The position numbers were made by a program, and so were the translations under genes. 64,000 bases of DNA, taken from assembly GCF_014400405.1 (NCBI RefSeq), contig NZ_CP060496.1, positions 3,348,001 through 3,412,000 of the forward strand. Reading direction: 5' to 3'. This DNA comes from Brachybacterium sp. Z12. Lineage in GTDB: Bacteria > Actinomycetota > Actinomycetes > Actinomycetales > Dermabacteraceae. How positions within the stretch are numbered: position 1 is the first letter of the stretch; every line of letters begins with the position of its first letter. Positions 1-64,000 of this stretch are shown one piece after another. The notes under the pieces were generated by a model. The model ran no database searches. It was not told the origin of the DNA and saw only the letters and a list, made by a program, of their open reading frames with translations.

Positions 1-2
1 GC

Positions 3-1184
3 CTGCTGAAGGATGGCGAGGCCCGTCCGACCGTGTTCGCGCAGATGTCGGCGCGCGCCAGCGCGCACGGTGCGCTGAACCTCGGGCAGGGCTACCCGGA
101 TGATTCGCCGCCGCCCGCGGTGGCCGAGGCCGCGGTCGACGCGATCCGTCAGGGCCGGAACCAGTACCCGCCCGGGGCTGGGGAAGCGGTGCTGCGCGAG
201 GCGATCGCGGAGCATCAGGCCCAGTGGTACGGGCTGCGCTGGGATCCGGCGAGCGAGGTGCTGGTGACCACCGGTGCCACCGAGGCGCTCGCGGCGACGA
301 TCCTCGCCCTGGTCGAGCCGGGCGATGAGGTGATCACGCTCGAGCCGTTCTACGACCAGTACGCGGCGATGATCGCGCTGGCCGGCGGGGTGCACCGCAC
401 GGTGCCGCTCGTCCCGCGCGAGGACGAGACCACCGGGGACCTGGTGCTCGATGTCGAGGAGGAGGCGCTGCGTGCGGCGTTCTCGGACCGCACCCGGCTG
501 GTGCTGGTGAACACCCCGCACAATCCCACCGGGCTGATGCTGTGGGTGGGCGCTCTGCAGGCGATCGTCGACGAGGCGGCACGGCACGACGCGCTGATCG
601 TCACCGACGAGGTCTACGAGCACCTCACCTTCGGTCCCGCGCATCTGCCGATCGCGACTCTGCCCGGCGCGCAGGACCGCACCATCTCGATCTCCTCGGC
701 CGGCAAGACCTTCGCCGTCACGGGCTGGAAGATCGGCTGGATCACCGCCCGTCCGGAGCTGGTCACCGCGATCACCGGAGTGAAGCAGTGGCTCACCTAC
801 TCCTCCGGGGCGCCGTTCCAGCCCGCAGTGGCAGCGGGGCTGCGTTTGCCGACCTCGGTCTTCCACGACCTCGCCGCGGATCTCCGCTCCCGGCGTGACC
901 TGCTCACCGACGGGTTGCGCGAGATCGGTTTCCGCGTGAGCGTGCCCGAGGCCGGGTACTTCACGGTCGCGGACGCGGGCCCGCTGGGTGAGCCCGACGC
1001 CGTCGGCCTGGCGGAGCGCCTGCCTTCGGAGGCCGGTGTGGTGGCGATCCCGCTGTCGGCCTTCTACCGCGACGGCGAGGCCGGGGAGGCGAGCTCCTTC
1101 CTGCGGCTGGCCTTCTGCAAATCCCGCCCCACGATCGAGCGGGCGCTCGAGCAGCTGGACGCCTGGGCGGCGTCGCGGCGCTGA
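3..1184 (+). CDS. dapC: Class I/II PLP aminotransferase, DapC-like (5' end outside window)
   Basis: The product is a pyridoxal-phosphate aminotransferase of the family that includes actinobacterial N-succinyldiaminopimelate aminotransferase (lysine and peptidoglycan precursor synthesis) and methionine/kynurenine aminotransferases. The frame is open from base 3 with no stop, so the first GTG at 33 is probably internal and a few N-terminal codons lie outside the window. Visible motifs: NLGQGYPD near the N terminus, the TGATEALAA cofactor-phosphate loop, NTPHNPTG, DEVYEH, and SSAGKTFAVTGWKIGW with the Schiff-base lysine at about residue 225 counted from base 33. About 385 residues match the family. 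The DapC assignment rests on overall resemblance; substrate specificity is not proven. Confidence 0.85.
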   Translation: MLKDGEARPTVFAQMSARASAHGALNLGQGYPDDSPPPAVAEAAVDAIRQGRNQYPPGAGEAVLREAIAEHQAQWYGLRWDPASEVLVTTGATEALAATILALVEPGDEVITLEPFYDQYAAMIALAGGVHRTVPLVPREDETTGDLVLDVEEEALRAAFSDRTRLVLVNTPHNPTGLMLWVGALQAIVDEAARHDALIVTDEVYEHLTFGPAHLPIATLPGAQDRTISISSAGKTFAVTGWKIGWITARPELVTAITGVKQWLTYSSGAPFQPAVAAGLRLPTSVFHDLAADLRSRRDLLTDGLREIGFRVSVPEAGYFTVADAGPLGEPDAVGLAERLPSEAGVVAIPLSAFYRDGEAGEASSFLRLAFCKSRPTIERALEQLDAWAASRR

Positions 1185-1207
1185 GCCGCGCCGGATGCCG
1201 GCGCGGC
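1185..1207. terminator. Hairpin between convergent genes
   Basis: A perfect 10-bp stem (GCCGCGCCGG / CCGGCGCGGC) with a 3-base loop starts at the aminotransferase stop codon and lies between two convergent genes. There is no T-tract, as is common in high-GC actinobacteria. It probably serves both directions. Confidence 0.6.
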
Positions 1208-1234
1208 AAGCAGGTCAGACGGCGCGGGACCGAT

Positions 1235-2211
1235 TCAGGAGACGCGCACCCAGGTCGGGTTGTTCGAGAAGTCGAGGAAGGCGCGCACCGAGACCGACCC
1301 GGCCTGCACCTCGTCCTCGGGCACGATGATCCCGTACTCCCAGTCCTCGGTGTCGCCGTCGCGCATCGTGCCCTTCTCGAAGACGGTGTTGGGCGTGACG
1401 GCGATGGCGTCCTCGTACGAGCCGCCGGCGTCGGAGAGGTAGTCGACCCACAGCAGGAGCATCGGCTCCTGCGTGCTGTCCCCGTGGTAGGTCACGGTGA
1501 CCGGGACCAGGATGTAGACCTCGCCGTCGCCGGGCTCGGGATTCTCCGCGCTCCTGCCCATCACCGCCTCGGTGGCGTCCCAGTCGATCTCCCCGACGGT
1601 GATGTCGAGGGTGCCGCCGGCCTCGTCGTCGATGGTGAACGTCTGACCGACGGCGTACGGGGCGTCCTGGGAGCCCTTGCCGGCGGACGGCTCGTCCGTC
1701 GGCTCGTCCGTGGTCGGCTCGTCGGTGGTGGGCTCCTCGGTGGTCGGCTCATCGGTGGTGGGCTCGTCCGTCTCCGGGTCGTCGGTCTCGGGCTCGTCCG
1801 GCTCGGTCGTGATGGTCTCGGGGCCGTCGCCGACGGGCTCACCGCCGTCGCGGGTGAACAGGAAGATCCCGGCGCCCACGCTGATCAGCAGCAGCGCGAG
1901 CACCGCGCAACCCGCGCAGATCAGGATCGGGACCTTGTTCGACTTCTTCGGCACAGCACCCTGCGGCGCGACGCCCTGCGCTCCCCGTCCCCGAAGCTCG
2001 GGGCGAACGCGGCGTCTTGCCCGTACCCGCCGCTGGCTGAGGGCTGGCCGTAGCCGGGCTGGCCGTAGCCCTGATCCTTACCGTAAGCGGGCTGGCCCTG
2101 CCCGTAGTCCTGCGGAGGCTGGCCCTGTCCATAGCCCCCATCCGGGGAGGACTGACCATAGGGATCTCCGGACTGGGGCGGGCCCCATCCGTTCTGCGGT
2201 GGCTGCGACAT
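1235..2211 (-). CDS. Exported DUF4352-like membrane protein (frameshifted)
   Basis: Function unknown. The repaired protein has about 325 residues: an N-terminal cytoplasmic region rich in Gly, Tyr and Gln (GYGQ-type repeats), one membrane segment (PILICAGCAVLALLLISVGA), an acidic Pro/Thr linker of DEPTT repeats, and a beta-rich exported domain resembling DUF4352, an Ig-like domain of actinobacterial surface proteins. The start is the ATG at 2211, preceded by GGAAGAG; the frame then breaks near 1978-1986. The apparent start at 1954 is an internal GTG: its frame runs upstream through QGVAPQGAVPKK, in keeping with the N-terminal part. Related proteins lie at 4766-5473 and 5596-6416. Confidence 0.7.
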
Positions 2212-2360
2212 GGTCTCTTCCGGTGCCGGCGCCGGCACCGACCCCTCTCTGCTGACACGACCTTCATCGGTCGAGCCCCTGGGCCCGTGCGCCACATGGT
2301 ACGGCGCGTTCAGGTCCCGTTCAGGGTGCACCAGATCCCTTTCCGGTCACGAAACACGAC

Positions 2361-2397
2361 GCCCCCGGCCCTCCGGCAGATGCCAGGGGCCGGGGGC
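2361..2397 (-). terminator. Terminator hairpin downstream of fadJ
   Basis: A perfect 11-bp stem (GCCCCCGGCCC at 2361-2371 pairing with GGGCCGGGGGC at 2387-2397) lies just past the stop of the leftward fadJ-like gene and before the next leftward gene. The position suits a transcription stop. Confidence 0.6.
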
Positions 2398-2408
2398 ATC
2401 GCGCTGGG

Positions 2409-4610
2409 TCAGCCGCGGGAGGTGAACTTCTCGCCGTGGAAGGTGTGCCCGGTCGCCCGCTGCGAGGCGCCGGAGGCGTCGAGGTAGGGGGTGACGCCGC
2501 CGCGGTGTCGGGGGAATCCGGCGCCGAGGATCAGTGCGAGGTCCACCTGCTCGGGCCGCTCGACCACGCCGGCCTCGAGCATCAGGGCGATCTCCTCGGC
2601 CAGGCCGTCCTGGACCTTCTCGAGCAGCGCCTCGCCGACGGGCGCCTCGGCGCCGCCGGCCGTCCCGGTGCCGAAGACCTCGGCGACGGTGGGTGAGACC
2701 GGCGGGTGCACGGCGGTCTTGCTGCGCTCGGTGAACTGGGCATTCTTCTCCGCCATCGCGCTCAGCCCCGGCGAGGCGTGGAAGCGGTCGCCGAGCTCCT
2801 CGACGAGCACCGTGCCCACGTGGTCGGCGACGGCGAGGCCCACGAGGTCGAGCAGCGCGAACGGTCGCATCGGCAGGCCCAGCGGGTCGAGGGAGGCATC
2901 GACCTCCGCCGGATCCGCGTCGGCGTCCACCGAGGCCAGGACCGCTCCGAGCACGCGGAACAGCAGCCGGTTGACGATGAAGCCGGGGGCGTCGGCGCTG
3001 CGCACGGCGAACTTCCGCAGCTTCCGGACCACCTCGAGGCCGGTGGCGAGGGTGGTCTCGTCGGTCGCCTCGGTGTGGATCACCTCGACCAGCGGCATCT
3101 TGGCGACGGGGTTGAAGAAGTGCAGGCCCACGACGCGCTCTGGATGGGCGAGCTCCTCAGCCATCTTCGTCACCGCGAGCGAGGAGGTGTTGGTGACCAG
3201 CAGGGCATCCTCGGCCAGGACGCTCTCGAGCTCGGCGAACACCGACTTCTTGATCGCGAGCACCTCGGGCACAGCCTCGAGCACGAGGTCGCAGCCGGCG
3301 AGGTCCTGCAGGTCCGCGGTCGCGGAGAGGTTCCCGGCGACGGCCGTGGCGGTGGCCTCGTCGAGCTGGCCGCGCACGGCGGCCTGGGCGATCACGTCCC
3401 GGGCGGCGGCCAGGCCCTTGGCCGCGGTCTCCGCATCGAGGTCGCGCATCACCACGGGGACCTGCAGGCCCAGCGCCAGCTGGGCGGCGATCTGCGAGGC
3501 CATCAGGCCGGCGCCGGCGACGCCCACCCGGCGGATCTCACGGGCGCCGTCGACGGGGGTGCGGCCGGGCCGTCCGCGGCGCAGCATCTCGGCGGAGTAC
3601 ATCGAGGCGGCGGCGCCGTCGCTGCGCACGAGCTCCTCGAGCGCAGCGGCCTCGCGGGCGAGCGCCTCGGAGAGGGTCGAGCCGGGCAGCTCCTGCAGCA
3701 GGGCGAGGGCGCGGCCGACAGCGGGGGCTCCCTGCGCCTCGAGGCGGGTCGCCCAGGTGCGGCGGGTCTCGGCGTGCCCATGGGCGGCGTCGAGCGCGTC
3801 GAGCAGCGCCTCCGCCTCGGGGTGTCGGCGGCGGGCACCGGCGCGGTGCGCCCGCCCCAGGCGCCGTCGGCCGCGAGGGCGCCGTCCGGGGCGGACTCGG
3901 CGAGCGCGGGGTCGACCACGTCGGCGTCGGACTCATCGAGGTCGACATGGGCGGCGACCAGGGCTGCGAACTCGTCGAGCGCCTCGTCGAGGTCCTCGGC
4001 GAGCTCGTCGACCAGTCCGATCTCCAGGGCCTGCTCGGCGTTCAGCTGCTTGTCCCGGGCCGGGTCCTCGAGGATCATCCGCACCGCGGTCTCGGCGCCG
4101 ACGACAGATTGCAGCAGGGTGGTGCCTCCCCAGCCGGGCAGGATGCCCAGGCTGGTCTCGGGCAGGCCCAGGCCCCGCACCGCGGGGGTAGCCGTGCGGA
4201 CGTCGGCCATCAGCGCCACCTCGAGCCCGCCGCCCAGGGCGACGCCGTTGAGGTGGGCGAGCACCGGGACCGAGCTGGCGCGAACGCGGATCTGCAGATC
4301 GTGGGCGGCGCGCGTCATTCCTTCGACGTTCGCGGCCGCAGGGATCGGCGAACATCGACAGGTCGGCGCCGGCGAGGAAGACACGGCCGCTGCCGGTCAT
4401 CGCGATCGCCTGGATCTCCCCGGTCTCCGCACGGTCCAGTGCGGCTCCGATCGCGCCGGTGACAGCGTCGATCGAGCGGGGGCCGAGGGTCGCGGGGCGG
4501 CGCTCCTCCCCTTCCGGCGGGGCGAAGGTCAGCACGGCCACCGTGCCCAGTCCGGGATGTTCGCGGTCCTCAGTGAGGACTCGGGTGACGTGCTCGGTGT
4601 AGCTGCTCAT
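2409..4610 (-). CDS. fadJ: Fatty acid oxidation complex alpha subunit: enoyl-CoA hydratase / 3-hydroxyacyl-CoA dehydrogenase (frameshifted)
   Basis: This bifunctional beta-oxidation enzyme hydrates enoyl-CoA and oxidises L-3-hydroxyacyl-CoA with NAD+. The repaired protein has about 733 residues, normal for FadB/FadJ. The hydratase half comes first (GRVFLAGADLSMF oxyanion loop, GVALGGGLEVAL), followed by the dehydrogenase (GVAGAGLMASQIA Rossmann loop, HFFNPVAKMPLVEVI). The frame breaks near 4345 and at a G4 run at 3819-3822, where one added base restores it. The start at ATG 4610 is preceded by AAAGG. A 19-bp operator-like site shared with the thiolase gene lies 54 bp upstream. Its partner is probably the thiolase at 12.6-13.8 kb. 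Confidence 0.88.
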
Positions 4611-4663
4611 CAGTGACCTTTCGCGATCTCTTCGTCGAGGGCAGGCGGCGCCCGCAGGATTGT

Positions 4664-4682
4664 CTGATACTGCGGGTTTCAG
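4664..4682 (-). promoter_or_regulatory. Operator-like site upstream of fadJ
   Basis: CTGATACTGCGGGTTTCAG lies 54 bp before the fadJ start. It fits the dyad CTGNNAC-N5-GTNNCAG and matches the site before fadA (13862-13880) at 17 of 19 positions. A shared beta-oxidation repressor, for example of the TetR or GntR family, is inferred. Confidence 0.6.
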
Positions 4683-4765
4683 GTAGATCATGCCTCATGT
4701 CCGCGCAGGGTGTCCACCGCGGGCGGGCTGCACCGCCGCGCGAGCGCTGCTCGGCGCCGTCATGC

Positions 4766-5473
4766 TCAGGGGGCGATGATCCAGACGCCCTCGTCGAGCT
4801 CCTGGCCGCTCTCATGGAGCACGAAGTGCCCGCCTCCCTCGATCTCCTCCGGGAGCTCGAAGGCATGCTCCGACAGGAGGGTCCCCCGGCATCGACGCCC
4901 TCGTGCTCGACCAGGTCGCTGTGGTTCGGGGTGACAAGGAAGGTGCGGGAGTACCGGGTTCCGTCCTCCGTCACATAGCTGGCCTCGATCCAGGCCCGGC
5001 CGGAGGCCTCACGCCGCGCGTCTCCTGGTAGATCCCCTCCATCGACAGCAGCACGTACCTGCTGCCCTGCTGCGGCTCCTTCGTGAAGGAGTTCGTCTCC
5101 AGGATCTCGGAGGTCGCATCCCAGTCCACGGCGATGGAGACCACCTCCACAGCGCCTTCCAGGGCGTCGGAGCGGAGGGGAAGGTGCTCCCGGAGGGCAC
5201 CGCGGCGTCCGGCCCCACCGGGGTCTCGTCGAGGACCTGCGGTTCCGGCTCCTCCACCGCCCCGCCGCCGCCTCCCTGCTCCTGGCCGGGCGTGGCCTCT
5301 CCGTCGTCCTGCAGTGCGCGCACGCCGAAGAATCCGCCCACGCCGAGCAGGAGACCGACGATCACGGACAGGCAGCCGACGGTCATGTAGAACGAGGTGC
5401 GCGGCGACCGCTCCGGCAGCTGCTCGGTGGGCGCGGTGCGGTGCGGCGGGAGGTGCGGGGGTGACTGGTGCAT
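4766..5473 (-). CDS. Exported DUF4352-like membrane protein (three frameshifts)
   Basis: Function unknown. The reading frame has to be followed through three breaks: a G4 run at 5177-5180, near 5012, and a C5 run near 4888; at the first and third, one extra G/C restores the frame. The repaired protein of about 236 residues has a short Pro/His-rich cytoplasmic tail, one membrane segment (YMTVGCLSVIVGLLLGVGGF), a Gly/Glu linker, and a beta-rich exported domain ending GVWIIAP before the stop. I chose ATG 5473; a GTG at 5488 is possible and neither has a strong ribosome site. It is the same type of protein as its neighbours at 1235-2211 and 5596-6416. Confidence 0.6.
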
Positions 5474-5595
5474 GGCGATGCGTGGCACGGGAGCGGAGCT
5501 GTGGTCCGCGGCGCGACGGCCCCCTTCTCGGCGAACGGATCAGGGCCGCGATCCACGGCCCCTCGGTCACGCTAGCGCACAGGCCCCATGCGCCT

Positions 5596-6416
5596 TCACG
5601 TCGCGAAGTACAGGATCTCCCCGCTGAAGGTCTCCACTCCCAGGCGGAAGGAATCGATCTCGCTCTCCGGGACCAGGAAGGCGCTGTGGAAGGTCGCACT
5701 CTCGCCGCTGGCGAGCGGGCTGATCCGCTTCATCGGGTCGGAGACGAGGCCCTCGCCGATGTCCGGGAAGTAGGTGCGGTCCGATTCGCCGGTGAGCCAC
5801 AGCTCCTCGGCGGGTGCGAGCTGGCCGGGCCCGTCGTAGTGCACCTCGTAGGTCGCCAGGACCAGGCGGTAGCCGTCCTGGACGATGTCCTGGCCGTCGG
5901 CTCCGGGGCGGTCGCCGCGAGATCGACCTCGCGTGCGGTGACGGCGAGAGTCCCGTCGGTCCAGGTGGTCCAGCTGACGGTGTGCTCGCCGATCGTGGCC
6001 GGATCGTCGTAGCCGCCGGTGCCGTCGGTCACCTTGCGGCCGGCCGAATCGGTGACCGTGCCGGGCTTCCGGTCCTCCGAGGGGGTCTCGTTCTGGGCGG
6101 GCTCCTCCGTGGGAGCCGTCGCGGCGGGCGGTGCGGGCTCCTCGCCGCCGAACCGCTGCAGGCCGCCCATCACGAGCCCGACTGTGGCGACCAGCGCGGA
6201 CGCCTGCACGACGACGATGGCGACGATCGCCCAGGCAGGCAGGGCGCCACGACGCCGACGGCTCTCGTCGGCGGGACCCTGCGCGTCGTAGGTGAAGGAC
6301 GGCGCCCCGTGCGGGGTCCCGTCCGCGGGTTCGGGCAGCATGAGGGGCTCCGGCTCCGACGGGACGGCGGAGCCCTCCCAGTCATAGCCGGTGGGAGAGT
6401 CCCGTCCCTGTGCCAT
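5596..6416 (-). CDS. Exported DUF4352-like membrane protein (frameshifted)
   Basis: Function unknown. The repaired length is about 273 residues: cytoplasmic Pro-rich N terminus, one membrane segment (PAWAIVAIVVVQASALVATV), a Pro/Glu/Thr linker, then a beta-sandwich-like exported domain (GYRLVLATYEVHYDG, FRLGVETFSGEILYFAT). The frame breaks at a G4 run at 5904-5907, where one added base joins both parts. The ATG at 6416 is preceded by CAGGGGT, and the start overlaps the end of the small gene 6382-6630, suggesting co-transcription. It belongs to the same cluster of surface proteins as 1235-2211 and 4766-5473. Confidence 0.65.
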
Positions 6417-6630
6417 ACCCCTGAGCATAGGGCGCGGAGCTCTGCTCGCCGCCGCCCGCAGCCTCGGCCATGAAGAGCGGGGCACCGAAGAATCCGATGA
6501 GGGCGAACACCAGCACGAGCACCAGCAGGACGCAGACCACGAGCGCGCGCGACGGGGCAGAGCGGGGTGCGGGGCCCTCGGCGGGAGGCTGTGGATCCTG
6601 AGGATCGGGAGAGCGGGGAGGCTGGCTCAT
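6382..6630 (-). CDS. Small single-pass membrane protein, 82 aa
   Basis: Function unknown. The protein starts MSQPP, as does the 1235-2211 protein, has a Pro-rich cytoplasmic stretch and one strongly hydrophobic segment (VVCVLLVLVLVFALIGFF), and ends in a Gly-rich tail without a folded domain. It resembles the N-terminal half of the DUF4352-like proteins without their exported domain, so it may be a truncated family member. It overlaps the next gene by 35 bases and has no clear ribosome site. The reading is plausible but unproven. Confidence 0.45.
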   Translation of the reverse strand: MSQPPRSPDPQDPQPPAEGPAPRSAPSRALVVCVLLVLVLVFALIGFFGAPLFMAEAAGGGEQSSAPYAQGYGTGTGLSHRL

Positions 6631-6739
6631 GAGGGTTCGGCGCGGTGGCCGGGTTCCTTTCGACGGCGATGCTGGCCCGCCGACGCGAACGGGCGAGGTC
6701 ACGCTATCGGACGCGCCTGCTGGGGGCGGCCGGCAGGAG

Positions 6740-6745
6740 TAGCGT
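6740..6745 (+). promoter_or_regulatory. -10 box TAGCGT, possible leaderless start at ATG 6754
   Basis: TAGCGT stands 8 bases before an ATG at 6754, which is out of frame with the acetyltransferase. If that ATG is the true start, one base is missing between 6754 and 6791. Confidence 0.4.
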
Positions 6746-6790
6746 TCCCTCACATGACCCTCCCGGACCCCCACCGCCCAGGAGCACTCG

Positions 6791-7459
6791 GTGCTGGATG
6801 CTCCGGTCTGGTCCTCGCTGACCGGCCGGCACCGGCACCTCGCGGAGGGGAACGAGCTCGTGCTGCGATACCCGGGCGACGTCTCTCCCTTCGTGGGGGT
6901 GCGGGACTGGGAGCACCCGGACGTATGGGACGCGATCCTCGAGGTGTTCGGGCACGGCGCCACCGTGAGCGTCTCCCACGCCGATCCGCTGCTGCCCGCG
7001 GGCTGGGCGCAGGAGTTCTCGATCCCCGGGGTGCAGCTGGTCCAGACCGACCGCCTCGCCCCGCGCCCCGATCCGGAGGCGGTCGAGCTGGGCGCCCCGG
7101 ACAGTACCGAGATGCTCGCCCTGGTGGAGCGCACCCGGCCCGGCCCCTTCCATGCCCGCACCCATGAGATGGGCCGCTACGTGGGCATCCGCCGCAAGGG
7201 CCGCCTGATCGCGATGGCCGGGGAGCGCCTGCACCCCGAGGGCTGGACCGAGATCAGTGCGGTCGCCGTGGACGAGGCGCACCGCCGCCAGGGCCTCGCC
7301 TCGCGCCTGGTCCTCGACGTCGCCTTCCGCATCCAGCAGCGCGGCGACCGCGCACTGCTGCATGCCTCCGCCGCGAACACCACCGCGATCAGCGGCTACG
7401 AGAAGCTGGGGTTCGCGCTGCGGCGCCGGCTCTCGTTCGGTGCGATCCGCACTCCGTGA
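6791..7459 (+). CDS. GNAT family N-acetyltransferase
   Basis: This acetyl-CoA-dependent acetyltransferase of about 222 residues has an unknown substrate. The C-terminal half carries the GNAT core: EISAVAVDEAHRRQGLASRLV holds the acetyl-CoA pyrophosphate-binding loop (RRQGLA), and ALLHASAANTTAISGYEKLGF is the usual final strand-helix. The N-terminal 100 residues fit the two-lobed FR47-like GNAT proteins. The GTG at 6791 is preceded by AGGAG. A leaderless start at ATG 6754 would need one base restored. It reads away from the leftward cluster on its left. Confidence 0.75.
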   Translation: MLDAPVWSSLTGRHRHLAEGNELVLRYPGDVSPFVGVRDWEHPDVWDAILEVFGHGATVSVSHADPLLPAGWAQEFSIPGVQLVQTDRLAPRPDPEAVELGAPDSTEMLALVERTRPGPFHARTHEMGRYVGIRRKGRLIAMAGERLHPEGWTEISAVAVDEAHRRQGLASRLVLDVAFRIQQRGDRALLHASAANTTAISGYEKLGFALRRRLSFGAIRTP

Positions 7460-7508
7460 CAGTCCGCCGCAGGGGCCGTACGGTGGTCGAAGCAACGAGG
7501 AGGACGCG

Positions 7509-7958
7509 ATGCACACCGAAGCAGCCGCCCCGACGAGCACGGAGGCCGGCCACCCTGCCCACCCGGCACATAGCGTGTCCTGGAGGACCCACCTGCTCGG
7601 CGCCGCGTTCTACACCGTCGGGACCTGCGGGATGCTCGGGGGTCTTCCTCCTCCCCTGAGCGATCTGGGGCTGGGGCTGGGGGTCCTGCTCCTGGCGATC
7701 GGCACGATCATCGTCTCCCGTGCCCAGATCCGGCATCACGGACGCGCCTCCTCCCTCCCTGCCATCGGCGGGCCCCGTTCCCTGCTCAGCGCATGGATGG
7801 CCGCTGGCCCGCTCCTGTTCCACGTGCTGCTGCCGGAGGCGACACCGGCGAGCGTGTCCGTGCTCCTCTCGCTGCTGCTGGGCACCGTCCTCTACGCCGT
7901 GTTCCGTCTCGAGGACGCCGAGCTCACCGCCCGGGCGACCTCGAAGCCTGCGGCATAG
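7509..7958 (+). CDS. Four-helix membrane protein, 149 aa, unknown function
   Basis: I do not recognise the family. After a His-rich N terminus there are about four hydrophobic segments ([32 protein letters not shown], a segment around [17 protein letters not shown], and [17 protein letters not shown]). The ATG at 7509 has a good ribosome site (GAGGAGG). The next gene begins 26 bases beyond the stop but has its own -10 box, so the two need not be one operon. Confidence 0.65.
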
Positions 7959-7972
7959 AGCTGCGCACCCGC

Positions 7973-7978
7973 TACGGT
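7973..7978 (+). promoter_or_regulatory. -10 box TACGGT of a leaderless promoter
   Basis: TACGGT lies 6 bases before the ATG of the cysteine desulfhydrase gene at 7985 and there is no ribosome site. Transcription is expected to start at or next to the A of the ATG. Confidence 0.5.
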
Positions 7979-7984
7979 CGTCCC

Positions 7985-9102
7985 ATGGATGACAGGGTGA
8001 CGTGGCCGGAGCGGCTCAAAGACGTGGACCGCAGCGACGATGGGCTGCGCGCCTGGGTGGCGGAGCGGATCCACCGGCTCGAGGCCGACGGGCGCCGCAG
8101 CGCCGACACCCACCTGGTGGCCGTGGACCTGCCCGCGAGCTGGGACATCCACCTGTACCTCAAGGACGAGTCCACCCATGCCTCGGGCAGCCTGAAGCAC
8201 CGGCTGGCCCGCTCACTGTTCCTGTTCGCCCTGGTCAACGGTCAGCTGCGGCCCGGGATGCCAGTGATCGAGGCGTCCTCGGGCTCCACCGCGGTGAGCG
8301 AGGCGCATGTGGCGCGGATGCTGGACATCCCCTTCATCGCGGTGATCCCCCGCGGCACCAGCACCCGCAAGATCGCGCTCATCGAAGCGGCGGGCGGGCA
8401 CTGCCATGTGGTCGAGAGCGCGGAGTCGATGAGCCGGGAGGCGCAGCGTCTGGCCGACGAGCGGGGCGGGCTGTTCCTGGATCAGTTCACCCACGCCGAG
8501 CGGGCCACCGACTGGCGGGGCAACAACTCGATCGCCGTCAGCGCCCTGGCGCAGCTCGAGCTCGAACCGCATCCGGTGCCGCGCTGGATCGTGGTGGGCG
8601 CCGGGACCGGCGGGACCAGCGCGACCTTCGGCCGCCTGCTGCGCTATCGCAGCCTGCCCACCTCGCTGTGCGTCGCCGACGTGGAGAACTCGGCGTTCTT
8701 CGAGGGCTGGGTGCAGCAGGATCCAACGCTCACCACCGATCACGGCTCTCGCATCGAGGGGATCGGCCGCGCCCGCAGGTCGAGCCGAGCTTCGTGCCCG
8801 GAGTCGTGGACCGGATGATCCGGGTGCCCGACGCCGCCTCGGTCGCTGCAGCCCGCTACCTCTCGGAGCACCTGGGGCGGCGCGTCGGCGCCTCGACCGG
8901 GACGAACCTGATGGCCTCCGCGCAGCTGATCAGCCAGATGCGCGAGCGCGGAGAGAGCGGCTCGGTGCTGACCCTGCTGTGCGATCCGGGCGATCGCTAC
9001 ACCGACACCTACTTCGACGACGACTGGGTCGCGGCGCAGGGCTGGGAGCTGGGGCCGTGGCGCGAGGCGCTCGAATCGATGCTGCCGCTGAGGCACCGAT
9101 GA
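7985..9102 (+). CDS. cds1: PLP-dependent L-cysteine desulfhydrase, Cds1-like (frameshifted)
   Basis: This member of the cysteine synthase fold-type II family closely resembles Mycobacterium tuberculosis Cds1 (Rv3684), which degrades cysteine to pyruvate, ammonia and sulfide. Diagnostic motifs: [20 protein letters not shown] with the PLP lysine in [33 protein letters not shown], the phosphate loop [13 protein letters not shown], and [10 protein letters not shown]. The repaired length is about 373 residues. One base is missing near 8770-8780, where GIGR should lead into [16 protein letters not shown]. The stop overlaps the next start (ATGA at 9099), so a small membrane protein is co-translated. 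Confidence 0.82.
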
Positions 9103-9443
9103 CCCGGAGCACGCGGCAGCTCGTCCCCGCCGCGGTGCACCTCGCCGCAGCCTGCTACGCCACGAGCGCGGCTCTCGGCATCTCCGTGGCCGGTGGGCTG
9201 CTCGACACCTCGCGCGGGCGCTGGGCGCATCATGCGCTGTTCATCGCCACCGCCTCCACCACCGCGGTCGCCCTCGGGCTGAGCGCGGCCCACCGCGAGA
9301 GCGCGGCCGTGGCACTGGCCCCGGCCGCGATCCCGCTCCTGCTCCTCCCGCTCCGGGGCGCGCACCCGCTGCCGCGTCACGCCCGCACTGCGGCCGCCGC
9401 CGCACCCTGCTACGTCGCCGCCCTCCTCCTGACCCGAAGGTGA
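9099..9443 (+). CDS. Small membrane protein, 114 aa
   Basis: Function unknown. An Ala-rich protein with three or four hydrophobic stretches ([67 protein letters not shown]). Its ATG overlaps the stop of the cysteine desulfhydrase gene (ATGA), so translation is coupled. The following nitroreductase gene starts 2 bases after its stop, making a three-gene operon. Confidence 0.6.
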
Positions 9444-9445
9444 CC

Positions 9446-10255
9446 ATGGAACTCCTCGACGCCGTCTTCAGCCGCCGCACCACCAACGGACCCTTCCGGC
9501 CCGATCCCGTAAGCCCCGAGCATCAGCAGCTGCTGATCCGTGCCGCCGCCGCAGCACCCTCCCAGTTCAACAGCCAGCCGTGGCGATTCGTGCTGATCGA
9601 GGACCCGACCACGATCGAGGGGATCGCTCGGATCAGCGGCGAGAGCATGACGCAGGTGATGAGCGAGGGGACGTTCTTCCATCGCTATCGCAAGTATTTC
9701 CGCTTCTCCCAGAGGGAGATGGATGAGACGCGCAGCGGCATGTTGTTCGACCGCCTCCCCGCGCCCCTGCGCCCGTTCACCGGCCAGGTGTTCACCAGTT
9801 CAGGCCAGAAGCTGATGAACCGGCTGCGCGTGCCGCGCAAGCTCGGCGAGGAGAACCGGAAGCTGGTGGCGGGTTCACCGCTGCTGATCGGGGTGATGCT
9901 CGAGCGCGGGGAGTACCGCCCCGAGGCGCTGTCCGGCTTCTACTCGGTGTTCAGCATGGGCGCGGCGATGGAGAACCTCTGGCTGACCACCACCCAGCTC
10001 GGGATGGGCATCCAGTTCGTCTCCTTCCCGATGGAGGTGCCGGAGAACTGGAGCCGCATCACCGGACTTCTGCGGGTGCCCGATGAGCTCGAGCTGATGG
10101 CGGTCTACCGCCTCGGCTACCTCCCTGAGAACTCGCGCCGGCCGGCGATCGACTGGTCCAGCCGCGAACGGAAGCTGCCCTCCCAGTTCGTCTTCCGGGA
10201 GACCTGCGAGTCTCCGCAGACCGGGTGGGATGAGGACTCGCGCCCCGGGGCCTGA
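9446..10255 (+). CDS. Nitroreductase family protein
   Basis: An FMN-dependent NAD(P)H oxidoreductase of the nitroreductase superfamily; natural substrate unknown. Supporting motifs: the N-terminal FMN-binding stretch [10 protein letters not shown] and [17 protein letters not shown] (flavin phosphate and isoalloxazine contacts), and [17 protein letters not shown] in the dimer and FMN-binding helix. At 269 residues it is longer than minimal family members, mostly through a central insert and a polar C-terminal tail. ATG 9446 is preferred over GTG 9440 because AAGGTGA stands at the right distance before it. It ends the operon that begins with the cysteine desulfhydrase. Confidence 0.8.
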
Positions 10256-10345
10256 GCTCGTCGACACCGCCGTCGGCCCGAGATAACCTCCGAGCTGACA
10301 TCGCGGCGGCCGGCCGCCGCCCTTCGAGCACAGAGGTGCCCCCGC

Positions 10346-11269
10346 ATGACCGAGAACCCCAGCACGGACGGCACCATCGTCGTGGTGGGGTCGATCAACG
10401 TGGACCTCACGGCGAACGTGCGTCGCCACCCGCTCCCGGGCGAGACCCTCCACGGGACGGGCGGCCGGATGAGCCCCGGCGGCAAGGGCGCCAATCAGGC
10501 CGTCGCCGCCGGGCAGCTCGGCGCCCGCGTGCGGATGGTCGGCGCCGTCGGCTCGGATCCCCAGTCCGAGGTGGCACTTTCCGCCCTGCGCGCGAGCGCG
10601 GTCGACACCGCCGCCGTGACGGAGGTCGAGGGGCCGACGGGCCTGGCGATCGTGACTGTCGCGGAGGACGGTGAGAACTCGATCGTGGTGATCGCCGGCG
10701 CGAATGCCGCAGTCGATGCGCAGTACGTGGAGCAGCATGCGGAGCTCCTCGAGGCCGCGATCGTGATCTGCCAGGGCGAGATCCCGCGGGACGGGATCGA
10801 GGCGCTGCCCCGGCTGACCCGCGGGAGGTTCCTGCACAATCCGGCGCCGGTGATGGAGCTGGCCCCCGAGGTGCTGCGCGCCTCCGATCCGCTGGTCGTC
10901 AACGAGCATGAGGCCACCCTCGTGCTCGCCCAGCTCGGCGCCGGCGCTGGGGCGCGGGACGAAGAGGAGACGGTCCGGGCGCTGCGCGGGGCCGGGATCC
11001 GCTCCGTCGTGCTGACGCTCGGAGCGCAGGGATCTCTCGTCGCCGACGCGCAGGGCACCCACCGCATCCCGCCGGCGGCCGTCGAGGCGGTGGACACCAC
11101 CGGCGCGGGCGATGCGTTCATCGGGGCACTGGCACTGGGGCTCGCCCGCGGAGAATCGCTCGCGCAGGCGGCACGGCTCGCCTCCCAGGTCGGCGCCTAT
11201 GCGACGACCGGGGCCGGGGCCCAGCCAAGCTATCCGCGCCAGGGAGATGCGCTGCCCCCGCTCACGTGA
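10346..11269 (+). CDS. rbsK: Ribokinase
   Basis: Phosphorylates D-ribose to ribose 5-phosphate with ATP; PfkB family, 307 residues as usual. Motifs: GSINVDLTA near the N terminus, GGKGANQAVAAGQLGA (PfkB signature 1), and DTTGAGDAFIGALALG (signature 2) with the catalytic Asp at residue 256. The start ATG 10346 has a GAGGTG ribosome site. No ribose transporter or repressor adjoins it. It converges on the acyl-CoA dehydrogenase gene, with the two ends overlapping by 8 bases. Confidence 0.9.
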   Translation: MTENPSTDGTIVVVGSINVDLTANVRRHPLPGETLHGTGGRMSPGGKGANQAVAAGQLGARVRMVGAVGSDPQSEVALSALRASAVDTAAVTEVEGPTGLAIVTVAEDGENSIVVIAGANAAVDAQYVEQHAELLEAAIVICQGEIPRDGIEALPRLTRGRFLHNPAPVMELAPEVLRASDPLVVNEHEATLVLAQLGAGAGARDEEETVRALRGAGIRSVVLTLGAQGSLVADAQGTHRIPPAAVEAVDTTGAGDAFIGALALGLARGESLAQAARLASQVGAYATTGAGAQPSYPRQGDALPPLT

Positions 11270-12583
11270 AGGCGCTGACCCCGTGATCGACCGGCCCACG
11301 ATGAGCGACTGCATGGTGTCGGTGCCCTCGTAGGTGTGCAGGGCTTCGATATCGCTGCGGTGGCGCACCACGCGGTTCTCCAGCAGGATCCCGGATCCTC
11401 CGAGCAGGTCGCGGGCATCGGAGGCGATCTCGCGCGCGGTGCGAGTGTTGTGCACCTTCGCGAGCGAGGCCTGCTCGGGACGGATCGTGCCCGCCTCCTC
11501 GAGCTGGGCGAGCCGCAGGCAGTACAGCTGCATCGAGGTGAGGGCCTGCAGCATCGAGGCCAGACGCACCTGCACGTGCTGAGCCTTGGCCAGGGGGCGG
11601 CCGAACTGGATGCGCTTCTGGGCGTGCTCGAGCGCCGCTTCGTAGCAAGCGGTGGCGTGCCCGAGCGCTCCCCAGGCCACGCCGGCGCGGGTGGCGAACA
11701 GGACCTTCGAGGTGTCCTTGAAGGAACGGGCCCCGGGCAGGCGCGCATCCAGCGGGATGCTCACCTCGGTGAGGGTGATGTGGGCCTGGTGGATGGCGCG
11801 CAGCGCGACCTTGCCGCGGATCACCTCGGCCTCGTAGCCGGGCAGCGACTGGTCGACCAGGAAGCCGGAGACCTGTCCGTGCAGCTCGGGCTGCGACTCG
11901 TCGTCGACCCTCGCCCACACCACCGACAGGTGGCAGCCGGCGCCGTTGCCGATCCAGCGCTTCTCTCCCGAGAGCACCCAGGAGTCCCCCTCGCGGCGGG
12001 CGACGGTCTCCAGGGAGACGGAGTCGGAGCCGTGATCGGGCTCGGTCAGCGCGAAGGCGGCGTACTCCGTCCCGCTCGCGAGCGGCTCGGCCCAGCGCTG
12101 CTGCTGCTCCTCGGAGCCCAGCAGCATGATCGAGCGCAAAGCGAGCCCACCCTGGACGCCGACCATCGTGCCCACGCTCCCGTCGATCCGGGAGAGCTCC
12201 ATGTTCACCAGGCCGGTGGCGAGCGGCGAGAGGGTGCGGTGGCCGGGCACGTCGAGGCCGTCGGTGAGCAGGTCGAGCTCGCCGAGGCGACCGATCAGCT
12301 CGATCGGGTATTCACCGCGGTCCCACCAGTCGTTGATCTGCGGCAGCACCTCGTCGGCGAGCGAGCGGGCCGCGGCCCAGGCCTCGAGGTCCTCTCCGGC
12401 GACATCCTGGAACAGGGAGAAGTGGTCGGCGGTCACGGGCAGCAGCTCGGCCGCGGTGGCGGCGGAGGCAGCGGGCGCGGAGACCACGGCGCGGTCCGTC
12501 ACCACGGACTCGCGGCGCTCCTCGCTGGCGGGGTCGACGCTGCCTCCAAGGGAGATGTGCCCGGGTTCGTTGCTGGTGGTCAT
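11262..12583 (-). CDS. Acyl-CoA dehydrogenase, glutaryl-CoA dehydrogenase-like (frameshift at 3' end)
   Basis: An FAD-dependent acyl-CoA dehydrogenase of about 440 residues. Motifs: AFALTEPDHGSDS (flavin and substrate loop), GEKRWIGNG, FGRPLAKAQHVQVRLASM, LLGGSGILLENRVVRH, and LHTYEGTDTMQSLIVGRSITG with the catalytic Glu in TYEGT, the arrangement of glutaryl-CoA dehydrogenase. A variable N-terminal extension of about 50 residues precedes the fold. One G is missing from a GGGG run near 11280; restoring it gives the family-like ending GVSAFT. The start ATG 12583 shares a base with the stop of the thiolase gene, so the two are coupled. The precise acyl substrate is unknown. Confidence 0.85.
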
Positions 12584-13799
12584 CAGTTCATCCTCTCGAT
12601 GATGAGTGCCATGCCCTGCCCGCCGCCGACGCACAGGGTGGCCAGGCCGAAGCGGCCCTCGCGCTCGCGCAGGCCGTTGAGCAGAGTGGTGGTCATACGG
12701 GCACCGGTGGAGCCCCAGGGATGGCCGAGCGCGATGGCCCCGCCGTGGACGTTGAGCTTGTCGTGGTCGATGCCGAGATCTTCGGCGGAGGGCAGCACCT
12801 GTGCGGCGAAGGCCTCATTGAACTCGACCAGGTCGATGTCCTCGATGGTCATGTCGGCGAGCGCGAGCGCCTTGCGGGTCGCCTCGACCGGGCCGAGGCC
12901 CATGATCTCGGGGCTGAGCCCGGAGACGCCGGTGGCGACGACGCGGGCGAGCGGGGTGATGCCCAGTTCCTTCGCATACGTTGCTTCCATGATCACGAGC
13001 GCCGCGGCGCCGTCGTTCAGCGGGCAGCAGTTGCCGGCGGTGACGGTGCCGTCCGGGCGGAAGACGGGGTCGAGCCCGCCGGCGGCCTTGAGGGTCACGC
13101 CGGCGCGCGGGGAGTCGTCGGCGCTGATCACGGTGCCATCGGGCAGGGTGACGGGGGTGATGTCGCGCTCGAAGAAGCCGGAGGCTATCGCGGCCTCGGC
13201 GCGGTTCTGGGAGCGGACGGCGTACTCGTCCTGCGCCTGCCTGCTCACGCCGCGCAGCTCGGCGACGTTCTCGGCGGTCTGGCCCATCTGGATGTAGGCG
13301 TCGGGCAGCTCGCCGTCCTCGCGCGGATCGTGCCAGGGGCGGGGATCTCGCGGGTGGCGCGCTTCTCGGTGCGCTCCCAGGCGGCCTGGAAGATCGGGTC
13401 CCGGGAGCCCTCCTCCATCAGCTTGCCGCTGCTCATCGAGATCGATTCGACGCCGGCGGAGATCACGGCCCGCGCCTCACCGGAGACGATCGCGTGGAAG
13501 GCGCCGCGGGTGGTCTCGATCGAGGAGGCGCAGAAGCGGGTGACGGTCGCGCCGGGCACCGTGTCCAGGCCGAGCCGGACCGCGACGGTGCGGGCGAGGT
13601 TGCCGCCCTGGTGGCCCTCGGGGATCGCGCAGCCGAGCTGGAGATCGTCGATCGTAGTGGGGTCCAGCTCTGGGACCTGGTCCAGGGCCGCGCGGATCAT
13701 CTGGGCGGCGAGGTCGTCCGGCCGGACGTCCTTGAGCGAGCCTTTGCGGGCACGGCCGATCGGTGAGCGGGCGGCTGCGACGATGACGGCTTCGGGCAC
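12583..13799 (-). CDS. fadA: Acetyl-CoA acyltransferase (3-ketoacyl-CoA thiolase; frameshifted)
   Basis: This thiolase carries out the last step of beta-oxidation. Catalytic residues are visible: nucleophile Cys90 in VTRFCASS, the His in GGAIALGHPWGSTGAR, and the second Cys in CVGGGQGMA. The repaired length is about 405 residues, normal for FadA. One base is missing in a G4 run near 13337, where REIPAP should continue into WHDPREDGELPDAYI. The GTG start at 13799 has a perfect AGGAGG. A 19-bp operator-like element 62 bp upstream matches that of fadJ, supporting joint regulation of a beta-oxidation regulon. Confidence 0.9.
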
Positions 13800-13861
13800 G
13801 TGATCCTCCTGGGACGGCGATGTCTGCGGGGTGCGCGGGCCCGTCGGGTCACCGCGCTTTA

Positions 13862-13880
13862 CTGATACTACGGGTTGCAG
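13862..13880 (-). promoter_or_regulatory. Operator-like site upstream of fadA
   Basis: CTGATACTACGGGTTGCAG fits the same CTGNNAC-N5-GTNNCAG dyad as the site before fadJ and differs from it at two positions. It lies where the promoter of the fadA-acyl-CoA dehydrogenase operon is expected. Confidence 0.6.
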
Positions 13881-13934
13881 ATACCTCAGGGGAAGTCGTG
13901 CCGCGGGGAGCCGGGCGGCCCGGCGGTGCCGTTC

Positions 13935-14776
13935 TCAGCGTCGGCGCGGGCTCAGCACCATCCTCGCCAGCTGGTCGATCACGGTGCCCAGCACGCCGAT
14001 CACCAGGATCACGACCAGCATCTCGTCGTAGGCGAGGCGGTCACGGGCGTTGAGGATCTCGTAGCCCAGCCCGCTGGTGACGCCCAGCATCTCCGCCGGC
14101 ACCAGCACCACCCAGGCGATGCCGAGGGCCAGGCGCACGGATTGCAGGACTGCCGGCTGCACGGACGGGATCAGGACCGTGCGGATCATCTCCCAGCGAC
14201 TCGCGCCGAGGGTGTGGGCGACGGCGATGAAGCGTTGGTCGATCGCAGCGACCGCGGCGGAGGTGCCCAGCAGGATCGGCCAGAGAGCAGCCGCCGCGAC
14301 CAGGAACACGACCGGCGCGGAGCCCACGCCGAGCAGGGCCACGGCCACCGGCGCCCAGGACAGCGGCGAGATCATCCGCACGAACTGGACCGGCAGGGCG
14401 GTGGCCCAGCGGGTGGGGCGATGCATCCCGATCAGCACCCCAGCGGGGATGCCCAGCGCGGCGGCGATCAGCAGGCCCAGCAGGAGCCGCATCGTGCTGG
14501 TGAGGAGGTCCTGCAGCAGCACGCCCGTGGAGAGCAGGGAGAGCAGCGCGGAGGGGACGCCCCAGGGGAGAGGGCGGCGAGCATGGGGCTGCCGGGACCG
14601 CCGACGGCGGTGACCGCCCACCAGGCGAGGAGGACGGCGACACCGCCGAGGAGGGCCCAGGCAAGAGGACGAGCGAGGGCGCGTCCCCCTTCCCGGCTGC
14701 GGCGGGGGTGCCGGGTGCCGGGATCTGCGCCCGCCGAGCTCCCGGCGGGCTCGAGGTCGGCAGGAGCGACGCTCAT
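13935..14776 (-). CDS. ABC transporter permease, nitrate/sulfonate/taurine type (frameshifted)
   Basis: Membrane permease of the SsuC/TauC family, about 280 residues after repair. Several membrane helices are visible (LLLGLLIAAALGIPAGVLIG, FLVAAAALWPILLGTSAAVA, LVVILVIGVLGTVIDQLA), as is the EAA-like loop region around AVAHTLGASRWEMIRTVLIPS that docks the ATPase. One base is missing from a G4 run at 14565-14568. The ATG at 14776 overlaps the stop of the binding-protein gene (ATGA). It is the last gene of the DUF4242-flavoprotein-ABC operon. Confidence 0.82.
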
Positions 14777-15951
14777 GGGTCGATCACCTCGGGATCGTCG
14801 AGCCCGGACAGGGAAGTGGGGTCCAGGCGGCGGGTGGCGTCCCGCAGGGCGGAGTCGTCGACGACCAGGCCATGGGCGTCGGCGGGGTCGATCTCGGCAA
14901 GAGCGCCCAGCGGTGCGTCGAGCAGGGTGGTGCGCATCTCGCGGACCAGCTGCGCGGTGAAGCCGGGCCGCAGGACGGGGGTGAAGTCGATCGTCTCGCC
15001 GTGCCAGTCGGGGTGTTCGACATGGGCGTGCCCGGCGTCGGGGCGGTGCATGGCCGCGGCGATCGCGGGCGGCGGCTGCGGGAGGTAGGTGCCGGCGAGT
15101 TCGGCGGCGACCCCTTCGCGGTCCTCCCGGCAGTCGATCTGGGCGCGCACGAGCGCCGCGGCGACCGCCTGGATCTGCTCCGGGGTCGCTGCATGAGCCC
15201 TCCGGAGCCGACGGTGACGCAGCACGGGTGGGAGCGCCATACGTCGCCGAGGTAACGACCGATGGTGCCCACCTGCTTCATCTCGGCCATCGCGTTGAAC
15301 GGATCGGCGACGGTGTAGCCGCCGATGGATCCGGCATCCAGCGCCGGGATCATGTCCGCAGGAGCCATCGGCACCAGTGTGACCTCACCCCGAGAGCGGG
15401 AGGGGTGCGGCGCACGACCGGGGTCAGCCCGTCGGCGCGGAGCATCTGCTGGACGATCACGTTGTGGATCGAGTACCAGCCGGGGATCGCGAGCGTGCGC
15501 CCGGCGAGCGCGCCGGCGTCGGGCACGTCCCGTCCGAGCGTGAGCGCCGAGCCGTCGACATGGTTCGCGCCGAGCACGGTGACGTCGGCGCCGAGGTCGA
15601 GGCGCATCTGCAGGGCCATGGGGAAGAGCAGGTGGACGAGGTCCACGCTGCCAGCCAGCAGTGCCTCCCCCATCGTCGCCCAGGACCGCAGCCGCACCGG
15701 TTCGGCGACCTCGATGCCGGCCTGCTGGAAGTACCCGCGAGCGTGGGCGATCAGCAGCGGGGCGGCATCGGTGATGGGCAGGTAGGCGATGCGCAGCGGA
15801 CGGTCCGGGTCCGGCGGGGCGGCCTCCCCGCGGCGTGCGCCGAGGCCGATCCCGGCGCCGAGGGCCCCGGACAGCGCCAGCGCTCCCCGCCGCCCAGCAG
15901 TGCCCGACGGCTCGGCAGCGCCCGACGGCTCGAGGGCCGTCCGACGGTCAC
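14773..15951 (-). CDS. ABC transporter substrate-binding protein, SsuA/TauA/NMT1 type (three frameshifts)
   Basis: Periplasmic-type binding protein for the adjoining importer, about 390 residues after repair. The N terminus reads as a twin-arginine-like signal (SSRRALPSRRALLGG then an Ala/Leu-rich stretch), followed by LRIAYLPITDAAPLLIAHARGYF, typical of NMT1/SsuA-like proteins, and GSIGGYTVADPFNAMAEMKQVG in the second lobe. Breaks lie near 15872, in a C4 run at 15388-15391, and near 15200. The GTG at 15951 overlaps the stop of the ATPase gene (GTGA). Ligand unknown; relatives bind sulfonates, nitrate or thiamine-pyrimidine-like compounds. Confidence 0.78.
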
Positions 15952-16657
15952 AGGCCGGCTCCGACGGTGCCCACCCGATAGTGGGCGAGCACCTCGTCCC
16001 GGGAGGTCCCGTCCTCGCGCGGGCACCACTGCGCGGTGATCCCGCGAGGGCCGTCGAGGTAGACGATGCGGTCGGCGACGGTGAGCGCCTCGTCGACGTC
16101 GTGGGTGACCAGGACGGCAGAGATCCTCACCCGGGTGAGCACATCTCGCAACCAGACCTGCAGGTCAGCACGGATTGCCGGATCGAGTGCGGAGAAGGGC
16201 TCGTCGAGCAGGACCACGCCGGGGTCGACGGCCAGCGCTCGGCCGAGGGCGACGCGCTGGGCCTGACCGCCGGAGAGCTCGGCGGGCATCGCGCCGGCGA
16301 GCTCGGCGATGCCGAGATCTACGAGCAGCTCCCGCACGCGCTCGGGCCGGAAGTGTCCCCCGTTGGCCTGGTATCGCCCGCCGAGTCCGATGTTCTCAGC
16401 GACGGTGAGCCAGGGGAACAGGTCCGGGGACTGGGGGACCAGGGCGGGGCGGCGCGGATCCTCCCCGCGATCGATGTGTCCGCTCTGCGGCGCATCGAGA
16501 TCCGCGAGCAGCCGCACCAGGGTCGACTTGCCGGCGCCGGAGGCTCCGAGCACGCACAGCGTCTCGTGCTCCTGGACCTCGAGATCCAGCTCCTGCAGCA
16601 CGGGGCGGCACCGCCCGGATAGTGCCGGGTCACACCGCGCAGCGCGAGCCGGGTCAT
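15948..16657 (-). CDS. ABC transporter ATPase, nitrate/sulfonate/taurine type (frameshifted)
   Basis: The ATPase of the importer, about 235 residues after repair. Motifs in order: Walker A LGASGAGKSTLV, Q-loop VPQSPDLFPWLTV, signature LSGGQAQRVALGRAL, Walker B VVLLDEPFSALD, switch LVTHDVDEAL. The N terminus MTRLALRGVTRHYPGG is read in another frame and joins at a G4 run at 16602-16605 with one base restored. The ATG at 16657 overlaps the stop of the flavoprotein gene and its own stop overlaps the GTG of the binding protein, so the operon is translationally coupled. Confidence 0.85.
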
Positions 16658-17727
16658 GCTCGGCTCACCCCGGGGCGAGTGGACCGATCCAGCAGATGGC
16701 GCAGATGGGTCTCGGTCGGCGACTGGACCGGCAGGAACGCGGCCTCCCGCGCGCGGCGCGAGGTGCTTGAGGCGAGCGCGTAGCCACGGCCGCCGACGAC
16801 CTTCTGCTCGAGACGGGTGGCACGGCCGGCCAGCAGCGCGGACTCCAGACGCGCAGCGACCAGCTCGACCGGCCGGACCCTCCCGGCACTCTCCACGCAG
16901 TGCACGAGCTCGGCGCGCAGTGCCGTCCAATCCGCTGCGGCCTGGAAGAACTCCTCGGCGAGGACCTGACGGGAGGCGTCGTCCACCGTGGCCTCCGCGG
17001 CGTCGAGCGCCGCCCCGGCCAGGCCCAGGCACATGGCGGTCTGGATCAGCAGGAACGGGGCACGGGCCCGGTCGCGGAACTGAGGGAGGTCACGCGTGAG
17101 CACGTCCTCGTCGGGGACCCGCGCCTCCTCGAGGAGCAGCACCCCCGAGGAGGTCCCATCGAGCGCGGTGAGGCCGGTCAGCGGTGTCACCCGGACGCCG
17201 CCGGCATCGCGGGGGAAGCGGATGACGGCGCGGCGGCCGTCCTCCCAGCGCACGGGCGTCACGATCAGCGCGCCGGGGCCGAGGTTCGAGCACCAGGGCA
17301 GGACCCCGCTCACCGTGATGGCTCCGCCCGGGAGGTCGGTGGCCACGAGCTGGATCTCGCCGAGCCCGGCCTCCTCCTTGTACGCGGGGGCCATCCCCGA
17401 GGCGAGGGGCACTGTCCCGTCGGCCGCACCGAGCGGGAGCTGGGTTCCCGTCACCTCGTGGTAGGTGATGGACGAGCGGTGCCCCCACAGCGAGAAGGCG
17501 GTGGGGGTGCAGCGCCGGGCGAGGGCGTGGGTCAGCTCGACCGCGACCGGCAGCGGGGCGGTGAGGAGATCCAGGGCTCCGAGGTCGCGCAGCCCGTCCC
17601 AGAGGTCGGCCTCACCCCGGTCGACGGCTTCGGCCCGCTCTCCCACGGCCGTGAGCACGGGACCGGCTGCGGCGGGGAGCACGGCGAGGCCGAGACCTGC
17701 GCGCTCCTCGGTGAGGACGGCGGCCAT
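16654..17727 (-). CDS. Acyl-CoA-dehydrogenase-like flavoprotein (possible monooxygenase)
   Basis: A 357-residue member of the acyl-CoA dehydrogenase fold superfamily. Visible: PTAFSLWGHRSSITYHEVTG, GEIQLVATDLPGGAITVSGVLPW (middle beta-domain), a helical C-terminal domain, and a terminal GGRGYALASSTSRRAREAAF-PVQSPTE region. The usual catalytic Glu motif YEGT is absent. Together with the sulfonate-type importer this recalls FMN-dependent desulfurising or hydroxylating relatives (SfnB/DszC-like), which is inference. As sequenced the frame is open through the upstream DUF4242 gene, but ATG 17727 shares a base with a TGA in the alternative frame, so I treat it as a separate coupled gene. Confidence 0.65.
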   Translation of the reverse strand: MAAVLTEERAGLGLAVLPAAAGPVLTAVGERAEAVDRGEADLWDGLRDLGALDLLTAPLPVAVELTHALARRCTPTAFSLWGHRSSITYHEVTGTQLPLGAADGTVPLASGMAPAYKEEAGLGEIQLVATDLPGGAITVSGVLPWCSNLGPGALIVTPVRWEDGRRAVIRFPRDAGGVRVTPLTGLTALDGTSSGVLLLEEARVPDEDVLTRDLPQFRDRARAPFLLIQTAMCLGLAGAALDAAEATVDDASRQVLAEEFFQAAADWTALRAELVHCVESAGRVRPVELVAARLESALLAGRATRLEQKVVGGRGYALASSTSRRAREAAFLPVQSPTETHLRHLLDRSTRPGVSRA

Positions 17728-18276
17728 CAGGAGCTCGTCGTGCCCAGGTCGATCGCGCCGAGCCCAGATGCGGTCGATCGGTGTGGAGACGGCCTCGCGG
17801 GCTCGCACCACGGCGTCCTCGTCGGGGGCGTCGTAGAAGCACAGGCACTTCGCGGTGTCCTCGCGCACGTAGGTGCGCAGGAAGGAGGTCTCCGGGACCT
17901 GCGCGTACTTGGGAGCGTTGGCCTTCTTGCGAGCCAGGTACTGGTCCATCGTGATCTCGGCGGGGATGTCCCATTCGACGAGGTACCCGGCACCGCGGCG
18001 CAGCGCCTTGATGTCGTCGAGCTCAGCGCCCACCAGGCGCACCTCGTCGGGTCCCTGGACGCCACCGGCGATCTCACGGAGCTCGGCGACGACCTGGCCG
18101 GCCGCCTCGGCCGAGGCGGCCTCGAGGATCGTGAACAGACGGGAATGGTCGGCGGCGACCTGGGACTCGATCAGCTCCGCAGGGGCGCCGTCCTGGGCGA
18201 GCAGGGCATCGATGACGGCCTGGCTGCCCTCGCGGGTGACGGTGCTGGGCTCGATCTCGAGGAGGAACAGCGGCAT
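17727..18276 (-). CDS. DUF4242 protein (probable frameshift near its 3' end)
   Basis: First gene of the transporter operon, about 183 residues. It starts MPLFLLEIE and has two halves of similar build; the second (GYLVEWDIPAEITMDQYLA ... FLRTYVREDTAKCLCFYDA ... DEDAVVRAREAVSTPIDRI) is a clear DUF4242 domain, a small ferredoxin-like fold whose best known member binds nickel. After DRIW the alternative frame gives LGAIDLGTTSS and a TGA overlapping ATG 17727, much like normal DUF4242 C termini. The uninterrupted fusion to the flavoprotein is therefore probably an indel artefact. ATG 18276 follows AAAGGTG. Confidence 0.62.
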
Positions 18277-18535
18277 GGGACACCTTTCATCGTCTGCTCC
18301 GGGATCAACATCGCCGAAGCTTTGCTTATGGGCTTCATCAGCATGACATATGGTGCCACGAGGTGCGCTCCGGGCCCGCACAGCTGTCGTCCGCCGTCAT
18401 CGACGAGCGGCCAGCGGCCCGCCCATGCAGAGCGCGACCTCCGGCCCCACCGCGGTGAGGCGACGCGCGAGTATCGTGGAGCCGCGCGTGCCAGGTCCCG
18501 TCCCGGCCCGCCCGGACCCGGAGGCGAGGAGACCG
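18277..18535. promoter_or_regulatory. Divergent control region between PucR-type regulator and DUF4242/ABC operon
   Basis: A 259-bp gap holding an unusually AT-rich patch (about 18310-18355, with GCTTATGGGC and CATATGG) in an otherwise very GC-rich region. The leftward operon promoter is most likely here. I could not define convincing -35/-10 pairs. Confidence 0.4.
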
Positions 18536-19726
18536 ATGTTCACCCCGTCCACCGCTCACGAGATCCTGCGCCGGATGCTGGACGCCCTCGAGGCCGATAC
18601 GACCCTGGTCCCCGAGACCTCGCAGGCGATCCGTGAGGCGCTGCCCGGCTACGGGGAGGTGCTCGGGGACTCGCTCGAGGCGTCGATCCGCCGCAATCTC
18701 GCCCTGAGCATCCGCACGATCCGGGAGGGTCGGGCGCCCGAGGCCGAGCACATCGGGGAGGCGGAGGAGCTCGCACTCGAGCGGATGGAGCAGGGGTGCC
18801 GCTGGGCAGCGTCCTGGCCGGCTTCCGCCTGTGCATGACGGTGATCCTCAGGAAGCTGCAGCGGCGCGCAGCCGTGCACGGGCTGCGCGCCGAGGAGGTG
18901 CTCGGCGTCGCCACCCTGCTGTGGGCCCTCGGGGACGCCTTCTCCACCCGTGCGGTCGTGGCCCATCAGGAGGGCAGCATCGCCCAGGCCGTCGCCGATG
19001 CGGACCGCCGGCTCCCGCTGGATCGTCGACGCCGTGATGACGGGCCTGCCGCGCACCGAGCTGCTCGGCGGGGCGGCGGCCTATGGCGTCGGCGACGACC
19101 GGCCGGTGCGGGCGCTCACCGTCAGCCGACATGATCAGCGCGTCGACATCGGCCGCCGGATCCAGGACTGGGCGGCGCGCGCCGGGGTGACGGCACTGAC
19201 CACGCCCCATAAGACCGCCGTCGTCGGCCTCGTGATCGGCGACCCGGATCCCGGCGCGCGGCCCGAGGGGCTGACCATCGCGCTCGGCCCGGCGGGCACG
19301 CTCGAGCACCTGCCGGAGCCCTTCGCGGGGGCGAGCCGGGTGCGGGCGACCGCAGTCCAGGTGGGCCATCGGGGAGTCGCCGATCTCGAGACCCTCTCCT
19401 GGCGGATGGGGATCACCGCGAGCCCCGAGACGACGGAGCTGCTGCGGCGCCGGCACCTCACACCCCTGCGGGGCGAGGGCGAGTTCGGGCAGTTCCTGCT
19501 CGAGACGGTGCGCGCCTACCTCGATCACGGGATGAGCATCCCCCGCGCGGCGGCGTCGATCCCGGTGCACGTGAACACGCTGCGCTACCGGCTCAAGCGG
19601 TTCCAGGAGCTGACCGGCGCGGATCTGCATGAGCCGCAGGACCTCATCGAAGTGAGCTGGGCTCTCGCCACGGAGCACCGCTCCGCCGCGCAGGATCCTG
19701 ACCCGCTCGGCGACGAATCTACGTAG
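18536..19726 (+). CDS. PucR-family transcriptional regulator (two frameshifts)
   Basis: A DNA-binding regulator of about 397 residues after repair. The C terminus has the PucR-type helix-turn-helix: VRAYLDHGMSIPRAAASIPVHVNTLRYRLKRFQ with the diagnostic HVNTLRYRL. An RsbRD-like helical N-terminal domain precedes a GGDEF-like middle region. The frame breaks at a G4 run at 18793-18796 and near 19015. ATG 18536 follows GAGGCGAGGAG. It is divergent from the DUF4242-flavoprotein-ABC operon with about 260 bp between, so it is the obvious candidate to control it, perhaps in response to the imported compound. Confidence 0.8.
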
Positions 19727-19886
19727 CTCGCCGCCGGCACCAGCGAGGATGTCGGGCCGCGAAGAGCGGTTCAGCCACTGCGACCGCGGTCCCCACACGC
19801 GCCGGCAGAAGATCCTTCTGCGGGATGACGTCTCCGCGCTCCCCGTCGGACGCGCAGAGGCCAGCTCCCGGGCGACCGTAGGAGGC

Positions 19887-20192
19887 ATGAGAAACGCGAC
19901 CATCTCCACCAGCCGCACGCGAGCCACCACCGACCACCTCATCGATTACCGCCCGCTCCCGGAATCCTTCGGCGACCGCGAGTCCCTGCAGGCGTTACGC
20001 GCCGCGAAGGCCCGCGCCGCCGACCGCGGCCTGGACCCCAGCACGCTCGAGCTGCGGACGGTGCCGGCCCGACCCAGTCATCGGGCCCCGGCACGGCGCG
20101 CCGGAGGTCGGGGTCTGCTCTCGTCGCTGCTGCGGGAGCCGGGCGTGCCTCGCCGCCGGCGTGACGGCCGCGAGAGCCTCGCAACCGCCTGA
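19887..20192 (+). CDS. Hypothetical protein, 101 aa
   Basis: Not recognised. A polar Arg-rich protein without membrane segments (LIDYRPLPESFGDRESLQAL, then an Arg/Pro-rich tail ending ESLATA). The start is set by an excellent TAGGAGG ribosome site directly before ATG 19887. The long Arg-rich C terminus may mean a disordered nucleic-acid-binding tail or a late frameshift. No partner is evident: the next gene has its own promoter 65 bp downstream. Confidence 0.5.
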   Translation: MRNATISTSRTRATTDHLIDYRPLPESFGDRESLQALRAAKARAADRGLDPSTLELRTVPARPSHRAPARRAGGRGLLSSLLREPGVPRRRRDGRESLATA

Positions 20193-20220
20193 TCCCGGAA
20201 TCACCGAATTACCGAATCAC

Positions 20221-20249
20221 TTGACGAAGAGTGAAGTCATTCATAGACT
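20221..20249 (+). promoter_or_regulatory. Consensus sigma-A promoter of a leaderless operon
   Basis: TTGACG at 20221-20226 and TAGACT at 20244-20249 with the ideal 17-bp spacer; ATG 20257 begins 7 bases after the -10 box, so the mRNA should be leaderless. The spacer ends in the dyad TGAAGTCATTCA (20232-20243), a possible operator for the regulator encoded in the same operon. Confidence 0.7.
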
Positions 20250-20256
20250 TTCCTGC

Positions 20257-20763
20257 ATGGAAAACGATCCGTCCGGTCCGTCCGGTGAGTGCAGCACCCC
20301 GCCCGGCCGCCCCACGGCCCTCGAGGCCCGCGCGGCCCTCGACGCGATGGACGTCGATGCCTCGCAGCTCGCCGAACGCCTCGTGACCCCGTGGTGGTAT
20401 CACCTCACGCTCGGAGCGATGGTGGCGGCGGCCATCGGGGCCCAGGCCCTGCCGGGGGCCTCTTCCACGGTGGCGATCGTCCTGATCATCATCTGGATCC
20501 CCTTCCTGATGAAGGCGTACACCAGCCGCTACCGGATCTCCATGACCCAGCCCGCCGGTCCCCGCAGTCGGCGCATGCTGCTGCTGATCCTCGCGGTGCT
20601 GGCGGCGCTGATGGGCTCCGTGGTGCTGCTGAAGCTCAACTCGCTCGTGTCGTGGTGGGTGCTGGTGCCCGCCGCGCTGGGCTTCCTCGCGACCGTGGGA
20701 CTGGGGCGCCGGTATGACGCCGTGCTGCGCGCCGAGATCTCCGACCCGGCGGGACGCCGATGA
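20257..20763 (+). CDS. Membrane protein, 168 aa, paired with a winged-helix regulator
   Basis: Function unknown. A polar N-terminal region of about 45 residues is followed by four hydrophobic segments (YHLTLGAMVAAAIGAQAL, SSTVAIVLIIIWIPFLM, RRMLLLILAVLAALMGSVVL, WWVLVPAALGFLATVGL). Membrane proteins of this kind often sit next to PF13601-type winged-helix regulators in actinobacteria. It has no ribosome site because the transcript probably begins at its ATG. Its stop overlaps the regulator's start (ATGA at 20760). Confidence 0.7.
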   Translation: MENDPSGPSGECSTPPGRPTALEARAALDAMDVDASQLAERLVTPWWYHLTLGAMVAAAIGAQALPGASSTVAIVLIIIWIPFLMKAYTSRYRISMTQPAGPRSRRMLLLILAVLAALMGSVVLLKLNSLVSWWVLVPAALGFLATVGLGRRYDAVLRAEISDPAGRR

Positions 20764-21119
20764 GCAGATCCTCTGCCCCGCGCGCCGGCCACGAACCGGC
20801 CCCGGCCTTCCATGACCTCATCCACGCCCCGGTCCGCCTGCGGATCTGCGGGATGCTCCGCCCGATGGACGAGATGGAGTTCGCGGTGCTGCGCGACACC
20901 CTGCAGCTGAAGGACGCGAACCTCTCGAAGAACCTCAAGCAGCTCGCCGATGCCGGACTGGTGCGACTGCGCAAGGAGTTCTCCCCGGTGCGCGACGACG
21001 CGCGCCGGCTGACCTGGGTCTCGCTCACCGTGGAGGGGCACGCCGCCCTCGACTCCCATCTGGCCGCGCTGCGGGCGATCGCCGAGGGCGACCCGGTGCT
21101 CCCGGGCTTCCCGGGCTGA
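20760..21119 (+). CDS. Winged-helix transcriptional regulator (MarR/ArsR-like, PF13601 type)
   Basis: A small DNA-binding protein of 119 residues. LIHAPVRLRICGMLRPMDEMEF, LRDTLQLKDANLSKNLKQL (recognition helix) and LVRLRKEFSPVRDDARRLTW (wing) follow the winged-helix DNA-binding domain family. No metal-binding cysteines or ligand domain are visible. It is translationally coupled to the preceding membrane protein and probably autoregulates the operon through the dyad in the upstream promoter (inference). Confidence 0.78.
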   Translation: MSRSSAPRAGHEPAPAFHDLIHAPVRLRICGMLRPMDEMEFAVLRDTLQLKDANLSKNLKQLADAGLVRLRKEFSPVRDDARRLTWVSLTVEGHAALDSHLAALRAIAEGDPVLPGFPG

Positions 21120-21145
21120 GCCGCGCGCCGACCAGTGATGAGGCC

Positions 21146-21151
21146 TAGGAT
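21146..21151 (+). promoter_or_regulatory. -10 box TAGGAT, leaderless promoter of pdxH
   Basis: TAGGAT ends 7 bases before ATG 21159 and no ribosome site is present, the pattern of leaderless actinobacterial genes. Confidence 0.5.
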
Positions 21152-21158
21152 CGCGACC

Positions 21159-21842
21159 ATGACCGACGCGCCCATCTCCCGCCGTCTCGCCGGCGAGCGC
21201 ACCGACTACCTCGCCGGCTCGCTGCCCGATGACGCCCCCGCAGATCCGCTCGCCCTGTTCGAGGTGTGGCTGAGCGAGGCCTTCGCCCGTCGTGAGGAGC
21301 ACGGCGACCTGCCGGAGCCGTCGGCGGTGGTGCTCTCGACCGTGTCGCTCGACGCCGCGGGCACGCCCTGGCCGCGCTCACGCACCGTGCTGCTGAAGGG
21401 GCATGACCGCGAGGGGTTCGTTGTCTACACGAACCTGGGCTCGGCCAAGGGCCAGGAGGTGGAGTCAGCTCCCCGTGCGGCGCTGCTGCTGCCCTGGTAC
21501 CCGCTGCAGCGGCAGGTGCGGATCGAGGGCACGGTGGAGCAGGTCCCGGCCACGGAGGCCGACGCCTACTGGGCCCAGCGACCGCGCGGCTCCCAGCTGG
21601 GGGCCTGGGCCTCGCACCAGTCCCGCGAGATCACCTCCCGGGAGGCGCTCGAGGCGCAGTACGCCGAGGTCGAGGAGCGTTTCGACGGCGCGCCGGTGCC
21701 GCGCCCGGAGTTCTGGGGCGGACTGCGGGTGCGCCCGGAGCGGATCGAATTCTGGCAGGGCCGTGCGCACCGCTACCACGATCGGATCCTCTACACCCCG
21801 GCGGCCGACGGCACCTGGAAGCGGCACCGGCTCCAACCCTGA
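21159..21842 (+). CDS. pdxH: Pyridoxamine 5'-phosphate oxidase
   Basis: An FMN enzyme that oxidises pyridoxamine or pyridoxine 5'-phosphate to pyridoxal 5'-phosphate, the cofactor of several enzymes in this window. At 227 residues it matches the family. Motifs: DPLALFEVWLSEA, RTVLLKGHDREGFVVYTN (FMN binding), LLLPWYPLQRQVRIEGTVE, SQLGAWASHQS, and the C-terminal signature around RPERIEFWQGRAHRYHDR. The gene appears monocistronic, with its end facing the leftward ATPase gene. Confidence 0.92.
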   Translation: MTDAPISRRLAGERTDYLAGSLPDDAPADPLALFEVWLSEAFARREEHGDLPEPSAVVLSTVSLDAAGTPWPRSRTVLLKGHDREGFVVYTNLGSAKGQEVESAPRAALLLPWYPLQRQVRIEGTVEQVPATEADAYWAQRPRGSQLGAWASHQSREITSREALEAQYAEVEERFDGAPVPRPEFWGGLRVRPERIEFWQGRAHRYHDRILYTPAADGTWKRHRLQP

Positions 21843-21861
21843 GCTCTGCTGGCCGGTGCGC

Positions 21862-22587
21862 TCAGTCCAGGTGCCGGAGGAAGCGCTGCGGAGCGTCGAG
21901 GAAGCTGCGCCAGGTGCGCACCAGCGTGAGGTCGTCGTAGTCGGTGCGCCGCAGGCCCCACTCCCCCACCTCGTACAGATCCGCGCCCGGCAGCGCGGCG
22001 AGCACCGGGGAGTGGGTGGACAGGATGATCTGGGATCCGTTCTCCACCAGCTCCCCCAGCAGGCCCAGCAGCGCCAGGCAGCCGGACAGCGAGAGCGCTG
22101 ACTCGGGCTCATCCAGCACCCACAGGCCACGGATGCGGGAGCGTTCGGCGACGAGCTCGAGGAAGGACTCCCCGTGGCTGCGCTCGTGCATCATCCCGCC
22201 CACCCCGATCTGTTCGTAGTAGGTGAACAGCGAGTGCATGGTCTCAGCGCGCAGGAAGAAGCCGGACTTCGGGGCCCCCGCGCCGCGCACCAGCTGCAGG
22301 TGCTCGCCGAGCGGTGACTCGGTGGAGCGGGTGGAGTGCATCGCCCCGGTCCCGCCGCCCTCGGGGTTCAGGCCGAAGGCACCGGCGATCGCCTCCACCA
22401 GGGTCGACTTCCCGGCGCCGTTGTCCCCGGTCAGCACGGTGACCTGGCCGAGCTCAAGCCCGTCATCCAGGAGCTCGCGCACCGGCGGGAGGGCAGCGGG
22501 CCAGGCTGTCCTGTCCGCCGGGGCGAGCGGGTGCTCGCGCACGGAACGCAGCGGCAGCAGCGGTCCGTTGAAGACGTCGCGACTCAT
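21862..22587 (-). CDS. AAA-type ATPase of the SMC/ABC-like predicted ATPase family
   Basis: A cytosolic ATPase of 241 residues with no transporter partner. Motifs: Walker A LTGDNGAGKSTLVEAI, ABC-signature-like region around HERSHGESFLELV, Walker B LWVLDEPESALS, and IILSTHSPVLAAL. It resembles COG3910-type stand-alone ATPases, whose role is unknown; some act in nucleic acid metabolism or defence. ATG 22587 is used; upstream lies the remnant of an acetyltransferase gene. Confidence 0.75.
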   Translation of the reverse strand: MSRDVFNGPLLPLRSVREHPLAPADRTAWPAALPPVRELLDDGLELGQVTVLTGDNGAGKSTLVEAIAGAFGLNPEGGGTGAMHSTRSTESPLGEHLQLVRGAGAPKSGFFLRAETMHSLFTYYEQIGVGGMMHERSHGESFLELVAERSRIRGLWVLDEPESALSLSGCLALLGLLGELVENGSQIILSTHSPVLAALPGADLYEVGEWGLRRTDYDDLTLVRTWRSFLDAPQRFLRHLD

Positions 22588-22594
22588 CGGGGGC

Positions 22595-22739
22595 TCACAC
22601 CCCGAAGGCAGGCGGGCAGACGATCTCGCCGCGCGGTGGGGAAGGCGGCCAGGAGCACCTCCCCGATCGGAGCCGCGTCACCCGGCTGTTCTGCGCGGGT
22701 GCTCCAGGGGCCTCGCGGCGTGCTGCCATTCTCTGCCAT
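22595..22739 (-). pseudogene. N-terminal fragment of a GNAT acetyltransferase
   Basis: A 47-codon frame from ATG 22739. The stretch TRAEQPGDAAPIGEVLLAAF has the look of the first strand and helix of a GNAT acetyltransferase (xxPxDAxAIxEVxLAAF), but the frame stops before the acetyl-CoA-binding core, which I do not find downstream. It is probably a decaying gene end next to the ATPase gene. The short length limits certainty. Confidence 0.35.
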
Positions 22740-22837
22740 GGCCCCAGCATGCCCTGCGGGAGCACGTCGGTATGCTCAGATCTCCCGGGGCCGAGGCGTG
22801 GTCGCGGATCCGTCGCTGCTCCTGCCCCGAGGTGGCC

Positions 22838-23644
22838 ATGAACGCACGCAGCTCCCGTACCCCGTTGATGCTGGTCATCGGTGGCGCTGTGGCCTGTCTG
22901 GCGCTGGTGGTCCTGCTGGTGATCTCCGTGACCGTCGGCGTCCTGGTGTACCGCGACGGCGGATCGGGCCCGACCCGGACCGCCGGCCCCGTCGAGGCAG
23001 ATCCAGTCGAGACTGATCCTGTCGAGACGGATCCCATCGAGACCGATCCCGCCACCGCCACCCCGACCGAGGACGATCCGCCCTCCGGGGAGCTGGTCCT
23101 GCCTCCCGGCGTCGCCGAGGGCCAGCCCTACCTCGAGCTGAGCTCGAGCGAGGACGGCCCGGTGGTGGACGTGTACCGCGACTTCCTCTGCCCGCCCTGC
23201 AAGGACTTCCAGCGCGTCCACGGCGATGACCTCGTCGGGCTGGCGCTCCAGAACAAGATCACCTTTGGGGTGCATCCGCGGCCCATGCTGGACGACACCT
23301 CCACCCCGCCCGGGTACTCGAGCCGGGCGGCGAACGCCGCGGTCTGCGCCTACGCCGAGAACCCGGAGAAGTGGTTCCCAGCGGAGATCGCGCTGTTCGA
23401 GAAGCAGCCCGGGGACGAGGGGCTGCCCGATCACGAGATCATCTACATCGTCAGCGAGGCGACGGGGCTCGATATCGGCGACTGCTTCACCGACGGCGAG
23501 TACCACGCCTGGCTCCAGGAGGTCGTCGAGCCGGAGGCGCGGGAGGCCGTCTCGGGCACCCCGGCGGTGCTGATCGACGGTCAGCCGTTCACCGGGGACA
23601 TGGGCAGGTCCGGCACCTTGAAGCAGGCGATCGAGGAGGCCTGA
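22838..23644 (+). CDS. Membrane-anchored DsbA-like thioredoxin-fold protein
   Basis: A thiol-disulfide oxidoreductase facing outside the cell, 268 residues. One N-terminal membrane anchor (LMLVIGGAVACLALVVLLVI), an acidic linker of PVETD repeats, and a DsbA-like (Thioredoxin_4) domain with active site CPPC at residues 118-121 (DVYRDFLCPPCKDF) and the cis-Pro loop GTPAVLIDGQPF. Such proteins help form or isomerise disulfides in secreted proteins. A GAGGTG ribosome site precedes ATG 22838, and a TATGCT -10 candidate lies about 65 bp upstream. Confidence 0.83.
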   Translation: MNARSSRTPLMLVIGGAVACLALVVLLVISVTVGVLVYRDGGSGPTRTAGPVEADPVETDPVETDPIETDPATATPTEDDPPSGELVLPPGVAEGQPYLELSSSEDGPVVDVYRDFLCPPCKDFQRVHGDDLVGLALQNKITFGVHPRPMLDDTSTPPGYSSRAANAAVCAYAENPEKWFPAEIALFEKQPGDEGLPDHEIIYIVSEATGLDIGDCFTDGEYHAWLQEVVEPEAREAVSGTPAVLIDGQPFTGDMGRSGTLKQAIEEA

Positions 23645-23730
23645 GCGTGCCTGGGTGGCCAGTCGGCGACGCCGCGGAGAACACCTGAGGACAGCTCGGG
23701 GATCCCCTCGGCACGCCCCGGATCCGAGCC

Positions 23731-23736
23731 TACGGT
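23731..23736 (+). promoter_or_regulatory. -10 box TACGGT, leaderless promoter
   Basis: TACGGT stands 6 bases before ATG 23743 and no ribosome site is visible. Confidence 0.5.
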
Positions 23737-23742
23737 GGCCCT

Positions 23743-24204
23743 ATGCGCACCGAGACCTGGCAGTCCCCCGTCGGCCTCACCCACGATGCCGGGTGGGAGC
23801 TCGCGCTCCACCGCACCCTGCCCGCCTCCACCGAGGACGTCTGGCGCCGCCTGCTCGCCGAATGGCTCCCCCAGTGGCTCGGGGTGGAGTCAGTGCCGCA
23901 GATGGTCGGGGCGCCGCTGCGCGGCCAGGACCGGGTGCGTGGGCGGGTGATCGGCTGTCACGTGGGCCGACGGGTTCGGGTGCGTTGGACTCCGCTGGCC
24001 CTCGACCACGAGACCGTCTTCCAGGTGACGCTGCAGGATCCGCCCGATGCCGCGCCGGGATGCACCCTGATCGAGCTCCATCAGGAACGGCTGCTGGGCG
24101 CCGCCGAGCGGCAGGCGCTGATCGAGCACTGGGACGCGGTGCTGGACGCTCTGGTCCAGGCCTACGCGAGGGAGGGCGACAGGCCGCAGGACATCCCCGG
24201 CTGA
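23743..24204 (+). CDS. SRPBCC / AHSA1-like domain protein
   Basis: A 153-residue START/Bet v1-like fold protein. The pattern WELALHRTLPASTEDVWRRL ... EWLPQWLG ... VRVRWTPLALDHETVFQVTL ... CTLIELHQERLLGAAERQAL ... HWDAVLDALVQAY follows the AHSA1 (activator of Hsp90 ATPase homologue) layout used for polyketide-like ligands and as a partner of ArsR regulators. Its ligand is unknown. It converges on the GH25 gene with a short shared hairpin. Confidence 0.72.
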   Translation: MRTETWQSPVGLTHDAGWELALHRTLPASTEDVWRRLLAEWLPQWLGVESVPQMVGAPLRGQDRVRGRVIGCHVGRRVRVRWTPLALDHETVFQVTLQDPPDAAPGCTLIELHQERLLGAAERQALIEHWDAVLDALVQAYAREGDRPQDIPG

Positions 24205-24217
24205 GCCCTGCTCAGCC
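24199..24217. terminator. Short hairpin shared by convergent genes
   Basis: GGCTGAG and CTCAGCC form a perfect 7-bp stem with a 5-base loop that overlaps the stop codons of both convergent genes. It is a modest bidirectional terminator candidate. Confidence 0.4.
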
Positions 24218-25096
24218 CTCGGCGGCGGCGTGCGTGATCGCGCCCTCGCCCTCCGCGATCTCGGCATGCTCGCGCAGCACCTCGATCCGGGCGACGTCGA
24301 TGTCGACCCCGCCGGAGATGCCCGAGACGGTGCCGTCGAAACGCAGCTGCCACACCGCCCAGTCCTCCTGCACCGGCCGCTTCCCCTGGGAGAACAGCCA
24401 GTCCGGGCGACCGTCCGAGACCGGCAGCCCGTAGTGCTCGCGCCATTCGGAGGACGAGTAGACGGCCACCCGACGGCCCCATGCCTCCTCCACCGCAGCG
24501 GTGAAGGCGTCGATCTCGGCCTGCGCGTGGTCGGCCTCGGGTCGGTCCTCGCAGGCGCCGTCGAACTCGAGGTCGAGCGCCGGAGGCAGTGCGGAGTCCT
24601 CCGGCGGGGCGGCTGCGAGGAAATCCGCGGCCTGATCCTCACCGGGTGAGCACAGGGTGAAGTAGTGGTAGGCGCCCGGGGTCAGGCCCGCGGCCCGGGC
24701 CCCGTCCCAGTTCTGCCGGAAGTGGGTGTCGGCGAACCCGGAGCCCTCGGTGGCTTTGATGTAGGCGAAGCCGTAGCCGTCGCCGGCGACCTGCTCCCAG
24801 TCGATGTCCTTCTGATAACTGGAGACATCGATGCCCATCACCTCATCCGGGGTGAGCTCGACCCCCTCGGGGAGGTTCGCCAGGGCTGCGGCGCCTTCCG
24901 GGGTGCTGCTCGCGCTCATCGCGGCGTCATCGGCCCGGAACGGGGCGGGATCGGTCAGGGACTGCTGGTCATCGCCTCCGCGCAGGGCCCCGATGAGCGA
25001 GGCGGTGCAACCTCCGATCACCAGGAGCAGGACGAGCGCGAGCGCGCCTGCGACGAGCTGACGGCGTCGGACCTGCTCAGGTGTGAATCGGGGCAC
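24212..25096 (-). CDS. GH25 lysozyme-like muramidase, membrane- or lipid-anchored
   Basis: A cell-wall hydrolase of the GH25 (Chalaropsis lysozyme) family cleaving MurNAc-GlcNAc bonds, 294 residues. It has an N-terminal hydrophobic anchor (LVAGALALVLLLVIGGC) with a lipobox-like IGGC at residue 30. Hallmarks of GH25: GIDVSSYQKDIDW with catalytic Asp90, FAYIKATEGSGFAD, AYHYF, PALDLEFD, and AVWQLRFDGTVSGISGGVDID. The GTG start at 25096 has a TACCGT box 7 bases upstream and no ribosome site, so the mRNA is probably leaderless. Confidence 0.85.
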   Translation of the reverse strand: MPRFTPEQVRRRQLVAGALALVLLLVIGGCTASLIGALRGGDDQQSLTDPAPFRADDAAMSASSTPEGAAALANLPEGVELTPDEVMGIDVSSYQKDIDWEQVAGDGYGFAYIKATEGSGFADTHFRQNWDGARAAGLTPGAYHYFTLCSPGEDQAADFLAAAPPEDSALPPALDLEFDGACEDRPEADHAQAEIDAFTAAVEEAWGRRVAVYSSSEWREHYGLPVSDGRPDWLFSQGKRPVQEDWAVWQLRFDGTVSGISGGVDIDVARIEVLREHAEIAEGEGAITHAAAEG

Positions 25097-25103
25097 GGTG
25101 CGG

Positions 25104-25109
25104 ACGGTA
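25104..25109 (-). promoter_or_regulatory. -10 box TACCGT, leaderless promoter of the GH25 gene
   Basis: Read leftward, TACCGT ends 7 bases before the GTG start at 25096. Confidence 0.5.
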
Positions 25110-25183
25110 CCGGAGGAGGCCCCTCAGAGGTGGGATGACGTGCCGTTCCGGGAGTGACGGGCCCAGATCGGGTGCTGCACGGC

Positions 25184-25921
25184 TCAGCGGGCGAACAGGG
25201 TGGCGAAGGCGCGCAGCAGCCGGGGCGGCTGATCGGCGACCTCGTGCTCCAGCGCGGCGAACACGTCCTCCATCTCGTCCGGGGAGAAGTAGCCGTGGTC
25301 GCGGTAGGCGCGGGCCCGCTCGATGATCGAGGGGACGTCCAGCTCGGGATGGAACTGGGTGGCGTACTGACGGGTGCCGACGCGGAACATCTGCACCGGC
25401 GAGCTCTTCCCGGAGGCGAGCACCGTCGCGTGCGAAGGCAGGGTGTTCACCGCTTCCTTGTGCCCGACCAGTCCGGTGAAGGTCTGCGGCAGCTGCGCCT
25501 CGCGGGTCAGCGGGTCCTGCTGCCCAGCCTCGGTGAGGGTGATCTCCACGGCGCCCAGCGGCTCCCCGTAGACCTTGTCGATCAGGGCGCCCTGATGGGT
25601 GCCGAGGGTGCCGATGCCGTAGCAGGCGCCGAGGAAGGGGATGTCGTGCTCGACCACCTGGTCGAGGACCCGGAAGATCTCCTTCTCGGCACGCACCTGC
25701 TCCGCGGACTTGTCCGGGACCGGATCGGAGACCGTGAAGGGGCTGCCGCACAGGATGATCCCGGAGATGTCCTCGGCCCGCAGGTCGGGGAAAGGGTCGC
25801 GATCCAGGCGCGCCCAGATCAGCTCGTCCTCAGCGAGTCCGGTGAAGTCGAGCACGGCGGCGCGCTCGGTGGCGGCGACGTCGTCCTCGGGGCGGGTGGC
25901 GATCTGCACGAACGGTTTCAC
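25184..25921 (-). CDS. Class I glutamine amidotransferase (GMP-synthase-like)
   Basis: A stand-alone class I glutaminase-domain protein of 245 residues. The nucleophile elbow FLGACYGIGTLG holds the catalytic Cys, YATQFHPELD holds the His and Glu, and ISGIILCGSPFTVSD is the oxyanion strand. No synthetase domain is attached and none is adjacent, so the acceptor is unknown; relatives act as gamma-glutamyl hydrolases or as amidotransferases for unknown partners. GTG 25921 was chosen because a TAGCAT box lies 7 bases upstream. Confidence 0.78.
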   Translation of the reverse strand: MKPFVQIATRPEDDVAATERAAVLDFTGLAEDELIWARLDRDPFPDLRAEDISGIILCGSPFTVSDPVPDKSAEQVRAEKEIFRVLDQVVEHDIPFLGACYGIGTLGTHQGALIDKVYGEPLGAVEITLTEAGQQDPLTREAQLPQTFTGLVGHKEAVNTLPSHATVLASGKSSPVQMFRVGTRQYATQFHPELDVPSIIERARAYRDHGYFSPDEMEDVFAALEHEVADQPPRLLRAFATLFAR

Positions 25922-25928
25922 GAGGGTG

Positions 25929-25934
25929 ATGCTA
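25929..25934 (-). promoter_or_regulatory. -10 box TAGCAT, leaderless promoter
   Basis: Read leftward, TAGCAT ends 7 bases before the GTG start at 25921 of the amidotransferase gene. Confidence 0.5.
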
Positions 25935-26060
25935 ACGGCCCTGCCCGAGCGTTCCTGCCCAGCTGTGGCCGGTGTGGGTGCGCCGACGTCGCTCCGCATG
26001 GCGAGGCCGGACCACAGCGGCCGCCCGTGCGTTCCCTCAATGCGCTGGCACAATGCCCCT

Positions 26061-26222
26061 GTGCAACTCATGCGGCAAGGGCGCGCTGCGCTGCGAGGAC
26101 CCGGCGGTGCTGCAGCGGCTGCGGATCCCGGCGCGCGCTCCGGCCCCGGTCCGCGCTCTGGCTCGCCCTCCGGCCAGCCGTCTGGTCCGCGCTCCGCCCC
26201 GCACTCGGAGGCGGTCTCATGA
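26061..26222 (+). CDS. Possible short leaderless ORF coupled to the phosphotransferase gene
   Basis: A 53-codon low-complexity frame (Ala, Gly, Pro, Ser rich) starts at GTG 26061, 6 bases after CACAAT, the same -10 hexamer as the glutathione peroxidase gene. Its stop overlaps the next gene's ATG (ATGA at 26219). It may be a leader peptide that delivers ribosomes to the kinase gene. No conserved domain is seen and composition alone could explain it. Confidence 0.3.
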   Translation: MQLMRQGRAALRGPGGAAAAADPGARSGPGPRSGSPSGQPSGPRSAPHSEAVS

Positions 26223-27154
26223 ACGGCCTGGTCGCCGGGTATCCGCTGCCGTCGCTGCTGGCAGGCAGCGACGACGCCGGGGTGAGGGCCTGGCTCCAGG
26301 AGCTGCCCGCGCTGGTGGAGGAGCTGCTCGAGCGCTGGGAGCTGGAGGCTTCGGCACCGTTCGAACCCGGCGGTTCCTGCGCCTGGGTAGCGCCGGTGCG
26401 CGATGCCGGCGGCGGAGAGCGGGTGCTGAAGGTCGCGTGGTCCCATGACGAGGCGCGTGACGAGGCTGCGGGGATGACGGCGTGGCAGGGGCGTGGTGCG
26501 GCACGGGTCCATCGCAGCCAGCGGCGCGGCGAGACCACTGCGCTGTTACTGGATCGGGTGCGGCCCGGGACGCCCCTTGCGGAGCTGCTGAGCTGGCCGG
26601 AGCGGGATGCAGTCGTCGCCGCCGTAGCACGCAGGCTGTGGGCTCCGCCCCGCGAGCTGGCGGGTGCCGAGGCGGCCGAGGAGTTCCGTCCGCTCTCGCA
26701 GATGTGCGCGTGGTGGGCCGACTCGGCGCAGGAGCGTGCCGAGACCGGACTCTCCCCGCTGCCCCCGGACCTGGTGACGCATGGTCTGCAGCTGTTCCGT
26801 GAGCTTCCGCGGCAGTGGGACGGTGAGGCGGTGCTGCTGGCGACCGATCTCCATCCGGGCAACGTGCTCGCCGCCGAGGGCGCGTTCGGGAGCCCGGACG
26901 GACGGCGCTGGGTGCTCATCGATCCGAAGCCGTACGTGGGCGACCCGCACTATGACCTGCTGCAGCACATGTTCAATGATCCGGATCGTCTGCGGGCTCA
27001 GCCCGTGGCGTTCGCCGACCGGATGGCAGAGCTCGCCGGTCTCGATCCGCAGCGGCTGCGTCAGTGGCTGCTGGCTCGCTGCGTCCAGGAGGCCGGAGTG
27101 CTCGACGGCGCGGCCGAGGCGGCGCGGAAGCTGTCCGACGCCGGGGTCGCGTGA
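26219..27154 (+). CDS. Aminoglycoside/streptomycin-type phosphotransferase family protein
   Basis: An APH-fold small-molecule kinase of about 311 residues, resembling the APH(6)/streptomycin and hydroxyurea phosphotransferase group. GGERVLKVAWSHDEARDEAAG carries the ATP-binding Lys region, LLATDLHPGNVLAAE is the catalytic (Brenner) motif with its Asp, and WVLIDPKPYVGDPHYDLLQHM holds the metal-binding DPKPYVGDP typical of the family. Substrate unknown, so resistance should not be assumed. ATG 26219 has GGAGGC upstream. Confidence 0.8.
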   Translation: MNGLVAGYPLPSLLAGSDDAGVRAWLQELPALVEELLERWELEASAPFEPGGSCAWVAPVRDAGGGERVLKVAWSHDEARDEAAGMTAWQGRGAARVHRSQRRGETTALLLDRVRPGTPLAELLSWPERDAVVAAVARRLWAPPRELAGAEAAEEFRPLSQMCAWWADSAQERAETGLSPLPPDLVTHGLQLFRELPRQWDGEAVLLATDLHPGNVLAAEGAFGSPDGRRWVLIDPKPYVGDPHYDLLQHMFNDPDRLRAQPVAFADRMAELAGLDPQRLRQWLLARCVQEAGVLDGAAEAARKLSDAGVA

Positions 27155-28712
27155 GCCGCTGAGGCTCCGCAGGCTCGTCGGTGGGCTCGCCGGTGGGCTC
27201 GTCAGTGGGCTCGACGGTGGGCTCGTCGCCAGCGTCATCCTCGCCCCCGGGCCGCTGAGTCCAGACGAGCGGCGTGGGGCTCGTGACCCGGCTGACTCCC
27301 GAGTGGCCAGTCCACCGCACATGGTGCCCGGGCAGCCCCGGTTCGTCGACCCTCTCGACGCTCGCGGTCGATATCTCCTTCTTATTGCAGTGCGCACACA
27401 GGCCCTCGCCGTTGTCGAGGCTGGTGGGCCCGCCGCGCGAGACGGGGAGGATGTGGTCGCTCTGCCGTACAGCGGCGTTGCAGTACGGTCCGCGGCACGT
27501 GGTGTCGCGCCAGCTGAGGAACCGTTTCATGGCCGGCGGGAACTCACGAGCGGTCGAGTCCATCGCGACCAGCTCGCCGACGGTGGGATGGGCGTAGAGG
27601 CGGCGGATCGTCGCCCGCACCGCAGGGCCCTCAGGCCCGTAGGGATCAGCGGCCGGGTCCTCGGGCTCGGCGAGGGCGGCGCGCAGCTGTGAGCGCACCG
27701 CCTCGACGGGGACGGGGCCGTATCCCTCGAGATGCGCGGTGTCCCCGGAGTCAGGCCGGAACAGGGCGCGGTCGGTGATGATCAGGCCGATGTCGAGAGT
27801 GCCCGGCTCGGCGGTCCCGTCGCCCGGCCCGAGCAGGGTGCCCACGAAGGCGTCGGCCATCGCGGCGCCGTGGCCCTCGCGGGCTCCTGCGGCACGTTGG
27901 CGCTCCGCCTCGAGCGAGAGCCGTTTGTGGATCCGGCGGGCATCGATCGCGCCGAGCCGCGCGGAGACAGTGGCCATCCCGTTCTGCCCAGGAATGAGGG
28001 TGACATGGCGTTCCCGCAGAGCGCGGCGGTGCCGGAGGGTGGCACCCTCGGGATCGAGCTCGCCTGCGAGGCTGGCCACGGCGTCCCGCCAGCGTCGGGT
28101 GCCTGCGCCGTCGAGCTCCGGGAGCCTCGCGTCGAGCTCGCGATCCACCGCGCGGGCGAGGTCCGGATCGAGCACCGAGACCGCACCGGCCACGGCGTAG
28201 GCGACATCGCTGCTGATCCGGCCGGTGCGGAGCGCCTCCATCATCCGCGGCAGGACGTCGAGCAGACGCTGGGCGGAGGCCAGGGTGCGGCCGGCCAGGT
28301 GCGGGGAACGGCGCGTGATGAGGGAGATGTCCGCAGTGGTCGCGCTGTCGGCCTCCTCGTCAGTCCTGGAGCGGGACGGCTCCGCGGCGCGCTCGTGGGC
28401 GGCTCTGTCGCGAGCGGCTGCGTGGCGGTCGCGGCGGGTGGCATCCCGCAGCGCGATCACGGCGTGCGCTTCCAGCGAGTCCAGCGCCGCGCAGCAGGTG
28501 CGCAGGTTCCCCAGCAGGGCCGAGAAGTCGCCTCGCGCCGCACCTTCGAGATCGAAGGCGGTGCCTGGATCCCCGGCGATCTCCTGGAGCAGGTGCCCGA
28601 GCTCTCCCAGCGCCTCGGCGACGGCGGCCGGGCCGGCTTGTCGGAGCGCAGCCAGGTACTCCTGCGGGGAGAACACTCCCCCAGGCTCCTGCACGTGCGG
28701 CGCGGTGGTCAT
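26973..28712 (-). CDS. DUF222 domain HNH endonuclease-like protein (13E12 repeat type)
   Basis: A typical actinobacterial DUF222-HNH protein of up to 579 residues. The long helical DUF222 part is followed by an HNH zinc-finger nuclease motif (CRGPYCNAAVRQSDHILPVS, then LDNGEGLCAHCNKKE). Such proteins are abundant in actinobacterial genomes and their role is not settled. After a run of EPT-type repeats (27180-27240) the last 60 or so residues are Arg-rich and overlap the convergent phosphotransferase gene by 180 bp. The true C terminus is probably nearer 27.1-27.2 kb, hidden by a frame error. Start ATG 28712 follows ATGGAGAC. Confidence 0.78.
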   Translation of the reverse strand: MTTAPHVQEPGGVFSPQEYLAALRQAGPAAVAEALGELGHLLQEIAGDPGTAFDLEGAARGDFSALLGNLRTCCAALDSLEAHAVIALRDATRRDRHAAARDRAAHERAAEPSRSRTDEEADSATTADISLITRRSPHLAGRTLASAQRLLDVLPRMMEALRTGRISSDVAYAVAGAVSVLDPDLARAVDRELDARLPELDGAGTRRWRDAVASLAGELDPEGATLRHRRALRERHVTLIPGQNGMATVSARLGAIDARRIHKRLSLEAERQRAAGAREGHGAAMADAFVGTLLGPGDGTAEPGTLDIGLIITDRALFRPDSGDTAHLEGYGPVPVEAVRSQLRAALAEPEDPAADPYGPEGPAVRATIRRLYAHPTVGELVAMDSTAREFPPAMKRFLSWRDTTCRGPYCNAAVRQSDHILPVSRGGPTSLDNGEGLCAHCNKKEISTASVERVDEPGLPGHHVRWTGHSGVSRVTSPTPLVWTQRPGGEDDAGDEPTVEPTDEPTGEPTDEPAEPQRLTRPRRRTASAPPRPRRRALRPPGRSEPAATDAAAADRDRRALPSGRRTPRAEPADDPDH

Positions 28713-28817
28713 GTCTCCATCGTTCCCGCAGGTGGGAATGATGAAAAGAGAGAGTCCGGGAATGTGGATCTGCCGGCGCTGTGGAGGAACGGTCGCCCCC
28801 GATCAGCTGCGCCGCGC

Positions 28818-28823
28818 CACAAT
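28818..28823 (+). promoter_or_regulatory. -10 box CACAAT, leaderless promoter of the glutathione peroxidase gene
   Basis: CACAAT ends 6 bases before ATG 28830 and no ribosome site is present. Confidence 0.45.
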
Positions 28824-28829
28824 GGGGCC

Positions 28830-29321
28830 ATGACGACACTCGCCGACTTCTCCGCCACCACCCTTGCCGGCCAGGAGCAGCAGCTCTCCGAGCACCTCGG
28901 CTCCGTGGTCCTCGTGGTCAACACCGCCAGCAAGTGCGGACTCACTCCGCAGTACGCGGGCCTGCAGGCACTTCATGAGCGCTTCGGTACCCAGGGCCTG
29001 GCCGTGCTCGGCTTCCCCTGCGACCAGTTCATGCACCAGGAGCCCGGCACCGAGGCCGAGATCGCCGAGTTCTGCCAGGTGAACTACGGGGTCACCTTCC
29101 CGATGTTCTCGAAGGTGGAGGTCAACGGCGAGGACGCACACCCGCTGTTCCAGTGGCTCACCGGTGCCCACGGCGAGGAGATCCCCGCCGGCCCGATCGA
29201 GTGGAACTTCGCGAAGTTCCTGCTGGGCCGCGACGGCACCGTGCTGCGCCGCTTCGCCCCGCAGACCGAGCCGTCAGAGCTCGCCGACGAGATCGAGGCG
29301 GCGCTCGCAGCGCAGCGCTGA
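28830..29321 (+). CDS. Glutathione-peroxidase family thiol peroxidase
   Basis: Reduces hydroperoxides. It is a 163-residue Cys-type GPx; in bacteria these usually take electrons from thioredoxin. Motifs: VVNTASKCGLTPQYAGL with peroxidatic Cys36, VLGFPCDQFMHQEPG (signature 2, with a candidate resolving Cys), and WNFAKFLLGRDG with the catalytic Trp. The family tetrad of Cys, Gln, Trp and Asn can be followed. It is monocistronic and divergent from the HNH gene. Confidence 0.9.
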   Translation: MTTLADFSATTLAGQEQQLSEHLGSVVLVVNTASKCGLTPQYAGLQALHERFGTQGLAVLGFPCDQFMHQEPGTEAEIAEFCQVNYGVTFPMFSKVEVNGEDAHPLFQWLTGAHGEEIPAGPIEWNFAKFLLGRDGTVLRRFAPQTEPSELADEIEAALAAQR

Positions 29322-29341
29322 GGACTCAGCGCGCTGGGGGC

Positions 29342-31174
29342 TCAGCCCTCGCGGCTCCAGCCCTCGGCGAGGACCTGCTCGCGGTCCGCGTCGCGGTCGG
29401 TGTCGAAGAGCTCCCGTCGGCCCTCCAGCACCCGGATCCGCCCCACCCAGGCGCCGAGCCCCCGGGTCGCGGCGTCCGTGGTCAACGCGAGCCGGATCTG
29501 CACCTCACCCTCTAGCGCCTCGTCCCCGTCCATCAGAGCGAACACGCCGGTCCAGGCCACCCTGCGCCCCCAACCGGTGATCTGCCCCTCGGGAATCTCC
29601 ACCGGCTCCTGGTGCTTCGCCTCGAGGTGGCCGGCGAGCGGGGACCAGGTCTCCCCCTGGTCGGCGGAGGCCTCGATCGTGAGCACGTCGTAGGCGGTCT
29701 CGAGGTGGGCGAAAAGATCCACACGCAGCTCCGGAGCACCGCGCCCGTCGAGGTCGATCGCCACGCCGAGCGTCGCCGTGGTCTCGTCCTCGCCGCCCGC
29801 GTACCAGCCGTCCCGGAGCTCCTTCGGGACGAGGCCGAGCGCATGGGCCACGCAGGTGGAGACCTCGCGCCGGGTGACCGAGGTGGTGGACCACTCGCGG
29901 GTGGGGTGCACCGAGTTCGTGAGCATGATGACGATCGTGTCGGTGAGCGGGTCGATGACCAGCGAGGTGCCGGTGAAGCCGGTGTGGGTGCCGCTGTAGG
30001 GGCTGGTCAGCCCGGAATGGTAGTACCAGGCCTCGAGCTCCGGACCGAGCCCACGGCGAGCGCCGCCCACCCCGGTCACCTCGGCGATGCGATCGGTGAA
30101 CATATCCTCGACGGTGCCGGCCTGGAGGATCCGTGCCTCGCCGTAGCGGCCGCCGCCCAGGAACATCTGGGCGAAGACCGCGAGGTCCCGGGCGGTGGAG
30201 AACACTCCCGCATGCCCAGCCACCCCGCCGAGCGAGTAGGCGTTCTCGTCGTGGACGTGGCCGTGCACGAGGTACCCGTAATAGTCCACGTACTCGGTCG
30301 CGGCGATCCGGTCCTTCAGCTCCGCGGGCGGGTTGTACATCGTCTCGGTCATCCCCAGCGGGGCGGTGATGTGCTCGCGCACGTACTCGTCCAGGCCCAG
30401 CCCGGAGAGCTTCTCGACGATCAGCCCGAGCGTGATCAGCCCCAGGTCGGAGTACACGTACTCGGTGCCCGGAGGCGTGACCGGCTCGACCGTGAGCACG
30501 GCATCAAGGCGAGAGGGAATGTCCGGATGGGCGGAATAGAGGTTGATGAAGGGCGGGAGCCCGCCGACGTGGGTGAGCAGGTGCTGGACGGTGACCTCGC
30601 CCTTGCCGTTCTCGGCGAAGCGCGGCAGATGATCGGCCACGAGATCCTCGAGCCCCAGCGCTCCCTGTTCGACGAGCTGCATCACCGCCGTCGCGGTGAA
30701 GATCTTCGAGATCGAGGCGAGGTCGTAGATCGTGTCGGCGCGCGCGGGGATCCACTGGTCCTCGGGCAGCTCGGTGGAGGCGTCCTGCCAGCGCAGCGCA
30801 TGGCCGTCGGCGTGCTCGTAAGCGATCCCCGCCTGCGAGGCGACCAGCAGCGAGGCGCCGGAGAAGCGGGGCGGGTCGAAGTCGAGTCCCGCACGGAGGA
30901 TGCCCGGCAGCTCGTCGAGCATCTCGGCATCGAGGCCCACGGCGCCCGGCGGCTTCTCCTCCAGCGTCCTGCCGGAGCCGCGTCGGTCCCAGGGGTGACG
31001 GTGCGGGCCTCCGGGTCGCCAGCTCGGGGCGGAGCGGGCCGAGAGGGAGGAGGGGCGGGCCTTGCGCGGCGCGGGGTCGCCCTGCGCGTGCGCGGCGGCG
31101 GGGAGGCCGACGGCGCCTGCGGCGGCGAGCGCTGTCGCGGTCAGTCCGGTCCGACGGGTGATTCGGGGATCCAT
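29342..31174 (-). CDS. Secreted serine hydrolase of the beta-lactamase/PBP4 (class C-like) family
   Basis: An exported penicillin-binding-protein-like esterase or peptidase of 610 residues. The signal region is ITRRTGLTATALAAAGAVGLPAAAHAQ with paired arginines, suggesting twin-arginine export. The catalytic domain has DLASISKIFTATAVMQLVEQG (Ser-X-X-Lys), YVYSDLGLITLG (Tyr-X-Asp in the second motif), and SGTHTGFTGTSLVIDP (third motif His-Thr-Gly). A C-terminal beta-rich region of about 150 residues (VDLFAHLETAYDVLTIEASA) looks like an accessory beta domain. ATG 31174 follows AAGGAG. Substrate unknown. Confidence 0.8.
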   Translation of the reverse strand: MDPRITRRTGLTATALAAAGAVGLPAAAHAQGDPAPRKARPSSLSARSAPSWRPGGPHRHPWDRRGSGRTLEEKPPGAVGLDAEMLDELPGILRAGLDFDPPRFSGASLLVASQAGIAYEHADGHALRWQDASTELPEDQWIPARADTIYDLASISKIFTATAVMQLVEQGALGLEDLVADHLPRFAENGKGEVTVQHLLTHVGGLPPFINLYSAHPDIPSRLDAVLTVEPVTPPGTEYVYSDLGLITLGLIVEKLSGLGLDEYVREHITAPLGMTETMYNPPAELKDRIAATEYVDYYGYLVHGHVHDENAYSLGGVAGHAGVFSTARDLAVFAQMFLGGGRYGEARILQAGTVEDMFTDRIAEVTGVGGARRGLGPELEAWYYHSGLTSPYSGTHTGFTGTSLVIDPLTDTIVIMLTNSVHPTREWSTTSVTRREVSTCVAHALGLVPKELRDGWYAGGEDETTATLGVAIDLDGRGAPELRVDLFAHLETAYDVLTIEASADQGETWSPLAGHLEAKHQEPVEIPEGQITGWGRRVAWTGVFALMDGDEALEGEVQIRLALTTDAATRGLGAWVGRIRVLEGRRELFDTDRDADREQVLAEGWSREG

Positions 31175-31258
31175 GAGGCTCCTTCGCTTCGGTGGCGACC
31201 AGCGCCGCGGACCACCGTAACGAGCCGACCCCGCTGTGGCAAGCGTCACACCGCGGCG

Positions 31259-31776
31259 TCAGCCCGGTGCGAGTTCCGCCCGCTCCCGGCGCACCTGACG
31301 GATCCCGAGCACCAGGAGCACGATCCCGGCGATCATCACGATGGCGCGGAACACCTCGAGGACCACCTCGAGGACCGAGAAGACGTTGGACACGGCGACG
31401 GCCGCATCAGGCATCTGTGAGACGTTCCCGGAGACGCTGAAGGAGAAGACGAACCCGAGGAGGGCCGCGGCGACCATCAGCGCGGCGCCGAGGCGGAGCT
31501 TCCCGCCTCCCTTGGCCAGCACCACGACGGCGAGCACGAAGGACGCGAGGCCGAGCATGGCCACCACGAGCGCGAGCGCGAGCACGGCCGTCACCAGCAG
31601 CTGCGGCGCGATCTGACCGGCCGTCAGCGGATCGTCGGCGACCTCGGCGGCCAGGAGCGACAGCAGGTAGGTGCCGCCCAGCGCGAGCACCATCAGCAGC
31701 GAGGTGCTCACCAGCGCGACCGCGGGCTTGAGCGGCTGATCTGCGGGGTGCACCGTGCCTTCGCCGCCGTGTTCAT
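31259..31776 (-). CDS. Four-helix membrane protein coupled to the S9 peptidase (frameshifted near start)
   Basis: Function unknown, about 172 residues. Four hydrophobic segments (SLLMVLALGGTYLLSLLAA, LLVTAVLALALVVAMLGLA, LGAALMVAAALLGFVFSF, IVMIAGIVLLVLGIR). The peptidase stop overlaps ATG 31776 (ATGA), which starts MNTAAKA; about 20 bases on, a base is missing and the frame continues TVHPADQPLKPAV. A GTG at 31753 would be the start if no error exists. It is co-translated with the peptidase gene. Confidence 0.65.
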
Positions 31777-33906
31777 CGAGGATCCGCGCCCCGCTGCAGC
31801 TCGAGCACCGGGACGCAGGCGGGGCTGAAGCCGAGCACCTGGCCGTAGAACGATAGCGACGCCTCGGTGGCGCGGACGATGGACTCCGCCCGGCGGAAGC
31901 CGTGCTGCTCCCCTCGAACAGGAGGTAGGCATGGGGGATGCCCTTGGCGGCGAGCGCATCACGGAACAGCTCCGACTGGCTGGGCGGGACGATCCTGTCC
32001 TCCTCGCCCTGGAGCAGGAGCACCGGCACCTCGAGCTCGTCCACATGGCTGAGCGGGGCCCGCTCGACGTAGAGGTCGCGTCGCTCCGGATAGGGGCCGA
32101 CGAGCCCGTCGATGTAGCGGGATTCGAAATCGTGGGTGTCCAGCCGGAACTGCTCGAGCTCGGCCACGCCGTAGCTGGAGACGCCCGCGGCGAAGGCATC
32201 GGTGCGGGTCAGGCAGGCGAGCGTGGTCCAACCTCCGGCACTGCCGCCCTCGATCGCCAGGCGCTGCCCGTCGGCGATGCCCTCGGCGACCAGGTGCTCC
32301 ATCACGGCGACCGTGTCCTGCACGTCGACCACGCCCCACTGCCCGCGCAGGCGGTCGCGGTATTCGCGGCCGTAGCCGGTGGAGCCTCCGTAGTTGACGA
32401 CCACCACACCGAGGCCGCGGGAGGTGTAATACGCGATCGGCAGCGACAGCACCGGCGGGACGTGCGCGGTGGGTCCGCCGTGGACCTGCGCGATGAAGGG
32501 CGGCAGGTCACCTTCCCGGCCGGCGATGCCCGTCTGGCGGGGACGGTGGACGATCGCGTGGACCACGCCGCCGCCCGGCAGCGGCACCTCGATGCTCTCC
32601 GCCTCGGGCAGCAGCCCGGGGTCGGGGGCGTCGCTGCGCGAGGAGCGCAGCGGGGACAGCGGCGAGAGGGACGGCGCGGCGTCCGACGAGCCCGTGGCAC
32701 CGAGGTCGAGGTGAGCTGTGTGGATCGCCGCGAACCGGGTCGGGGAGGCGCCGGCGAGCACGAGCAGCCCGTCGGCCCGCAGCTCGGCGGCGGAGATCTG
32801 GGTGAGCGGGCAGTCGAGCCCGGTCAGCTCCCCGGTGCTGAGCTGCAGCACGGACAGGGAGGTCGCGGCCCGTCCGTGCTGCACCAGGGCGCGGTCGGCG
32901 TCGAGCACCTGGTACCAGGTGGTGCCGAGCGCCCACATCGCGCCGGCGAACTCCTGGTCCAGCTCGAGCACCTGGCGGGTGCCGCCGTCGGCCGAGAACA
33001 CCCACGGGTTCCACCAGCCGGAGGCATCAGAGAGGAACATGAAGCGCTGATCGTCGAGCCATTCGGGCTGCAGCACCGAGGTGTCGGTGCTGCCGGCGAT
33101 GATCTCGCCCTCCCCGGCGCTGCCGTCCAGCAGCGGGGCGAGGTGCAGCTCGGTGCCGTCCCACGGCATCTGCGGATGCTCCCAGCTGATCCAGGCCAGC
33201 AGGTCGCCGCGCGGGCTGACGCGCGGGTGGGCGACGAATCGGGCCGACGGGGTGACCCGGCGCAGGGCAGAAGGATCCTCGGCGGCGGAGCCGTCCAGCG
33301 GCACCGCGGCGACGTACCGCTCGATGTGCGGGGCACCGTCGGCGTCGTCGGTCCCCGGCGCTGCGCGGGTGTGGTCCTCGCAGATCCACCAGATCTCGGT
33401 CCTGCCACCCGGGAGGGTGACCGGCGTGGGATCGGCCCAGCGGAGCGACGGGCCCTGGGCGGAGTCGATCTCAGGGCCGACGGGGGTCAGAACGCGCGGC
33501 TGCTCCCCTCGACCAGGGCGTAGACCCGCTGGTCCTCGAAGTTCACGAAGACCACCAGCGGGGTTCCGGCCGGGGCCTCGTCGGCGCCGGTCACCACGGT
33601 CCAGCTCGCACCGCCGTATTCGTGCACGCGCGAACGGGCGTTGAAGGGGGCGGGCAGCACCGTGACCGGATCGGCGGGGGCGTGCGCGTCCGTGCCGTCG
33701 AGGGCGGTGCCGTCCCAGGGCTGCGGGAGCGGGACCGGGCCGGCGGTGCGGACGATCGCCTGCCGCCCGCCCTCGGTGGCGATGCCCTCCGTCCACCACA
33801 CGGAGTCGCCGACCAGGCGCGGACCGCCCAGCTGCGTGCCGCCGGTCGCGAGGAGCTCAGCGGTGATGGGCGAGGGCCAGGAGCCGTACGGGAGTGTGGT
33901 CACCAT
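31773..33906 (-). CDS. S9-family prolyl oligopeptidase-like peptidase (two frameshifts)
   Basis: A cytosolic serine peptidase of the S9 (dipeptidyl/acylaminoacyl peptidase) type, about 711 residues after repair. An N-terminal beta-propeller (RVSPRGDLLAWISWEHPQMP, WLDDQRFMFLSDASGWWNPW) precedes the alpha/beta-hydrolase domain: nucleophile in IEGGSAGGWTTLA, Asp in LLQGEEDRIVPPSQSE, His in EGEQHGF after repair. Breaks lie at G4 runs near 33506 and 31912, each restored by one G. ATG 33906 has a TACGCT box 6 bases upstream and is probably leaderless. Confidence 0.87.
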
Positions 33907-33912
33907 GAGGCC

Positions 33913-33918
33913 AGCGTA
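33913..33918 (-). promoter_or_regulatory. -10 box TACGCT, leaderless promoter of the S9 peptidase gene
   Basis: Read leftward, TACGCT ends 6 bases before ATG 33906. Confidence 0.45.
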
Positions 33919-33982
33919 TGTGGGATGCAGCGCTGGCGGGAGCTCTGTGGACAGCCGCCGCCGGCGCGGCGCTCCCCACCCG

Positions 33983-34820
33983 TCACACCAGGATCGTCCC
34001 CTCGATCGTCACCACCGTGTCCCCGCCCACCCAGATCGTCCCGTCCGCCTCGCGCTCCAGGTGGATCCGTCCCTCGCGCCCGAGCACCGTGCCCTGAGCG
34101 GCGGTCCACCGCTCCGGCGCCTCGTCGCGCGCAGTCAGCCATTGGGCGATCCCGGCGTTCAGGCTGCCGGTGACCGGATCCTCGACGCCCGCGGGTGCGA
34201 AGGCCCGCACCTCGTATCGCGGGCCGTCGGCCCCCTCATGCCGGCCCATCACTCCGACCTTCCGCGCCCCGAGCGCCGCGGCATCGGGTCGCAGGGCGAG
34301 CACCTGCCCGGCCGAGCCCAGCTCGACCACCTGCCAGCCCGGGCCGTTGTCGGCCCAGGAGTGTCCGAGCACGTCGGCCCGTGCGATGCCGAGCGCGACG
34401 GCGATCGCCTCCACGTCGGCCTCCTCGAGCGCTCCGCTGCGTCGCAGCAGCGGGGCGGCGAAGGCCAGCCGGTCCCCGTCGCGCCGCACCTGGATCAGCC
34501 CTGCCGCGCACTCCTGCACGATCCGCTCCCCCGCGCTCTCCCCGCCGGCCTCGAGCCAGGCCCGGGCCGTGCCGAGCGTGGGATGGCCGGCGAAGGGCAG
34601 CTCCTCGGGGGGTGAAGATCCGCACCCGGTAGTCGGCGCCGGGCTGCGTCGGCGGCAGCAGGAAGGTGGTCTCGGAGAGGTTCGTCCAGGCGGCGATCCG
34701 CTGCATGTCCTGGTCGTCGAGCCCGTCGGCCTCAAGCACCACGGCGAGCGGATTGCCTCGGTGGGGGCGGCCCGAGAAGACGTCGAGCTGGGCGAAGCGG
34801 CGGCGCGGGGGTGTCGGCAT
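33983..34820 (-). CDS. PhzF-family isomerase-like protein (frameshifted)
   Basis: A member of the PhzF/diaminopimelate-epimerase fold, about 279 residues after repair. [21 protein letters not shown] and [12 protein letters not shown] with the conserved catalytic Glu are in the first lobe, [13 protein letters not shown] follows, and [22 protein letters not shown] is in the second. The frame breaks at a G6 run near 34610, where removing one base restores [11 protein letters not shown]. Relatives outside phenazine clusters have unknown substrates, and no phenazine genes are present. It is divergent from the flavin monooxygenase gene. Confidence 0.85.
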
Positions 34821-34940
34821 GGAGTCATCCTGCCGTGCACCGGCGAGATCACGCAGCGTCATACTCCGCCATCACCCGTGCCCTGCGGCGCGCCCGCCCC
34901 TAGCGTGACGCAGGACCTTCCCTTCGATTCGAGGAGCCTC

Positions 34941-36309
34941 ATGTCCCGCCAGCGCATCGCCTTCAACGCGTTCGACATGACCTGCGTCATGCACCAGTCG
35001 CCCGGTCTGTGGACCCATCCCGAGGACCGCTCGGTGGACTACAAGAAGCTGAGCTACTGGACCGACCTGGCCCAGCTGCTCGAGCGGGGAAGTTCGACGG
35101 CCTCTTCATCGCCGACGTGCTCGGCGTCTACGACACCTACCAGGGTTCGGCGGATGCCTCGGTGCGCCGGGCCATGCAGGTTCCCGTCCATGACCCGCTC
35201 ATGCAGGTATCGGCGATGGCCGCCGCGACCGAGAAGCTCGGATTCGGGATCACCGTCTCCGCCACCTACGAACAGCCCTATGCCCTCGCACGACGCTTCA
35301 GCGCCCTGGATCACCTCACCGAGGGAAGGATCGCCTGGAACATCGTCACCAGCTATCTCGACGGCGCGGCCCGCAATCTCGGACTCGCCTCGCAGATCTC
35401 GCACGACGAGCGATACGACCTCGCCGACGAGGTCGTCGACGTCTGCTACCAGCTCTGGGAAGGGTCCTGGGAGGAGGACGCCGTGATCGAGGACCGGGAG
35501 AACAAGGTCTACGCGGATCCCGAGAAGGTGCACCCCATCGGCCACCAGGGCAAATACTTCTCCGTACCGGGCATCCATCTCGCCGAGCCGTCTCCCCAGC
35601 GCACCCCGGTGATCTGGCAGGCGGGCACCTCCGGTCGCGGCCGCGCCTTCGCCGCGAAGCACGCGGAAGCAGTCTTCACGGTGGCGCCCACCCCCAGATC
35701 CTGCGCCGTTACGTGGACGACATCCGCGACTCGGCGGCGCAGAACGGCCGCGACCCCCGCAGCCTGAGGATCTTCACCGAGATCACGATCATCACCGCCG
35801 CCACCGATGCGGAGGCTGAGGCGAAGCACGCCGAGTACCTCGAGTACACCGATCACGAAGGCGCGCTCGCGTTCTACGCAGGGATCACCGGGATCGACCT
35901 CTCCGAGCTCGATCCTCACGAACCGCTCGAGTACGTCGACACCGACTCCGCCCGTTTCGCGCTGGAGATCTTCTCCAAGGCCGACCCCACGCGCACCTGG
36001 ACCCCTCACGAAGTCGCCCGGTTCGTGGGCATCGGCGCGATGGGCCCGGTGATCGTGGGCGGCCCCGCGACGGTCTCCGACCAGCTGGAGGATTGGATGG
36101 AGGAGGCCGACATCGACGGCTTCAACCTCGCCTACGCGATCACCCCCGGCACCTTCGAGGACTTCATCGAGCACGTCGTGCCCGAGCTGCAGGCCCGGGG
36201 CCGGTATTGGGAGGACTACGACGCCTCGACCACCGTGCGCGAGCGGCTCCACGGCGTCGGCGAACGTCGCGTGCGCGAGGACCACCCCGCCGCGAAGCAC
36301 CGACGCTGA
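34941..36309 (+). CDS. FMN-dependent monooxygenase, NtaA/SnaA/DszA family (two frameshifts)
   Basis: A bacterial luciferase-like monooxygenase needing FMNH2 from a reductase, about 457 residues. It follows the nitrilotriacetate monooxygenase group: LGVYDTYQGSADASVRRAMQ, VPVHDPLMQVSAMAAATEKL, GFGITVSATYEQPYALARRF, GRIAWNIVTSYLDGAARNLGL and TPVIWQAGTSGRGRAFAAKH. One base is missing at a G4 run near 35088 (LLERG should continue KFDGLFIADV) and another in a C5 run near 35693. ATG 34941 follows CGAGGAG. No flavin reductase is adjacent. Substrate unknown; sulfur- or xenobiotic-containing compounds are typical of the family. Confidence 0.85.
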
Positions 36310-36325
36310 GCGCCCCACCGGTCCG

Positions 36326-36733
36326 TTAGACGGACGAGCCCTCGGACGTCTCGCCGCTCGGTCTCGGACCGCTCTCCTCCGTCAGCGGCATCCCGGCGAG
36401 CTTGGCATCGGCCTCGTCCAGATCGATCAGGCTGGTGCCGGGGGCGAAGGCGTGACCGGAGTTCACCGCCGCCCTCGCGATGATCGTCGAGCCCACCGCC
36501 GCGGTGGCCAGCTGCAGCACGACGGCCACGGCCGCTTTCACCAGGTTGGCGGTGGTGGGCATGGTGAGCACGGCCCCGATGGTGACCAGGGCGATGCCCA
36601 GGCCGGCAGCCGTCCCGACGGCGGAGGCACGCATATAGGTGTCACGGAACTTCAGCAGTCCCACCCCGGCTCCGGCGAAGACGACCACGCCGGCGAGGAT
36701 CAGGACATACGCGATGACGGTCAGCACACTCAT
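36326..36733 (-). CDS. mnhG: Na+/H+ antiporter subunit G
   Basis: A small membrane subunit of the Mnh/Mrp cation-proton antiporter, 135 residues. Three hydrophobic segments (IAYVLILAGVVVFAGAGVGL, GTAAGLGIALVTIGAVL, LVKAAVAVVLQLATAAVGST) and the family motif LLKFRDTYMRASA. A longer acidic C-terminal tail than usual ends EGSSV. The start overlaps the mnhF stop (ATGA). It is the last gene of the operon. Confidence 0.88.
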   Translation of the reverse strand: MSVLTVIAYVLILAGVVVFAGAGVGLLKFRDTYMRASAVGTAAGLGIALVTIGAVLTMPTTANLVKAAVAVVLQLATAAVGSTIIARAAVNSGHAFAPGTSLIDLDEADAKLAGMPLTEESGPRPSGETSEGSSV

Positions 36734-36984
36734 CGTCGACCTCCCATCAGTCCCCGCGCGGAGACGGCCGCGAGGAACGAGACCAGCGTGGCGATCAGGA
36801 CGAGATCGAACGTGCCGAGGCGCTCCCACCGCGCTCCGATGAGCACCAGGATCCCCACCACACTGAAGGTGAGCAGATCCGCGGCGACGGCGCGATCGGC
36901 GGCGGTCGGTCCCGCGACGATCCGGTACACCGAGGCCAGCAGCACGGCGGCGATGCACACGATGGCGATGTCGAGAGGAGTCAT
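36730..36984 (-). CDS. mnhF: Na+/H+ antiporter subunit F
   Basis: An 84-residue subunit with three membrane segments. DIAIVCIAAVLLASVYRIVAGPTAADRAVAAD contains the family motif GPTAADRAVA; LVLIATLVSFLAAVSARGL closes the protein. ATGA overlaps are present with both the mnhE stop and the mnhG start. Confidence 0.9.
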   Translation of the reverse strand: MTPLDIAIVCIAAVLLASVYRIVAGPTAADRAVAADLLTFSVVGILVLIGARWERLGTFDLVLIATLVSFLAAVSARGLMGGRR

Positions 36985-37343
36985 GAGCGACCTCCGATCG
37001 TGATCGAGCGGGTCATCCGCTGATCCATGTCGTGCAGATCCGCCAGGGCGCTCTCGTCGTCCTCGTGGTACATCGAGTGGACCAGGATCTCGCGGAACCC
37101 GGTCCCTCCACCGAGCTGCCCGAGCGTCAGCGTGCCCGGGGTGAGCGTGATGAGGATGCTGATCATCACCACGTGCAGATCGCTGACCTCGCCCAGCTCC
37201 ATCCGGACCACCCGAGGAGTGGAGGCGTGCCCGGGGGTGAGCGAATCGCGCACCACGGCGAGCGAGGACACCACGATCTCCTTCGCGAACCACAGCGCGA
37301 AGCCGATCAGGCGGAACGGGAGGGTGAGCAGGGATGCGTTCAC
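36981..37343 (-). CDS. mnhE: Na+/H+ antiporter subunit E
   Basis: A 120-residue subunit. LPFRLIGFALWFAKEIVVSSLAVV, then VVMISILITLTPGTLTL, which is the conserved TPGT signature of MnhE, then a cytosolic part (ILVHSMYHEDDESALADL). The family usually has a longer N terminus with further membrane segments, so this is a short form. The GTG start at 37343 overlaps the mnhD stop. Confidence 0.88.
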   Translation of the reverse strand: MNASLLTLPFRLIGFALWFAKEIVVSSLAVVRDSLTPGHASTPRVVRMELGEVSDLHVVMISILITLTPGTLTLGQLGGGTGFREILVHSMYHEDDESALADLHDMDQRMTRSITIGGRS

Positions 37344-38843
37344 GGCAGCACCGCCTCGACGTACGCGGAGGTGTCGTACAGACCCGCCGCAGCGACCTCC
37401 GACAGGGACAGCAAGCCCTGGGCGCCGAGGCCGAGGGTCAGGGTGACGGCGGCGAGGGCGAGGGCGGGAGCGGTGAGGGCCAGAGGCGTCGCACGCGGCA
37501 GGACCGCCGTCGCCGACGGCTCCGCGGGCGCGGGGTGGCCCTTGATCGTCGGCGAGAAGACGCCGTTGAAGATCTTCAGCATCGACTGCAGAGTGATCAG
37601 CGAGACGAGCAGCGCGACCACCGCAGCAGCGATCTGTCCCGCCTCGAAGGTGGCGGTGATGAGGAGAACTTCGCGATGAAGCCGGAGAAGGGCGGCAGGC
37701 CCGCGAGGGACATCGCGGCGGCGCCGAAGGCGACCGCGAGCAACGGCTCCTTACCGATCCGGCCCTTGAGCTCCGAGAGCTTGTCGGTGCCGAACCGCTC
37801 CTCGATCGCGCCGGTGGACAGGAACAGGGAGGCCTTCACGATCATGTGGTGCAGCAGGTAGGCGATGCCGGCCGTGAGGCCGAACGGGGTGAACAGGGCG
37901 ACGCCCAGCAGGATGTAGCCGATCTGGCTGACCATGTGGAATGCCAGGATCGACCGCATCCGATCCTCGCCCACGGCTCCCAGCACACCGATCAGCATGG
38001 TGGCGCTGAACAGCAGGATCCCGATCCACAGGAACCGCTCGTCCCCCTCGAAGATCACCGCGTAGAGCCGGTAGATGGCGTAGATCGCGACCTTGGTGTG
38101 CAGGCCGGAGATCAGCGCTGTGATGGCTGGGGACGTCGAGGGGTAGGCCCGTGCCAGCCAGCCGTGCACGGGCACCACCGCGGCCTTCATCGACAGGGCG
38201 AAGAGACTCACCCCGGCGGCGGCGGCCACCAGCGGATCCTCGCTCGCCGCTCCCGCGAGCTCTCCGAGGTTCACGGTGCCGGCCGTGCCGTAGATCATCG
38301 CGACACCGGCCAGGAACAGGGTCGAGACGAACAGGTTGAACGTGACGTACAGGCGCGAACCGACCACCGAGGCGCGCGTCCCGCGCCCGCGTGCGGCCAG
38401 GACCAGCAGACCATAGGTCGGCAGCAGCATGACCTCGATGAACACGAACATGTTGAACACATCTGCGGTCAGCAGGGTACCGACGACGCCCGCCTGGAGC
38501 ACCATCACGAGCGGCGCGTAGAAGCGGTGACGGCCTGCATCGACCTGCAGCGCGAACAGCGTGCACACGAGGATGAGTCCGCCGGCGACAGTGAGCATCA
38601 AGGCGGAGAAGGCGTCGACCGCGAACGGGATCGCGATCCCGGGGATCCATCCGCCCACCTGGTGTGCATGCACGCTGCCGTCGGCGGTCTCGATCACGAG
38701 CAGGGTCGCCGCGACCAGCTGCGCGGTCTGCACCAGCAGCAGCACGACGACGGTCCAGGGCCGGCGTGTGCGTGCGAAGGCGGTGATGCCGGCGGCGAGG
38801 ATCGGGATCGCGACGAACAGGGGAGCGCGGCATCGAGCGTCAT
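37340..38843 (-). CDS. mnhD: Na+/H+ antiporter subunit D (frameshifted)
   Basis: A complex-I NuoN/NuoM-like ion-pumping membrane subunit, about 501 residues after repair. Key stretches: ADVFNMFVFIEVMLLPTYGL (with the conserved Glu), LSMKAAVVPVHGWLARAYPS (with the Lys and the HGWLARAYPS motif), GLHTKVAIYAIYRL, and LLHHMIVKASLFLSTGAIEE. The N terminus MTLDAALP joins LFVAIPILAAGI at a C4 run near 38818, and a second break near 37665 leads into LITATFEAGQIAAAVVALLV. ATGA overlaps on both sides. Confidence 0.88.
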
Positions 38844-39265
38844 CGGTCAGCCCCCTGACGCTCGTCCGCGGAATAGGGGTCGGTGTCCCCTACCGGGACG
38901 CCGAACTCGCCGTAGCGATCCTCGAGGGTGCCGACGGGAGCGGCGCTCTCGTCGGTCCCCTCCTCCGGGGCGTCCTCGTCCTTCGGCCCGGTCACCGCGA
39001 GGACCAGCAGGTAGATGGTGATCGCGAAGGCGATCACGATCGCCGTGAGCACGAACGCCTGAGGCAGGGGGTCGGCGGTCACGGAGGGGTCGAGATCCGA
39101 TCCGAGCGGCTCGTCACGGCGGAGGGTGCCGCCGGCGCTGAAGAGCAGCAGGTTGCAGGCATGACCGAGCAGCACGAAGCCGAGGATCACGCGCAGTCGG
39201 TCGCGCTGGAGCATGAGGTAGACGGAGCCGCCGAACAGGACACCGATCACTAGGGCGAGGATCAT
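38840..39265 (-). CDS. mnhC: Na+/H+ antiporter subunit C
   Basis: A NuoK-like subunit of 141 residues. Three membrane segments; GVLFGGSVYLMLQRDRLRVILGFVLLGHACNLLLF and PLPQAFVLTAIVIAFAITIY are highly typical. An acidic C-terminal tail extends past the fold. It overlaps mnhA upstream and mnhD downstream by four bases each. Confidence 0.9.
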   Translation of the reverse strand: MILALVIGVLFGGSVYLMLQRDRLRVILGFVLLGHACNLLLFSAGGTLRRDEPLGSDLDPSVTADPLPQAFVLTAIVIAFAITIYLLVLAVTGPKDEDAPEEGTDESAAPVGTLEDRYGEFGVPVGDTDPYSADERQGADR

Positions 39266-42132
39266 CGCGTTCCACCTCCTTCTGTCGCGATCGATGCTTC
39301 CTGAACGTTCTCTGCGGCGGTGACGCTGTCCTCCGGCGCCGTGCTCCCCGCCGGCGGAGGATCGTCCTCGGGCCGCGGTCTGCGGCCCGTCCCGTCGTCC
39401 GGGGTGGAGACGCCCAGGCGGTTGATCGCGGCGAGGATGACCCCGAGCACCGCGAAGTACACGCCGAGGTCGAAGACCAGCGCCGTGGTGAAGTGGTATC
39501 CGAGGATGTCGACGTGCAGAGCACGCAGGAACGAGCCGTCGAACAGACCGATCAGGCCCGTACCCGCGGCGACGACCATGCCCAGCCCCGCGATCGCCAG
39601 GTAGGGACGCTGGACGCGCGGGACGTCATCGGTCGGCGCGGACAGGTAGGAGAGCACCACCGCGCCGGCGCCGAGCAGCGCCGCGATGAAGCCGCCGCCG
39701 GGGGCGGTGTGCCCCCGCAGCAGCATGAACAGGGAGGCGACGATCATCACCGGCACCAGCACGCGACCGAGCAGCCGCAGATAGTCGGCATTGCCGAAGG
39801 GGTTGGCGAGTGCGGGCGAGGCGGGCGCCGGCCGCTTCCGCTCGACGAGCGGGCGGGCGTCCAGCAGTGCCGCGACGGCCACCGAGCCGATCGCGAGCAC
39901 CACCAGCTCGCCGAGCGTGTCCAGGGCACGGAAGTCGACCAGGATCACGTTGACGATGTTCGTGCCGCCGGTGAGCTCCTCGGCACTGCCCATCATGTAC
40001 TCGCCGACGTCCGACAGCCCCCGGTGACCGGTGAACACGAGGGTCGCCGCCGTCGCAGCGGCCCCGGTGAACACCGCCGCGACCACCGCAGCGAGGCGCC
40101 GTCGGGCGTCCTCCTTCGGGAACCTCCAGGACATCCGGCGCAGCACCAGCACCATCACCACGACGGTGAGCACCTCGACCAGCAGCTGGGTCAGCGCGAC
40201 GTCGGAGGCGCCGAGAGTGAAGAACGTGAGCACCACGGTGAACCCGACGATGCCGCTGGCGATCACACCGCCCAGCCGGGTGCGGGAGCGGACGATGGCG
40301 ACCACGCCCGCCACGACGAGCACCAGCAGGATCCCGTCGAGGAAGGTCGAGGAGCTGTACTCTCCCACGCCCTGCCACAGCAGCGGCGTGGTCAGGGCGG
40401 CGGCGCCGATGATCACGAAGGGGATCGCGAGCTGTCCCGCGGTGGAGTCGAACCGGGTCAGGTCTCCGACCCGGTGGCCGAACGAGATGATCCTGTCGTG
40501 GATCCCCTGGACCACGCCGACGCCGGTCACCGGGGCGACCCACTCGGCCGGCGCCTGGGCTCCGGACGCTGAGCGGGCTCTGTCGCGACGACCCATCAGC
40601 ACGGCGATCGCCAGACCGGCGGCGATCGCGAGGATCGAGAGCACGAGCGGGATGTTCACGCCGTGCCACAGGGCCAGGTGACCGACCTCCGTCGGCGCGA
40701 CGCCCGCCGCGACAGCCGCTGCGGGAACCGCGACGGGGTCGAGGATCCCCACGATCGGACCGAGCACCAGACCGGTGAGGGCCGTGGCGCTGACGGCCAC
40801 GGACATCGCGGCGGCATAGCGCCAGGGCTTGACCCCGTCCATCGCCGGGCCGGGCAGGGTGGGCAGGACGAGGCGAGCGCTGTACGCGACGGTGAACACC
40901 GTCGCGGCGGCGGCGAGCAGCGCCAGCAGCCATCCGCTCCCCCACGGCGAATGCAGCAGCGACTCGAAGATCAGCTCCTTGCTCACGAACCCGACCAGGG
41001 GGACGATCCCGGCCATGCTCGCGGCGGCCAGCACCAGCATGACCGCATCCCAGCGCAGCACGCGCCACAGCCCGCTCAGCTCGTGGAGGTCACGGGTGCC
41101 GGTGCGCTTCTCGATCAGGCCCACGCCCATGAACAGGGAGGACTTGAACAGCGCATGTGCGATGACATGGACCGAGGCCGCGAGCATCGCCACCTCGGTG
41201 CCTACGCCGATCGCCGCGACCAGCAGCCCCAGCTGGCTCACGGTCGAGTAGGCGAGCAGGGACTTCAGGTCACGCCGGGTCACGGCCAGCACGGCGCCCA
41301 GGGCGGCGGTCAGCAGACCGATCGAGACCAGCAACGCGGGCCATATCGCCGCATGCGAGGCGGCGGGCGAGAACAGCATCAGCAGGTAGATGCCGGCCTT
41401 CACCATCGCTGCGGCGTGGAGATAGGCGCTGACCGGGGCCGGGGCGACCATCGCGTCAGGCAGCCAGCTGTGGAACGGGAACTGCGCCGACTTGGTCATC
41501 GCCGCCACCGCGACCAGCGCGGCGACGGCCGTGGCGAACCCGGCATCCGAGGACCAGGCGGGGTCGGCGAGCGCGGCGCTGAGCTGCACCGTCCCGGTGC
41601 GCACGATGATCAAGCACACGGCGCCGAGCAGGCACAGTCCGCCCGCGACGGTGACCAGCAATGTACGGGTGGCCGCCGGACCCGCATGCGGACCGGAGCG
41701 CAGGATCAGCAGGTAGGAGCACAGCGTGGTGAGCTCCCAGGCCACGTAGAGCAGCAGGAGGTCGTCAGCGAGCACCAGGGTGAGCATGGCGGCGGCGAAG
41801 GCCGTCATCAGCAGGTAGAAGCCCGGCGAGCGGGGCGCTCTGAGGTACGAGCTCGAGTAGATCAGCACGACCGCGCCGATGACGAGGATCAGCAGGACGA
41901 ACAGGAAGGCGAGTCCATCCATCCTCAGCCTCAGCGCCACGTCCAGAACGGGGATCCACGGGACCGTCTGGCTCACGTCGCCGGCATCGAGGCGCAGTCC
42001 CACCAGGATGCCCAGCGGGAACAGCATGCCCAGGGCGAGCGGCCACCCGGCGTAGCGGCCGAAGAGTCGCACGAGGACCGGAGCGAGCGGCACCAGGATC
42101 CAGGCGGAGGCGACGGCCAGCACGAGGCTCAT
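39262..42132 (-). CDS. mnhA: Na+/H+ antiporter subunit A fused to subunit B
   Basis: The large subunit of 956 residues and first gene of a complete Mnh operon (A/B, C, D, E, F, G). Residues 1 to about 750 are NuoL-like MnhA: LRMDGLAFLFVLLILVIGAVV, LLLYVAWELTTLCSYLLI, MTKSAQFPFHSWLPDAMVAP and HVIAHALFKSSLFMGVG. The last 170 or so residues (LLGRVLVPVMIVASLFMLLRGHTAPGGGFIAALLGAGA) are the MnhB domain, fused as is common in actinobacteria, which explains the absence of a separate mnhB. The complex exports Na+ (or K+) in exchange for H+ and supports salt and alkaline tolerance. ATG 42132 follows GGAG. Confidence 0.92.
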   Translation of the reverse strand: MSLVLAVASAWILVPLAPVLVRLFGRYAGWPLALGMLFPLGILVGLRLDAGDVSQTVPWIPVLDVALRLRMDGLAFLFVLLILVIGAVVLIYSSSYLRAPRSPGFYLLMTAFAAAMLTLVLADDLLLLYVAWELTTLCSYLLILRSGPHAGPAATRTLLVTVAGGLCLLGAVCLIIVRTGTVQLSAALADPAWSSDAGFATAVAALVAVAAMTKSAQFPFHSWLPDAMVAPAPVSAYLHAAAMVKAGIYLLMLFSPAASHAAIWPALLVSIGLLTAALGAVLAVTRRDLKSLLAYSTVSQLGLLVAAIGVGTEVAMLAASVHVIAHALFKSSLFMGVGLIEKRTGTRDLHELSGLWRVLRWDAVMLVLAAASMAGIVPLVGFVSKELIFESLLHSPWGSGWLLALLAAAATVFTVAYSARLVLPTLPGPAMDGVKPWRYAAAMSVAVSATALTGLVLGPIVGILDPVAVPAAAVAAGVAPTEVGHLALWHGVNIPLVLSILAIAAGLAIAVLMGRRDRARSASGAQAPAEWVAPVTGVGVVQGIHDRIISFGHRVGDLTRFDSTAGQLAIPFVIIGAAALTTPLLWQGVGEYSSSTFLDGILLVLVVAGVVAIVRSRTRLGGVIASGIVGFTVVLTFFTLGASDVALTQLLVEVLTVVVMVLVLRRMSWRFPKEDARRRLAAVVAAVFTGAAATAATLVFTGHRGLSDVGEYMMGSAEELTGGTNIVNVILVDFRALDTLGELVVLAIGSVAVAALLDARPLVERKRPAPASPALANPFGNADYLRLLGRVLVPVMIVASLFMLLRGHTAPGGGFIAALLGAGAVVLSYLSAPTDDVPRVQRPYLAIAGLGMVVAAGTGLIGLFDGSFLRALHVDILGYHFTTALVFDLGVYFAVLGVILAAINRLGVSTPDDGTGRRPRPEDDPPPAGSTAPEDSVTAAENVQEASIATEGGGTR

Positions 42133-42373
42133 GCACACTCCGCTCGTGCAGGGAGGCCCGCCCTCATCGCGTCGGTGTGCCTTCGTGGGGCCAGAGGTGT
42201 CGGTCCGGTCATCGCGTCACTCCGTTGTCGGCTGGTCGGGTGGGCAGAGTTCTAGCCTCTGCCGACCAGACTTCCCGGCGCACCGTCGACAGATCCGGGA
42301 GCCGGACCGCCGTCGGTGCAGACTAGCAGGATTCCCCGGGATGCCCGGACGCGCGTCCGGACGCAGGGCCTCC

Positions 42374-42787
42374 TCAAAAGCGCGTCGGCGCGACGAAGCC
42401 CTCGGGCTTGACCAGCACCACCGGCACCGGCGCCTCGATCGCGACGCGCTGGGAGGTGGAGCCCAGCAGGATCTTCCCCAGCGGGGTGCGCTTGCGTATG
42501 CCGAGCACCACGAGGCAGACGTCGTCGTGCTCGACCGCGTCGAGGATGTCGTCGGCCGGATCATCGCGCTTGGGGACGGTGCGCAGCTCATGGGCCAGCC
42601 CCGTCTCCGCGAGGCGCTCGTCGAGCGGACGAAGATCGGTCACTCCGCGCGCCTTTCGGGGATCGGGGGCGCGCTCGGACGCGAGCACCAGCAGCGAGGA
42701 GCCGCGGCGCCGCGCCTCGGCGACCGCGAAGTCGAACGCCGCCTCGCTGGTGGCGCTGGGGACGTAGGCCAGCAGGATGGTGGTCAT
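42374..42787 (-). CDS. Universal stress protein (UspA family)
   Basis: A 137-residue Usp-domain protein of the ATP-binding type. TILLAYVPSATSEAAFDFAV starts the fold, LVVLGIRKRTPLGKILLGSTSQRV contains the G-X2-G-X9-G(S/T) nucleotide loop, and APVPVVLVKPE ends it. It follows the APC permease gene by 45 bp in the same direction; permease-UspA pairs are common and the Usp may modulate transport. GGGAGA precedes ATG 42787. Confidence 0.87.
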   Translation of the reverse strand: MTTILLAYVPSATSEAAFDFAVAEARRRGSSLLVLASERAPDPRKARGVTDLRPLDERLAETGLAHELRTVPKRDDPADDILDAVEHDDVCLVVLGIRKRTPLGKILLGSTSQRVAIEAPVPVVLVKPEGFVAPTRF

Positions 42788-42832
42788 GGGGTCTCCCTCG
42801 ATGGAGCGGGATCGGATGAGGAGCGGCCGAGC

Positions 42833-44293
42833 TCAGGGCCGGCCGAGGTCGTCGGGGTGGCGGAACCGGGTGCGACGGGCCTTGATGGCGCTGTTGTAGA
42901 ACCAGGTGATCACGTACAGCAGCAGGCCGATCGCGAGCAGACCACCTGCGATCGCGTAGTTCTCCATGGGCTGAGCGAGCGGGGTGACCAGCGCGAAGGA
43001 GGTGATCGCGCCGATCACCGGCAGCACCGTCGGGGTGCGGAAGTGCCGTACATCGACCTTGTCGCGGCGCAGCATCAGCACCGAGATGTTCACCAGACCG
43101 AACACTGCCAGCAGCAGCAGCGCGGTGGTGCCACCGAGCGCGCCGATGGTCTGCTCAGCGAGGACGAAGCGGACGCTGAGCACGAGCGCGAAGGCCAGCA
43201 CCGTGGAGAACACGACGCCCGCCCACGGGGTGCGGCGCTCGCGCAGCACCCCGCGCAGGAAGCCGGGCAGCACGCCCTGCTTGGACATGCCGTACAGCAG
43301 GCGCGAGGCCATCATCATGTTGATCAGCACGGTGTTGGCGACCGCGAAGATCGAGATGAACGCGAAGATCGTGTCGATCGGTATGCCGGGGGCACCCACC
43401 TCGACCACCGTCAGCAGCGGGGTGCTCGCCTCGGTGAGCTGACCGATCGGGACCACGGCCACGGCGATCACGGAGATCAGCACGTAGACCAGCCCGGTGA
43501 TGGAGAGGCCGCCGATCAGGGCCTTCGGGAAGTTCTTCACCGGATCGACGGTCTCCTCAGCCATGTTCACCGAGTCCTCGAAGCCCACCATCGAGAAGAA
43601 CGCGAGCGCCGTCGCGCCGATGATCGCCATGAACAGGCTCTTGTCCCCCGCCGTCTCGAACAGGATCACGCGGGAGAAGTCCGCCTTGCCCTGGCCGATC
43701 GCGAAGAATCCCACCAGCACCACGAGCATCAGACCGGTCAGCTCGATGAGGGTGAGCACCACGTTGGCCTTCACCGACTCCGAGACGCCGTACATGTTGA
43801 TGCAGGCGACCAGGGCCAGGAACACCAGCGCGATGATCGTGGCCGTCCCGAAGGAGGCATCGCCCAGGCTCTCCTCCAGCTGGAAGGCCTTCAGCACGTT
43901 CTCTGCCAGGAAGATGGAGCTGGTCGACGCCGAGGTGATGCCCGAGGAGAGCACCGCGAAGGTCACCATGAAGGTGACGAAGTGGATGCCGAAGGCCTTG
44001 TGCACGTACAGCGCCGCCCCGGCCGCCTGCGGGTACTTGGTGACCATCTCGACGTAGGACAGCGCCGAGACCATCGCGACGGCGAAGGCGATGATGATCG
44101 GCAGCCAGCCGGCGCCGCCGACCTCGCCCGCGACCTTGCCGGTCAGTGCGTACACGCCGGTGCCGAGGATGTCGCCGACGATGAACAGCAGCAGCAGCTT
44201 GGGCGTGATCGCCTTCTTCAGCTCCGGCTGGTCGATGCTCGGGCCGCCGGCGTCGGCGGCCGGCTCGGGGGCGGTCGGGGTCGACTCGCTCAT
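42833..44293 (-). CDS. APC-family amino acid/polyamine permease
   Basis: A 12-helix secondary transporter of 486 residues. The first helix carries the substrate-binding unwound motif VGDILGTGVYALTG, and FFSMVGFEDSVNMAEETVDPVKNFPKAL is the conserved helix-6 and loop-6 region of APC permeases. Substrate not assignable from sequence. ATG 44293 has GGAGG upstream. It is probably co-transcribed with the downstream UspA gene. Confidence 0.88.
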   Translation of the reverse strand: MSESTPTAPEPAADAGGPSIDQPELKKAITPKLLLLFIVGDILGTGVYALTGKVAGEVGGAGWLPIIIAFAVAMVSALSYVEMVTKYPQAAGAALYVHKAFGIHFVTFMVTFAVLSSGITSASTSSIFLAENVLKAFQLEESLGDASFGTATIIALVFLALVACINMYGVSESVKANVVLTLIELTGLMLVVLVGFFAIGQGKADFSRVILFETAGDKSLFMAIIGATALAFFSMVGFEDSVNMAEETVDPVKNFPKALIGGLSITGLVYVLISVIAVAVVPIGQLTEASTPLLTVVEVGAPGIPIDTIFAFISIFAVANTVLINMMMASRLLYGMSKQGVLPGFLRGVLRERRTPWAGVVFSTVLAFALVLSVRFVLAEQTIGALGGTTALLLLAVFGLVNISVLMLRRDKVDVRHFRTPTVLPVIGAITSFALVTPLAQPMENYAIAGGLLAIGLLLYVITWFYNSAIKARRTRFRHPDDLGRP

Positions 44294-44388
44294 GGGGTCC
44301 TCCAGGGGAGAGTGCGGAGCCGGCGGCGGGGACGCCCGGGGCCGACGGATGGCCCGGACGGGGAACCCCGCACAACGGTGCAGGCACT

Positions 44389-46014
44389 CTACTCCTCGGT
44401 GACCGTGCTCACAGCCGGAGGGTCGCCGGCGCCGACCAGCGTCTCCGACGTCCTCTCGTCGGTCTCCTCGTCGGCCTCATCGGCCTCGGAGCTGTGGGAG
44501 TCCAGGCGCAGGGTCTGCACCCACTGGCGCGAGGCGTCGGAGCTGATCGCCATCACGCCCAGGGCGGAGGCTCCCGCCCCCACCAGCAGCGCGTGGGAGA
44601 CCTCGCCGCTCATCGACGTGGCCACGGCCAGACGCGCGAAGGCATCGGCGGTGAACAGGGCCATCAGCGCGATGCGTGCCCAGCGGCTGCGGCGCAGCAC
44701 CCCGATCTGGAGCACCAGCAGGCCGGCTGCGAAGGCGGTGGCGAGGGCGATCTCCTCCGGGGCCGGCAGCACCAGCGCCAGGTCCGGGAACAGGGCCGGC
44801 AGATCCGTGCCGGTGAGCATCGACACCCACTGCACCCCCACCAGCACCGCCTGCAGCAGCACCAGCAGACCGGTGAAGACCACGGTGGGCGGCGGCAGAT
44901 GGTGATCGGAGGCGCGGGCGATCACCTCGTGGAAGTCATCGACCGTCTCCTGCCACTGGGCGGTCAGCTCGTCGGCGACGTCGGTGCGCCTGCCCGCCGG
45001 TGCCCCCAGGCGGGCCGCGGTCAGAGCCGACTGGGTCGCGGCGCGGGCACGGGACTTCATCACCGAGGTGCCGGTGGGGCGGTGGCGGGCCAGCATCATG
45101 GCGCTCGCCCCGTCGGAGCGCGCTGCCGCGCCCTCCACGTCGAGCACCGGCAGGTCGCCGTCGGTGCGGATCCGGTCCCCCTGGCCGTTGCGGTGGTGGT
45201 AGGCGGCGGAGAACTCCTCGATCACCTCCACCTCGATCTGCGGGTCCGCGTAGCGCACCGTGTCGATGACGTAGTCGCGCTCGACGTCGATGTTCTCGTC
45301 GATGCGGTGGGTGATCTGCAGGGTGAAGAAGGAGAAGCCGACGGCGCGGTCATAGGTGCCCGCGGCGAGCCAGTCCGCGCGGTATCCGCCCGGCAGCACG
45401 AAGTCCTTCGGCATCCGCCAGAAGCGCACGTGATGGCGCTTCGTGGTGGTGCCGCCCACCTCCTGCTGATACGTGAAGTCGTGGCGCCGGCCCATCAGGT
45501 ACAGGTCCGAGACGGGCGCGGCCGGATAGGAGCGGCGCAGCAGCGTCGAGCGCACCATCGACCAGGCCGAGGAGAGGGTCCGCTCCTCGGCGAGCACCCA
45601 GCCTGCCCGGCGCATCGCCACGTGCAGGTCCCGCTCGGAGCCGTCGAAGGCCAGATTGATCGGATCCGAGAGCACCCCCTCGGTGGTGCGGGTGCGGCCG
45701 AAGAAATAGTCCGGCAGGTAGATCCAGGTCATCAGCTGATGCAGGCGCGGCAGCGTGATGTAGGTCAGCAGCACCCAGAACCCCAGCAGGTACAGCAGCC
45801 GCACCGGGGTCAGGGAGACGCCCTCGACCAGGTACAGCAGCGCCAGCCAGAGGGACACCACCACGCCCGCGGCGATGAACAGGTTGTCCAGCAGCGCGTA
45901 CAGCTCGAACCGGGGACCGGCCGGGGTGTGCCCGCGCGGATGGTCGTAGACGGGGCGCTCCCGCGGGACCGGACGGTCCAGCGGGATCAGGCGTGAGGCG
46001 CGCGCCGGGGTCAT
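44389..46014 (-). CDS. LssY C-terminal-domain membrane protein
   Basis: A membrane protein of about 541 residues. Two N-terminal helices (LFIAAGVVVSLWLALLYLVEG, LLYLLGFWVLLTYI), then a soluble region DPINLAFDGSERDLHVAMRRAGWVLAEERTL ... SDLYLMGRRHDFTYQQEVGG ... KRHHVRFWRMP matching the LssY_C domain (found near type I secretion LssXYZ genes and in PAP2 proteins; function unknown), and four or five C-terminal helices. ATG 46014 overlaps the stop of a short leaderless ORF (ATGA). Divergent from the aldo-keto reductase gene through a shared promoter. Confidence 0.75.
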   Translation of the reverse strand: MTPARASRLIPLDRPVPRERPVYDHPRGHTPAGPRFELYALLDNLFIAAGVVVSLWLALLYLVEGVSLTPVRLLYLLGFWVLLTYITLPRLHQLMTWIYLPDYFFGRTRTTEGVLSDPINLAFDGSERDLHVAMRRAGWVLAEERTLSSAWSMVRSTLLRRSYPAAPVSDLYLMGRRHDFTYQQEVGGTTTKRHHVRFWRMPKDFVLPGGYRADWLAAGTYDRAVGFSFFTLQITHRIDENIDVERDYVIDTVRYADPQIEVEVIEEFSAAYHHRNGQGDRIRTDGDLPVLDVEGAAARSDGASAMMLARHRPTGTSVMKSRARAATQSALTAARLGAPAGRRTDVADELTAQWQETVDDFHEVIARASDHHLPPPTVVFTGLLVLLQAVLVGVQWVSMLTGTDLPALFPDLALVLPAPEEIALATAFAAGLLVLQIGVLRRSRWARIALMALFTADAFARLAVATSMSGEVSHALLVGAGASALGVMAISSDASRQWVQTLRLDSHSSEADEADEETDERTSETLVGAGDPPAVSTVTEE

Positions 46015-46073
46015 CGGGGCGCACCGGTCCGCGTCGGCGTCCACGGGGCGGTCCCCGTGCTCCACGAGCTCAT
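46011..46073 (-). CDS. 20-codon leaderless ORF coupled to the LssY-C gene
   Basis: ATG 46073 lies 6 bases after the leftward -10 box TACGAT. The frame encodes 20 residues (MSSWSTGTAPW...) and its TGA overlaps the ATG of the LssY-C gene at 46014. It is either a translated leader that hands ribosomes on, or the true N terminus of the LssY-C protein separated by a lost base. Confidence 0.4.
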   Translation of the reverse strand: MSSWSTGTAPWTPTRTGAPR

Positions 46074-46079
46074 GGGCCC

Positions 46080-46089
46080 ATCGTAAGGT
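46080..46089. promoter_or_regulatory. Overlapping divergent -10 boxes
   Basis: Leftward TACGAT (complement of 46080-46085) and rightward TAAGGT (46084-46089) share two base pairs. They serve the LssY-C side (start codon 6 bases away) and the aldo-keto reductase side (start 31 bases away with AGGAGG). Confidence 0.5.
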
Positions 46090-46120
46090 TGAGCGGTCCG
46101 CGACTTCCCAGGAGGAACCC

Positions 46121-46948
46121 ATGTCCATCGCCTCGCTGCCGTTCCACGACGGCCGCTCCATCCCCCAGCTCGGCTACGGCGTGTTCAAGGTCGATCCGGA
46201 CATCGCGGCCGACGTCACCGCGCAGGCCCTGACCGCCGGGTACCGCCACATCGACACCGCCCGGGCGTACGACAACGAGGAGGGCGTGGGCCGCGCCGTC
46301 GCCGAGTCCGGGATCGCCCGCGAGGACCTGTTCATCACCACCAAGCTGTGGAACGACTCCCACGCCTACGACGACGCGATCGCGGCCTGCGAGGCCTCGC
46401 TCGAGCGGCTCGGCCTCGACTACCTCGACCTGTACCTGGTGCACTGGGCCGTGCCCGCGCAGGGGCAGTACGTCGAGGCGTGGAAGGCGCTGATCACGCT
46501 GCAGGAGCGCGGGCTGGTGCGCTCGATCGGCGTCTCCAACCATCCCCGCCCGCAGCTCGAGGAGATCATCGAGGCGACCGGCGTGGTCCCCGCGATCCAC
46601 CAGATCGAGCTGCACCCCTACTTCCAGCAGCGGGACCTGCGCGCGCTGCACGCCGAGCACGGCATCCTCACCCAGGGCTGGGGGCCGCTCGGCCAGGGCA
46701 AGTCCGATCTGCTCGAGAACGAGACGATAACCTCGATCGCCGCGGCCCACGGCATCACGCCCGCGCAGGCGGTGCTGGCCTGGCACCTCGCCCACGGCTT
46801 CGTGACCATCCCGAAGTCCGTCACGCCCTCCCGCATCGTGGAGAACCTCGCCGCCGCGCAGGTGGAGCTCAGCGCCGACGAGGTCGCCGCGATCGACGCG
46901 CTCGACCGCGAGGACGGCCGCGGAGGCACCGACCCGGCCGTCAAGTGA
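46121..46948 (+). CDS. Aldo-keto reductase (AKR5-like, 2,5-diketo-gluconate reductase type)
   Basis: An NADPH-dependent carbonyl reductase of 275 residues. The catalytic tetrad is visible: Asp and Tyr in HIDTARAYDNEEGVGRA, Lys in LFITTKLWN, His in DLYLVHWAVP. The cofactor region is VTIPKSVTPSRIVENL with the 2'-phosphate-binding residues. A strong AGGAGG precedes ATG 46121. Substrate broad or unknown. Confidence 0.9.
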   Translation: MSIASLPFHDGRSIPQLGYGVFKVDPDIAADVTAQALTAGYRHIDTARAYDNEEGVGRAVAESGIAREDLFITTKLWNDSHAYDDAIAACEASLERLGLDYLDLYLVHWAVPAQGQYVEAWKALITLQERGLVRSIGVSNHPRPQLEEIIEATGVVPAIHQIELHPYFQQRDLRALHAEHGILTQGWGPLGQGKSDLLENETITSIAAAHGITPAQAVLAWHLAHGFVTIPKSVTPSRIVENLAAAQVELSADEVAAIDALDREDGRGGTDPAVK

Positions 46949-47000
46949 GCTGAGCCCGGGGCGGCTGCGCCCGCCCGGCCCCTCGGCCCGGCCCGTCGAC

Positions 47001-47058
47001 GTCAACAGCCCGCTGGCGAACCGGATCTGCCGCAAAAGTGGGTCGTCAGTGGGCTGTT
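47001..47058. repeat. Stem-loop repeat, copy 1
   Basis: A 58-bp element with 19-bp arms: AACAGCCCGCTGGCGAACC at 47004-47022 pairs with 47040-47058 at 16 of 19 positions around a 17-base loop. A second copy lies 160 bp downstream in the same orientation. The whole 308-bp gap 46949-47256 has no other gene that I can support. Confidence 0.65.
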
Positions 47059-47160
47059 CGCGGGCGGAAACGTGCTGCGCAGCGCCCGGTGGGCCGAGCA
47101 GCGCCGTGCCGGTCTGAGCCGCGCCCCGTCCGCCTCGGGCGCCCGCCTTCGTCGCCCGAA

Positions 47161-47218
47161 GTCAACAGCCCGCTGGCGAACCGGATCTGCCGCAAATGTG
47201 GTTCGTCAGCGGGCTGTC
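47161..47218. repeat. Stem-loop repeat, copy 2
   Basis: The same 58-bp element as 47001-47058; the first 36 bases are identical. Arms at 47164-47182 and 47200-47218 pair at 17 of 19 positions. Confidence 0.65.
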
Positions 47219-47256
47219 GGCTGCGGCGCTGCGGGCCGTCGGCCGCAGCGCCGCGC

Positions 47257-48021
47257 TCAGTAGTAGACGGCGAGCGGCCCCGTCGGCCCGTCGATGACCT
47301 GCACCGGGGTGTCGAACACGCGGGTGAGGACGTCGCCGCTCATGATCTCGTCCACCGGTCCCGCCTCGACCACGCCGCCGTTCTTCATGGCGATGATGTG
47401 GTCCGCGTAGTGGGCGGCGAAGTTGATGTCGTGCAGCACCACCACGATGGTGCGGTCCAGCTCGCGGGCAGCGTCCCGCAGCCGTCCCATCATCTGCACG
47501 CTGTGGCGCATGTCGAGGTTGTTCAGGGGCTCGTCCAGCAGCACGTACTCGGTGTCCTGCGCCAGCACCATCGCGACGTAGGCGCGCTGGCGCTGCCCGC
47601 CGGAGAGCTGGTCGAGGTAGCGATCCTCGAGCTCGTCGAGGTTGAGGAAGTCGATCGCCTCGGAGATCTTGTGCTCGTCCAGCTTCGTCAGCCGGCCCTT
47701 GGAGTAGGGGAAGCGGCCGAAGCCCACGAGCTGGCGCACGGTGAGGCGGGTGATGAAGTGGTTCTCCTGGCGCAGCACCGAGAGGATCTTGGCGAGGTCC
47801 TTCGAGGCGGTCGCGGCGATGTCGTAGCCGGCCACCTCGATCGCGCCCTCGTCGATGCCCAGGAGGCGCCCCACCATGGTCAGCAGGGTCGACTTGCCCG
47901 CACCGTTGGGGCCCACCAGGGCGGTGACCCCGCCGGAGGGGATCTGGGTGGTGACCGGGCCGATGGTGACGGTCTCGGTGTTCGAGGTGTAGCGCTTCTG
48001 CACTGCGTCGATGGTGATCAC
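47257..48021 (-). CDS. Iron-siderophore ABC transporter ATPase
   Basis: FecE/FhuC-type ATPase of 254 residues. Walker A LVGPNGAGKSTLLTMV, Q-loop VLRQENHFITRLTV, signature LSGGQRQRAYVAMVLAQ, Walker B YVLLDEPLNNLD, switch VVLHDINFAAHYADH. The GTG at 48021 overlaps the stop of the upstream permease gene (GTGA). Last gene of the iron uptake operon. Confidence 0.9.
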   Translation of the reverse strand: MITIDAVQKRYTSNTETVTIGPVTTQIPSGGVTALVGPNGAGKSTLLTMVGRLLGIDEGAIEVAGYDIAATASKDLAKILSVLRQENHFITRLTVRQLVGFGRFPYSKGRLTKLDEHKISEAIDFLNLDELEDRYLDQLSGGQRQRAYVAMVLAQDTEYVLLDEPLNNLDMRHSVQMMGRLRDAARELDRTIVVVLHDINFAAHYADHIIAMKNGGVVEAGPVDEIMSGDVLTRVFDTPVQVIDGPTGPLAVYY

Positions 48022-49175
48022 AGGCGCCCCTTCCGCATGATGACGATGAGGAACACGGTTCCTCCGACGAGCTCGATGATGATGGACACGACGCCCTGCG
48101 CGTAGAACACGTGGTTCATCACGAAGTACGCGCCGGCGAGGACCACGAAGGCGGTCAGCGCCCCGATCGGGAACAGCAGGCGGTGGTCGTGGGTGCCCGC
48201 CAGCTGGTAGGTGAGGGTGGCGACCAGGAAGCCGAAGAAGGTCATCGGCCCCACCAGGGCGGTGGAGACCGCCATCAGGACCGAGACCAGCACCAGCATG
48301 TAGATCGTCTGGCGGCCGTGGTCGACGCCCACGTTGATGCACACATCGCGCCCCAGCGAGATGACGTTGAGCTTGCGGGCGTTCAGCCAGATCAGCAGGC
48401 CTGCCACCACGATCATGGGGATCGCGAAGGGCAGGTACTCGACGCTGGCGTTGGTCACCGAGCCGAACAGTCGCGCGGTGAGGACGTCGAACTCGCTCGG
48501 GCTCAGCAGGCGCTGCATGAAGGTGGAGACCGCGCCCATGCCACCGCCGATGATGATGCCCACCAGCAGCATCACCTGGATGTTCGCGTACTTGCCGCGC
48601 AGCAGCCAGCCGTACAGCAGCACCGACAGCCCCACCATCAGCGCGACCTGGACCAGGAACTGCCCGGTGCCCTGGAGGGCGACCACCCCGGCCACGCCGA
48701 GGGTGTACACGGCGGCGGTCTGGATCACGGTGTAGAGGGATTCGAACCCCATGATCGAGGGGGTGATGATGCGGTTGTTGGTGACGGTCTGGAAGGTGAT
48801 CGTGGCGATCGCCTGGCAGAACGCGACCACCGCCATCACGATCAGGGAGGTTCCGCGCATCTCGGCGATCAGCCAGAAGCCGCGGGAGCCGACGGGCATG
48901 GGATTGCCGATCGCGAGCAGGCCCAGCGCGAAGCCGGCCGCGAGCAGGGCGAGGCCGGTGAGGACGATCCAGTAGCGTCGGCGGGACTTCGCGTCAGGGA
49001 AGGAACCGGAGCTGCTGCGGGTGCTGCGCGGCGCGCCGATCACCTCGAGGTCACCCACGAGGTCCGCAGGGGAGGTGCTGATCTCCAAGCCCGTGGTCTC
49101 GGTGCCGCCGGCGCCGAGGCGGCGCTCGCCGTGCAGTGCTGCCGGGCGGTGGCTGATGGGGGTGCGCTCAACCAT
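48018..49175 (-). CDS. Iron-siderophore ABC transporter permease 2
   Basis: FecCD-family permease of 385 residues with about nine helices. An unusually long polar N terminus of about 65 residues precedes the first helix (YWIVLTGLALLAAGFALGLL). TNNRIITPSIMGFESLYTVIQT, GIIIGGGMGAVSTFMQRL and VGPMTFFGFLVATLTYQLAGTHDHRLLFPIGAL are the family landmarks, the last including the region that contacts the ATPase. The start overlaps the first permease gene by 8 bases. Confidence 0.9.
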   Translation of the reverse strand: MVERTPISHRPAALHGERRLGAGGTETTGLEISTSPADLVGDLEVIGAPRSTRSSSGSFPDAKSRRRYWIVLTGLALLAAGFALGLLAIGNPMPVGSRGFWLIAEMRGTSLIVMAVVAFCQAIATITFQTVTNNRIITPSIMGFESLYTVIQTAAVYTLGVAGVVALQGTGQFLVQVALMVGLSVLLYGWLLRGKYANIQVMLLVGIIIGGGMGAVSTFMQRLLSPSEFDVLTARLFGSVTNASVEYLPFAIPMIVVAGLLIWLNARKLNVISLGRDVCINVGVDHGRQTIYMLVLVSVLMAVSTALVGPMTFFGFLVATLTYQLAGTHDHRLLFPIGALTAFVVLAGAYFVMNHVFYAQGVVSIIIELVGGTVFLIVIMRKGRL

Positions 49176-50165
49176 GACGGCGCTGCCTCATCAGCAGGGC
49201 GATGAAGACGACCGCGCCCACGATCCCGAGGATCAGGGAGACCGGCACCTCGAAGGCATGATGATGGTGCGGCCGATGAGGTCGCAGACGGTGACGATCG
49301 CGATGCCGAGCAGGCATACCCACGGCAGGTTCGAGCGCAGGTCGTCGCCTCGGATCAGGGAGACCACGTTGGGCACGATCAGTCCCAGGAACGGCAGGTT
49401 CCCGACCACCACGGTGACCACTCCGGTGGCGATCGCGACCAGGCCGGTGCCCAGCAGCAGCACCCGCTGGTAGTTCACGCCGACGTTGGTGGCGATGTCC
49501 TCGCCGAGCCCGGCGACGGTGAGGCGGTCGGCCACGATGAACACGGCCACACCCACCAGCAGCACGATCCACAGCACTTCGTAGCTGCCGCGCAGCACGG
49601 AGGTGAAGGAGCCGGCGAACCACACCCCGAGGTTCTGCAGGGCGTCGAACTGGAGCGCGACGAAGGTGGAGACGGAGCCGACGACGGCGCCGAGCATGAT
49701 GCCGATGATCGGCACGATCAGGGAGCTGCGCAGGGTGACCTTGCGCAGGAACAGGAAGAACACCATCGTCCCCACGAAGGAGAAGATGATCGCGACGGTC
49801 ATCCGGGTCAGCAGGGCCGCCCCCGGCACGAAGATCATCACCAGGATCAGGCCCAGCCCCGCCCATTCGGTGGTGCCGGTGGTCGAGGGCTCCACGAAGC
49901 GGTTCTGCGTCATCAGCTGCATGATCAGCCCGGACATCGCCATCGCGGCGCCGGCGAGCACCAGGGCGATGGTGCGGGGGATGCGGGTGATGGCGAACAT
50001 CTCGGCGCCGTCCTCGGCGCCGAAGATGTCGTAGACACCGGTGAACAGGGAAGCGACCAGCAGCAGCGCGACCGCCACGATGCCGATCACGAGCTTGCCG
50101 TCGATCAGCTTTTCCCGACCGCGCCGCGCCAGGGGCGGCGCGGCGGTCAGCGTGGGAGAGGACAT
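49168..50165 (-). CDS. Iron-siderophore ABC transporter permease 1 (frameshifted at 3' end)
   Basis: FecCD-family permease, about 332 residues after repair. TQNRFVEPSTTGTTEWAGLGL, GIMLGAVVGSVSTFVALQ and VGNLPFLGLIVPNVVSLIRGDDLRSNLPW are the family motifs. The frame breaks near 49260, where IIMP should continue FEVPVSLILGIVGAVVFIAL. CAGGAG precedes ATG 50165. A 140-bp gap with a hairpin separates it from the binding-protein gene upstream. Confidence 0.88.
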
Positions 50166-50244
50166 CGGTTCTCCTGGAGGGGGAAGAGGGCGGGCCGATC
50201 GCGTCGCGGTCCCGGCGCCTCCGGTGACGATACGCGGACGCACT

Positions 50245-50283
50245 GCACGGCGGGCGGGACCTCCGGGATCCTGCCCGCCGTGC
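50245..50283 (-). terminator. Intra-operon hairpin between binding-protein and permease genes
   Basis: A perfect 11-bp stem (GCACGGCGGGC / GCCCGCCGTGC) with a 17-base loop lies downstream of the binding-protein gene. Such hairpins can be partial terminators or stabilise the upstream transcript, giving an excess of binding protein. Confidence 0.5.
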
Positions 50284-50305
50284 GGAGCTCAGCGCGGGAC
50301 GTGGC

Positions 50306-51325
50306 TCAGGCCTTCGCCTCGAGCGCGTCGGCGAGCGAGTTGAAGAACTCGGTGTAGGTCTGGATGGACTCGTTGGTGTAGGTGTCCGCGGGCATGTAGA
50401 CGATGTTGCCCTCGGCCACGGCGGTCACCCCGGCGAGCGCCTCGGAGGAGTCGAGAACCTCGTTGGCCGGGGTGTACTCCGGGTCGTCGGCGGAGACGGC
50501 CGCGTCGCGGTCCATCACCAGGATCCAGTCCGGGTTCGAGTCGGCGATCGCCTCGACGGAGATGTCATCGCCCTGGTGATCGTCGCTCGACCCCTCGACC
50601 TCGAGCGCGGGGGCGAGCTCGAAGGCGTCGAAGGTCCAGCCGAGCGCGCGACCCAGGCCCGGGGCGATGTACCCGATCTCGCCGCCGGAGGTGTTGACGG
50701 CCATGACGGTGTCGGTGCCGTTGTAGGCGGCGGAGACGCGCTCCATGGCGGCATCGAGGTCCGCACCGAGGGTCTCGGCCTCGGTCTCCTTGCCGAAGAT
50801 CTGGCCGAGCACGGAGACCTGGCGCTTGAGCTCGTCGGCGAAGGGCTGGTCATCGCGTGGATCCAGCTCGAGGATGGTCGCGTCGGGCGCGTACTTCACG
50901 AAGTCGTCGTGGTACTCGGCGAAGCGCTGGCCGTTGATGATCAGGGTGGGCTCGGCGGCGACGACGGCCTCGAGGTCGGGCTCGCGGTGGCTGCCCAGGT
51001 CGATGATCGACTCGTCGTCCTTGAGGGGGTTGGTCGACGGCATCAGCGTGCGGGCGGCGGCGGTGAGGGTGACGCCCCAGTCCGCGAGGGTCTCGAAGGT
51101 GCGGTTGTCCGTGGCGACCACGGAGGCCGGCGGGATCTCGACGCGCTGCGGGCCGTTGTTGTCCTCGACCTCGACCGTCCCGGCCGGCGCGCCGCCCGCG
51201 TCGCTCGCGGCGGAGCCGTCGGCGGCCTGGGTGGAGCCGCCGCAGGCGGTGAGGAACAGGCCGAAGGCGCCGGCCAGGGAGGCGGCGCCGAGCGTGCGTC
51301 GGCTGAGCGAGGGCAGCGGAGTCAT
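50306..51325 (-). CDS. Iron-siderophore substrate-binding lipoprotein
   Basis: FepB/FhuD/CeuE-type binding protein of 339 residues, first gene of the iron operon. Signal peptide with lipobox FGLFLTACGGS (lipidated Cys near residue 28). The TroA-like fold follows: ATDNRTFETLADWGV, HREPDLEAVVAAEPTLIING, YAPDATILELDP, ISVEAIADSNPDWILVMDRD. It probably captures a ferric catecholate or hydroxamate siderophore. A DtxR/IdeR-type box 56 bp upstream indicates repression by iron. Confidence 0.9.
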   Translation of the reverse strand: MTPLPSLSRRTLGAASLAGAFGLFLTACGGSTQAADGSAASDAGGAPAGTVEVEDNNGPQRVEIPPASVVATDNRTFETLADWGVTLTAAARTLMPSTNPLKDDESIIDLGSHREPDLEAVVAAEPTLIINGQRFAEYHDDFVKYAPDATILELDPRDDQPFADELKRQVSVLGQIFGKETEAETLGADLDAAMERVSAAYNGTDTVMAVNTSGGEIGYIAPGLGRALGWTFDAFELAPALEVEGSSDDHQGDDISVEAIADSNPDWILVMDRDAAVSADDPEYTPANEVLDSSEALAGVTAVAEGNIVYMPADTYTNESIQTYTEFFNSLADALEAKA

Positions 51326-51380
51326 AGGGACCTCTGTCGTCGTGAGGGAAGGGATGGGCTCCCCGCCGGCGGGGACGAGT

Positions 51381-51399
51381 TAAGGCTAGCCTCACCTCC
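51381..51399 (-). promoter_or_regulatory. DtxR/IdeR-type iron box
   Basis: TAAGGCTAGCCTCACCTCC matches the actinobacterial iron-repressor consensus TWAGGTTAGSCTAACCTWA at 15 of 19 positions and stands upstream of the siderophore-binding lipoprotein gene. Confidence 0.75.
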
Positions 51400-51552
51400 C
51401 GCTATTTCGCCACTTCAGACTTGCTTTATTCCACGGACTGGACAGTGACCCTCGTCTCATACCCCATCGGACGGCGGGCCCGGCGCGCCGCTAGGGTGGT
51501 CCCGGCACCCGGGGAGCAGGGGCGGGTGCGCGCACGGATCCGAGGGGGACCC

Positions 51553-52560
51553 ATGACCGACGGCAACGGACCGCAGCTGCCCGATTTCTCCGGCGGCGGG
51601 AGCGGCGGGGGCGGCGCCCCGCGCCTGCCCGACTTCTCCGGCGGCGTGTCCGCGAGTGGTGGATCCTCCGGCGGGAGCGGCGGATCCTCCGGCGGCCCCG
51701 GCGATCCGTTCGGCGGCGACCCCGGCCTGACCGGCCCCCGCGAGCCCGGCTCCGGGCGCGGGAAGGGGCCGCTGATCGCGCTGCTCGTCGGTGGCGGCAT
51801 GGTCCTCGTGGCCGTCCTCGCGATCGGCGCGCTGATCCTCTCGCAGACCGTCCTCTCCCCCGACCGCGAGGACCCGACGGTGACCTCCGAGCCCGCGAGC
51901 ACCGAGCCGGACCCGTCGGAGGACGCGACCCCGTCGGAGGTCGTCCCCACCACGGAGTCCGAGCCGAGCGAGGACCCGTCGCTGACCACCATCGAGGCGC
52001 CCACCGTGGAGTGCACCTCTCCCGGCAACCGGCAGACCACCGAGCAGGTCGACGGGTCCGTGCGCGGCGGCGGCCTCGAGTTCGCGGTGCTGGCCGGCTG
52101 GAACACCGGCTCCAACTGGGGCCGCAGCGCGATGTACATGACCGACGTCCACTCGGCCGATCAGCCGGTCGAGGCGGGCTGGTACTCCGTCGCCTCCGTC
52201 GGCGCCGTCGAGTGGCCCGAGGAGGAGGGCGGCTACCCCGGCGCGGAGGCGACGGCCCGCGCGATCTTCCAGTGCTCGAACACCCGCGACGAGGCGAAGG
52301 AGCTGTACGGCGAGCCGGCGCAGGCCGCCGCCTACCGCGACGAGGCGATCGAGGTCGACGGCCATCCCGGCTGGATCGTCTCGGGCGACCTGCAGGTCTC
52401 CGAGCTCGCACTGATGCGCACCACGGACGCCTGGCGGAACGTGGTCATCGTCGTCGACACACCGGACGGCCCCGCGGTCTTCGAGGGCGGCGCCGCGCTC
52501 GGCCACGAGCAGCAGGTCGCGGATCTGGATGCGATGATCGCGAGCCTCCGCGTCTACTGA
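51553..52560 (+). CDS. Single-pass membrane protein with exported domain, 335 aa
   Basis: Function unknown. The N terminus has a twice-repeated LPDFSGG motif (residues about 8-30) in a Gly/Ser-rich region, then one membrane helix (PLIALLVGGGMVLVAVLAIG), an acidic Ser/Thr/Pro linker, and an exported domain of about 180 residues with two cysteines (VECTSPGN and AIFQCSN) that could form a disulfide. GAGGGGG precedes ATG 51553. The domain plan is that of the DUF4352-like proteins at 1-6.4 kb, but the exported domain is different. Confidence 0.68.
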   Translation: MTDGNGPQLPDFSGGGSGGGGAPRLPDFSGGVSASGGSSGGSGGSSGGPGDPFGGDPGLTGPREPGSGRGKGPLIALLVGGGMVLVAVLAIGALILSQTVLSPDREDPTVTSEPASTEPDPSEDATPSEVVPTTESEPSEDPSLTTIEAPTVECTSPGNRQTTEQVDGSVRGGGLEFAVLAGWNTGSNWGRSAMYMTDVHSADQPVEAGWYSVASVGAVEWPEEEGGYPGAEATARAIFQCSNTRDEAKELYGEPAQAAAYRDEAIEVDGHPGWIVSGDLQVSELALMRTTDAWRNVVIVVDTPDGPAVFEGGAALGHEQQVADLDAMIASLRVY

Positions 52561-52576
52561 GCGGCGCGGGCGCCGA

Positions 52577-52608
52577 CCGGGGCCGACGGGCGATCCCGTC
52601 GGCCCCGG
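52577..52608. terminator. Strong bidirectional terminator hairpin
   Basis: A perfect 14-bp stem (CCGGGGCCGACGGG / CCCGTCGGCCCCGG) with the tetraloop CGAT lies between the convergent membrane-protein and amylase genes. Confidence 0.7.
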
Positions 52609-52626
52609 CGGCTCGGCGGCGGCGGC

Positions 52627-54423
52627 CTACCTCCAGGAGTCCGTGAGAGCGAGCGTCCCGTCGGCGCCGACGGTCGCCGTGCGGTTCGCGCCCGACTCCC
52701 AGACGGCGGCGCCCGAGTCGTCGACCTTCACGTACTTGTACTCGAAGCTCGTGCCGGCCGGCAGGTCCACGCCGCCCGTCCAGCTCGGGTAGCTCGAGGC
52801 GTCCAGGGCGACGCCGGAGGCGGGCTGCCAGCCGCCCAGCTCAGGCACCGAGCCGACGATCCGCACCTCCTGGCCCCAGACCGTGCTCGCGTGCACGCTC
52901 GCGGAGACCTTCCCGGCGACGGGATCGGTGCCCGGGTCGGGATCCGGCGTGGTGCCGCCGGAGGTCTTCTCCACGTGCAGGGCGAGCGCCCCGTAGGCGG
53001 GGAGGGTCGCCGAGAAGGTGCCGTCGGCCGCGACGGTGATCGTCTCGGAGCAGTCGCTCGCGGCGACCACGTCGCAGTACGTGCCCGCAGGCAGCGAGCT
53101 GCTGTAGGTGCGGGTGGTCGCGGAGTCGGTGTTGTTGATGGCCACGAATCCCTTGTCGCCGCGGCCGAAGGCGATCTGGTTGCCGCCGTCGTCCCACCAG
53201 TTCGTCAGCGCGGTGCCGGCGACGGTGTTGTAGAAGCCGACCATGCCCTGGATCTCGGTCCAGCGCTGGGTGCAGGTCCACGCGTCGGAGTCGCAGTTCG
53301 CGTCGGGCACGGAGGTCGCGGTGGCGCCGGGGCGCCCTCATCAAAGTCGGTGAAGGTGTAGCCGGAGTACACCGAGGGGGACCCGTAGGGGTAGGCGAGC
53401 ATGAACGTGTTGGCCAGGGCGTACTTCGCACCCCAGGTCTCGTTCATGGTCTCGCCGTTGCGCTCGGTGTCGTGGTTGTCGACGAACACCCCGGCCTGGG
53501 CGGAGGGGAGCTTGCCGTTCGAGATGTGCTGCAGGTTCGCGATCGAGCCGTCGAAGTCGGACTTCAGCTGGCGGGCGTAGTCGAACTCGTGCACGTCACC
53601 GGTGCCCGTGTACTCGGACGCCTGGATCGGCTCGCCGGCCGCGCCGATGACCTCCTGCACCCAGTAGGCGTTCGGGTCGCTGAGCTTCGCCTTGATCGCC
53701 GCCAGGTCGCTCGCGGGGATGTGCTTCGCGGCGTCGATGCGGAAGCCGGCGACGCCGAGCGAGAGCAGGTCGTTCATATATCCGGCGAGGGTGTTCTGCA
53801 CGTACTCGGAGCCGGTGCGGAGGTCCTGCAGGGACACCAGGCGGCAGTTCTGCACCTGGTACCGATCCTGGTAGCTGCTGATGTCCGTGCGGCAGTCGTT
53901 GAAGTCGGCGGCGCCGTAGATGCCGGGGAAGTCGTCGATGCCGTAGGGGTTCCGGCGGTGCCGGTGCCGGAGCCGCCGTCGGCCCCGGTGGTGTGGTTGA
54001 TGACGGCGTCGACGATGACCTCGACGCCGGCGGCGTCGCAGGTCTCGACCATGGCGGCGAACTCGGCGCGGGTGCCGAGCTTGCCCTCGATCTTGTAGCT
54101 CACGGGCTGGTAGGAGGTCCACCAGGCCGTGCCCTGGATCGTCTCCTGCGGCGGGGAGACCTGGACGTAGCCGAAGCCCGCGGGGCCGATGGTGCTCGTG
54201 CACTCCGCGGCCACGGAGTCCCAGGTCCACTGGAAGAGGTTGAGGATGGCGTCGCCACGACCGTTCTCCGAGGTGGCACCGCCGCTGGGCACGGGGGCGA
54301 GCCCTGTGCGGGTGGGGAGGTGGCCGGGGAGCCGGCGACGGTGAGGAGGAGCGCAAGGGCGAGGGCTACGGCGAGGCGGATCAGCGGGCGCGGGGCCGCT
54401 GTGCCGCTGGGGGAGTGCTGCAT
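52627..54423 (-). CDS. Secreted alpha-amylase (GH13) with C-terminal CBM20 (three frameshifts)
   Basis: Extracellular starch-degrading enzyme, about 599 residues after repair. A signal peptide ([20 protein letters not shown]) precedes the GH13 barrel: region I VDAVINHT, region [11 protein letters not shown] with the nucleophile Asp, region III with Glu in WVQEVIGA, region [12 protein letters not shown]. The C-terminal beta domain is joined by a Pro/Asp linker to a starch-binding CBM20 ([42 protein letters not shown]). Breaks lie near 54310, 53945 and 53335. AGGAGAG precedes ATG 54423. LacI-type operators upstream suggest control by maltodextrin availability. Confidence 0.88.
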
Positions 54424-54488
54424 GGGTTCTCTCCTGGGGATGGGCCGACCACTGGGGCCGACCCCCGGCGTCATAGCCGGATCGGGGA

Positions 54489-54527
54489 TGCAAAAACTTG
54501 CGAAGGAACGCGTACGCTTGCGAAGGA
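54489..54527 (-). promoter_or_regulatory. Operator cluster upstream of amylase
   Basis: TGCAAAAACTTGCG (54489-54502) is a near-dyad of the LacI/MalR type, and CTTGCGAAGGA is repeated at 54497-54507 and 54517-54527, 20 bp (two helical turns) apart. All lie 66-104 bp before the amylase start. Confidence 0.55.
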
Positions 54528-54650
54528 GCGTAGCGAGTTCAGCTCGTGCCGTCGAGGGGTTCCGTCAAACCTGCCCGATTTCCGATTGTTCATGCAGGTC
54601 AGAAGCGTGGACAAGAATCCGGCGACGGCGGACATCTGACGCCACCGCGA

Positions 54651-54664
54651 TGCAAGATCTTGCA
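54651..54664. promoter_or_regulatory. Perfect LacI-type palindrome
   Basis: TGCAAGATCTTGCA is a perfect 14-bp palindrome, close in form to the MalR operators of actinobacterial maltose and amylase genes. It lies about 150 bp beyond the amylase-proximal operator cluster. Confidence 0.55.
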
Positions 54665-54725
54665 CTCCGGGTTCCGGAGGACCTCCGCGTCGGGTCGACC
54701 GCAGAGCATCCCCCTCCACCTCCCC

Positions 54726-54749
54726 TCACCTCACCTCACCTCACCTCAC
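54726..54749. repeat. Pentanucleotide tandem repeat (TCACC)
   Basis: Four perfect TCACC units followed by a fifth partial unit in the 458-bp noncoding gap 54424-54881. Confidence 0.7.
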
Positions 54750-54777
54750 GCTCTCCCGCGCCCTCGCCATCTCAACG

Positions 54778-54821
54778 TTGTGCCCGCTGTGCTTCCAGGA
54801 ACGGAAGCACAGCGGGCACAA
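54778..54821. terminator. Long perfect hairpin downstream of the DoxX gene
   Basis: 19-bp perfect arms (TTGTGCCCGCTGTGCTTCC and its complement) around the 6-base loop AGGAAC. It is placed to terminate the leftward DoxX gene. Confidence 0.6.
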
Positions 54822-54830
54822 CCGGCGGGT

Positions 54831-54873
54831 GCGGGGCGGGGGCCCGGCCGGCGCGGGGCGGGGGCCCGGCCGG
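54831..54873. repeat. 22-bp-period GC tandem repeat
   Basis: Two identical 21-base G/C-only units at 54831-54851 and 54853-54873, rich in G4-G5 runs, lie between the hairpin and the DoxX stop codon. Confidence 0.65.
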
Positions 54874-54881
54874 GGCCGGGG

Positions 54882-55397
54882 TCAGTCGGCCTGCTTCTCG
54901 AGGGCGCGCTCGAGCTTCACGGCGCGCTTCTCGGCCTGCTTGGCGGCCCTCTTCGCCTCGCGGGAGCCGCTGCCGGCGCCGATGATCAGGGCGAGGGCGA
55001 TCGCCGCCATCCAGGAATCCTTGGCCAGCGGGGTCCCGGACTGCGAGGGACGCACGCCATCGGCCTCGGTCATCTCCGGGGTGCGGAAGTACATCGAGAG
55101 CATCGAGCCGGAGAACCCGGCGAGCGCGAGGCCCGCGACCTTGGTGGGCACGAAGGGCAGCAGCAGGGAGGAGCCCACGGCGATCTCGCCGAACGCGACG
55201 AGCCGCCCGAACTGCTTCGGGGAGAGCGTCTCGACCGCGGGGATGCCGTTGACGGCCATCGCCTGGAGATGCGCGGCGGTCTGCTCGTCCATGCCGAGCT
55301 TGCCGATGCCGGAGTTGAGGATGAAGGCGCCGGGGACGGCGCGCAGGACGGCGGTGCTGAGGGACATAGGGATCCATCCAGGAGAACTCTGTTTCAT
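54882..55397 (-). CDS. DoxX-family membrane protein
   Basis: A 171-residue four-helix membrane protein of the DoxX/SURF4-like family. RAVPGAFILNSGIGKLGMD is the typical first helix with the Gly-rich turn, then LVAFGEIAVGSSLLLPFV, KVAGLALAGFSGSMLSMYF and WMAAIALALIIGAGSGS, and a basic Lys/Arg/Glu tail. ATG 55397 is chosen because TATGGT lies 5 bases upstream (leaderless); ATG 55367 is an alternative. In mycobacteria DoxX works with superoxide dismutase and thiol homeostasis; here no such partner is adjacent. Confidence 0.78.
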   Translation of the reverse strand: MKQSSPGWIPMSLSTAVLRAVPGAFILNSGIGKLGMDEQTAAHLQAMAVNGIPAVETLSPKQFGRLVAFGEIAVGSSLLLPFVPTKVAGLALAGFSGSMLSMYFRTPEMTEADGVRPSQSGTPLAKDSWMAAIALALIIGAGSGSREAKRAAKQAEKRAVKLERALEKQAD

Positions 55398-55402
55398 TTT
55401 CA

Positions 55403-55408
55403 ACCATA
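55403..55408 (-). promoter_or_regulatory. -10 box TATGGT, leaderless promoter of the DoxX gene
   Basis: Read leftward, TATGGT ends 5 bases before ATG 55397, with AT-rich bases (TGAAA) between. Confidence 0.45.
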
Positions 55409-55464
55409 CGTCCGTGGGGCGGCACTGTCGACCCCCGCCTGCGCGCAGGCACGAGACTGGGACG

Positions 55465-55494
55465 ATGACCTCCTCCCCCGCCGGACCGCGATGA
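55465..55494 (+). CDS. Nine-residue micro-ORF coupled to the EamA transporter gene
   Basis: ATG ACC TCC TCC CCC GCC GGA CCG CGA TGA; its stop overlaps the EamA ATG at 55491. GAGACT 6 bases before the micro-ORF is a weak -10 candidate. The arrangement is like the micro-ORFs at 46011-46073 and 26061-26222. Confidence 0.35.
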   Translation: MTSSPAGPR

Positions 55495-56354
55495 GCACGA
55501 TCGCCCTGGCCATGGTGCTGCTGGCCGCGCTCTGCCACGCGATCTGGAACCTCGCGGCGAAGCGGGTGGGCGAGGGAGGCTACGCCTTCGTGTGGCTCTA
55601 CGACCTCGCCTCGGTGGCGCTGTGGGCGCCGCTCGCCGTCGGTGTGCTGGTGGCCTCCGGGATCGGGCTGTCCCCGACGCTGCTGCTGGCCACCGCCGTC
55701 TCCGGGGTGCTCCACATCGCCTACCAGCTGACCCTCCAGACCGGCTACGCCCGGGCCGATCTGGGAGTCGTCTATCCCGTCGCCCGCGGGGTGGGCCCGG
55801 TGCTGAGCATGATCGTCGCGATCCTCGTGCTCGGCGAACGGCCCGGCTGGCTCGCCGCCGCGGGAGCGCTCGTGGTGGTGGGCGGGATCGTGGTCGTCGC
55901 CACCGGCCGCTCGGTGTCCGGCCGTCACGGGGCGCGCGCCGGGGTGGCCTGGGGAGCGGCGACCGGACTCGCGATCGCGGCGTACACGCTGTGGGACAGC
56001 TACTCCGTCACCGTGCTCGAAGCGCCGCCGGTCCCGTACTTCGTGATCAGCTGCCTGTGGCAGGTGGTGCTGCTGACGCCCCGGCTGCTGCGCCGCCATC
56101 GCCACGGCGTGCGGCCGGTGCTCCGGCGGCATTGGCGCGAGATCGCCCTGGTCGCAGTGCTGTCGCCGCTGGCCTATGTGCTGGTCCTGACCGCGATGCG
56201 CACCGCGCCCGTCTCGCTCGTGGCCCCGGCCCGGGAGTCGAGCATCGTGGTGGGCTCGCTGCTGGCCTGGTGGCTGTTCAAGGAGCCGGATCTGTGGCGC
56301 CGGCTGCTGGGCGCGGGGATCGTGCTGTCCGGGATCGTGCTGATCGCGCTGTGA
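55491..56354 (+). CDS. EamA/DMT-superfamily transporter
   Basis: A ten-helix drug/metabolite transporter of 287 residues built of two EamA repeats: IALAMVLLAALCHAIWNLAAKRVG opens the first, RAGVAWGAATGLAIAAYTLWDSYSV the second. VYPVARGVGPVLSMIVAILVLGERP and VSLVAPARESSIVVGSLLAWWLFKEP are the paired helices ending each repeat. Substrate unknown. It is converging on the methyltransferase gene. Confidence 0.85.
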   Translation: MSTIALAMVLLAALCHAIWNLAAKRVGEGGYAFVWLYDLASVALWAPLAVGVLVASGIGLSPTLLLATAVSGVLHIAYQLTLQTGYARADLGVVYPVARGVGPVLSMIVAILVLGERPGWLAAAGALVVVGGIVVVATGRSVSGRHGARAGVAWGAATGLAIAAYTLWDSYSVTVLEAPPVPYFVISCLWQVVLLTPRLLRRHRHGVRPVLRRHWREIALVAVLSPLAYVLVLTAMRTAPVSLVAPARESSIVVGSLLAWWLFKEPDLWRRLLGAGIVLSGIVLIAL

Positions 56355-56382
56355 GCGCGCCCGCGGCGCCGGGAGCTGCGGC

Positions 56383-57210
56383 TCAGGCGCGCGCGATGAT
56401 CTCGCCGTGCAGCAGCGCGAACCAGGCGTCGCGGTCCTCGGCCCAGTCGCGGTAGCCCTCGGCAAGCGCCTCGCGCTCGGCGGCGTCGGCCCATCCCTCG
56501 TGCTCGAGCTGCTCGGCGAAGGGCCCGACGACCAGGCGTTCCGCACAGGTCGCGGCCCAGGCCCGACGGGTATCGGAGGTGGCGTGCAGCCACGTGGAGG
56601 CGCTCGGAGCGACGTCGTCGAAGCCGGCCTCGTGGGCCCAGGCCAGCAGGCGCCGCCCGGCATCCGGGGTGCCGCCGTTGGCGCGGGCCGCCCGCAGGTA
56701 GAGGGCGAGCCAGCGGTCGACGGAGGGCTGCTCCGGCCACCAGCGGAAGCCCTCGTCGTCGCTGTCGCGCACCGCGACGATCCCTCCCGGGCGGGTGACG
56801 CAGCGGAACTGGCTCAGAGCGCGCACCGGATCGGGGAGATGCTGGAGGACCTGGTGGGCGTGGACCACATCGAAGGAACCGTCCTCGAAGGGCAGCGCCT
56901 GCGCATCACCGACCCTCACCTCGACGTCCCCGAGGCCCTGACGTTCGAGCTCCGCGCGCGTGATCGCTGCGGAGTCCTCCCCCACCTCGAGCGCGATCAC
57001 CTGCTCGGCGCCCACGATCCGGGCCAGGTCCGCGGTGATCGTCCCCGCCCCGCTGCCCACGTCCAGCAGGCGCATCCCGCGGTGCAGATGGGGCAGCAGG
57101 TGGGCGGCGGAGTTCTCCGCGGTGCGGTGGCGGTGGTTGTCGAGCACGGCGTCGCCGTAGCCGTGGGTGTAGGCAGGGCGATTCGGGGCTCCTGCGGCAC
57201 GATCGATCAT
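56383..57210 (-). CDS. SAM-dependent class I methyltransferase
   Basis: A methyltransferase of 275 residues of the UbiE/Methyltransf_11 type. Motif I MRLLDVGSGAGTITADLARI, motif II EVGEDSAAITRAELERQ, GDAQALPFEDGSFDVVHAHQVLQHLPDP (motifs III-IV), VTRPGGIVAVRDSD (post-motif). C-terminal helices resemble phosphatidylethanolamine or ubiquinone methyltransferase-like proteins; substrate unknown. ATG 57210 has TAGGGT 8 bases upstream. Part of this gene is repeated at 57889-57970 as a relic. Confidence 0.85.
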   Translation of the reverse strand: MIDRAAGAPNRPAYTHGYGDAVLDNHRHRTAENSAAHLLPHLHRGMRLLDVGSGAGTITADLARIVGAEQVIALEVGEDSAAITRAELERQGLGDVEVRVGDAQALPFEDGSFDVVHAHQVLQHLPDPVRALSQFRCVTRPGGIVAVRDSDDEGFRWWPEQPSVDRWLALYLRAARANGGTPDAGRRLLAWAHEAGFDDVAPSASTWLHATSDTRRAWAATCAERLVVGPFAEQLEHEGWADAAEREALAEGYRDWAEDRDAWFALLHGEIIARA

Positions 57211-57339
57211 GCCCCCGGACCCTACGGAGATCGGGCTGTGCGGTCGCCGTCCGCCCACGCACCGGTCTCTGCGGCGCAGGACCAGCGGGATCCATGCGGC
57301 AGGGCACCGGCAGCCTCCGCGCGGCAGGGCACACCGGAC

Positions 57340-57861
57340 TCAGCGCGGTGGGACGCCGCCGGCGGCCAGGCGCTGGACCAGGCCGAGTACCTCCTGGGTC
57401 CGCGTCCACTCGCTGATCTTCATGGTGATGTCCTTGCCATGGCGCACCTGCACCCGGAACCTCCCGGACAGCAGCCGCTTCTCGATCGCCGCGCCCATGA
57501 TCTCCGCCGCGGGAGCCTCCTCGAGGATCGTCCAGCCGCGAAATCGGTCCATCACGTGCAGGACCCTGCGGTCGGTGACGATCAGCAGCGGGAAGGTGTC
57601 GGAACGGAGCGCTCCCACCGCGACGTCGTGAACCATCTCGTCCGGATGCAGCACCCGCTGCGGCAGATTCGCATCCGCGGCGCGGAAGCGCAGCCCCTGG
57701 TTACGGGCCATGGCCTCCCGGTACGTCCGCTCTGCCCGGTCGCCCCTCGCGCTCTCGGCGTACGCCTGGGCCATGACGGCATCGGCGTCCTGACCGTGCG
57801 CCTCCCGGACCGACGTCTGCAGCTCGGCCGCCTCGCGGTACCGATCGAGTCTCTTCCCCAT
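57340..57861 (-). CDS. PH-like (YokE-type) domain protein, copy A
   Basis: A 173-residue soluble protein. A helical N terminus (DRYREAAELQTSVREAHGQ, TYREAMARN) precedes a domain with RVLHPDEMVHDVAVGAL, FPLLIVTDRRVLHVMD, LLSGRFRVQVRHGKDITMKI, which reads like the bacterial pleckstrin-homology folds of the YokE/bPH group (ligand unknown). It is a paralogue of 58003-58526, with which it shares TYREAMARN, SDTFPLLIVTDRRVL, and the C-terminal LAAGG-PPR. Confidence 0.65.
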   Translation of the reverse strand: MGKRLDRYREAAELQTSVREAHGQDADAVMAQAYAESARGDRAERTYREAMARNQGLRFRAADANLPQRVLHPDEMVHDVAVGALRSDTFPLLIVTDRRVLHVMDRFRGWTILEEAPAAEIMGAAIEKRLLSGRFRVQVRHGKDITMKISEWTRTQEVLGLVQRLAAGGVPPR

Positions 57862-57888
57862 GGTGCGAGCCTATGGCCCGACGGGTCA

Positions 57889-57970
57889 CTGCGGAGTCCT
57901 CCCCCACCTCGAGCGCGGTCACCTGCTCGGCGCCCACGATCCGGGCCAGGTCCGCCGTGATCGTCCCCGC
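57889..57970 (-). pseudogene. 82-bp relic of a duplicated methyltransferase gene
   Basis: Identical at 80 of 82 bases to 56967-57048 inside the methyltransferase gene, in the same orientation, and still encoding the stretch corresponding to AGTITADLARIVGAEQVTALEVGEDSA. It lies between the two PH-like paralogues, where a second methyltransferase gene would be if a two-gene block had been duplicated. Confidence 0.75.
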
Positions 57971-58002
57971 ACAGCGAACCTCCCGGGCCGTGACCGAGGG
58001 GA

Positions 58003-58526
58003 TCAGCGCGGCGGAGCGCCGCCGGCGGCCAGGTGCCGGAGCAGCGCCGCGACCTGTTCGGAGCGCTCGCGATGGGACACCTTGAGCGTGATGTCCTTCC
58101 CCTCGCGCAGGTGCACCCTCAGCCGGCCGGACAGCAGCCGCTCCTCGAGCTCAGCACCGCTGACGTCGGCCGCCGGGGCCTCACGGAGGATCTTCCAGCG
58201 CCGCCATGGGAGATCCTTGGTGACCAGCACCCGGCGGTCCGTGACGATCAGCAGCGGGAACGTGTCCGAGGAGAGCGCACCGACGGCGACCTCGTAGACC
58301 CTCTCCTCGGGGGCGAGGAGTCGCTCGGGCAGATCGAGGTCGTGGAGCCCTCCGCCGATGCCCGCGTTGCGCGCCATCGCCTCACGATAGGTCTGCGCGG
58401 CGACGCTCCCGCCGGCGAGGGCGAACTTGTGCTGCATCGCCTGCTCGACGTCTCCCCGGGCTCCTGCGCGAGCTCCCGCTGCGCCCGGGAGGCCTCCCGC
58501 ATCGTGTCGCGCCAGTTCCTCGCCAT
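58003..58526 (-). CDS. PH-like (YokE-type) domain protein, copy B (frameshifted)
   Basis: Paralogue of the 57340-57861 protein, about 174 residues after repair. The N terminus ARNWRDTMREASRAQRELAQ joins DVEQAMQHKFALAGG where one G is lost from a G-run near 58445. The domain contains RLLAPEERVYEVAVGAL, SDTFPLLIVTDRRVLVTKD and RLLSGRLRVHLREGKDITLK. No promoter is evident; it ends 32 bp before the methyltransferase relic, consistent with a duplicated block. Confidence 0.62.
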
Positions 58527-58535
58527 TCCGTCAGC

Positions 58536-59651
58536 CTAGTGGAACCGCATCCCACGGGATCCGTCCGCAGCGGACTCCCGGACCAGGCTTCCCTGCCTGC
58601 GCGCGAGCGCCGCACGGTCCCACAGCGCCGCCGCGATGACCACAACGATGCCGACCACCACGCCGATCGCGGTCTCGAGCACGCGCGCCTCGAGCGTGGG
58701 GCCCACCGGTTGGGGGTGGGCCAGCTGCACCATCAGCAGCGCGAGCGGGGTGATGAACAGCAGGGCGAAGGCGTAGTTGCGCATCACGTACATCTCGGCG
58801 AGGAACTGCAGCAGGACCACCCACACCACCAGCTGCCAGGGTTCGCTGGGGAAGGACAGCAGGAACGCCGTGGTGATCACGCCCAGGGACGTGCCGATCA
58901 CGCGGTGGAGGCCGCGCTCGATCTGCAGCGTGCGGCCCGGGGCGGAGAGCAGCGCGATCGCTGCGATCTGCGCCCAGTACGGGAACGGCAGGCCCGAGGC
59001 GAGTCCCAGGACGCCTGCGATCGCTGCGGCGATCGCGAAGCGGCTGAACTCGGAGGCCAGCTGACCGCGGGTCCAGCCCTCGCGCGGCGGGTTCACGTCG
59101 GCACCCGGATGACGTTCTCCGGCCCAGTGGCCGAGCAGCCCCAGCACCACGCACAGCCCCGCGCAGGCACCGGAGACCAGGAAGGCGACCCAGATCGGAG
59201 CGGCCGGCGGCGCGGCGCCCACCGCCGCGACCGCGAACAGCGGGAAGATCGCACCGCCCGGCTTCAGGCCGTGGAAGAGCACGAACGTCGCAGCGAGCCC
59301 CGCCATGACCGCGCCCACCAGCAGCGCCGTCCACGATTCGAGGGCCGGATCCAGGTGCTCGCCGAGCTGGGCGAGCGCCGCCCCGAGGGTCACGCAGAGC
59401 GTGAGCATCCCGCCCGCGAGAGACTGGCGGCGGAAACGCAGGCGCGTAGGCTCGTACTTCGAGTAGATCCCGGTGAAGGCGCCGAAGCCGACGTACATCG
59501 CCCAGTCCACGCGCCCGGTCGCGAGCAGGATCAGCATCGGGATCGCCAGGCCCGTCGCGATGCGGAACGCCGGGATGTGGTCCACGCGGCTGGGCCCGAG
59601 GCTCACCATGCGCTTGACCGCGGGTCCGATCCTGGCGGGTGCTGAGCGCAC
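58536..59651 (-). CDS. FUSC-family membrane protein
   Basis: A fusaric acid resistance/aromatic acid exporter-like protein of 371 residues. Two groups of membrane helices (WAMYVGFGAFTGIYSKYEPTR, SLAGGMLTLCVTLGAALAQL, WTALLVGAVMAGLAATFVLF ... AIAAAIAGVLGLASGLPFPYW, FALLFITPLALLMVQLAHPQ, VLETAIGVVVGIVVVIAAAL), as in the FUSC/YccS-type transmembrane module. The GTG at 59651 has AAGGAG four bases upstream and is preferred to ATG 59723. Substrate unknown. Confidence 0.8.
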   Translation of the reverse strand: MRSAPARIGPAVKRMVSLGPSRVDHIPAFRIATGLAIPMLILLATGRVDWAMYVGFGAFTGIYSKYEPTRLRFRRQSLAGGMLTLCVTLGAALAQLGEHLDPALESWTALLVGAVMAGLAATFVLFHGLKPGGAIFPLFAVAAVGAAPPAAPIWVAFLVSGACAGLCVVLGLLGHWAGERHPGADVNPPREGWTRGQLASEFSRFAIAAAIAGVLGLASGLPFPYWAQIAAIALLSAPGRTLQIERGLHRVIGTSLGVITTAFLLSFPSEPWQLVVWVVLLQFLAEMYVMRNYAFALLFITPLALLMVQLAHPQPVGPTLEARVLETAIGVVVGIVVVIAAALWDRAALARRQGSLVRESAADGSRGMRFH

Positions 59652-59840
59652 GGGACTCCTTCCGGACGGCGCCACGGCCCGGCCGCGGACCGTCCCTGCT
59701 GTGGTGGCGGCGATGCTCCGCATCCTATTCCCGCCGCCGCACCCTTCCTGTCGGAAGGACATGGACTCGTGGGAGACTGCGGGCCAGTCCATGCCTTCTC
59801 ACCATTCGGGCCCCGCAGGCCCTCTCCTCCCCGGAGTTGC

Positions 59841-61346
59841 CATGACCTCATCCGAGAACCGCCCCGCCACCGCCCCGATCGGCGGCCTCGGCGTCATCGA
59901 GACCGCCGGCATCGAGATCATCGCCGAGTCCGAACGCACGGCGAAGCCCCGCGATCTGATCTGGCCCTGGTTCGCCGCGAACGTCTCCGTGTTCGGCATG
60001 AGCTACGGCTCGTACCTGCTCGGGTTCGGCATCAGCTTCCTGCAGGCCACGATCGTGGCCGTGATCGGCATCGTCATCAGCTTCCTGCTGTGCGGCCTGG
60101 TCGCGATCGCCGGCAAGCGCGGCAGCGTGCCGACGATGGTGCTCTCGCGCGCCGCCTTCGGAGTGCACGGCCAGAAGGTGCCCGGAGTGGTGTCGTGGCT
60201 GACATCGATCGGCTGGGAGACGGTGTTGGCGATCTCCGCGGTGCTCGCCACGCGACCGTGTTCGACGTGCTCGGCATCGCCTCGGGCACCGCGGTCACCG
60301 TGATCGCCACGATCCTCATCGCTGCCCTGATCGTCGGCGCGAGCGTGCTGGGCTATCACACAATCATGCGCATGCAGTCGATCCTGACCTGGGCGACCGG
60401 TGCGATGACGATCCTGTTCATGGTCCTCACCATCCCCCACATCGACTGGCAGGCCGTCGCCTCGATGCCGCACGGCTCCCCGCAGGCGATGATCGGCGCG
60501 CTGGTGATGGTGATGACCGGTTTCGGCCTGGGCTGGATCAACATCGCCGCGGACTGGTCGCGCTACCAGAAGCGCTCCGCCTCCGACGGCTCGATCGTGC
60601 TGTGGAACACCGTGGGCGGGGCCGCCGCCCCGGTGGTGCTGGTGATCTTCGGTCTGCTGCTGGCCGGGTCCGACGAGGGGCTGTCCGGCGCCATCGAGAT
60701 GGACCCGATCGGCGCTCTCGTGACGATCCTGCCGCTGTGGGCGCTGATCCCGTTCTGGATCGTGGCGGTGCTGACCCTGGTCTCCGGCGCGGTGCTGGGC
60801 ATCTACTCCTCGGGGCTGACCCTGATCAGCCTGGGCATCCGCATCCCCCGCCCGGCGGCCGCCGCGATCGACGGGCTGATCCTCACCGTCGGCACCATCT
60901 GGGTGGCGTTCTTCGCGACCAGCTTCATCGGCCCCTTCCAGAGCTTCCTGATCACCCTCGGCGTGCCGATCGCGGCCTGGGCGGGCATCCTCATCGCCGA
61001 TGTGATCTCGCGCCGCGCCGCCTACGACGAGAAGGCCCTGTTCGATCCCGCCGGCCGCTACGGCGCCTTCGACTGGACCTCGATCATCACCATGGTGCTC
61101 GCCTCGGTCCTCGGCTGGGGCCTGGTGGTCAACTCCGACGCCGACGCCGCGCCCTGGAACAACTGGCAGGGCTACCTGCTCGAGCCGCTGGGGATGGGCA
61201 CCTTCGTGGAGGACCCGGCCGGCTCCTACTGGGACGGCAACTGGGCGTACTCCAACATCGGCGTGCTGCTCGCGCTGGTGCTCGGCTTCGCAGTGACCAT
61301 CGTGGCGCGGCGCGGGAAGATCCGGGCGCAGGAGCAGAACGCGTGA
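59841..61346 (+). CDS. NCS1-family purine/cytosine permease-like transporter (frameshifted)
   Basis: A 12-helix nucleobase-cation symporter, about 502 residues after repair. DLIWPWFAANVSVFGMSYGS (helix 1), GLVAIAGKRGSVPTMVLSRAAFG (conserved NCS1 loop with the SRAAFG motif), LGWINIAADWSRYQKR (helix 6), and ISRRAAYDEKALFDPAGRYG. One base is missing near 60255, where VLAT should continue ATVFDVLGIAS. The stop overlaps the start of a cysteine hydrolase gene (GTGA), so the imported compound may be its substrate. Confidence 0.87.
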   Translation, partial: HDLIREPPRHRPDRRPRRHRDRRHRDHRRVRTHGEAPRSDLALVRRERLRVRHELRLVPARVRHQLPAGHDRGRDRHRHQLPAVRPGRDRRQARQRADDGALARRLRSARPEGARSGVVADIDRLGDGVGDLRGARHATVFDVLGIASGTAVTVIATILIAALIVGASVLGYHTIMRMQSILTWATGAMTILFMVLTIPHIDWQAVASMPHGSPQAMIGALVMVMTGFGLGWINIAADWSRYQKRSASDGSIVLWNTVGGAAAPVVLVIFGLLLAGSDEGLSGAIEMDPIGALVTILPLWALIPFWIVAVLTLVSGAVLGIYSSGLTLISLGIRIPRPAAAAIDGLILTVGTIWVAFFATSFIGPFQSFLITLGVPIAAWAGILIADVISRRAAYDEKALFDPAGRYGAFDWTSIITMVLASVLGWGLVVNSDADAAPWNNWQGYLLEPLGMGTFVEDPAGSYWDGNWAYSNIGVLLALVLGFAVTIVARRGKIRAQEQNA

Positions 61347-61907
61347 GCCCCGCCCCTGGCTGCTCATCGTCGACCCGCAGCGGATCTTCGCCGATCCCGC
61401 CTCCGAGTGGTGCTCGCCGTTCTTCCCGCCCGCGATGGAGAACATCGCGCGCCTCGCCCAGGCGGTGGGCCCCGAGCGCACGCTGGTCACGCGCTGGCTG
61501 CCGACGGCCGATCGGGCGACCGCCTGGGGCGACTACTACCGTGCCTGGCCCTTCGCGGACGTCCCGCCGGAGGATCCGCGCTACGAGCTGGTCGACGCCG
61601 CGCGGGGGCTCTCCGCCCATCCGACGATCGATGAGCCGACGTTCGGGAAGTGGGGGCCGCAGCTAGCCGAGCGGGTGGGCTGGGAGCAGAACCCGCGCAC
61701 GCATCTGCTGGTCACGGGGTGACCACGGACTGCTGCGTGATCTCGACGGTGCTGCCCGCGGCTGATGCCGGGGTGCGCCTGACCGTGGTCACCGACGCGG
61801 TCGCCCACTCGGCCGCGGAGAACGGGCCACCGGCGCTGCACACCATGAGCCTGTTCCCGCCGCAGGTGGACCTGCGCAGCACCGCCGAGGTCCTCGGCGA
61901 GGGATGA
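61343..61907 (+). CDS. Isochorismatase-family cysteine hydrolase (two frameshifts)
   Basis: A cysteine hydrolase of the isochorismatase superfamily, about 188 residues. The catalytic Asp is in WLLIVDPQRIFADP, a conserved basic site is near EPTFGKWGPQLAE, and the nucleophile is in VTTDCCVISTVLPAADAG. Frames break near 61356 and at a G4 run near 61720; in both cases one G/C restores the motif. Co-translated with the NCS1 permease; such pairs act in pyrimidine, ureide or nicotinamide-like catabolism. Exact substrate unknown. Confidence 0.82.
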
Positions 61908-61913
61908 GGCGGC

Positions 61914-62603
61914 TCACCAGCGGTTCAGGACGTCCTCGGCGAAGCCCTCGATGCCGTCGACGCTGACCCGCTCACCCTGGTCTCCGAGCTTCTCGATCTG
62001 CAGCTGGAGCCCGGGGGCACGGCCGGAGGCGTTCCCGGACCCGAGGGAGCCGGGCAGGCTCGCACCGATCCCGAACGGGACGATGGCCAGCTTCTGGAGC
62101 ACCTCTCCGCTCTCCCGGTCCAGCAGCCACACCGAGTGCAGCGCGATGTAGTCGACGTGGGAGACAGTCACCGCGAGGATGTGCCGCTGGGTGATGACGT
62201 TCCAGTACTCCCAGCGCTTGTTGCGGCCCCAACGCCGACGGCCTCCCTGGCGTGCACCGATCCCGGAGGTGTTGTGAAGGGACTGCCGCACGTTTAGGTG
62301 ACAGTTAGGGTCGTAGACGCTGCCTCCGAGACTGAGCGCCACTCCCTTGATGGTGAGCTCGTCCGCGATGTCCCTCGCGTCCGGGAGCGAGCGGGCCAGC
62401 CGGTCGAGCTTGGTCACCACCAGGGTGTCGCCGTCCTGGGTCGCGGCCAGCGCTTCGCGCAGCCCGGGCCGGGCGCGGGTCGTTCCGGTCAGGCCGTGGT
62501 CGGAGTAGATGTTCTTGTTCTCGACTCCGAGGCGCTCGAGTGCTTCCCGTTGGGCGGAGAGGTCTTGCTCGAGAGTCGAGACGCGCGCGTAGCCGACATG
62601 CAT
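61914..62603 (-). pseudogene. Chimera: serine resolvase N-terminal domain fused to truncated DUF2804
   Basis: One continuous 229-codon frame. Residues 1-101 are a serine resolvase/invertase catalytic domain (HVGYARVSTLEQDLSAQREA with nucleophile Ser9; TKLDRLARS with the two arginines; KGVALSLGGSVYDP), cut just where the rest of the catalytic helix and the DNA-binding domain should follow. From about residue 113 on it is a DUF2804 fragment (TSGIGARQGG, RWGRNKRWEYWNVITQRHIL, VDYIALHSVWLLDRESGEV). The missing DUF2804 N terminus is at 63911-64000, across a 1.64-kb insert. Both parent genes are incomplete, and the DUF2804 part also ends early. Confidence 0.75.
62266..62272. repeat. 7-bp direct repeat, left junction of insert
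   Basis: GAGGTGT at the left junction is repeated at 63904-63910. In DUF2804 coding direction both copies encode the same -ACACCTC- stretch (Thr-Ser), as expected of a target duplication or recombination core. Confidence 0.6.
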
Positions 62604-62767
62604 GTCCCCAGAGTTGCAGTTGCCCTCCACTCACCGCCGATGTCACCGTACGGGTCTTGCGTACATGACGATCCCTCATAAAAAGTCGTCGAGGAGGAAG
62701 CTCGCACGACGTACGGTGGAGGATCCCCTTACGGGCATGCGATCTGGGCTGACGCCTGTGACCGAGT

Positions 62768-62801
62768 GTTCAGTGCGCGCTGTATAGTTCAGTGCATGCT
62801 G
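62768..62801 (+). promoter_or_regulatory. Leaderless cmtR promoter with 15-bp direct-repeat operator
   Basis: TATAGT at 62783-62788 ends 7 bases before ATG 62796. GTTCAGTGCGCGCTG (62768-62782) and GTTCAGTGCATGCTG (62787-62801) differ at two bases, lie 19 bp apart, and flank the -10 box, a plausible binding site for CmtR itself. Confidence 0.6.
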
Positions 62802-63155
62802 ACTATTGCTTCGCGTCTCGACGTGATGAACCGCCTGGGTCGTGCACTGGCCGACCCCACTCGATCCCGGATCATCTTGACCCTGCTCGACCATCCCGCT
62901 TACCCGGCGGAACTGGCCCGAGATCTGGACCTGACACGCCCGAACGTGTCCAACCACCTGGCATGCCTGCGCGATTGCGGGATCGTCGTCTCCGAGCCCG
63001 AGGGTCGTCGGACACGATATGAGATCGCCGATTCTCACCTGGCGCAGGCGCTGACGGCACTGGTCGATGCCACCCTGGCAGTGGACGAAGACGCCCCGTG
63101 CATCGATCCCGCCTGCTCGCTTCCCGGATGCGACGCAGCTGGGGAGGGCGCATGA
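62796..63155 (+). CDS. cmtR: CmtR-type ArsR-family Cd/Pb-sensing repressor
   Basis: A metal-responsive repressor of 119 residues. LGRALADPTRSRIILTLLDH, LDLTRPNVSNHLACLRDCGI (recognition helix followed by the metal site) and EGRRTRYEIADSHLAQAL align with Mycobacterium tuberculosis CmtR. Cys57, Cys61 and Cys102 fall at exactly the residue numbers of the CmtR cadmium/lead ligands. Extra cysteines (PACSLPGC) follow at the C terminus. Metal binding should release DNA and induce the coupled cadD gene (ATGA overlap at 63152). Confidence 0.9.
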   Translation: MLTIASRLDVMNRLGRALADPTRSRIILTLLDHPAYPAELARDLDLTRPNVSNHLACLRDCGIVVSEPEGRRTRYEIADSHLAQALTALVDATLAVDEDAPCIDPACSLPGCDAAGEGA

Positions 63156-63753
63156 TCCTCACCTCGGTCTTGCAGGCGATGGGCCTGTTCGCAGCGACCA
63201 ACATCGACGACATCATCGTGCTCTCCCTCTTCTTCGCGCGAGGGGCAGGCCAGCGCGGCACTACCGCCCGCATTCTGGTCGGCCAGTACCTCGGATTCGC
63301 CGGCATCCTAGGTGCCGCGGTCCTGGTGACCATCGGCGCCGGAGCATTCCTGCCCTCGGCAGCCATCCCGTACTTCGGTCTCATCCCTCTGGGCCTCGGC
63401 CTCTGGGCCGCATGGCAGGCCTGGCGCGGAGACGATGACGACGATGACGACGAGGCCAAGGTTGCCGGCAAGAAGGTCGGCGTGTGGACAGTCGCAGGCG
63501 TCACCCTTGCCAACGGCGGCGACAACATCGGCGTCTACACCCCTGTCTTCCTCAGCGTGGAACCTCTCGCAGTAGTCGCCTACTGCATCGTCTTCCTCGC
63601 GCTCGTCGCGGTCCTGGTAGCCCTGGCAAAGTTCGTCGCCACCCGCCCCCGATCGCCGAAGTGCTCGAACGCTGGGAGCACATCCTCTTCCCCATTGTTC
63701 TCATCGGCCTCGGCATCGTGATCCTCGTCAGCGGTGGAGCCTTCGGACTCTGA
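63152..63753 (+). CDS. cadD: CadD-family cadmium resistance transporter (frameshifted)
   Basis: A membrane protein giving cadmium (and probably lead or zinc) resistance, about 200 residues after repair. TNIDDIIVLSLFFARG (the conserved Asn-x-Asp-Asp of the family in helix 1), LVGQYLGFAGILGAAVLVT, an Asp-rich cytoplasmic loop (DDDDDDDEAK), GVTLANGGDNIGVYTPVF and a last helix (ILFPIVLIGLGIVILVSGG). One C is lost from a C5 run near 63648, where ATRP should continue PIAEVLERWEH. Its start overlaps the cmtR stop. Confidence 0.88.
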
Positions 63754-63903
63754 CGTAGCGGCAGCGATCCAAACGGCCCCGACTGGACGCACCCCTCTCG
63801 GTTCAGACCGCGACACCTACCTGCAGCCAGTCCTGCGTGATCGCGGCAACAAGACCGCCACGGAGCGCTGCAAAAACCCTGCCACCAAGCGAACGAAGCC
63901 ACA

Positions 63904-63910
63904 GAGGTGT
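63904..63910. repeat. 7-bp direct repeat, right junction of insert
   Basis: GAGGTGT, the second copy of the repeat at 62266-62272. The 150 bases between cadD and this point hold no gene that I can support. Confidence 0.6.
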
Positions 63911-64000
63911 CGTGCATCTGGGTGCGGGTGAAACCGAGGGCGCCGGGTTCAGGCCGCCGTCAGGGCCGGTCAGCGGCGTCGGGGTGGTGATCTCGCGCTC
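63911..64000 (-). pseudogene. N-terminal part of DUF2804 gene (start outside window)
   Basis: Read leftward from the window end: REITTPTPLTGPDGGLNPA, then after a one-base break LGFTRTQMHDTS, the usual opening of DUF2804 proteins (acidic/Pro start, DGxLNPAAxGxTR). The next residues (SGIGARQGG, then GRNKRWEYW) are found across the insert at 62272 and leftward. The gene was therefore split by the insert. Function of DUF2804 is unknown. Confidence 0.7.

What the first reader, a model, noticed from the sequence alone, without database searches (positions are those of the whole stretch)
61914..64000. A cmtR-cadD resistance segment split a DUF2804 gene and created an in-frame resolvase-DUF2804 chimera
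The leftward frame at 61914-62603 starts as a serine resolvase catalytic domain and, after about 101 residues, runs without a stop into the middle of a DUF2804 protein. The DUF2804 N terminus sits at the window's right edge, and the junctions share GAGGTGT. Joining 63911 to 62272 gives a continuous TQMHDTSGIGARQGG. The resolvase lacks its DNA-binding domain, so the element appears stranded. If the chimera is expressed from the resolvase promoter it is a new protein.
Basis: partly seen in the sequence, partly recalled or inferred. Interest (0 to 1): 0.75.

Follow-up and report, generated by a model that had tools for sequence, protein, structure and literature searches.

The report
Transposon and IS scars fuse two fragments
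A small cadmium-resistance transposon landed in an unstudied gene of a Brachybacterium chromosome, a second mobile element and two deletions then eroded both, and by chance what is left reads as one open frame; this is ordinary gene decay, recorded unusually clearly.

Summary
The 229-codon leftward frame (61914-62603) joins about the first 100 residues of a serine resolvase to part of a DUF2804 protein. The same frame, 98% identical, is in Brachybacterium massiliense mt5, so it is not an assembly chimera. (1) A Tn552/TniA-type transposon derivative (1,934 bp when intact: inverted repeats, resolvase, cmtR, cadD, no transposase) inserted in DUF2804; GAGGTGT is its 7-bp target duplication. (2) An IS3-type element common in the genus inserted six bases inside its left end. 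(3) A deletion at an 8-bp repeat (GTTGGGGT) removed most of the IS, the left repeat and the resolvase C-terminus, leaving a 26-bp IS tip. The frame reads resolvase, IS tip, transposon tip, target duplication, DUF2804 fragment. Such a frame is expected: a third of sampled starts stay open as far. The fusion is in 2 of 47 family genomes, with 5 amino-acid-changing against 1 silent codon difference. Most likely a dead composite pseudogene; event order and lack of function are inferred. Interest is low.

The parts
61914..62265 (-). DUF2804 remnant: profile positions 37-120 of 339 plus the natural last ~22 residues, joined in frame by an internal deletion near 61,980-61,990 that removed about 190 residues
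   Evidence: Pfam; alignment with Microbacterium DUF2804, middle piece = L025 residues 62-150, tail = 343-364
62266..62272 (.). GAGGTGT, left copy of the 7-bp target-site duplication
   Evidence: Sequence; direct repeats of 7, 9 and 10 bp flank three of seven other copies with both ends located
62273..62278 (+). TGTGAA, remaining tip of the transposon's left inverted repeat (TGTGGA in L004, L005, L107, L109)
62279..62304 (+). 26-bp tip of an IS3-type insertion sequence
   Evidence: Pattern in 27 of 38 Brachybacterium genomes (window's own included, where this scar is the only match), reversed control 0 of 38; paired inverted tips 1.25-1.27 kb apart at 5 of 20 fetched Brachybacterium loci; IS3-type transposase genes between them in L084
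62304..62311 (+). GTTAGGGT, deletion junction: GTTGGGGT in both an IS end (L076) and the intact resolvase gene (8-bp microhomology)
62304..62603 (-). truncated serine resolvase gene, catalytic-domain residues 1 to about 100
   Evidence: Pfam Resolvase; the element as a whole is 97-98% identical to copies with a full-length resolvase
62796..63155 (+). cmtR-like ArsR/SmtB metalloregulator
   Evidence: HTH_5; annotated homologue
63152..63753 (+). cadD cadmium-resistance transporter, frame-shifted in this assembly (intact copies exist in mt5 and in plasmids)
   Evidence: intact plasmid homologue is Pfam Cad
63854..63903 (-). right terminal inverted repeat of the transposon, tip at 63903
   Evidence: In 4 of 4 plasmid records with this end the best match stops at 63903/63904; inverted match to left repeats, 71-76% over 49-52 bp
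63904..63910 (.). GAGGTGT, right copy of the target-site duplication
63904..64000 (-). 5' part of DUF2804 (continues to about 64,009, outside the window)

Best explanation
A composite pseudogene made by successive mobile-element events. A nonautonomous Tn552/TniA-type cadmium-resistance transposon inserted in a DUF2804 gene with a 7-bp target duplication. An IS3-type element then inserted six bases inside its left inverted repeat. A microhomology deletion (GTTGGGGT) fused the IS tip to the middle of the resolvase gene. Separately, DUF2804 lost about 190 internal residues. The surviving stop-free frame through resolvase, IS tip, transposon tip, duplication and DUF2804 remnant is accidental and probably has no function. 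Shown: the pieces, their identities and the open frame in two genomes. Inferred: the order of events, the deletion mechanism and the lack of function.
For: The right end at 63903 is the stop of the best match in 4 of 4 plasmid records, and at 12 places in 11 of 38 Brachybacterium genomes (window and mt5 included) the match runs to position 1599-1600 of the 1600-base query. Three copies of 1,934 bp (L004, L005, L109) have inverted TGTG..CACA repeats and a full resolvase frame, and direct repeats of 9, 7 and 10 bp. A relative in Rhodococcus ruber pYYL1.1 carries AAA ATPase, Mu-type transposase, resolvase, cmtR and cadD between similar repeats. The 26-bp scar matches the tip of an IS pattern found in 27 of 38 genomes, control 0 of 38, and an IS with such tips sits inside the same element in G039. 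DUF2804 pieces abut, and the internal deletion is seen. Two of three frames after the junction are open for over 100 codons, and 2907 of 8715 minus-strand starts sampled every 7 bases stay open for 129 or more.
Against: No genome with an empty or earlier-stage site was found: of 38 Brachybacterium genomes only the two fused copies pass the DUF2804 cut-off. Of 7 other copies with both ends located, 4 (L006, L007, L104, L107) show no direct repeat. Repeat length varies (7-10 bp), more than I recall for Tn552. Only 6 bases of the left repeat remain and one differs. The deletion microhomology is imperfect in the window (GTTAGGGT), needing a later change. The window's own genome holds no complete copy of the IS under the pattern used. 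A 3-bp IS duplication was seen at only 2 of 6 IS copies looked at. Expression was not tested.
Confidence: 0.87

Rival explanations
1. The fused frame is a domesticated new protein, transcribed from the resolvase promoter, with a role such as dominant-negative interference with resolvases or a leftover DUF2804 activity.
For: Same stop-free frame in two genomes that differ by 9% in the left flank; the N-terminal catalytic-domain stretch is recognisable.
Against: 5 amino-acid-changing against 1 silent codon difference, 2 of them in the window's resolvase part away from the residues of L004 and L108; about 190 DUF2804 residues gone; fusion in 2 of 47 family genomes; openness expected by chance; no sigma-70-like promoter found at 62560-62900, a weak test in this genus.
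Confidence: 0.04
2. The truncated element, already carrying the IS tip as a substitute left end, transposed as a unit into DUF2804.
For: The 7-bp duplication directly flanks the present ends, and the left end begins TGTG.
Against: Only TGTGAA of a ~50-bp repeat remains at the left. The scar is not found a second time in the own genome. Of the 10 other right-end-bearing copies in the genus, the tip list has a tip at the element only in G039, where a whole IS lies at another point. The truncated copy in G040 has a different boundary.
Confidence: 0.06
3. Assembly or sequencing artefact at 62.27 kb.
For: The window genome has completeness 85.7% for a single 3.5-Mb contig and several single-base homopolymer differences from mt5, so the assembly may have indel problems.
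Against: Both junctions have the same structure in mt5, a different strain with its own record.
Confidence: 0.01

Closest known systems
Tn552 / Tn5053-Tn402 (TniA) group transposons
   Same: A relative in R. ruber pYYL1.1 has AAA ATPase, Mu-C transposase, serine resolvase, resistance passenger and TGTG-ended repeats; that this gene set defines the group is recalled
   Different: Window copy and its 1.93-kb relatives lack the transposase and ATPase genes; target duplications seen here vary from 7 to 10 bp
IS3-family insertion sequences
   Same: Two-ORF transposase (HTH_Tnp_1, rve), ~1.25 kb, inverted tips, 3-bp duplication at two copies; family features recalled
   Different: Only 26 bp of one tip remain in the window
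DUF2804 (PF10974) proteins
   Same: About 50% identity to Microbacterium members over the retained part
   Different: Split by the transposon and missing about 190 internal residues
CmtR-CadD cadmium resistance operons
   Same: ArsR/SmtB regulator followed by a Cad transporter, present on many actinobacterial plasmids
   Different: The window copy of cadD is frame-shifted in this assembly

Membership tests
Tn552/TniA-type transposon (nonautonomous derivative) | Terminal inverted repeats with TGT..ACA tips | tested here: met
   Right repeat intact; left reduced to TGTGAA; both present in the 1,934-bp copies
Tn552/TniA-type transposon (nonautonomous derivative) | Target duplication at insertion | tested here: met
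   GAGGTGT in the window; 7-10 bp at three of seven other copies with both ends located, none visible at four
Tn552/TniA-type transposon (nonautonomous derivative) | TniA (DDE, Mu-C) and TniB (AAA) genes within the element | tested here: not met
   Absent from the window element; present in the relative L104. So it is described only as a derivative, not as a member
Tn552/TniA-type transposon (nonautonomous derivative) | Mobilisation in trans by a TniA transposase | not testable with these tools
   Needs a transposition assay
IS3 family (scar) | Tip sequence shared with complete elements encoding IS3-type OrfA/OrfB | tested here: met
   transposase genes were checked in one copy (L084)
IS3 family (scar) | 3-bp target duplication | tested here: inconclusive
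   Read by eye: L078 (CAT) and L107 (TGG) yes; L068, L070, L073, L084 no; the second side is deleted in the window
Functional serine resolvase | Catalytic domain plus long helix and C-terminal HTH | tested here: not met
   No HTH match and profile ends at 96 of 145; the full-length relative has HTH_7
Functional DUF2804 protein | Full 339-position domain | tested here: not met
   Positions 37-120 only, plus the last ~22 residues by alignment

The most novel reading that the evidence does not exclude
The resolvase-IS-TIR-DUF2804 frame is translated and kept as a young fusion protein, shared between Brachybacterium lineages by recombination of a highly similar block (97-99% identity against 91% in the left flank).
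Probability: 0.03. Interest if true: 0.5.

Novelty: new member of a known kind. Interest (0 to 1): 0.22.

Why it matters
It is a clean worked example of how nested transposon and IS insertions followed by microhomology deletion create long stop-free frames in GC-rich genomes, and a warning that such frames can be annotated as multidomain proteins. It also documents a transposase-less cadmium-resistance transposon found in several Brachybacterium genomes and on actinobacterial plasmids.

Tried and rejected
Serine-recombinase crossover origin of the repeat: rejected, because intact copies have inverted repeats and, where a direct repeat is seen, a different one at each site. Assembly chimera: rejected by mt5. 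Left end as the element's own repeat: the 26 bases after TGTGAA do not match it but match an IS tip. Structure prediction of the chimera: mean pLDDT 45.5 on a shallow alignment of 14 sequences without full-length resolvases; uninformative, not used. Promoter scan: 0 found, not decisive. Literature: Tn552 with cadmium and cadD (20 of 30 listed), Brachybacterium with cadmium and transposon (1 paper), Tn552/TniA with target duplication terms (10 of 11 listed), Tn552 with Rhodococcus and cadmium resistance (none), DUF2804 (1 paper), chimeric genes by transposons (15 of 98 listed), IS3/microhomology fusions (8 of 32 listed). I saw listings only; no listed title or abstract start describes this element. 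Of PMC5896051 I saw the abstract and section list and did not use it. Features of Tn552 and IS3 as families, and the name CmtR, are recalled.

Dropped before counts: one silent codon difference between window and mt5 upstream of the resolvase ATG is left out of the 5-to-1 count.

Full report
Setting. The window is part of a single-contig 3.51-Mb genome with an estimated completeness of 85.7%. The closest named match is Brachybacterium massiliense mt5, which is in the same genus (G045), so the window is from a Brachybacterium.

The observation. The leftward frame 61914-62603 is there and hits both Pfam Resolvase (residues 4-91, E 2.6e-25) and DUF2804 (residues 124-206, profile 37-120 of 339, E 1.7e-19). 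GAGGTGT occurs at 62266-62272 and 63904-63910. The same frame with no stop, 98% identical over 229 residues, is in mt5, so the join is not an assembly error. In a search of 47 genomes of the family, the window's own included, it is in 2.

What was inserted. The stretch 62304-63903 matches plasmids of Microbacterium and Cutibacterium at 97-98%. In 4 of 4 plasmid records with the right end, the best match stops at 63903/63904, the last base before GAGGTGT or its first base. Three intact copies (L004, L005, L109) are 1,934 bp: a left inverted repeat beginning TGTGGA, a serine resolvase (190 residues in L004), an ArsR/SmtB regulator (cmtR-like), cadD, and a right repeat ending CACA; the repeats match each other at 71-76% over about 50 bp. 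Direct repeats flank these three: CCGTCGA in L005, ACGTCGACG in L004, AGATTGACCC in L109. Four other copies with both ends located (L006, L007, L104, L107) show none; L006 and L007 have different left halves. In 38 Brachybacterium genomes the query matches to its last base or one short of it at 12 places in 11 genomes, window and mt5 included. In Rhodococcus ruber pYYL1.1 similar repeats bound a 4.1-kb unit with an AAA ATPase, a Mu-type transposase, a resolvase, cmtR and cadD. The window element is therefore best read as a transposase-less derivative of a Tn552/TniA-type transposon. That attribution rests on this gene set and on recalled knowledge; transposition in trans was not tested.

How the left end was lost. 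In the window the left duplication is followed by TGTGAA, then GGGACTGCCGCACGTTTAGGTGACAG, then the resolvase fragment. The 26 bases do not belong to the transposon. They are the tip of an insertion sequence: the pattern GGGACTGCNGCACGNNNNGGTGACA (one mismatch allowed) is in 27 of 38 genomes, and its reversed control in 0 of 38. The window's own genome is one of the 27, but its only match is this scar, so no complete copy remains there under this pattern. Of 20 fetched Brachybacterium loci (two of them the window's and mt5's scar) five hold both tips in inverted orientation 1.25-1.27 kb apart and one a pair 0.5 kb apart; the others show one tip. In one copy (L084) the DNA between encodes IS3-type OrfA (HTH_Tnp_1) and OrfB (rve). 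In G039 an IS with such tips sits inside another copy of the same cadmium element, with a TGG duplication. In several complete IS copies and in L076 the tip continues GTTGGGGTGTCAGG, and the intact resolvase gene reads GTTGGGGTCGTAG; the window reads GTTAGGGTCGTAG. The simplest history is IS insertion six bases inside the left repeat, then deletion between the two GTTGGGGT copies. It explains the scar, the missing repeat and the missing resolvase C-terminus together. The order is inferred; no intermediate was found.

DUF2804. The 5' piece (read from mt5, where its frame is intact) and the next piece, kept apart, abut on intact Microbacterium DUF2804: residues 14-62 and 62-150 of L025. The tail then matches 343-364. 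Of 38 genomes in the genus only these two copies pass the family cut-off; G046 has one weak match below it. G006, a fragmented assembly, shows a 24-residue DUF2804 tail beside the same neighbour gene, which suggests a separate loss.

Is the fusion a protein? After the junction, the three frames stay open for 129, 2 and 109 codons. Of starts sampled every 7 bases in this window, 2907 of 8715 on the minus strand and 2742 of 8715 on the plus strand stay open for at least 129 codons. The frame is unremarkable. Between window and mt5 the 229 codons show 5 amino-acid-changing and 1 silent difference; these are too few for a formal test, but they do not suggest constraint. From DUF2804 rightward the compared blocks are 97-99% identical apart from the short scar (95% over 39 bases), and the left flank is 91%, so the two copies may share this block by recombination rather than by long descent. 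A structure prediction was too poor to use. A promoter scan found nothing, which is weak evidence in this genus. The most probable state is a pseudogene.

Frameshifts. Against mt5 the window assembly shows several single-base differences in homopolymers, which break cadD, the DUF2804 5' piece and a neighbouring isochorismatase-like gene; in mt5 the frames through cadD and through that neighbour are open. With the low completeness, these are probably sequencing errors, but real mutations are not excluded. Intact cadD copies exist in mt5 and in plasmids.

Noticed in passing
window 61,000 to about 66,270 (L008 against L023): Several single-base homopolymer differences break genes in the window assembly whose frames are open in mt5; together with 85.7% completeness this suggests indel errors elsewhere in the assembly too.
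   Followed up: partly
window about 61,908: Identity with B. massiliense steps from 91% on the left to 97-99% in the blocks to the right, a likely recombination boundary at the end of DUF2804.
   Followed up: partly
L097 2811-4091 (G012): A related resolvase (Resolvase E 1e-41) runs in frame into a transposase-like stretch (HTH_23; rve 22.1 bits, below its cut-off), a second resolvase fusion in the genus.
   Followed up: partly
L108 1859 to about 2148 (G040): Another Brachybacterium copy of the element has lost the resolvase C-terminus at a slightly different point; its frame stops about 24 codons later.
   Followed up: partly
L011 about 241-312 (G006): Only a 24-residue DUF2804 tail is seen beside the isochorismatase-like gene, perhaps a separate loss of the same gene.
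   Followed up: partly
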